A DNA stretch of 24,333 bases from a virus: positions 1 through 24,333 of the IMG/VR virus record IMGVR_UViG_3300017783_000205. The stretch is one strand, 5' to 3'. A program made the translations under genes and the position numbers. The notes under the pieces are model-generated. The model had not been told where the DNA came from, searched no databases, and saw only the letters and a program-made list of their open reading frames with translations. Within the stretch, counting starts at the first letter, position 1. The number at the start of each line of letters is the position of its first letter. Shown one piece after another: positions 1-24,333 of the stretch.

Positions 1-597
1 ACCACCAGAATTGCCCCTAACTGAACGTTGACCCATCCAATAGATGGTATCAAATACTCTCCAATTAGGTGCAATAAATCTTTGTAGTGTGGATGTTTCT
101 TCTAGGAATAATTTTTTACTAGATCCTAAATAATCATCATTTTTTAATAGTTTTTCTATAATTGCAGATGTTTCTTGGTCTTTTTTGAATAGAACCTCAC
201 TGTTTCCAAATACATTAATTACTTCATTTTTAATAAACTCATCAGTTGTAGCAACTACTTTATACATTTCCGTGTTGTCATTAACACGGGTCCTATCTTT
301 AATTGCATAAGATCTAAAAGTATAAGTTCTCTTTAATACACTACCACTGATTCTCATCGTGAGAGGTTCTGTGCCCGTCAAGGCACCAATCAAACCACCA
401 TTATCTTGGAATACAATTGACGCTTCAATACCTGGTGAAGTAATAGATTCATAAATTTCCCATGCCATAACATAAGCACTGAGATCAGAAGCACCAGTAT
501 CAGTCGTAAGAACCTCACCATCTCTAGAGATATTGACATATAGTTCAATATCACCAAGTGTTTCTCTTTTAATTGTCTTGTACGATTCTTTACTCAT
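1..597 (-). CDS. Baseplate hub-like structural protein, 5' part (truncated by window edge)
   Basis: An open frame starts at ATG 595-597 and runs off the left edge after 199 residues, so the C-terminus is not visible. The ATG overlaps the stop of the giant protein upstream (ATGA), which supports this start. The visible part is soluble and beta-rich. A segment near residues 45-60 reads WEIYESITSPGIEASIVFQD, and a later one reads FIAPNWRVFDTIYWMGQRS. This pattern, a 'YESI..P' strand followed by an aromatic 'R.FDTI.WM' segment, resembles gp27-type hub proteins of contractile tails. The position just downstream of tape-measure-like genes is also where hub genes normally lie. The hub assignment rests on position and general pattern; I cannot verify homology, and another baseplate protein is possible. 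Confidence 0.6.
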   Translation of the reverse strand, partial: MSKESYKTIKRETLGDIELYVNISRDGEVLTTDTGASDLSAYVMAWEIYESITSPGIEASIVFQDNGGLIGALTGTEPLTMRISGSVLKRTYTFRSYAIKDRTRVNDNTEMYKVVATTDEFIKNEVINVFGNSEVLFKKDQETSAIIEKLLKNDDYLGSSKKLFLEETSTLQRFIAPNWRVFDTIYWMGQRSVRGNSGG

Positions 598-3500
598 GAC
601 TTAAGAAAATTGTTGAGTGGATTAACAAATGAGTTCATTCTATTTACCGTTGTTGGTGCTTGTGGAGGTAATACTACATTTGCACTACTGCCGCCACCAC
701 CACCACCTTGGGGTTGTTGCTGATTGAGTGATGATGCAACCTGTTGATTGTTTATTTCCATATTTGCCGCTAATTGAATTGCAGCACCTGTTGCACTCGC
801 CTGACCATCTTCACTTTTTGCCATTTCAGCATTTCTGGCAGCAGTTGCACCAGACATAGTAGAAGAACTTGAACCAGAACCAGCAGGACCAAAGTTCATT
901 GGCGTAATGTCTGGAGCACTAAACTTATTTGCAGCAATATGATCTCTTGCTTGCTGTTGCAATTTAACCATTGGAAGATCTGATCCTGCCATGTTAGCAA
1001 TAGCATCTGCTGGTGATCTCATACCATGACGTTCTTCTGCAAACTGATCAGTAGCACCTTTGATTTTTGTAACGGATCCTGCAAATTGACTTAAATCAAA
1101 TTCTGCTGTTGCAGATTCTGTATCCGCTCCTGCATTAGCATCACCAGGAACTGATCCAGTAGCACTACCTTTAATATTTGCTTTTGCAGCAAAGTTTTCA
1201 TTTATATTAGGATTGCCTGCGGTATTAAATACATGGTTTTTGAATTTAACAACATTAACATTCTGTGAAGCATCATTAAATGCTTCACCCGTTCTAAATC
1301 CCGTAGCAGAAACCAGGTAGTTAATTTGCTCGGAAGACATTCCAGAAGCTTCTAGTCTACCACGAAGATCAGCAGTATTTTGTGCAATTGCAAGTGCTTT
1401 TTCTGCTGCTGCTAATTGTGCTTTAGATCTTGGTTTCTTGATAGATCCATCGGTTATTGGTTGGAACTGACCAGATCCGTACATAACATCAGTAAGAGAT
1501 CCACTCTTTGCATTAAACATGCCAGCACCAACTGTACCACTTTGAATAAGACCACCTCTATTCAAGATTGCTCTTGCAACCAATGCCATACCCATTTCAC
1601 CCTCACCTTGTGCCTCTGCTAACATCATCTTAAGTAGAAGTTGTCTCTCAGCACTCTTGACTTCACCTTGGGGTGTATCATTAGGAGATCCATCACCACT
1701 ACCACCACTAGTTGCTTTACCTGAAGATATAAAATTAATGAACTTTTCATGTAATACTGATGGTGCGTTCATATGAACGTGCCAAGCACCAGGAGATCCT
1801 GTATCACCTTGACCACCAACAATTGTTCCTGCCTTAATATCATCACCCACTTTGAAATTTCCAAGTGAATTCATATGAGAGAACTGAATATTACCGTCTT
1901 CAGTTTTAAGTAGGATAGTATTACCGTAACCTCCAGATGAAGCTGTAGGATCTCGATATAGTACCTTTCCTGCTACTGGTGTAGGAACAGCAACGTCTTT
2001 ACCTGATGATGGCCAAGGATCTCCAGATGAAGTGTTACTAAAATTATAATCTTTTGGTGTTCCAACTGTATGGCCACCATAACTCATAGTCTTGTTTGCA
2101 GAATGATGATGTGGTGAGAAATCACTATAATTATATTGTTTACCCATCGCCAGCTTCTTAGATGCTCCACCTGGACCAGTGGAATACATCGCTTTAATCT
2201 TACCACCAGAAGCAAATTCTTGTAGTTTAGTTGTTCCAGGTTGCCGTTGCTTTACAGATCCAGAACCATGCGGATGATTCTCAAAACGACTCATATCGTT
2301 CATCTTTGCATCAGCACTTAGAGGTCCACCTTTTTGTTCTACTTGACCACCATTCATTAGTGCCCTTAGACCCTCTAAAAGTCCACCATGCGCTTTAACC
2401 TGAACATCTGGTTGAGATTTAAGTTGAGGATTACTGGGCATTCCAGCACCAGCAGTACCTGCACCAAATGTACCATCTCTACCATCACCACTGTTTGCAA
2501 TACTTTCGGTATCAGTTCCTGCAATCAGTTGTGATGCTGAGGTTGCAGTCATCGAAGGATCAGACTTTTGATTATAAAGATCTTCACCAAAACTATCCGT
2601 AGCACCTCGCATCTGCTGGATGGTAAGGAATTTAGACAAATCTAACTGCTTTTTCTCTTCTTCTTTCTTTTTCTTCTCATCTTCATCTTCATCGGGTCCT
2701 TTACCACCCAACATTCTACCTAACCAACCAAGACCAGGAACCCCCGAAAGTTTGTCCATTAAGGACTGCTTTTCTTCAGGTTTGTCGTCTAATAGTTTCT
2801 TCTGAATCTTACCTTCATCACTACCCGCTTCACGCATCCTTTCAGAAACTAATGAGTTGTGCTCATTTACTAGATCTCCAGAAGGAATTCCAAACATATT
2901 TTGGAATCCAATTTGAGTCTTGAGGGTTGCTTCCTTACCACCAGGGAACAAACTAGCAGTATTCATCAATGCGCCTTGAGCACCACTTCTAATAGAATCC
3001 CCAGTATTCTTCATGAAGTCTAGGATTTTGTTGGATCCTGATTCACCACCTTGTTCAAATCCTTTTAGATATCCACCACGTTGTGCCTCACCCATTCTCT
3101 TTTGAGTGAGATGAGGTTGTCTCCTGGTTGCAGGAGTATCAAATGGAATGACAAATCCGCCTTGCGATCTTTGTGCGACATACTCTAAACCATGACCAAT
3201 GAATGCAGTGGATTTACCACCGTCCATTGATACAGGATATCCCGATTGAGGACCATTAATCCAACCGCCGCCTGCTCTTTCAACTACACCACCCTGTGCT
3301 CTTTCAGGAGGTGTTTCTGTTTTAACAGGTTCTAGTTTTGGTTGTTCTCCTGTTGTTGCGGTAGGTACTGCTTTTGGAGTTTTATCTGCGTCTTCATCAG
3401 CAGCAGATGCCCCAGCATCATCTTTATTACCATTAACTGCAATTGCAGTAGCGACAATTGCTCCCGCAGCAAGACCAGCAAGAACTAATGGATGTTTTAA

Positions 3501-4193
3501 TAGTCTAAGTTTAGCACCCTTTAATCCTTTAGCAAATAACTTTAACGTAGTACCAAAGTCACTAATTAACTTGAGTGGATTACTTAACCATCGCATTGTT
3601 AGGAATAGTGTTCCTATACCAAGTATTGCTTGACCAAATCCTAATAGTTTATCCCACCAACTACTCTCATCAGATAGTAATTTATAAAGTCCTTCAATAG
3701 TATTAACAAAACCAAATTTGACTACATCGTATACAAATTTAGCAAATTTACCAATACCTTCAAGAATACTAGTTAATTTCTTCCTATTTGCTGGATCTGC
3801 CATCCATTTAAGGACAGACAACATAACAAATGTCTTAAACAGTTTACCAAATGCACCAAGTAAACCCTCTAAGAATCCTACTGCTTTACCTTTAGCAAGA
3901 TTATCTAAAAATCCTCCAAGACCACCCTTTTTCTTTTTTTGAGGTTTTGTATATTCTGGTTTAAAATTCTTTTCGTTTTTCTTTCGTTCTTCAATATCTT
4001 CAATACGAAGTACTTTCAGATCTGAAAGGATTTTTGCAATACCATTAACACTTTCACCGAGTCTATTAGTTGCAATTAAATTTGAAGTAGCAACTTTGTT
4101 AGATTCTTTTGCATTAGGATCAGTTTGTCCACCACTAGGAGGTGTAACAAATTTATAAAAGTTAATTTTAGATCCTTTTTGAACCGTTGCCAT
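594..4193 (-). CDS. Giant tail/baseplate protein with M23-like and SleB-like peptidoglycan hydrolase domains
   Basis: A protein of 1199 residues. Residues 1-60 and about 125-215 are paralogous to the upstream 1103-residue protein (shared ATNR, LKWM.DP.NR and NPL.LI.D motifs). A hydrophobic segment lies near 232-253, and low-complexity Gly, Glu and Lys stretches follow (500-515 is acidic/basic). Residues about 695-815 resemble an M23 endopeptidase: a Gly-Lys-Asp segment at 731-733, SHMNSL near 772, and WHVHM at 804-808. The usual first zinc His of HxxxD is Ser729. Residues about 848-1000 resemble a SleB/Hydrolase_2 wall hydrolase (LAEAQGEGEMGMALVARAILNR-type core, then GQFQP at 908-912). The C-terminus is Gln/Gly-rich. 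It is probably a virion-borne tail protein that helps open the murein layer during DNA entry. The start ATG overlaps the end of the upstream frame by one base, implying translational coupling. Whether this or its paralogue measures tail length cannot be decided here. Confidence 0.75.
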   Translation of the reverse strand: MATVQKGSKINFYKFVTPPSGGQTDPNAKESNKVATSNLIATNRLGESVNGIAKILSDLKVLRIEDIEERKKNEKNFKPEYTKPQKKKKGGLGGFLDNLAKGKAVGFLEGLLGAFGKLFKTFVMLSVLKWMADPANRKKLTSILEGIGKFAKFVYDVVKFGFVNTIEGLYKLLSDESSWWDKLLGFGQAILGIGTLFLTMRWLSNPLKLISDFGTTLKLFAKGLKGAKLRLLKHPLVLAGLAAGAIVATAIAVNGNKDDAGASAADEDADKTPKAVPTATTGEQPKLEPVKTETPPERAQGGVVERAGGGWINGPQSGYPVSMDGGKSTAFIGHGLEYVAQRSQGGFVIPFDTPATRRQPHLTQKRMGEAQRGGYLKGFEQGGESGSNKILDFMKNTGDSIRSGAQGALMNTASLFPGGKEATLKTQIGFQNMFGIPSGDLVNEHNSLVSERMREAGSDEGKIQKKLLDDKPEEKQSLMDKLSGVPGLGWLGRMLGGKGPDEDEDEKKKKEEEKKQLDLSKFLTIQQMRGATDSFGEDLYNQKSDPSMTATSASQLIAGTDTESIANSGDGRDGTFGAGTAGAGMPSNPQLKSQPDVQVKAHGGLLEGLRALMNGGQVEQKGGPLSADAKMNDMSRFENHPHGSGSVKQRQPGTTKLQEFASGGKIKAMYSTGPGGASKKLAMGKQYNYSDFSPHHHSANKTMSYGGHTVGTPKDYNFSNTSSGDPWPSSGKDVAVPTPVAGKVLYRDPTASSGGYGNTILLKTEDGNIQFSHMNSLGNFKVGDDIKAGTIVGGQGDTGSPGAWHVHMNAPSVLHEKFINFISSGKATSGGSGDGSPNDTPQGEVKSAERQLLLKMMLAEAQGEGEMGMALVARAILNRGGLIQSGTVGAGMFNAKSGSLTDVMYGSGQFQPITDGSIKKPRSKAQLAAAEKALAIAQNTADLRGRLEASGMSSEQINYLVSATGFRTGEAFNDASQNVNVVKFKNHVFNTAGNPNINENFAAKANIKGSATGSVPGDANAGADTESATAEFDLSQFAGSVTKIKGATDQFAEERHGMRSPADAIANMAGSDLPMVKLQQQARDHIAANKFSAPDITPMNFGPAGSGSSSSTMSGATAARNAEMAKSEDGQASATGAAIQLAANMEINNQQVASSLNQQQPQGGGGGGSSANVVLPPQAPTTVNRMNSFVNPLNNFLKS

Positions 4194-7100
4194 TACTTAA
4201 GTCTCTGTATAACTCTATTTGGAGCAGAATATGTTGTACCCCCGCCACCAGTATTTATCGGAGCAGGTGATCCTACAGGTACAAGTTTTGGTATCACTAA
4301 AGGAATTACAGAACCACTCCTCTGTTGCTTCTGCATTGTATAGTTTGCAGATGCTCCAGTCGTAGGTGCTAACATCTTAGCAGGAGCACTAGGAGATTTG
4401 TTTTCAGCAGGAGATACATTAGCAGTATACTTTCCTCTAGGTGCTGCCATTCTAGCAGGTTCCTTGCCAACAGTAGAAACAGGACCAGGAGAAATATTAC
4501 CACTAAATCCTTGAGGCAACACAGGTCCCCTTATAGATGCAACTTTTTGAATTGCTGGTTGCTGTAATGCAGGAGAAACAACTCCTGCAGAAGGTGTTGC
4601 CATAGACATTGCATTACTTCTTAAGTTATTAATATAACCTTGAGATTTATCTAATATTTTTTGATATTCGCTTTTCCTGGATTCATTTTTAAAATTATCA
4701 AGGAATTGTTTACGACCATATGTACTCTTACCTTGAGACTGTAAATTCAATAGACGTTGGTTTTCTACCTCAGGTAATGCTCCTCCAGAGGCCATAAAGG
4801 GAACAATATTATTCTGAAACCCTACAGTGTTATTATACTGGACATTTCCCCCTTTGTCAAATCCTGGAAGCATACCTAGAATTCTAGGAGAAACTTCAAC
4901 ACTCAGAGGAATAGATCTTGCAATAACCTCTTTAGCAAGTTTTAGCAACCCCATAGCGCCTTGAGGTTGCGCTTTCTTTGGTTCTGGTTTAGATGGTTGC
5001 TGAGATGCCCCTGAACCCTGCTGAGGTGCTCCTGAAGGGACACTGACGCTTGACAGGTAAGGAGCAGTCACACCCTTACCAGCAAGCAGATCACGAATGA
5101 CTGGACCTCTACGTCCTACCTGCGAATAATAGTCACTATCTTGTATCTCTACAGCAGCAGTTTTCCAGTCACCTACTTTTACTGCAGCAGCAAACTTGGG
5201 AAATTCTTTATAGAAACTTCCGCCCATATTGAAAGCAAGATCAATTAGTGCTGCTTTTTGTTGAGCATTACCTTTATGGTATCCTGGTATTGCCTTTGCT
5301 TGTGCTAGGTGCTTGTTAAAATCTTTATCGAATAACTTGTCTGCTTCTCCTTGACTAATTTTAGAATGTGGACTATAACCATCGCCAGGTTGAATCAGAT
5401 GACCATATCCAATTGTTGGATATCCTTTGCTATCATTATATGCATGATGAGCACCACCAACAACATTAGATCCTTCGTGGATCTTAATCATAGACTTAGC
5501 AAAACTGATCTCACCACCCGCTGCTTTTTTATCTAGTTCTTCAGGTTTTTTTGTAGTATCAACTTCATCAGTTAACTTATTACCCGTTATCATTCCCCAA
5601 AGTTCGCCCAAGTTAGGGAGTTTGGACAACACACCGTTAACCGAATCTAATGCACTCTTAAGACCAAGTTTCTCGAACATTGCGTTCTCGCCTTCTTGAA
5701 TGGCAGGAACAAAATCACGAGCAAGACTATACAGATCAAGACCTAATGCAATACCACCGAGAAGAGGTGCTGCTGGTCCGCCAAAAGCTGTAGCAATATC
5801 CAAGACACCAGCAGTACCTTCGATTAATGCACCAATACCGTCACCGTTTGCTGCTTTGTCGTATGCAAAGATTAAGTTTGCAATACCACCAATAACAGGT
5901 ATGATTGTTGCAGCACGTTTACCAAACTTTGATGACTGACCTAGAGCATTTTGTAAGGTAATACCTTTCTCTGATAGGAATTTAGTAATGTATTCATATC
6001 CTGGTATTTTCGCGATATTGTCGCGAATCATACCACCTACCTTTTTAAAAGTATCTATTACAGGATCAATAAATGGTTTAAGTGGTGTTATAAACTTTTT
6101 AGTAATAAACTCACCAGCACTTGCTTTGAGATTATTGAATGTATTTCCTGCACTTGCAGCAAGATTTGATCCAATCTGTCCTGCAGATTCGGTAGCACTG
6201 ACTACCTTTGCCCAGTTGGCCTTGGCACCCTTAGATAGATTATTATACTGTTGACCTGCCCACTCAAATCCATTTTGTACTGCAGAAGGGAATGATGTTA
6301 TACCCTTCTTTATCATTTCTCCGCCTTGGACTGCTCTTTTACGAACATCATCAACTAAATCATCTTTAACAAAACTACCAAAATCTTGTAGACCTGACGA
6401 AAGCCTACCGAAGAATCCTGGTTTTTTGGGTATAGGTGCTTCTAGAGGAGCAACGGCAATTTGCCCTGCGTCAACCAATTTATCTGTAAATGCTAGAGCA
6501 TTCTTTACACTTTTACCATCCTCAAGTCGCATTAAAAATGCCTTTGCAGCATTCTCGCCTTTTTCTTTAAGAACTTTTTTATAATTTGTTGCTGCTTCAG
6601 GACCAAAACTCCTGTATACTTCTTTTAATTTAAGACCTCGTTCAAAAATTGATTCGGCAGCTTCGGCACCGAATTTCTTAGTATTTTCTAAATATCGTCT
6701 TCCTGCCTGTTCGCCAAGTTCCCCAACAACCTGTGCTGCTCTTTTTTTACTACCCCGCCTTGCTGCTTGCTCAACTCCCTCAGCAATATCATCAGCAGCA
6801 CCTGTCTTTGGTTTGACCCTGCCGCCCTCACCAATAAAACTTAGTAATGATAAAATATCAGTAATCAAACTGAATGGATTCATTAGGTATTTTAACCCAA
6901 TGACACCAAGAATTACTTTACCGAGACCCTCTACCCTTTCAAAGAATGTAGAATCCTCTCCAAATAAACCACCAAGACCATCGAGTAGCGTTGTAGTTAG
7001 TCCAGAAGCAATCTCCCAGAGTTTACCAACTACAAATAAAGTTTTATCGACAAATTCTGTAAGTTGTTCTCGGTTTTTAGGATCCGACATCCATTTTAGT

Positions 7101-7504
7101 AGTTCTCTTGAGAGAACTGCACCGCCAAAAGACAACAAAATGTTGGTAATTGGACTTAAAAAGTCTGCTAAGAAACCAAAAGCACCTTTTGATGCCTTTT
7201 TAAGTTTACTGGTTATCTTAACTTTTGGTTTCTTCTTTAAATTGCCTACTTCTTGATTATCTTCTGCTGCAGAGTCGTTTTTTCTGCGTTCTTCTCTTCT
7301 TTTAAGGAGAGCATCTTTATCGTCTTGCTTATCTTTACTAACCTGAATTAAATTGAGATCCTTTACAATTAAAGAGATGCCATTAAGTGTGCCACCTATT
7401 CTATTTGTTGCCAGAACTTGCTTTCTGCCAGCAGCAATTTTCGGATCCTTCGTAGCAGAAGATCCTGGGTTGACAAATTTATAGGTATTCAGTTTGTTAG
7501 CCAC
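4193..7504 (-). CDS. Giant tape-measure-like tail protein with T4-type lysozyme domain
   Basis: A protein of 1103 residues starting at GTG 7502-7504, which overlaps the stop of the frameshift extension upstream. The N-terminal region (about 1-60 and 135-220) matches the downstream 1199-residue protein. Residues about 230-520 look largely alpha-helical and charged. Residues about 531-597 form a long hydrophobic Gly/Ala-rich segment of the kind found in tail tape measure proteins. Residues about 666-815 form a GH24 (T4-type) lysozyme domain. The E-D-T catalytic triad is visible as E677 (KIHEGS), D691 and T697 (DSKGYPTIGYGH), with D and T spaced as in T4 lysozyme. The C-terminal 280 residues are Pro/Ser-rich. 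In T4 the tail lysozyme is part of gp5; here it sits in a giant protein right after the chaperone-like gene, the usual tape-measure position. Tape-measure function is inferred from position, length and hydrophobic segments. Confidence 0.75.
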   Translation of the reverse strand: MANKLNTYKFVNPGSSATKDPKIAAGRKQVLATNRIGGTLNGISLIVKDLNLIQVSKDKQDDKDALLKRREERRKNDSAAEDNQEVGNLKKKPKVKITSKLKKASKGAFGFLADFLSPITNILLSFGGAVLSRELLKWMSDPKNREQLTEFVDKTLFVVGKLWEIASGLTTTLLDGLGGLFGEDSTFFERVEGLGKVILGVIGLKYLMNPFSLITDILSLLSFIGEGGRVKPKTGAADDIAEGVEQAARRGSKKRAAQVVGELGEQAGRRYLENTKKFGAEAAESIFERGLKLKEVYRSFGPEAATNYKKVLKEKGENAAKAFLMRLEDGKSVKNALAFTDKLVDAGQIAVAPLEAPIPKKPGFFGRLSSGLQDFGSFVKDDLVDDVRKRAVQGGEMIKKGITSFPSAVQNGFEWAGQQYNNLSKGAKANWAKVVSATESAGQIGSNLAASAGNTFNNLKASAGEFITKKFITPLKPFIDPVIDTFKKVGGMIRDNIAKIPGYEYITKFLSEKGITLQNALGQSSKFGKRAATIIPVIGGIANLIFAYDKAANGDGIGALIEGTAGVLDIATAFGGPAAPLLGGIALGLDLYSLARDFVPAIQEGENAMFEKLGLKSALDSVNGVLSKLPNLGELWGMITGNKLTDEVDTTKKPEELDKKAAGGEISFAKSMIKIHEGSNVVGGAHHAYNDSKGYPTIGYGHLIQPGDGYSPHSKISQGEADKLFDKDFNKHLAQAKAIPGYHKGNAQQKAALIDLAFNMGGSFYKEFPKFAAAVKVGDWKTAAVEIQDSDYYSQVGRRGPVIRDLLAGKGVTAPYLSSVSVPSGAPQQGSGASQQPSKPEPKKAQPQGAMGLLKLAKEVIARSIPLSVEVSPRILGMLPGFDKGGNVQYNNTVGFQNNIVPFMASGGALPEVENQRLLNLQSQGKSTYGRKQFLDNFKNESRKSEYQKILDKSQGYINNLRSNAMSMATPSAGVVSPALQQPAIQKVASIRGPVLPQGFSGNISPGPVSTVGKEPARMAAPRGKYTANVSPAENKSPSAPAKMLAPTTGASANYTMQKQQRSGSVIPLVIPKLVPVGSPAPINTGGGGTTYSAPNRVIQRLK

Positions 7505-7697
7505 TTGCTGCTTGCCTCTCCCTCATTCTTCGTTCTTCCTCTTTTAAAAAGTCTATTAGAAATTGAACATAAATCTCTTTTTCAAACGGGATCAATTCGT
7601 CAATGTATCGAATGTCCCATTTATGGTGATGCATCAAGGCAAAATTGCCCTCATAATAAGAACGAAGGTTGTTATGGAGGAGAGCTAGGCGAAAAAA
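7497..7697 (-). CDS. Frameshift-encoded C-terminal extension of gp26 (tail assembly chaperone-like)
   Basis: This open frame is -1 to gp26 and overlaps its last codons. It encodes about 64 residues that look like real protein: RLALLHNNLRSYYEG, then HHHKWDIRYIDELIPFEKEI and a charged tail rich in Glu and Arg. It runs to TAA 7497-7499, overlapping the GTG of the giant protein downstream. Upstream of residue 20 of the extension there is no ATG, GTG or TTG with a ribosome binding site. The only ATG would remove the conserved-looking first third. It therefore seems to be made as a gp26 fusion of about 299 residues by slippage at T TTT TTC. A short chaperone plus a frameshifted longer form located before the tape measure gene is the known arrangement in lambda (G/GT) and P2 (E/E'). 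The link to this system is inference. Confidence 0.65.
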   Translation of the reverse strand, partial: FFRLALLHNNLRSYYEGNFALMHHHKWDIRYIDELIPFEKEIYVQFLIDFLKEEERRMRERQAASG

Positions 7698-7711
7698 GCC
7701 GACAATCCCTC
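7649..7711 (-). promoter_or_regulatory. Probable programmed -1 ribosomal frameshift signal at the end of gp26
   Basis: The slippery heptamer T TTT TTC lies at 7691-7697, in the correct phase of the gp26 frame, two codons before its TAG. A Shine-Dalgarno-like GAGGGA at 7706-7711 sits 8 bases upstream, as in dnaX-type sites. Ten bases downstream an imperfect stem can form between CCTC(C)ATAA (7672-7680) and TTATGAGG (7649-7656). All three classical elements are visible; the frameshifting itself is inferred. Confidence 0.65.
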
Positions 7712-8395
7712 AAGTACAACATCACTTTCAACTCCAGTCTCTGGATTTGTAACAGTAATAGTATGAGACAACTTAGGCATTGTTTCAAAGAATGTTTGAA
7801 TCAGTTGAAACTGCTTACTATTCATTTCCTCAAAGAACTGCACAATCTCTTCAGAAGGAGTGTCTGAACAATCGTAGATTTGATTTGAATCTGCAATAGA
7901 TGCAATACATTTTGCTGCCATGTCAAACATGTCATCAACATCAGGAGTACCATCAGTGAAATTCATACTAACGAAATCATCCAAGGTAGGATATTTCATA
8001 GTGACAACAATAGAGTCGTCTAGTTTGATCTCCCTTTTATGCTTTCTACTCTTGACAACTTTGATGTCATCCAAAAGAATACTAACAGGAACTTCTGTTT
8101 CCTGATCATCAGGACAGGTAACATTTACATTTACCCTTTCACCCACTGACTTTGCACGAATATTCAAAAAGATATATTCGATATCAAAAGTTGCCAGCAA
8201 CTTTACATTTTTAACATCAGTACAAGATTCAATAATATTTGAAATTGCACTGACCATTTCATCTTGACCACCCAGTTCAGTTGCCATCAAAAGAAGTTTT
8301 TCTTCTTTTACTAGAAACGGTCTATAATTCACAACTGTACCGTCAGACGGCAGTTTCAGTTTGTACTTAGGTACATTTAATTTAGGTAATGCCAT
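7685..8395 (-). CDS. gp26: Baseplate hub assembly protein gp26-like (T4_baseplate family)
   Basis: A protein of 236 residues beginning MALPKLNVPKYKLKLPSDGT. It has the general pattern of T4 gp26-family proteins, in which a short beta-rich opening is followed by helices and conserved 'RPFLVKEEKLLLMA' and 'DIEYIFLNIRAKSVGE' segments. T4 gp26 is about 208 residues. It is needed for hub assembly and is not well understood biochemically. In this genome the gene lies between the tube-fold gp54 and the giant tail proteins, and it ends in a frameshift signal. I therefore infer a role as a tail assembly chaperone that holds the tape measure during tail polymerisation. A CATAAATA late-promoter-like element lies about 22 bases upstream of the ATG. 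Confidence 0.85.
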   Translation of the reverse strand: MALPKLNVPKYKLKLPSDGTVVNYRPFLVKEEKLLLMATELGGQDEMVSAISNIIESCTDVKNVKLLATFDIEYIFLNIRAKSVGERVNVNVTCPDDQETEVPVSILLDDIKVVKSRKHKREIKLDDSIVVTMKYPTLDDFVSMNFTDGTPDVDDMFDMAAKCIASIADSNQIYDCSDTPSEEIVQFFEEMNSKQFQLIQTFFETMPKLSHTITVTNPETGVESDVVLEGLSAFFA

Positions 8396-8416
8396 AGAAA
8401 TTCAACTCAGTAATTT

Positions 8417-8424
8417 TATTTATG
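8417..8424 (-). promoter_or_regulatory. Late-promoter-like element upstream of gp26
   Basis: CATAAATA on the minus strand overlaps the stop codon of gp54 and lies 22 bases before the gp26 ATG. It differs by one base from the T4 late consensus TATAAATA, and the identical octamer precedes gp48 on the other strand. Activity is inferred from motif and position. Confidence 0.5.
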
Positions 8425-9268
8425 CGAACGACGCTGATGATAAGGGGAACCCAGATAATAACTGATTACCAACTTTACTTTCTAATTTATTTTTCTGTGT
8501 ACCCTGGTCTGTGGTGTCATCACCATCGGTGTTAGGTTTAGTCTGTATTGCAATAGAGGAAGAATCTAGAGTAGGATCAGTGTAGAATCTATATCTTTCG
8601 TAGTAGAATCCGACATTCATAGTCATTGTCTTTGCTTGATCATTAGACAATTGAATACTACCAATGTTATATGGGAACGCATTGTATATCTCCCAACACG
8701 CAGTCAATTTATTTACTGATGTAGGTGATTCCTGCCCTTTTTTCTTTCCTGTTTTATACAATACCCGATCACCACCAAAAGGTTCCCATTTAAAAATTAA
8801 AACTCTAGGTGCAACATAGTCAACATAATATCCGCAATGCTGACTAGCATCATTAGAGCATCTTGCCATCCAACGCTCAAAGAACAATCTGATTTGTTGA
8901 GAAGAAGGACACATAAAGTTCATACTAATATTACTGAATGTCGGATTTGTGACATACTTATATGCCGAACCAACATTAGTTACCTGTCCTGTTCCCATTT
9001 GTTTACTAGGGAGATTAACATCTCTAGCATAATAATTAATCAGATCTCTCATATTACCCTTACCACTATTGAGAGAATCTTTTGATTGAATATCCCCAAT
9101 AAACTGTGGAGGGGTTTTCTGCATTACGGTGGGAGGAACGATATAAACTGAGAATAGGTTTGTATTTGCAGGATAGTTGTCGTCACTCTTCATCATACTG
9201 ATGAATTGCTGCACAGAGTTATACTGTGCCGATAACCCGTTCTTGATTCTAGACTTCTGCGATGCCAT
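8420..9268 (-). CDS. gp54: Baseplate tail tube initiator gp54-like
   Basis: A protein of 282 residues. T4 gp54 caps the baseplate hub and starts tail tube polymerisation, and shares the tube fold of gp19 and gp48. Visible tube-fold features are a conserved 'YARDVNLPSKQM' stretch around residue 83, a 'FMCPSSQQIRLFFERWM' helix around 115-130, and a C-terminal beta segment 'TMNVGFYYERYRFY'. The N-terminal helix (SAQYNSVQQFISMM) and the length agree with gp54. The ATG overlaps the gp4 stop (ATGA), so the two genes are translationally coupled. A gp19-type tube protein is the main alternative, but that is usually shorter. Confidence 0.8.
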   Translation of the reverse strand: MASQKSRIKNGLSAQYNSVQQFISMMKSDDNYPANTNLFSVYIVPPTVMQKTPPQFIGDIQSKDSLNSGKGNMRDLINYYARDVNLPSKQMGTGQVTNVGSAYKYVTNPTFSNISMNFMCPSSQQIRLFFERWMARCSNDASQHCGYYVDYVAPRVLIFKWEPFGGDRVLYKTGKKKGQESPTSVNKLTACWEIYNAFPYNIGSIQLSNDQAKTMTMNVGFYYERYRFYTDPTLDSSSIAIQTKPNTDGDDTTDQGTQKNKLESKVGNQLLSGFPLSSASFA

Positions 9269-9687
9269 CAGATTTTAAGTTCCTTTTCTGTAATTAACAT
9301 AAACTCCCAATTTTGATCCTTGCAGAATTCGGTTGCTGCTTTCCACTTTGCTTGGTTGACACTCCAAGTGACAACTTCATTGATATATCGTTTTGTGTGC
9401 CTTTTCTGTGTCTTGGGTTCCTTTGTTTGTTTGTATGGTTTTACCTCTACGAGATATTTTTTGTTATTCACCTTAACATAAAAATCTGGAAAATATCTGT
9501 GTCGTCTACCATCAACAGGAGATATGTACGGAATAATAATTTCTTCACTACCCCACTCTTGAACTGAAGAGGTAACATCGCACCATTTCATAAATTTATA
9601 CTCCCAAGATGATCTATAGATGACGTTTGTTGAGTCACCTTTGTACTTCCTAGGAAACGATGGGCGATATTTTCCTTGATACCTCAT
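9268..9687 (-). CDS. gp4: Head completion protein gp4-like (nuclease fold)
   Basis: A protein of 139 residues, close to the length of T4 gp4 (also called gp50), which completes the filled head before the tail joins. It has a PD-(D/E)XK / TnsA-like nuclease pattern: SSWEYKFMKW with E29, then YFPDFYVKV with D68, then VEVKPYKQ with E81 and K83. The N-terminus (MRYQGKYRP) and the Arg/Lys-rich character fit the cyanophage form. Its start codon is embedded in a plus-strand late-promoter-like element for gp48. A minus-strand CTAAATA lies 22 bases upstream, and no clear ribosome binding site is visible. Confidence 0.85.
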   Translation of the reverse strand: MRYQGKYRPSFPRKYKGDSTNVIYRSSWEYKFMKWCDVTSSVQEWGSEEIIIPYISPVDGRRHRYFPDFYVKVNNKKYLVEVKPYKQTKEPKTQKRHTKRYINEVVTWSVNQAKWKAATEFCKDQNWEFMLITEKELKI

Positions 9688-9692
9688 AAATA
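9685..9692 (+). promoter_or_regulatory. Late-promoter-like element for gp48-gp53
   Basis: CATAAATA on the plus strand lies 31 bases upstream of the gp48 start and overlaps the gp4 start codon on the other strand. It matches the T4 late -10 consensus TATAAATA in seven of eight bases. There is no -35 element, as expected for this promoter class. Confidence 0.55.
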
Positions 9693-9708
9693 TAAACAGA
9701 CCACGTAG

Positions 9709-9715
9709 TATTTAG
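9709..9715 (-). promoter_or_regulatory. Late-promoter-like element for gp4-gp54
   Basis: CTAAATA on the minus strand lies 22 bases upstream of the gp4 ATG. The same heptamer occurs before three other minus-strand genes in this window (near 18075, 23817 and 24154). Together with the plus-strand CATAAATA 17 bases away it forms a divergent pair. Confidence 0.5.
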
Positions 9716-9723
9716 GTAGAAAA

Positions 9724-10710
9724 TTGTCAATATACCGCTACCCCATATCACCCCCCATGCCAGGTCTTGGTAATGAATTTGACGGAGATGCTCCGACAAG
9801 ATCTATGGACTTTGCCATGTTCCAACGGGTTCGTCAAACTTATGACGACTCTGGTACAACATATTATGGTCGAAATCTTCCTCGTAACAATGCGATGAAG
9901 GTAAAAAAATCTGCAGATCAATGTGCTATTGCAATGCCGAACAACGTTCAGGCAAACTATAGTGTATCTTATACAGAAGCAGATCCTGGTATTATTGGTA
10001 TTGCTGGTGTTGATGCTCTAAATGGTGGTACTGCCTTGAGTGGTGGTGTTGCTGGTGCTCAAAGTTTTGCAGATACATTGTCTGCAGCAGCAGGAGGAGC
10101 ATTACCTGAGGCAGAACTTTCGGCAATTACTGCCGCTATAGGTGGCATCAATGGGATGATCGGTACTGAAGGTTCTCTCACAAAGAATCAATTTCTACAA
10201 TTAGCAAAAGGTAAAGTTTTAAACCCCTTCACCGAGCAATTGTTCAATAAAGTTTCATTTCGCAATCATACCTTTAAATTTAAGATGGTTTCTAGAAGTG
10301 AAGCCGAAGCAAAGGTAATTTATAGGATTGTTGAGTGGTTTAAACTGGGTGCTCATCCAATTTTACAAGGTGCAGGAGAAATTAACTCTGGTGGTCAATC
10401 AGGTGTGTCACAAGCATCGCAGTTCAGGTTTATTCAAGTTCCTGATCTATTTGATATCAAATTTATGCGAATTAGTGTAGATGGTGCATCTTATGCAAAT
10501 TCTAAGTTGGATGAAACTACTAATAACTTACACTATAAATTCAAACGATGCTTCTGTAAAGGTGTGTCTGTAAACTATGCTCCTGATGGGCAATATACAT
10601 CATTTAGTAATTATGATAAAAAGGGTATCAATGTTCCTGCTCTTGAATTGAATTTGCAATTTGTTGAAACTTCACTGCTCAACCAGGCAGATATTGTAGA
10701 CGGGTTCTAA
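9724..10710 (+). CDS. gp48: Baseplate tail tube cap gp48-like
   Basis: A protein of 328 residues; T4 gp48 has 364. In T4 it sits on top of the hub together with gp54 and starts the tail tube. The N-terminus reads IYRYPISPPMPGLGNE, followed by an Ala/Gly-rich middle (about residues 95-150). A C-terminal tube-like beta domain contains FKFKMVSRSEAEAKVIY, FRFIQVPDLFDIKFMRI and PALELNLQFVETSLLNQADI. The start chosen is TTG 9724-9726, preceded by AGGTAG. The in-frame stop is only six codons upstream and the next ATG would remove a conserved-looking N-terminus. It forms a two-gene plus-strand operon with gp53, six bases downstream. Confidence 0.85.
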   Translation: MSIYRYPISPPMPGLGNEFDGDAPTRSMDFAMFQRVRQTYDDSGTTYYGRNLPRNNAMKVKKSADQCAIAMPNNVQANYSVSYTEADPGIIGIAGVDALNGGTALSGGVAGAQSFADTLSAAAGGALPEAELSAITAAIGGINGMIGTEGSLTKNQFLQLAKGKVLNPFTEQLFNKVSFRNHTFKFKMVSRSEAEAKVIYRIVEWFKLGAHPILQGAGEINSGGQSGVSQASQFRFIQVPDLFDIKFMRISVDGASYANSKLDETTNNLHYKFKRCFCKGVSVNYAPDGQYTSFSNYDKKGINVPALELNLQFVETSLLNQADIVDGF

Positions 10711-10716
10711 TCTAAA

Positions 10717-11664
10717 ATGACTGCTTATTTTTCACAATTTCCAAACGTATATGTCGGTATGGGAGTCAAAGATGACTCTCCTATCGAATATCAACTTGCT
10801 AAGAATTTATTCCGAAGACTTGAAATTAGAGACGATATCGAAAAATATATCACTCTATTTGAAAAGTATACTGTGCAAGAAAATGAAAGTCCTTCAATTA
10901 TTGCAAATAAAGTATATGGCGATCCTTTCCTAGATTGGACTATTTTGTTGACAAATAATATTAATGACTTTTACACCGAATGGCCTAAAAGTCAGTTTGA
11001 ATTGGAATCCTACGTTAGAAACATCTATGACACAATTGAAGATGTTCATCATTGGGAAACTTTAGAGGTTTTTTGGCCAGATATTGATGACGAGGTAGTA
11101 TTGATGCCAGGTGGTATGGAAGTGAAAGAAGATCATAGGACAATGCTTCCAGATGGTCAAATGTTATCAAAAACGCAGTCAATTGTACCTATTACAAATT
11201 ATGAGCACGAATCGTATTTGAATGAATTGAAAAGAGTGATTAGTTTACCATCTATTGGAATTGTTCAGAATATGGTGCAGGAAATGGAAGATTTACTTGC
11301 ATACAAATCCCACCCTGAACTGGATGTGGAAAATAACAAGAAAACTGAAATTTCGATCGTTGGTAGGTTCTTGGAAAATACAGGTTATATCAGTCCTGTT
11401 GTTGCTTCCAATAGTAACAATTCTAGTACCCAATCTGAGGTTAGTTTTGATAATGGTGCAGACAGTGTAGTAAGTGGATTGGTCGGTATTGTCGTTGGAA
11501 CTGCCTCATCTACTGCAACACCAACTGCCACTACAGGAGCAACTACCACTACCACCACTACAACAACCAGTAGCTCTAGCAGTAGCAGTTCTTCTAGCAG
11601 TTCTAGTAGTTCTTCTAGCAGTTCTAGCAGTTCTTCTGGATCGTCATATAGTGGTGGGTACTAA
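10717..11664 (+). CDS. gp53: Baseplate wedge protein gp53-like with long Thr/Ser tail
   Basis: A protein of 315 residues; T4 gp53 has 196. gp53 joins baseplate wedges around the hub. The N-terminal domain has the family signature: YFSQFPNVYVG, then FRRLEIRDDIEKYITLFEKY, then ESPSIIANKVYGDPFLDWTI (a LysM-like segment), then NINDFYTEWP. After about residue 250 the protein becomes low complexity: a run of Thr, then about 24 consecutive Ser residues, then GSSYSGGY. The Ser tract is coded by a mixture of AGC, AGT and TCT, so it is not a simple one-codon expansion. The extra C-terminal 100 residues are unusual and their role is unknown. An intergenic repeat and a hairpin follow the stop. Confidence 0.85.
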   Translation: MTAYFSQFPNVYVGMGVKDDSPIEYQLAKNLFRRLEIRDDIEKYITLFEKYTVQENESPSIIANKVYGDPFLDWTILLTNNINDFYTEWPKSQFELESYVRNIYDTIEDVHHWETLEVFWPDIDDEVVLMPGGMEVKEDHRTMLPDGQMLSKTQSIVPITNYEHESYLNELKRVISLPSIGIVQNMVQEMEDLLAYKSHPELDVENNKKTEISIVGRFLENTGYISPVVASNSNNSSTQSEVSFDNGADSVVSGLVGIVVGTASSTATPTATTGATTTTTTTTTSSSSSSSSSSSSSSSSSSSSSSSGSSYSGGY

Positions 11665-11679
11665 AAACCTTTTTAGACT

Positions 11680-11732
11680 ATTTTTTGGCGGGATTTTTTT
11701 AGCGACTTCTGAGGAATCAAAGGTCGCTTTTC
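11680..11732 (+). repeat. Intergenic repeat, copy 1
   Basis: It starts with TTTTTTGGCGGGA followed by a run of seven T, then about 13 bases, then GAATCAAAGGTCGCTTTT. The same arrangement in the same orientation occurs at 23841-23889. The second half of this copy can fold (AGCGAC with GTCGCT). Confidence 0.65.
11701..11732 (+). terminator. Probable terminator after gp53
   Basis: AGCGAC at 11701-11706 pairs with GTCGCT at 11723-11728, with a possible inner TTC/GAA pairing, followed by TTTT-rich sequence. It lies 36 bases after the gp53 stop. The U tract is short, so strength is uncertain. Confidence 0.5.
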
Positions 11733-11747
11733 GCTACGCCTAGGCAT

Positions 11748-11773
11748 AAAAAAATCCCTAGCAATGCTAGGGA
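11748..11773 (-). terminator. Strong minus-strand terminator after the gp32 cluster
   Basis: On the minus strand TCCCTAGC-ATT-GCTAGGGA is a perfect 8-bp stem followed by seven T. It lies just after the stop of the last gene of the gp32 cluster, and with the plus-strand terminator it closes a convergent junction. Confidence 0.85.
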
Positions 11774-11778
11774 CAAAT

Positions 11779-11964
11779 TTATAATGAAATCTTTAACCAA
11801 GGTAACAGTGGTGGGATTACTCCAATGAGTCGAAGTAAACCCTCAGCAAAAAGTGAGAGAACAACCCAACCAACACACATACTGATAATTCCAGCATTAC
11901 GATTATGTTTTCGTATTGCATCGTCAATCATCTCCTGTGCTTGTTCTTTGGTTATGTATTTCAA
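11779..11964 (-). CDS. Small single-pass membrane protein, unknown function
   Basis: A frame of 61 residues. Residues 1-25 are polar and helical (KYITKEQAQEMIDDAIRKHN), followed by a hydrophobic segment of about 20 residues (ISMCVGWVVLSLFAEGLLRL) and a second hydrophobic stretch rich in Pro and Leu. The best start is TTG 11962-11964, which overlaps the upstream stop (TTGA). An in-frame ATG at residue 12 is an alternative but has AGGAG directly against it. It is the last gene of the gp32 transcript, just before a strong terminator. I do not recognise a family. Confidence 0.6.
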   Translation of the reverse strand: MKYITKEQAQEMIDDAIRKHNRNAGIISMCVGWVVLSLFAEGLLRLIGVIPPLLPWLKISL

Positions 11965-12236
11965 AACTCAAAGTGAAGTTCGATGGGACTATAGTACACT
12001 CGATCATGGCGTGTGCTGCGCGTGTGATGGTGACTATATTTTTTATGCCAATGTGAATGGCAATCATAAGGATGGCAATGGAAATGTCTATGCTTAGGAC
12101 TATGATCGTGACGATGACGATGACGTTTTCCTAAGTGACCCCGTTTCCAATTAAGTTCACTCAGATTTGATGGATTGTGAGCCATTGCTGGCGCACCAAT
12201 CATCATCAAAGCAACTAGGATGAGGGGCAATTTCAT
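11961..12236 (-). CDS. Exported histidine-rich small protein
   Basis: A protein of 91 residues with a clear signal peptide (MKLPLILVALMMIGAPAMA, cleavage after AMA). The mature part of about 72 residues carries roughly 18 histidines, including RHRHRHDH, HRHFHCH and HSHWHKKYSHHH segments, plus two Cys. Such composition suggests binding of Zn, Cu or Ni in the periplasm, or simply a strongly basic peptide. No family is recognised. The ATG overlaps the gp32 stop (TAATG), so it is coupled to gp32 and likely made in quantity from the gp32 promoter. Confidence 0.7.
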   Translation of the reverse strand: MKLPLILVALMMIGAPAMAHNPSNLSELNWKRGHLGKRHRHRHDHSPKHRHFHCHPYDCHSHWHKKYSHHHTRSTRHDRVYYSPIELHFEF

Positions 12237-13183
12237 TAGTCGTCCTCCGCAAGGCGAGCAAACATTGATAGGGTATCTTCAGCATCATCAACAGAAGCTG
12301 CTGCTACTGCTTTCTCTCTGAAGTCACTTACTTCACGACCCCAATCAGGTTGATTAGATGCCATGATGTCAGGGGAGTTGAAGTTAGCAGGTGCTGCAAC
12401 GGGTTCGTCTTGCTCATCCACACGACGTGTAGGAGCATTTAGACCCAACACCATGGTCAAACGACCCTTGAGTTGTTCGTAGGGTTTGAAGTTCTTAACA
12501 TCTTCAAACTCGGCAAGAGAGTAACCCTGTTTCCAGATGCTCTCCAGTTTATCATCGTCAAACCCACCTAGTACAGCAGGTGTTGTGAACTCAGACTTGT
12601 CATAGTTCCAATAACCATCAACCTTACGGATCTTCAGTTTGAAATCAGCACCCTTCCAGAAGTCGAAAGGATCGACAGGTGTCTCATCTTGGAATGCAGG
12701 TTGCATTGCTTCCACCAGTTTGTCAAAGATCTTCTTGCCATACTTGTACAAGAACACACGACCTTCGTTCTCAGGGTGTGCAGGATCGCTCACAACATAG
12801 ATGTTGCTGTAGTATGACAGTTTACGCTTCTGAGCACGAGCAATTGCTTTGTCGCTCTCACGTCCACTGTTCCACAGTTCACGATTCATTTCACCGACAG
12901 GATCATCCTTGCCGATAGTGGTGAGTGAGTTTTCAATGTACCATTGTCCACCAGGACCTTTAAAGGCGTGACTCCAGACCTTTGCGAAAGGCAGTTCTTC
13001 TCCATCAGGAGCAGGTAGGAAACGAATGACAGCAAAACCGTTACCAGTTTTATCCATCTCAGGTTTCCAAAGACGCTCATCAGGACCATTACCCTGCTGA
13101 GGTTGATTGATTTTCTCGATCTCTTTCGTCAACTTGGCAAATGAGCTGCCACTGGACGCTTTCTTTAGAGATGCAAAAGACAT
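12236..13183 (-). CDS. gp32: Single-stranded DNA-binding protein gp32
   Basis: A protein of 315 residues; T4 gp32 has 301. It coats single-stranded DNA and organises the replisome, recombination and repair. The core shows the family pattern: AVIRFLPAP, FAKVWSHAFK, QWYIENS, then RKLSYYSNIYVVSDPAHPEN and GRVFLYKYGKKIFDKL. The acidic C-terminus (ending FARLAEDD) recruits partner proteins in T4. The N-terminal basic/Ser region is the cooperativity arm. No cysteine is present: the three Cys of the T4 zinc site align with S86, V96 and M99, although H72 is kept. The gene is noticeably more GC-rich than its neighbours. A sigma-70 promoter lies upstream and GGAG precedes the ATG. Confidence 0.95.
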   Translation of the reverse strand: MSFASLKKASSGSSFAKLTKEIEKINQPQQGNGPDERLWKPEMDKTGNGFAVIRFLPAPDGEELPFAKVWSHAFKGPGGQWYIENSLTTIGKDDPVGEMNRELWNSGRESDKAIARAQKRKLSYYSNIYVVSDPAHPENEGRVFLYKYGKKIFDKLVEAMQPAFQDETPVDPFDFWKGADFKLKIRKVDGYWNYDKSEFTTPAVLGGFDDDKLESIWKQGYSLAEFEDVKNFKPYEQLKGRLTMVLGLNAPTRRVDEQDEPVAAPANFNSPDIMASNQPDWGREVSDFREKAVAAASVDDAEDTLSMFARLAEDD

Positions 13184-13235
13184 GTTCGTATTCTCCGTAT
13201 TTAATGTGTGTAGTTGGATTGGTTGCTACTGGATA

Positions 13236-13264
13236 ATCATAGCATACTATCTATGCTTCGTCAA
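13236..13264 (-). promoter_or_regulatory. Sigma-70 promoter of gp32
   Basis: TTGACG (13259-13264) and TATGAT (13236-13241) are separated by exactly 17 bases. The -35 box lies inside the last codons of the DUF1825 gene. A TTAAATA element near 13198-13204, close to the ATG, may add late transcription, but this is weak. Confidence 0.75.
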
Positions 13265-13583
13265 CTTCCCTATGTGCCGCTTGTTCAAGTGTCTCCACCA
13301 TGGCGTCCATACAGACTGCTAGGGTCTCGTATCCGAATGCATTAGACAGAGCATTGATCCTTGTCTTCATGTCTGCTGCTTCAGGATCTTCTGAGGATGC
13401 AAGGCACAGACGAATGTAAAATGTTTTTTGTTTCTCGATTAGATGTTTGCATTTACCAATGTGCTCTAATCTTTCTTGCTTGTTCATGCTACCTAATTGC
13501 GTAGTCATAGCAGCAATGTTTTGATAAGTTGTGAAGATGTCCTGTAAATTTTCTTGGACCTGTTCTGATTGAAAGAAACTCAT
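13251..13583 (-). CDS. DUF1825 family protein
   Basis: A protein of 110 residues. The start ATG at 13581-13583 overlaps the gp59 stop (ATGA) and is preceded by AAGG; a longer frame upstream is not needed. The N-terminus MSFFQSEQVQENLQDIFTTY matches the DUF1825 pattern of cyanobacterial proteins (M.FF.SE.VQ ... LF..Y), followed by LIEKQKTFYIRL, SSEDPEAADMKTRI and a final M..TLE segment. DUF1825 is essentially restricted to cyanobacteria and their phages, and its function is unknown. Its place between gp59 and gp32 suggests expression with the replication genes. Confidence 0.75.
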   Translation of the reverse strand: MSFFQSEQVQENLQDIFTTYQNIAAMTTQLGSMNKQERLEHIGKCKHLIEKQKTFYIRLCLASSEDPEAADMKTRINALSNAFGYETLAVCMDAMVETLEQAAHREVDEA

Positions 13584-14167
13584 ACCTTTGTCCTTATAGT
13601 GTCTAAGATCACACTCTTGTATTTTTTGCAATCGATGCTTAAAAATGGTTTGTACTTTAAGACCTGCTTCCTAGTATCTTTCCAGATGGGATCATTCATA
13701 GTCTTATCAAACATCCCAACGTATCCTAAGCACGATTCAAATACAACAAGAGTTTCTAATGCAATCTCCCCAGAGAAATAGTTTTTCAATAAGATTGGAT
13801 GAGTGCCTTGTTTGACTTCAAATATTTTATCAAAGTCGTCATTAGAATCTTCGAGCAAGGATCGAACATCTTCCTTAAATTTATAGGTAAATGATTCCTG
13901 CTTTATTTTCCACTCACTATAGATGTTGTGACTGAATGTTTTAATGTAACCTTTGGGGTTTGCAATGAAGTTAGCAACAAAATAATGTAACGTCTCTTTG
14001 GAGTTAAGTTTGGTTGCCAACTTTTTGAAAAAATATCGATCAAGTCTCTGCTCAAATGCAGATTCACTTGCCGATACCTTTCCATTGTATTTTATATAGT
14101 CGTAATTATCTTTATTGAAGTGTTGCTTTAGTGCCAAGTACATTCGATACACTTCAAATCCAGTCAC
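13580..14167 (-). CDS. gp59: gp59-like helicase loader
   Basis: A protein of 195 residues; T4 gp59 has 217. It loads the gp41 replicative helicase onto gp32-covered forks. Matching features are VYRMYLALKQHFNKDNYDYIKYNGKV at the start (T4: VYKLYLMIKQH...YDVIKYN), then FEQRLDRYFFKKLATK, YFVANFIANP, KFKEDVRSLL and a C-terminal LKYKPFLSIDCKKYK. The start is GTG at 14165-14167, overlapping the gp33 stop (GTGA). The DUF1825 gene follows with an ATGA overlap. The adjacency to gp33 and gp32 fits a replication/late-transcription operon. Confidence 0.92.
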   Translation of the reverse strand: MTGFEVYRMYLALKQHFNKDNYDYIKYNGKVSASESAFEQRLDRYFFKKLATKLNSKETLHYFVANFIANPKGYIKTFSHNIYSEWKIKQESFTYKFKEDVRSLLEDSNDDFDKIFEVKQGTHPILLKNYFSGEIALETLVVFESCLGYVGMFDKTMNDPIWKDTRKQVLKYKPFLSIDCKKYKSVILDTIRTKV

Positions 14168-14415
14168 AACGGAAGCACTCCTTTAGATGATTGCTTCATA
14201 TAGTTAAGACGCTGTGCTTCATGACGCAAGCGTTCTTTGAGTGGTTTGGAAATAAGTTTTGGAACAGTTTCGATTTCAATTTCATTCTCTTGGCAGTATG
14301 TAACCACTGCTTCAATGTATGAAATCAAACCACCACTGGTCTTCACCAACGTTTCAATCTCCTGGGAAAATTTAATTGGTGTAAGAAACTTACTGTCGTC
14401 TGCTTTTTCAGGCAT
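14164..14415 (-). CDS. gp33: gp33-like late transcription coactivator
   Basis: A protein of 83 residues starting at ATG 14413-14415, preceded by AGGGG, and overlapping the nuclease stop by a few bases. A longer frame upstream is an artefact. T4 gp33 (112 residues) bridges RNA polymerase and the gp45 sliding clamp to activate late promoters together with gp55. Here the sequence MPEKADDSKFLTPIKFSQEI, then GGLISYIEAVVTYCQENEIEIETVPKL, then LKERLRHEAQRLNYMK, matches the compact cyanophage gp33 form. It would act at the TATAAATA/CTAAATA type elements seen in this window. Confidence 0.85.
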   Translation of the reverse strand: MPEKADDSKFLTPIKFSQEIETLVKTSGGLISYIEAVVTYCQENEIEIETVPKLISKPLKERLRHEAQRLNYMKQSSKGVLPL

Positions 14416-15088
14416 TAGTTTTTCCCCTAACGAAGTCTTCGATATAGGATTTAAGTAGTTGTAGATAGTCATCAAGATTGTACTTCTCAAAAATTTGAAT
14501 AGATCCTTCTTCAGTGGCGATAATTGTGACAATTTTCTTTACCTCAATTCCTGTACGTTCAAGGAACATTGCTGCGTATGCAGTCTCTTGGACGAAATAA
14601 TTTTCAATCCACTTTTCCTTTTTTTCTTTAGTTGAAGTTTTAAAATCGATCACTGCCAACTCACCATCGAATTCGGCAATACAGTCAACACGTCCAGACA
14701 AACCCAAGTAATGTGAATAGAGAAAGGTCTCTAGACAATGGATGTTGTTGATTCGGTTTAGATCTTTCTTTGCTAACTGAAACATTCTAGCAGACAATGG
14801 ATGATTTTCCAAGTAATTGTCTAAAATTAATTCACCTTTGAAATAATCTTCAGTGATGCTATGGAATGCTGTACCTCTTGAAGTGGCACGGGTAGTGATT
14901 CGATTTGCCTCATGTTCACCAATATCCTTTCTCCATTTTGCGAAGAAAGCAGCGTTACGGAACGACGTGACTGAGGTTATACTTGGATAGTATTTATCCT
15001 CTCCAGGAATTGGATAGAATCTAGTACCATTTCTATTCACTGGTTCGACATCGGGGTAACCGAGATCGATATCAACATAATTAAACAT
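14408..15088 (-). CDS. RecB-like PD-(D/E)XK exonuclease
   Basis: A protein of 226 residues with the RecB-family nuclease motifs: RGTAFH (71-76), then D135 in SGRVDCIAEF, then the catalytic IDFK (147-150, D148 and K150), and QETAYAAMF (167-175), matching the QxxxY motif. An N-terminal segment reads YYPSITSVTSF. Cyanophages commonly carry such an exonuclease next to phoH and gp33. Likely roles are recombination or degradation of host DNA; the substrate is not evident. Its ATG follows directly on the phoH stop (TAAATG). Confidence 0.85.
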   Translation of the reverse strand: MFNYVDIDLGYPDVEPVNRNGTRFYPIPGEDKYYPSITSVTSFRNAAFFAKWRKDIGEHEANRITTRATSRGTAFHSITEDYFKGELILDNYLENHPLSARMFQLAKKDLNRINNIHCLETFLYSHYLGLSGRVDCIAEFDGELAVIDFKTSTKEKKEKWIENYFVQETAYAAMFLERTGIEVKKIVTIIATEEGSIQIFEKYNLDDYLQLLKSYIEDFVRGKTNA

Positions 15089-15850
15089 TTAGAATCCCAT
15101 ATTATATTTTTGGATTAGGTAAGATTTAACTAATCCAGAGCGAACGATGTCATCAATACCAAATTCAATGCAGGAGAACTCTTGCATTTCTTGTAGGATC
15201 TTAATGAAATCTGCAATGCCAGACTTTTCGTGCTCTTTAGTCAAGTCTGACTGTGTGATGTCTCCACAGAAACAAATCTTGGAGTCTTCACCTATGCGAG
15301 TAATCATAGAATCTAGTTCATGGAAATTCAAGTTAGAGAATTCGTCAACAATAACAATCGCATTGTCAAGAGTAACTCCACGAATAAAAGAAGTAGACCA
15401 AAAAGAAATAGTTTCTTGCGCCCTGAGGTTGTCATAGAGCATATCAAACGAGTTGTCATCAGGCATACTAAACATGTATCTTACCATGTTTTTGTATGGA
15501 ATTTGATACAATGCTGACTTATCTTCATGATCTCCAGGGAGGAAACCAATCTCTCTAGTAGGAACTAGAGACCTTACAATGTATATCTTATCATAAGGTG
15601 TGTTTTCGTCAAGTACTTGCTGCAATGCAAGATACAATGTGATGAAAGTTTTACCTGTACCAGCGGCACCATGCAGTAAAAGATTTTTACCTTCGTTATA
15701 CTGCTCAAAAGCAGTCTTCTGGTTATCAGTCAATGGTTTGATTGGAACCATGTATGACTTATCTAAAGGTTTTTTCCTTTTGATTTGTTTAGCAGACATG
15801 TTGGAACCAACAGGGTTGCTAGTGGTGTTTCGTTTTCTTGCTCTTGCCAT
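15089..15850 (-). CDS. phoH: PhoH-like ATPase
   Basis: A protein of 253 residues. Walker A is GAAGTGKT (61-68), Walker B is IVIVDE (165-170), and the superfamily-1 helicase-like GDITQ motif is at 196-200. Other conserved parts are LTDNQKTAF (40-48) and VRSLVPTREIGFLPGD (92-107), typical of PhoH. The N-terminal 35 residues are basic. PhoH proteins are RNA-interacting ATPases induced by phosphate stress in bacteria. phoH is a frequent cyanophage marker, but its phage role is not settled. It follows the 76-residue gene by one base. Confidence 0.92.
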   Translation of the reverse strand: MARARKRNTTSNPVGSNMSAKQIKRKKPLDKSYMVPIKPLTDNQKTAFEQYNEGKNLLLHGAAGTGKTFITLYLALQQVLDENTPYDKIYIVRSLVPTREIGFLPGDHEDKSALYQIPYKNMVRYMFSMPDDNSFDMLYDNLRAQETISFWSTSFIRGVTLDNAIVIVDEFSNLNFHELDSMITRIGEDSKICFCGDITQSDLTKEHEKSGIADFIKILQEMQEFSCIEFGIDDIVRSGLVKSYLIQKYNMGF

Positions 15851-15851
15851 A

Positions 15852-16082
15852 TCAAGTAAATCGACTCAGGTTTGCTCGTGGGTGTGCTGCCTGGACTTTG
15901 GACATTACTTCCTTAAATCCATCAGATTGTTTGGGGTTGCCGTAGGTTGTACCTGCGACACCAGCGTGCCAATCCTTATCCCAATCGGGATTATCTTCAC
16001 GCCACTGCATATATTCAGTAACGCTGCAGCGAAACTCTTGTTTTTCGCCAGTGACCTTATTTAGTACGTTGTATAGTGGCAT
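15852..16082 (-). CDS. Small conserved phage protein, unknown function
   Basis: A protein of 76 residues: MPLYNVLNKVTGEKQEFRCSVTEY, then QWREDNPDWDKDWHAG and a Gly/Lys-rich end. The N-terminus (MP.Y....TGE...F..S..E) resembles the start of FmdB-like small regulatory proteins, but the CxxC zinc pairs are absent (only one Cys). It is coupled to thyX by TAATG and lies one base before phoH. The function is unknown. A CTAAATA inside the frame at about 16050 is probably coincidental. Confidence 0.75.
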   Translation of the reverse strand: MPLYNVLNKVTGEKQEFRCSVTEYMQWREDNPDWDKDWHAGVAGTTYGNPKQSDGFKEVMSKVQAAHPRANLSRFT

Positions 16083-16792
16083 TAATCAATCCTCAGTGCT
16101 GGTTGAATACAGTTACATTCATCTAATTGCTCAGGGCATCCACAATTCCCATCAGGACACCACTCAAGCGCCTCAGAGATGACTGGGAACTGACAGATGA
16201 AATGCTGCTTGGCAAGTAGTGCGATCTCCTGGTGCTCCTTCTGGGTGCCATTGGCAGAACGCAATTGGATATAATGGATCCAATTTCTGAGATTGCCACT
16301 CATGTACATTTTTGTTGGTACGCATAAAGGAAGCACATTTCTTGCACATTCCTTTGCAATACCCTCATCAAGCATTCTCTGATAGAGATCCATTGATTGT
16401 ATAAAATGTTGTTGCATTAACATTTCATACTTCTGCCTCTGAAACGGGTCAATATCGTCAATACTATTCTGACGATTCTTGGTGTCCTGTCTGCGTAGTT
16501 CTGGTAGGGGGATCGACGATGCGAGTAAGGAGGAATCAGCATAGCGTTGCGAAAATTCTTGAAATGTGAAACTCCTATGACGCAAAATTTGAGGGGAGAT
16601 TGCTCTTGTAGTATGAATTTCAAGAGTCATAGACGCTTGCTCAAACACAGACCAATGTCCATGCTTGATACAATACTTAAGTAATCCTGCTACCTTAGGG
16701 TTCTCCTGATTATTGGGATTACTCACACGAGCAATGTATCCAATTGTTTTCTCTGCCTCAGGAGTAACAGAGATCAAACATACTTTAGTCAT
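16082..16792 (-). CDS. thyX: Flavin-dependent thymidylate synthase ThyX
   Basis: A protein of 236 residues starting at MTKVCLISVTPEAEKTIGYI; the ATG at 16790-16792 overlaps the end of the upstream gene by a few bases. The ThyX signature RHRxxSxxxxSxR is present as RHRSFTFQEFSQR (71-83). ThyX makes dTMP from dUMP using FAD and methylene-tetrahydrofolate, supplying thymidine for phage DNA. Other family parts are KHGHWSVFEQ (43-52), ARNVLPLCVPTKMY and LRNWIHYIQLR. The C-terminal tail (about 212-228) is rich in Cys (five in 17 residues), which is not a usual ThyX feature. Confidence 0.93.
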   Translation of the reverse strand: MTKVCLISVTPEAEKTIGYIARVSNPNNQENPKVAGLLKYCIKHGHWSVFEQASMTLEIHTTRAISPQILRHRSFTFQEFSQRYADSSLLASSIPLPELRRQDTKNRQNSIDDIDPFQRQKYEMLMQQHFIQSMDLYQRMLDEGIAKECARNVLPLCVPTKMYMSGNLRNWIHYIQLRSANGTQKEHQEIALLAKQHFICQFPVISEALEWCPDGNCGCPEQLDECNCIQPALRID

Positions 16793-17027
16793 TCTTATCG
16801 ATAATAATACGAGCGAGGAAATACAATCCAAGCGACTTTAGATAACCAATGGTGGCAAGTCCAAAGATACCTGGCATCAACCAGTTCCATAGTAGCATAA
16901 TAACCAAAGGTTTGCCAAAGAAAAAGAAGATCGCAACAACAACTGCTACTGCTTCTTTCTGTTTCTCTTCCTCTAGATTCTCTTCAGGTTCTTGTTGTTC
17001 AGCACGACGGTCAAAGTAAACCGTCAT
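16785..17027 (-). CDS. Small membrane protein, unknown function
   Basis: A protein of 80 residues; the start at MTVYFDRRAEQQEP (ATG 17025-17027) overlaps the upstream stop (ATGA), whereas the longer frame is not supported. Residues about 12-27 are Glu-rich, followed by two or three hydrophobic segments (VAVVVAIFFFFGKPLVIMLL, and later GIFGLATIGYLKSLGLYFLA). The N-terminal acidic region would be cytoplasmic or periplasmic. It lies in the operon leading to thyX and phoH. No family is recognised. Confidence 0.75.
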   Translation of the reverse strand: MTVYFDRRAEQQEPEENLEEEKQKEAVAVVVAIFFFFGKPLVIMLLWNWLMPGIFGLATIGYLKSLGLYFLARIIIDKND

Positions 17028-17293
17028 TTTGTTCTTGCTTTCTTTGGAGGTGGTGCGTTTGGATCTGTCCATAGTTTGGGATTTGCTCTGCCATTTGATT
17101 GTTTCATGTCAATGAAGTTATCTTTGTAGAGATCCCAATAGTAATCGAAGATCTCTACTTGTTTACCACTAATAACCAGATCAAATTTGTCTTGACCATC
17201 GGCAGTATCGTGATAAGAGACCACATAACATGTGTAGGGTAGACTAGTATCAAGAAGATCTTCAGGAGAACACTCTTTCTTGAAAATCTTCAT
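17024..17293 (-). CDS. Small conserved hypothetical protein
   Basis: A protein of 89 residues starting MKIFKKECSPEDLLDTSLPY; the ATG at 17291-17293 overlaps the upstream stop (ATGA). It has a mixed alpha/beta look (YTCYVVSYHDTADGQDKFDLVIS), then FDYYWDLYKDNF, and a basic Pro/Lys tail (ending PPPKKARTK). The tail could bind nucleic acid. No family is recognised; the gene is placed in the same overlapping operon as thyX. Confidence 0.7.
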   Translation of the reverse strand: MKIFKKECSPEDLLDTSLPYTCYVVSYHDTADGQDKFDLVISGKQVEIFDYYWDLYKDNFIDMKQSNGRANPKLWTDPNAPPPKKARTK

Positions 17294-17763
17294 GAGCGTT
17301 CGCCCCATTCGATCGCAGGAAATGCTTCCGTGATTACTGCTTTAGTGATTCTCTTATACTTCTCTGTAAGTCTACCATCTTTTACTAGGCAAAGCAACTC
17401 TGCTTCTTCTGCAGAGAGACCCTCTAGAAGTTGCACAAACATTGACTCTCTTTTAAGAGATGGAAGTTTGTCCATACCACCTTTCACAAAGCGATAGAAA
17501 CCTCTATACTCCTGTTCCAAGCGAGTATGGTCTGTACCTAATGGTGCATCGTTAGGAGTATATGGGACATCTCCCTCTGGGAGCATAGAAATAACGCTAT
17601 CGTCGAAATTCCAAATCAAAAGTTGACGTAAAGCGTTACTGTTGTTACTTTGAAGGAGTTGAATCTTCTCCGTTTTGGTTTTAGCATTGGAAACCTTTCT
17701 CAAGATTTCTGTAATTAGCAATCGTGCGTTGCTATTATCGAGGCTTGGTGATCGTGTAGGCAT
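17290..17763 (-). CDS. DUF6433-like phage protein
   Basis: A protein of 157 residues. The sequence pattern LLITEILRKVSNAKTKTEKI, then ALRQLLIWNFDDSVISMLPEGDVPY, then GTDHTRLEQEYRGFYRFVKGG and FVQLLEGLSAEEAELLCLVKDG, matches a family found in T4-like phages that I recall as DUF6433. Its function is unknown. It is soluble and largely helical. The start is ATG 17761-17763, a short distance after the membrane protein gene, with GAG as weak ribosome binding site. The family name is from memory and unverified. Confidence 0.75.
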   Translation of the reverse strand: MPTRSPSLDNSNARLLITEILRKVSNAKTKTEKIQLLQSNNSNALRQLLIWNFDDSVISMLPEGDVPYTPNDAPLGTDHTRLEQEYRGFYRFVKGGMDKLPSLKRESMFVQLLEGLSAEEAELLCLVKDGRLTEKYKRITKAVITEAFPAIEWGERS

Positions 17764-17778
17764 AATAAACTCTAATAA

Positions 17779-18012
17779 TTAATCTTCATCATCATCATCA
17801 AATTCAGTCCAAACGTTATAGTCTGGTCGAATGTAAATCAAATCGTCCTGTAAGATGTTTCCATCTTCATCCAACATTTCTGGATGTGTGACTGACTTTG
17901 CATACGCTGCGTTCTCGATAAAGTCTTCAACGTATCCTTTTGCCAACCATGAGACGGTGATTCCTAAAATGAAACCCCCGAGTGTTACTAAAACAACTAG
18001 TGCTACTAGCAT
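17779..18012 (-). CDS. Single-pass membrane protein with acidic tail
   Basis: A protein of 77 residues: an N-terminal hydrophobic helix (MLVALVVLVTLGGFILGITVSWLA) followed by a soluble acidic part ending FDDDDED. It could be a signal anchor with the tail in the periplasm or cytoplasm. A good ribosome binding site (AGGGGG) precedes the ATG and a CTAAATA element lies about 63 bases upstream. It is the first gene of the run leading to thyX and phoH. The function is unknown. Confidence 0.75.
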   Translation of the reverse strand: MLVALVVLVTLGGFILGITVSWLAKGYVEDFIENAAYAKSVTHPEMLDEDGNILQDDLIYIRPDYNVWTEFDDDDED

Positions 18013-18074
18013 GGTTTCCCCCTGTAATGGTTAATAATAAATTGGAAACCAACCTCCTATTTTGAACTCAATTT

Positions 18075-18081
18075 TATTTAG
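18075..18081 (-). promoter_or_regulatory. Late-promoter-like element
   Basis: CTAAATA on the minus strand lies in the gap between glutaredoxin and the acidic-tail membrane protein, 63 bases before the latter's ATG. It could drive the long overlapping run of genes to DUF1825. Confidence 0.45.
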
Positions 18082-18083
18082 GA

Positions 18084-18320
18084 TCAAAGCAGATTGTTTT
18101 CTCTGAGATACTTAACGGATTCTGTACAACCACCAAGTTTCTTTTGGTCCATAAGGACTTGAGGGAATGTTGCACCCTTACCAAACTCTTTATAAAACTG
18201 TTCGCGAGTGAAATCTTTTGTTAGGGTATACTCAGTGTATCCCAACTTCTTTCCCTCCAGAACTTGTTTAATTTTTGTGCAATAAGGACAACCAGATCGC
18301 GTGTAAACAATAAAGGACAT
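18084..18320 (-). CDS. grx: Glutaredoxin
   Basis: A protein of 78 residues with the CPYC active site (11-14), the cis-Pro segment TFPQV (51-55) and the GGC motif (63-65). It reduces disulfides with glutathione; in T4-like phages a glutaredoxin (nrdC) serves as electron donor for ribonucleotide reductase. CPYC is the dithiol type, fitting this role. GGAG precedes the ATG. A terminator hairpin for the upstream gene ends about 16 bases before the start, so grx needs read-through or a promoter inside that hairpin. Confidence 0.93.
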   Translation of the reverse strand: MSFIVYTRSGCPYCTKIKQVLEGKKLGYTEYTLTKDFTREQFYKEFGKGATFPQVLMDQKKLGGCTESVKYLRENNLL

Positions 18321-18335
18321 TAATAAACTCCGATT

Positions 18336-18358
18336 AAAAAAGGGACCATTTAGGTCCC
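18336..18358 (-). terminator. Terminator between the outer-membrane-like gene and glutaredoxin
   Basis: On the minus strand GGGACC-TAAAT-GGTCCC is a perfect 6-bp stem followed by six T. The loop and flanking bases spell CTAAATG, one base from the CTAAATA element found upstream of other genes. A second short palindrome (TCTACA/TGTAGA) lies just before it. Confidence 0.85.
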
Positions 18359-18386
18359 CTGAGATTCTACACTATGTAGACTGCGA

Positions 18387-18758
18387 TCAGAAGGAGTACT
18401 TCAAACCGAGTTTAGCACCGTAGCCGCGGTCAAGATCTTCGTCGCCTGAACCTACGAAGGATACTTCACCATATGCACCCAGAGCATCGCTCAAGGACAC
18501 ACCAACACCTGCCTTACCAGAAGGAACGGTGTCAGCGTCACCGCCGTCAGGAGTCAGCACAGTAGCACCGCCCTGGACGTAGTATGAAGCGGACTCGCCC
18601 AGAGCACCTTCGTACCCTACGTGCAGGTCTGTTCCAGCACCATTGTACTCGGATCCAGTCCAACCAGCGTTGGTCTCGACGTTGACGTAGGGTCCTGCGA
18701 AAGCAGCACCAGCGGACATAGACAGAGCAGCAGTTGCTGCAAATACAGTTTTGATCAT
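18387..18758 (-). CDS. Exported outer-membrane beta-barrel-like protein
   Basis: A protein of 123 residues with a signal peptide (MIKTVFAATAALSMSAGAAFA). The mature part of about 102 residues has alternating polar/hydrophobic strands separated by Gly/Asp turns (GPYVNVETNAGW, DLHVGYEGAL, ASYYVQGGATVL, GKAGVGVSL, GAYGEVSFVG). It ends in aromatic YSF, the usual signal for outer-membrane barrel insertion. Its small size suggests a minimal barrel or one that assembles as oligomers. GC content (about 55-60%) and codon choice (GCT, GGT, CGA-poor) differ strongly from the AT-rich neighbours, like gp32. It has its own sigma-70 promoter and a structured leader, so it is likely highly expressed. The function is unknown; changing the host surface is one possibility. 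Confidence 0.75.
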   Translation of the reverse strand: MIKTVFAATAALSMSAGAAFAGPYVNVETNAGWTGSEYNGAGTDLHVGYEGALGESASYYVQGGATVLTPDGGDADTVPSGKAGVGVSLSDALGAYGEVSFVGSGDEDLDRGYGAKLGLKYSF

Positions 18759-18779
18759 TGAAAATTTACCTTTTTTACT

Positions 18780-18823
18780 TGTGGAGTTGAACCCACAGAT
18801 GATAGAAGACTCGACTTGTCTTC
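18780..18823 (-). promoter_or_regulatory. Two-hairpin mRNA leader of the outer-membrane-like gene
   Basis: Between the promoter and the ribosome binding site (AAAAAAGGT) are two hairpins. One is GAAGAC-7 bases-GTCTTC (18805-18823). The other is TGTGG-GTTCAACT-CCACA (18780-18797), whose loop resembles a tRNA T-loop. They are well placed to stabilise the mRNA or control translation. Fold is seen; role is inferred. Confidence 0.6.
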
Positions 18824-18832
18824 GTTCCGTTA

Positions 18833-18861
18833 ATTATACCACACCTTTGCCTGCAGGTCAA
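18833..18861 (-). promoter_or_regulatory. Strong sigma-70 promoter of the outer-membrane-like gene
   Basis: TTGACC (18856-18861) and a perfect TATAAT (18833-18838) are spaced by 17 bases. The transcript would start near 18826, giving a leader of about 68 bases. Confidence 0.85.
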
Positions 18862-18886
18862 GTGTGTCAGTTTGTAACGGTCTCAG

Positions 18887-18894
18887 TATTTATA
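18887..18894 (-). promoter_or_regulatory. T4-type late promoter upstream of the outer-membrane-like gene
   Basis: A perfect TATAAATA on the minus strand, directly after the stop of the 55-residue gene and 26 bases above the sigma-70 promoter. It suggests the same gene is also transcribed late. Confidence 0.6.
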
Positions 18895-18898
18895 CACG

Positions 18899-19066
18899 TT
18901 AGAGATCTGTATTTTCATACCCCATTTTCTTTCTTGCTATGGCATTCTTTGCCTGCCTCTTAACCATTCTTACAAAAGAAAGTTCTCCTTGAGTCCAATG
19001 GTCAGGATGTTTCTTCGCATCCTTCAGGATTTTCTTTGCTGTCTTGATGGTATCCTTGTGTCTCAT
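18899..19066 (-). CDS. Small basic protein of 55 residues
   Basis: ATG at 19064-19066 to TAA at 18899-18901. The sequence begins MRHKDTIKTAKKILKDAKKH, continues PDHWTQGELSFVRMVKRQAK and ends YENTDL. It is rich in Lys and Arg and helical. Similar short basic proteins are common in cyanophages. It overlaps the 3' end of the upstream gene by 65 bases in another frame, so one of the two C-termini or starts may be less constrained. There is no strong ribosome binding site. It may be RNA- or DNA-binding, judging only from charge. Confidence 0.65.
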   Translation of the reverse strand: MRHKDTIKTAKKILKDAKKHPDHWTQGELSFVRMVKRQAKNAIARKKMGYENTDL

Positions 19067-19289
19067 TAGTATTAATATTATCTTTTATACTATTTATTTC
19101 ACTATTCAGTTTATTGAGTATTTCTGCGGACAAATCTATTCCAACATTAATATAATCTTCATTGGCAGTCTCATCTAATAGGAAAACATCCATAGGATCA
19201 ACGATTGCATCAAACTCTAAGTCCATTCCGTTTGCAATCTCCTGTAACTCAGGTGTCATGTTTTCAAATTTAATTTTAGGTAGTTTCAT
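19002..19289 (-). CDS. Small acidic hypothetical protein
   Basis: A protein of 95 residues. The start MKLPKIKFENMTPELQ (ATG 19287-19289) overlaps the stop of the 1501-residue gene (ATGA); an earlier in-frame ATG inside that gene is not needed. It is acidic (DLEFDAIVDPMDVFLLDETANED) with a polar C-terminus. Its tail overlaps the next small gene. No family is recognised. Coupling to the large structural gene suggests a chaperone or a minor virion component, but this is only a guess from position. Confidence 0.65.
   Translation of the reverse strand: MKLPKIKFENMTPELQEIANGMDLEFDAIVDPMDVFLLDETANEDYINVGIDLSAEILNKLNSEINSIKDNINTNETQGYHQDSKENPEGCEETS
19091..19098 (-). promoter_or_regulatory. Possible late-promoter-like element before the 55-residue gene
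   Basis: AATAAATA on the minus strand lies 24 bases before the ATG of the 55-residue gene, inside the upstream coding region. It matches the T4 late octamer in seven of eight bases. Confidence 0.35.
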
Positions 19290-22200
19290 CTGTAAATAAT
19301 TGCTGAAGATTGACCGTATCCTGTGGCGTATCTGGTATTCCAAATTACATTATCGAACTGGGTAGCAGTAAGATCCAAGGATGAAATGATGGAGTTATTA
19401 GGATCTGGAAGAGGTAATGGGGTTCCTTTAATTTCTACAAATATATTGCAGTCTTCACCTTTTTTATCATAGAAACAAATTTTACTGTTTCCACGAATAC
19501 CATATCCACCATCGTTACCCTTGACCCTAGGTTTATATATTTGTGGTGTGACGATTGCAGATGTGCGGTACTTACCCTTTTCGATACTCAGATCTCTAGT
19601 AAAATTCATACCTGCAATTTGATATGTTCCCAAACCAGTACCTGCATAATCGGGATTGTCATCGTATTCTAGTTCCATTGTGACTTGTGCTCTACCTGAT
19701 CCAGTAACTTCAAGACTTCCATCTTGAAGCAGTCGAACTTCTATATTACTCAATTCCGAGACTCTTGTCAAGTTAAAAGCATAACCTCCAGGATTATTTG
19801 CCCAAACGTTATGACGATTCGATGATATTGGTAGGTTCTCTACTGTCCCAATAATTTTATACAGTCCTTCTTTCAATGATAGATTTTTTGTTTTAGAAAC
19901 TAACGTCCCATCAGTATAGACTTTCTTATTAACATATGCTCCGTTCTGATATCTTTGTAAGGTAAGTGTTCCTATATTATCTGCAGCATATTCCAATTGA
20001 TAATTTGTTGACTCGGGAACGATGAATATCCATTCTTCCTGGTGAACAGTTCCTGTTAGCATTTTCTGCTCAGGATAAACTGCAAAGTCATTTAAGAAAG
20101 GATACTGTTGCCATCTTTGATGTGGTCCTACTCGAACCCAAGAAGGTGATTCGGCAAAATCATTACACTTTCCACCAAAGCAGATCTTCATATACCATCC
20201 ACCAGGATTAGATCCCCAATCATATGCTTTGTTTTTATATCCACCATTTGCTCTAATAAAACCACCACTATTATTCTTAACTTTGACAACCATATCATAT
20301 GTGCCTGCCCTAAGATTGTCCAACGTCACTCTATATGGTTCTGCTACACCAGATACTACCATTCCCTGTTTCTTATTCTTGAATATTTCATTACCATCAA
20401 AAACAACACTCAAACATCTATGATCAGCACCCCATACAAATTCATAATCACCTTTACTGGGAATAACAATCTCATATGACACCTCTTGAACTTCATCAGG
20501 TAACGTACACACCTCTGGATTAACCCATACTGCATACTTATTTCCCTCTTCAGTCCATAAAGATCTGGATGTAATTGTACTCTGGACTATTCCAGGTGTA
20601 AGTCTAATAGTTCCATTCGCATCATCATTTTTTTCATCCCGTAGTTCCAGCACCCGATAGACACTACCACCACTGCTGCTATCACGACCACCATATGATT
20701 CAAACTCTACTGTGATATCCTGTTGTGCATCGTCCGTGTATCTGTTTTCTGGTGTAAATGTATACGTCCAAGTCTTCCCTGAAGCAGGTAGTTCTCCCGC
20801 CCAAGAGTTTATCCACCATACAGAGTCGATGTCCCCAGCAGTATTATTGTCATTTTTCACAGTATAAACTGGCCACACACTGAAAGTTACTGTTACTCCA
20901 TGCCTGATTACAGTAAATGTCTGTTCTTTATCACGCATTTCCTCTCCTTTCTTATCATAACGTCTAGGCCAATACTGTAGACCTTCTTTAGCGCGAACTT
21001 TTACACTATCATCTAGGACAAGCAAATCCTCAAAACCTTTAGCAGTCATTCTCAAACGAGTTCCTGATGGTTGATCACCAATAATAATTTTTTGAACTGC
21101 TTTACCATTCTTGTCAGGGTTCTCATTAACTTCAAATCTAAACATGACCTGTTGTGTACCCGATCCGCCAACAACGAGATTACCATTTGCAGCAAACGTA
21201 GCTGTACCACCACTTAGATTCGTAGCAGTCAAGTATGCATCAATCCCTTTGTATCCATCATTAAATCTAAGTTGTGTCTGGTTAAGACCTCTATCAAAAC
21301 CACCATCATTTCCTATGATTGTAGTGGTGTACGTTCCAGGCGATACCACAATGAATCCTTGATCGTTATGCTCTTCTTCAGTTCCTCTATTAAATGTTAC
21401 TGTAGATGATCCCCCACCTTCACAATCAATTGGTTCTTTCAATTGCGCCTTTTTGAATGGGATATTTATGGGGTTCAAATCGTTCCATACAATAGGATAT
21501 TCACCTGGTCCAGGAATAGTAATCGATTCGGACTGTTCTCCTACTTCCCCTCTTTGTTTAAAGGTGACTCCATTAACAACATCACCATTAGAAGTGACTC
21601 TTTGTACACCAGGGATACTAAAACTCATATCTGCCTGCTCACTACCATTAGGAACACTAATAGTAATCTTATTTACTGCTATGCCAGATGTAGATGGGTT
21701 ATCGTCCCATTCAAACTCCACTACAATATCACCAGGACTCGTAACCTTGAGGTTAAGATCACCATCAAATTCTGCAGCACCAGAAGACTCGCCATTTAGA
21801 ATGCTCAGTTTTGCATTCGTATCAAATCCGTTAGCTGGATTGTCATCAAATTTAATCTGAGTGGCACTAATTCTCTTCTCAACGTTTTTACCTAATGGCA
21901 AATCGTAATCAATTTGATACGTCTGTTTCTTCAAATTATTGAGACGATACTTTTTATCTCCGTCCTCACCTTTTTGTGTAAATTCATATTTATCAGTACC
22001 CGAACCTAGTAATGCGGTGCTGGCGGTTTTGGGATTGTCATCCCATGAAAATGTCACTCCACATGCCCCCGAACCCTTTCCAGTTGCAATTAGTTTATTT
22101 CCATCTCTAGAGATACCAATACATAAATCATTCTCAGTGGTTTCTGTGCCTAGGAAAGACGTTACAGGATAAGTTAATGGTTCCGATAACTTAATCGGAG

Positions 22201-23791
22201 CACCTCTCTTTTCAGAACCATCTTTTTTATAAAATACAAGAGTTTTTATATTGACATCTGGATTAAAATTGAAGCATGAATTTCTCTCTTGAGTAGGGAC
22301 ATCAACATCAAAATCGAAACCGTCTTCAGGTAGAAACTTTTTTGGATAAGGGTAACAATCTCCTTTAGGATCAAGGCAAATTTCCCAATCTGGTGTATCT
22401 TGATCAGGATTTAGATATGTGAATTCACAATCCTTTTCACCTGGTTCATATTCATCTTTGCAGATCTGAGTATCGATAAAAGGAATACCAGGATCAAATG
22501 GATCAGGAAAATCAGGCCAACTAGTGTCATCATCAGGTGGTGGTTCGGTATCTCCTGGAGCAATGCCAGCGCAAGCAGTAGAAGATCCAAACTGATTAGA
22601 CATTGTTATACAGTACACTGTATCTTCTTGAGGTTCTACAAAGAAACAATCTCCTGTAGGAGACTCTGCACCAAAGTCTGAACGTACCACATCATCTGCA
22701 TTATCTGAAGAATAGCAGAGAACTGATTTGTATGGTTCTACATCAAAATCGTCTAGATCAGGTAGATCTGGAGAGTTATCATCGTCCAGTTCTGAATCTA
22801 TACAGTTCCATGCACCACTACTATTCCTAGGGGAATCATCTGCATCGGGATGAGAAACTGTTACTGAAATTCTATAAGGTCCACAATTAGGAAAATCCAT
22901 AGATGTATTCTGATTGCATGGCGTTGATACAAGAACACCATCAACAAATCTAGGATCGCACTCATCACTATCCTCTTCAGCACTACCATCATCAGGTTTA
23001 CCGACACCTATAATAGTTACAGTTGCTGTAGCAGTTTTTACATCTTCACCTGCACCATCTCCAGCACCATCTCCTCCATCTCCAGCACCATCTCCTGCAC
23101 CAAGTCCAGCATCAGAAACAGTAATTTGAAATGTGTTTGGACCAGGCACAGTGATGATATATTGATTACCATCAACTGTCTGAGGTGCAAAACCAGGTCC
23201 AGAAGAACCAACAACGGTAGTTGCATTTGGTGATGAATTCCAATTCAATAATACCTTCGTCCCTACTGGTGCAGAAGCACGAGATGCTTTTAAATTTACA
23301 GTAAGATCTCCATTTACACCATCATCTGATATTGGGAAAGGATCAACTATCCTATTACCAGCAAGATCAGTAATGTCCCAATCATAATTCAAATCTTCTA
23401 CTGGAATATCTGAGTTGGGTACGTCTACATTAAAATTTTGTAAGGCATTCGGAACAATGTTGCCTGGTCCAACGAGTTTAACGTCTCTAATTAAAAGACC
23501 AGAGGGATTATTACGTCTCTCATCATCAACTAGTTCTGGTGAATCTGGTATTCTATTTGGATCTACAGGTGGAAGTCTCTCGGGGGATGCATTAATATTA
23601 ATGATTGGAGGACCACCAATAAATCCATCGGGATAGGGATCTCCTTCAGGAATCGGTCCTTCTCTATATGGATATGTCTGTCTTCCATCATCAGGTTCAG
23701 GAGAAGTATCGCGAGCAACTGCTGGTCCTAGGGAATCAACCAAAGGATCGCAAACAGGTCCAAAATTGCCAGCAGGATAATACTTGGCCAT
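19286..23791 (-). CDS. Large virion structural / adhesin-like protein with repeated beta modules
   Basis: A protein of 1501 residues without signal peptide or membrane segment. The N-terminal 250 residues are Pro/Asp-rich with Ig/PKD-like strands (about 115-225), followed by a Gly/Ala/Asp linker (228-250). Residues about 275-510 are very rich in Asp and carry more than ten Cys. A module of the form G.L.V.GSG...V...FE.DDNP...G.A occurs at about 562-590, 675-712, 868-905 and 1356-1393. Domains near 1115-1210 and 1263-1345 share a 'YEFVWGAD/YQLEYAAD ... GTYDM/GLYKI ... NPGGW/NPGGYAF' plan, resembling carbohydrate-binding beta sandwiches. It is probably a tail-fibre-type or decoration protein. 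The ATG follows two bases after a hairpin with U tract, and no standard ribosome binding site is seen. Function is inferred from architecture. Confidence 0.7.
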   Translation of the reverse strand: MAKYYPAGNFGPVCDPLVDSLGPAVARDTSPEPDDGRQTYPYREGPIPEGDPYPDGFIGGPPIININASPERLPPVDPNRIPDSPELVDDERRNNPSGLLIRDVKLVGPGNIVPNALQNFNVDVPNSDIPVEDLNYDWDITDLAGNRIVDPFPISDDGVNGDLTVNLKASRASAPVGTKVLLNWNSSPNATTVVGSSGPGFAPQTVDGNQYIITVPGPNTFQITVSDAGLGAGDGAGDGGDGAGDGAGEDVKTATATVTIIGVGKPDDGSAEEDSDECDPRFVDGVLVSTPCNQNTSMDFPNCGPYRISVTVSHPDADDSPRNSSGAWNCIDSELDDDNSPDLPDLDDFDVEPYKSVLCYSSDNADDVVRSDFGAESPTGDCFFVEPQEDTVYCITMSNQFGSSTACAGIAPGDTEPPPDDDTSWPDFPDPFDPGIPFIDTQICKDEYEPGEKDCEFTYLNPDQDTPDWEICLDPKGDCYPYPKKFLPEDGFDFDVDVPTQERNSCFNFNPDVNIKTLVFYKKDGSEKRGAPIKLSEPLTYPVTSFLGTETTENDLCIGISRDGNKLIATGKGSGACGVTFSWDDNPKTASTALLGSGTDKYEFTQKGEDGDKKYRLNNLKKQTYQIDYDLPLGKNVEKRISATQIKFDDNPANGFDTNAKLSILNGESSGAAEFDGDLNLKVTSPGDIVVEFEWDDNPSTSGIAVNKITISVPNGSEQADMSFSIPGVQRVTSNGDVVNGVTFKQRGEVGEQSESITIPGPGEYPIVWNDLNPINIPFKKAQLKEPIDCEGGGSSTVTFNRGTEEEHNDQGFIVVSPGTYTTTIIGNDGGFDRGLNQTQLRFNDGYKGIDAYLTATNLSGGTATFAANGNLVVGGSGTQQVMFRFEVNENPDKNGKAVQKIIIGDQPSGTRLRMTAKGFEDLLVLDDSVKVRAKEGLQYWPRRYDKKGEEMRDKEQTFTVIRHGVTVTFSVWPVYTVKNDNNTAGDIDSVWWINSWAGELPASGKTWTYTFTPENRYTDDAQQDITVEFESYGGRDSSSGGSVYRVLELRDEKNDDANGTIRLTPGIVQSTITSRSLWTEEGNKYAVWVNPEVCTLPDEVQEVSYEIVIPSKGDYEFVWGADHRCLSVVFDGNEIFKNKKQGMVVSGVAEPYRVTLDNLRAGTYDMVVKVKNNSGGFIRANGGYKNKAYDWGSNPGGWYMKICFGGKCNDFAESPSWVRVGPHQRWQQYPFLNDFAVYPEQKMLTGTVHQEEWIFIVPESTNYQLEYAADNIGTLTLQRYQNGAYVNKKVYTDGTLVSKTKNLSLKEGLYKIIGTVENLPISSNRHNVWANNPGGYAFNLTRVSELSNIEVRLLQDGSLEVTGSGRAQVTMELEYDDNPDYAGTGLGTYQIAGMNFTRDLSIEKGKYRTSAIVTPQIYKPRVKGNDGGYGIRGNSKICFYDKKGEDCNIFVEIKGTPLPLPDPNNSIISSLDLTATQFDNVIWNTRYATGYGQSSAIIYR
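23042..23110 (-). repeat. Short tandem repeat coding a Gly-Ala-Gly-Asp linker
   Basis: Repeated 12-base units of the type CCATCTCCAGCA (plus strand) code for GAGDGAGDGGDGAGDGAG in the 1501-residue protein. Units are nearly identical in DNA, so slippage could change their number. Confidence 0.75.
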
Positions 23792-23792
23792 T

Positions 23793-23816
23793 AAAAAAGA
23801 GGGGCACTTTCCCCTC
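23793..23816 (-). terminator. Terminator-like hairpin directly before the 1501-residue gene
   Basis: On the minus strand GAGGGG-AAAGTG-CCCCTC forms a perfect 6-bp stem followed by six T and then, one base later, the ATG of the structural gene. It would stop transcripts coming from the right. Confidence 0.85.
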
Positions 23817-23823
23817 TATTTAG
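23817..23823 (-). promoter_or_regulatory. Late-promoter-like element of the 1501-residue gene
   Basis: CTAAATA on the minus strand directly touches the hairpin. A late transcript starting about six bases downstream would begin inside the 5' arm, so the hairpin could not form in that RNA. Confidence 0.55.
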
Positions 23824-23840
23824 ATCACCCCTTTAGTGTG

Positions 23841-23889
23841 ATTTTTTGGCGGGAATTTTTTTCCCTGTTTTATAGAATCAAAAAGTCAT
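23841..23889 (+). repeat. Intergenic repeat, copy 2
   Basis: TTTTTTGGCGGGAA followed by seven T, 12 bases, then GAATCAAAAAGTCATTTT. It corresponds to copy 1 at 11680-11732. It lies at the 3' end of the CxxC peptide gene, whose stop codon is inside the repeat. Confidence 0.65.
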
Positions 23890-24104
23890 TTTTGTTTTGG
23901 TGTGCCAAATCTGGGGCGTCCACCCTGACAGAGATTACATTTCTTTGGAATACGAACCTTGGGTTGGCAAAGATTGCATTTCCTAGGTCTTCTAACTGAA
24001 ACTCCAGGTCGTCCGCTAAGTTTGTTTCGTTTCGCTTCGACTGGTGTACTTCCAATAATACTAATCAGTGAAAGCATTAGAGGAAGAACAAGTAATTTTT
24101 TCAT
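23886..24104 (-). CDS. Exported basic peptide with two CNLCQ motifs
   Basis: A frame of 72 residues with a signal peptide (MKKLLVLPLMLSLISIIGST, cleavage after VEA). The mature part of about 48 residues is strongly basic and contains two near-identical segments, RPRKCNLCQPK and IPKKCNLCQGG, giving four Cys as two CxxC pairs. This could form a small zinc-binding or disulfide-bonded peptide in the periplasm. No family is recognised. There is no clear ribosome binding site, and a terminator hairpin lies 20 bases upstream of the ATG. Confidence 0.65.
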   Translation of the reverse strand: MKKLLVLPLMLSLISIIGSTPVEAKRNKLSGRPGVSVRRPRKCNLCQPKVRIPKKCNLCQGGRPRFGTPKQK

Positions 24105-24116
24105 TTAAAAATTATA

Positions 24117-24221
24117 TTAGGACAAAAAAGAGGACCCAATGATCCCCTTTTTATATTTAGGAGGTGGTCTGAATGGACAGTCTGGACATCCAGCACCACA
24201 GCATCCTCTAGAAAGGTTCAC
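24117..24221 (-). CDS. Possible small CCGxGCxxCP protein (start uncertain)
   Basis: This frame codes for RGCCGAGCPDCPFRPPPKYKKG. It has the CCGxGCxxCP pattern known from DUF5522 / oxidoreductase-like small cysteine proteins, which bind metal or act in redox reactions. The start is unclear: GTG 24219-24221 and ATG 24258-24260 are possible, neither with a ribosome binding site. Its 3' end, including the stop, lies beyond a terminator hairpin. It overlaps the end of the neighbouring gene in another frame. It may be a real small gene, a frameshift-fused tail of the gene upstream, or a decayed remnant. Confidence 0.4.
   Translation of the reverse strand: MNLSRGCCGAGCPDCPFRPPPKYKKGIIGSSFLS
24124..24147 (-). 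terminator. Terminator-like hairpin upstream of the CxxC peptide gene
   Basis: On the minus strand GGGGATC-ATTG-GGGTCCTC-type pairing gives seven pairs (two G-U) followed by six T. It lies 20 bases before the next ATG. Confidence 0.75.
24154..24160 (-). promoter_or_regulatory. Late-promoter-like element of the CxxC peptide gene
   Basis: CTAAATA on the minus strand is six bases upstream of the hairpin, so a late transcript would begin about at the base of the stem. Confidence 0.5.
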
Positions 24222-24333
24222 TAAAATGTTTTTCAATGACTTCGATACGTTCTTCTTCATGAGCAATGATGTCCAGTTGTTCTTGAATAGCACCCAGTAC
24301 ATCTGGATGTTCACCGATACCAACAGGGTTCTC
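24208..24333 (-). CDS. 3' end of a hypothetical protein (truncated by window edge)
   Basis: A frame enters from the right edge and ends at TAG 24208-24210, giving 41 residues. It includes GEHPDVLGAIQEQLDIIAHE, a charged helix rich in Glu, and ends HFSEPF. The amphipathic helix and the codon pattern support a real gene. The N-terminus is outside the window, so no function can be given. Confidence 0.65.
   Translation of the reverse strand, partial: ENPVGIGEHPDVLGAIQEQLDIIAHEEERIEVIEKHFSEPF

Follow-up and report, generated by a model that had tools for sequence, protein, structure and literature searches.

Evidence that cyanophage gp26 and 'gp51' may be the short and long products of one gene with a −1 frameshift

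Paired tail assembly chaperones in described phages

Frameshifting is a well-known route to two tail chaperones in long-tailed phages. In lambda, a shift to the −1 frame shortly before the short gene ends yields the long form gpGT beside the short form gpG, the long form gains a C-terminal domain, and the frameshifted gene lies ahead of the giant tape measure gene. The tape measure is bound by gpG and gpGT alike, and the tube protein is brought in by the extension; according to the same 2016 review, T4 is the exception to an otherwise conserved G-T frameshift (PMC5009743). In P2 the pair is E and E+E', the slippery site is a poly-T sequence (T6G; PMC3931495), and the −1 extension has no ribosome binding site. 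In the Vandenendeviridae and Andersonviridae, the TAC gene has a conserved T-rich slippery motif (GTTTTT), and its −1 extension has been misannotated as a separate gene (PMC12846349). A review counts both gp26 and gp51 of T4 among the hub assembly chaperones, with gp51 being required and absent from the particle (PMC3004832). However, the same source cites T4 genetics as placing gp26 in the baseplate hub, which fits poorly with a chaperone of purely transient action. For T4-like phages more generally, a passage in one paper cites poly-T slippery sequences as known in TAC-N genes (PMC12846349), and papers citing Vladimirov, Gautam and Davidson (2022) refer, in the citing passage, to some T4-like phages in which a short gene is accompanied by a fused long gene (PMC10885494). 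A literature search on frameshifting in cyanophage tail assembly chaperones returned no title or abstract on a cyanophage site; the cyanophage frameshift proposed here was probably anticipated in part by the 2022 work on T4-like chaperones. The title of that work (Virology 566:9) reportedly stresses a mechanism other than frameshifting for the T4-like TAC genes.

The locus described here lies in a window of 24,333 nucleotides (the whole stretch of DNA that was analysed; IMG/VR record IMGVR_UViG_3300017783_000205) from a cyanobacterial virus that is a distant relative of T4. Judging from the sequence, we consider it very probable that gp26 and the −1 frame that follows it form a single gene, whose two products would be short and long tail assembly chaperones, with ribosomal −1 slippage giving rise to the second. 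The predicted arrangement resembles that of lambda, with a −1 shift close to where the short gene ends, an added C-terminal domain in the predicted long form and a giant gene behind the frameshifted one. It differs in that no sequence relation to the lambda proteins was found, the fold is that of the T4-family baseplate hub, and the extension is about 64 aa. The poly-T site and the −1 extension devoid of a ribosome binding site recall P2, but the site here is T6C in 174/184 loci and the gene order is not the same; to our knowledge, P2 E/E' and gp26 have no sequence relation. As in the Vandenendeviridae and Andersonviridae, a T-rich motif is conserved and the extension is annotated as a gene of its own, although both the motif and the phage families are different. 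The main effect of recognizing this arrangement would be the correction of hundreds of annotations, and it offers a directly testable frameshift site within a group of viruses that is among the most abundant in the ocean.

The heptamer at the end of gp26

The short form of gp26 (236 aa; 8395-7685, minus strand) belongs to the T4_baseplate family (PF12322, E 1.5e-75; PHROG 150, E 9.6e-86). Its 3' end reads GAG GGA TTG TCG GCT TTT TTC GCC TAG, with the TAG at 7687-7685 and the slippery heptamer T TTT TTC at 7697-7691 on the minus strand, in gp26 phase and one codon ahead of the stop, so that the phasing noted in the initial annotation holds. The same heptamer occurs nine times in the whole window, against 11.3 expected. 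As this count is not above chance, the mere presence of the heptamer was dropped as evidence, and the case is made from its phase and its conservation.

We collected 261 loci from relatives, which were reduced to 184 non-redundant loci at <90% nucleotide identity. A phased T TTT TTN was present in 184/184 of these (N being C in 174, A in 6, T in 3 and G in 1), and the 0-frame stop lay one codon past the heptamer in 174. The initial annotation had named, as a case that would count against it, relatives without a slippery heptamer that keep the downstream frame with its own start; relatives without the heptamer were absent from the non-redundant set, and the single exception among the 261 loci (L252) has a gp26 whose C-terminus also appears deleted. 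The gp26 family with this arrangement diverges down to about 24-35% amino acid identity, and the arrangement recurs in phages of Vibrio (ValKK3), Aeromonas (65 and phiWae14) and Stenotrophomonas (DLP6 and Yut3), as well as in Rhizobium (TTTTTTG), Pelagibacter, Methylophilales and Nitratidesulfovibrio phages and phage SRB7757.

Could the heptamer be kept for the sake of the protein, or by codon bias? As such an explanation would have it, the FF pair that gp26 carries at its C-terminus is highly conserved. However, control FF pairs elsewhere in the same genes were written T-TTT-TTC in only 1/209 cases, and in seven loci the second heptamer codon encodes Leu, which turns FF into FL and leaves the T-run in place. 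Furthermore, synonymous sites elsewhere are saturated (pS 0.73-0.80) and yet the heptamer is fixed, which indicates that selection acts on the nucleotides. Thus, a phased X XXY YYZ heptamer has been retained ahead of the 0-frame stop beyond any need of the protein. The invariant run of six T would also suit slippage by RNA polymerase, whereby mixed transcripts rather than slipping ribosomes would yield the two products. Efficient polymerase slippage usually takes a longer run than six T, and against this mechanism the run has exactly six T in 181/184 loci and seven in only three, with a fixed codon phase; the conserved elements flanking the site, described below, are marks of ribosomal slippage. 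We regard the polymerase explanation as extremely improbable, and ribosomal slippage on the heptamer as the preferred reading.

The −1 frame known as gp51

In the −1 frame, translation from the heptamer to a TAA at 7499-7497 (7697-7497, minus strand) gives FF-RLALLHNNLRSYYEGNFALMHHHKWDIRYIDELIPFEKEIYVQFLIDFLKEEERRMRERQAASG, an extension of about 64 residues. Fused to gp26 it makes a predicted long form of 299 aa with the junction AFF-RLALL. The initial annotation had described this frame as open and as lacking a start in its first part, which is confirmed: the first ATG, GTG or TTG in the window phage is an adjacent TTG and ATG (the L-M of FALM) about 20 codons past the heptamer, and no start precedes residue 17 of the extension. 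It had not recognized the sequence, which is in fact the known gp51 family (PHROG 634, 'baseplate hub assembly catalyst', E 8.8e-27). A tblastn search with the −1 frame found 483 phage records at E<=0.01, of which 461 are cyanophages by name. Where records annotate gp51, they give it as a gene of its own whose start is an internal Met or lies directly past the gp26 stop; others miss it. In the records that were inspected, gp51 lies in frame −1 relative to gp26 and starts where gp26 ends.

The −1 frame lacks any ATG, GTG or TTG ahead of codon 20 in 77/184 loci. Over codons 3-19 of these start-less loci, pN/pS was 0.378 in the −1 frame, and 1.28 and 1.49 in the other two frames; for comparison, it was 0.334 in codons 20-48 of the −1 frame and 0.466 in gp26. 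The start-less first part is therefore under purifying selection, and the selection on which the initial annotation's claim depended is clear across these 77 relatives. This also disposes of what was left of the protein and codon-bias explanation, namely that the −1 coding is a relic; that explanation is already contradicted by the heptamer conservation and the −1 selection, and we give it practically no credence.

The selection bears equally on the view taken in many of the records, that gp51 is a separate small protein with its own start, reached by translational coupling, whether this is an internal Met or an ATG immediately past the gp26 stop. Some loci lend themselves to this, as an ATG stands at −1 codon 5 in 72/184 loci and an ATG overlaps the gp26 stop in Vibrio phage ValKK3 and Rhizobium phage RHph_I34. 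However, independent initiation cannot make the conserved first part in the 77 start-less loci, whereas the remaining loci have a start near the gp26 stop. Even there the candidate starts are poorly equipped: the codon-5 ATG is preceded by a Shine-Dalgarno (SD)-like motif in 0/72 loci and, in 63/72, has all its bases paired in the predicted fold, and an SD-like motif precedes codon 20/21 in just 2%. A separate start would also leave the invariant phased heptamer unexplained, and T4 retains the extension fused to a gp26-like domain. Taken with this evidence, a separately initiated gp51 seems very unlikely, and we return to the extension as the C-terminal part of a frameshifted long form.

Elements flanking the site and the proposed mechanism

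The upstream element GAGGGA, which is Shine-Dalgarno-like, was read directly at 7711-7706 on the minus strand, 8 nt upstream of the heptamer, as the initial annotation had reported. In 84.8% of loci the interval 6-17 nt upstream of the heptamer contains an SD-like 4-mer, compared with 5.9% of same-phase control windows in gp26. At the GAGG site the Glu codon is GAG in 128 cases and GAA in 30, although the same genes use GAG for 28% of Glu codons overall (binomial p about 1e-43, a value that ignores relatedness). GAGGGA is thus a probable stimulator of frameshifting.

The evidence for a downstream structure is more uneven. The region 3' of the heptamer (7690-7640, minus strand) can fold into a bulged hairpin, as had been claimed, but the predicted fold is modest in the window phage, at −9.6 kcal/mol with a z of −1.49 against synonymous shuffles. 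Among the relatives, folding energy in 45-nt windows reached its minimum at 0 to +5 nt past the heptamer. RNAalifold, run over each clade, gave no shared fold; for this reason we claim no single conserved hairpin and relied on synonymous-codon shuffling instead. By this measure the downstream stretch had a mean z of −2.24, versus −0.32 and −0.46 for the controls, and the signal divided by clade, being −3.23 in most relatives and −0.86 in the start-less clade to which the window phage belongs. A hairpin is therefore likely to act as a stimulator in many relatives and is doubtful as one in the window phage; across the family, the site has an upstream SD-like element together with a downstream structure that is weak in the window's clade. 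In L084, L085 and L094 the ATG just past the gp26 stop sits within the predicted post-heptamer hairpin (P-SSM2: AGTATGGCTCA...TGAGTCATACT), a placement that is common among relatives with such an ATG.

We infer that most ribosomes would end at the gp26 TAG, giving the 236-aa short form, and that a minority would move one base back on T TTT TTC and continue into the 299-aa long form. Slippage may be aided by pairing of the upstream GAGG with 16S rRNA and, in many relatives, also by the downstream hairpin. The long form would then carry a helical C-terminal domain, the so-called gp51. Together, the short and long chaperones could hold the tape measure in solution and bring in the tail tube or hub. 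T4 would make the same pair from gene 26, as the short form, and gene 51, as the gp26-like fold plus the extension.

T4 gp26 and gp51, and the neighbouring genes

The comparison with T4 is the closest one available, as both halves of the long form have sequence homologues there (PF12322/PHROG 150 and PHROG 634). T4 gp51 matches PF12322 over residues 1-201 (E 3.9e-52) and PHROG 634 over residues 147-246 (E 1.2e-23). Thus, on this homology, a gp26-like protein and the same extension are naturally fused in T4 gp51. A profile built from the −1 extensions recovered gp51 of T4 and six relatives, as well as −1 frames of two Ackermannviridae; T4 gp26 was not found with this profile. The AlphaFold model of cyanophage gp26 is confident (pLDDT 91.8; the alignment behind it comprised the window protein and its relatives' loci only), and that of a T4-type gp51 (pLDDT 89.4) has a similar order of elements, followed by helices at 206-221, 226-230 and 234-248 after the gp26-like part. 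A viral-structure search with the gp51 model recovered gp26 proteins. It follows from this composition of gp51 that T4 appears to have one gene for the short form and another for the long form, which are separate, on opposite strands and involve no frameshift, whereas cyanophages would encode both forms in a single frameshifted gene.

The claim in the initial annotation that gp26 is a tail assembly chaperone with two forms is accordingly in keeping with what is known of its relatives. The best reading of gp26 and gp26-51 is as short and long tail assembly chaperones resembling G/GT and E/E', a role suggested by homology to T4 gp26/gp51 and by analogy with lambda and P2. Among solved structures, the window gp26 had no relative by sequence and no significant match in a fold search. 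The PDB entry of highest probability among the matches listed was the HK97 tail assembly chaperone (gp13; 2ob9, probability 0.47, E 1.4-1.5), which is not significant and may serve as a lead only.

In the Ackermannviridae, the extension was detected in the −1 frame of gp26 in Salmonella phage Matapan (L100, 1985-2080) and Erwinia phage Bue1 (L104, 1900-1990), with extension-profile E values of about 5e-6 and 9e-8, respectively. The site there reads GAA ATT TTC ATT TAA (Matapan) or CAG ATT TTC ATT TAA, which is not a canonical heptamer. It is conceivable that −1 frameshifting is ancestral and near-universal in the gp26 family, with T4 genes 26 and 51 derived by duplication and fusion and the Ackermannviridae slipping at a non-canonical site, but we hold this view tentatively, with doubt slightly outweighing belief.

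The gene behind gp26 encodes 1103 aa (4193-7504, minus strand) and has a lysozyme domain (PF00959, E 1.3e-13; PHROG 790); its GTG start at 7504 overlaps the end of the gp26 −1 frame. By its position, this gene is a candidate for the tape measure. It is one of two giant genes 3' of gp51 (window 594-7504), the first encoding the 1103-aa protein with its phage lysozyme domain and the second an 1199-aa protein with M23 peptidase and cell-wall hydrolase domains; a region at the N-terminus is common to the two proteins, with 29% identity across about 225 aa (E 1e-22). Upstream of gp26 lies a tail-tube-fold protein (8420-9268, minus strand). The initial annotation's assignment of a tube fold agrees with a match to the PHROG 45 tail tube family (E 9e-53), but it is not clear that this is the main tube protein, as the counterpart in Pelagibacter phage Mosig is annotated 'putative baseplate tail tube initiator', and we describe it as tube-initiator-like.

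Two further features of the window were observed. A wedge protein (PHROG 232) ends in a long low-complexity Thr/Ser run (11470-11664), which is unusual for a baseplate protein. Finally, the C-terminal part of a 1501-aa protein (19286-23791) matches PHROG 773, 'major head protein' (E 1.5e-169), and this is probably a large virion protein.
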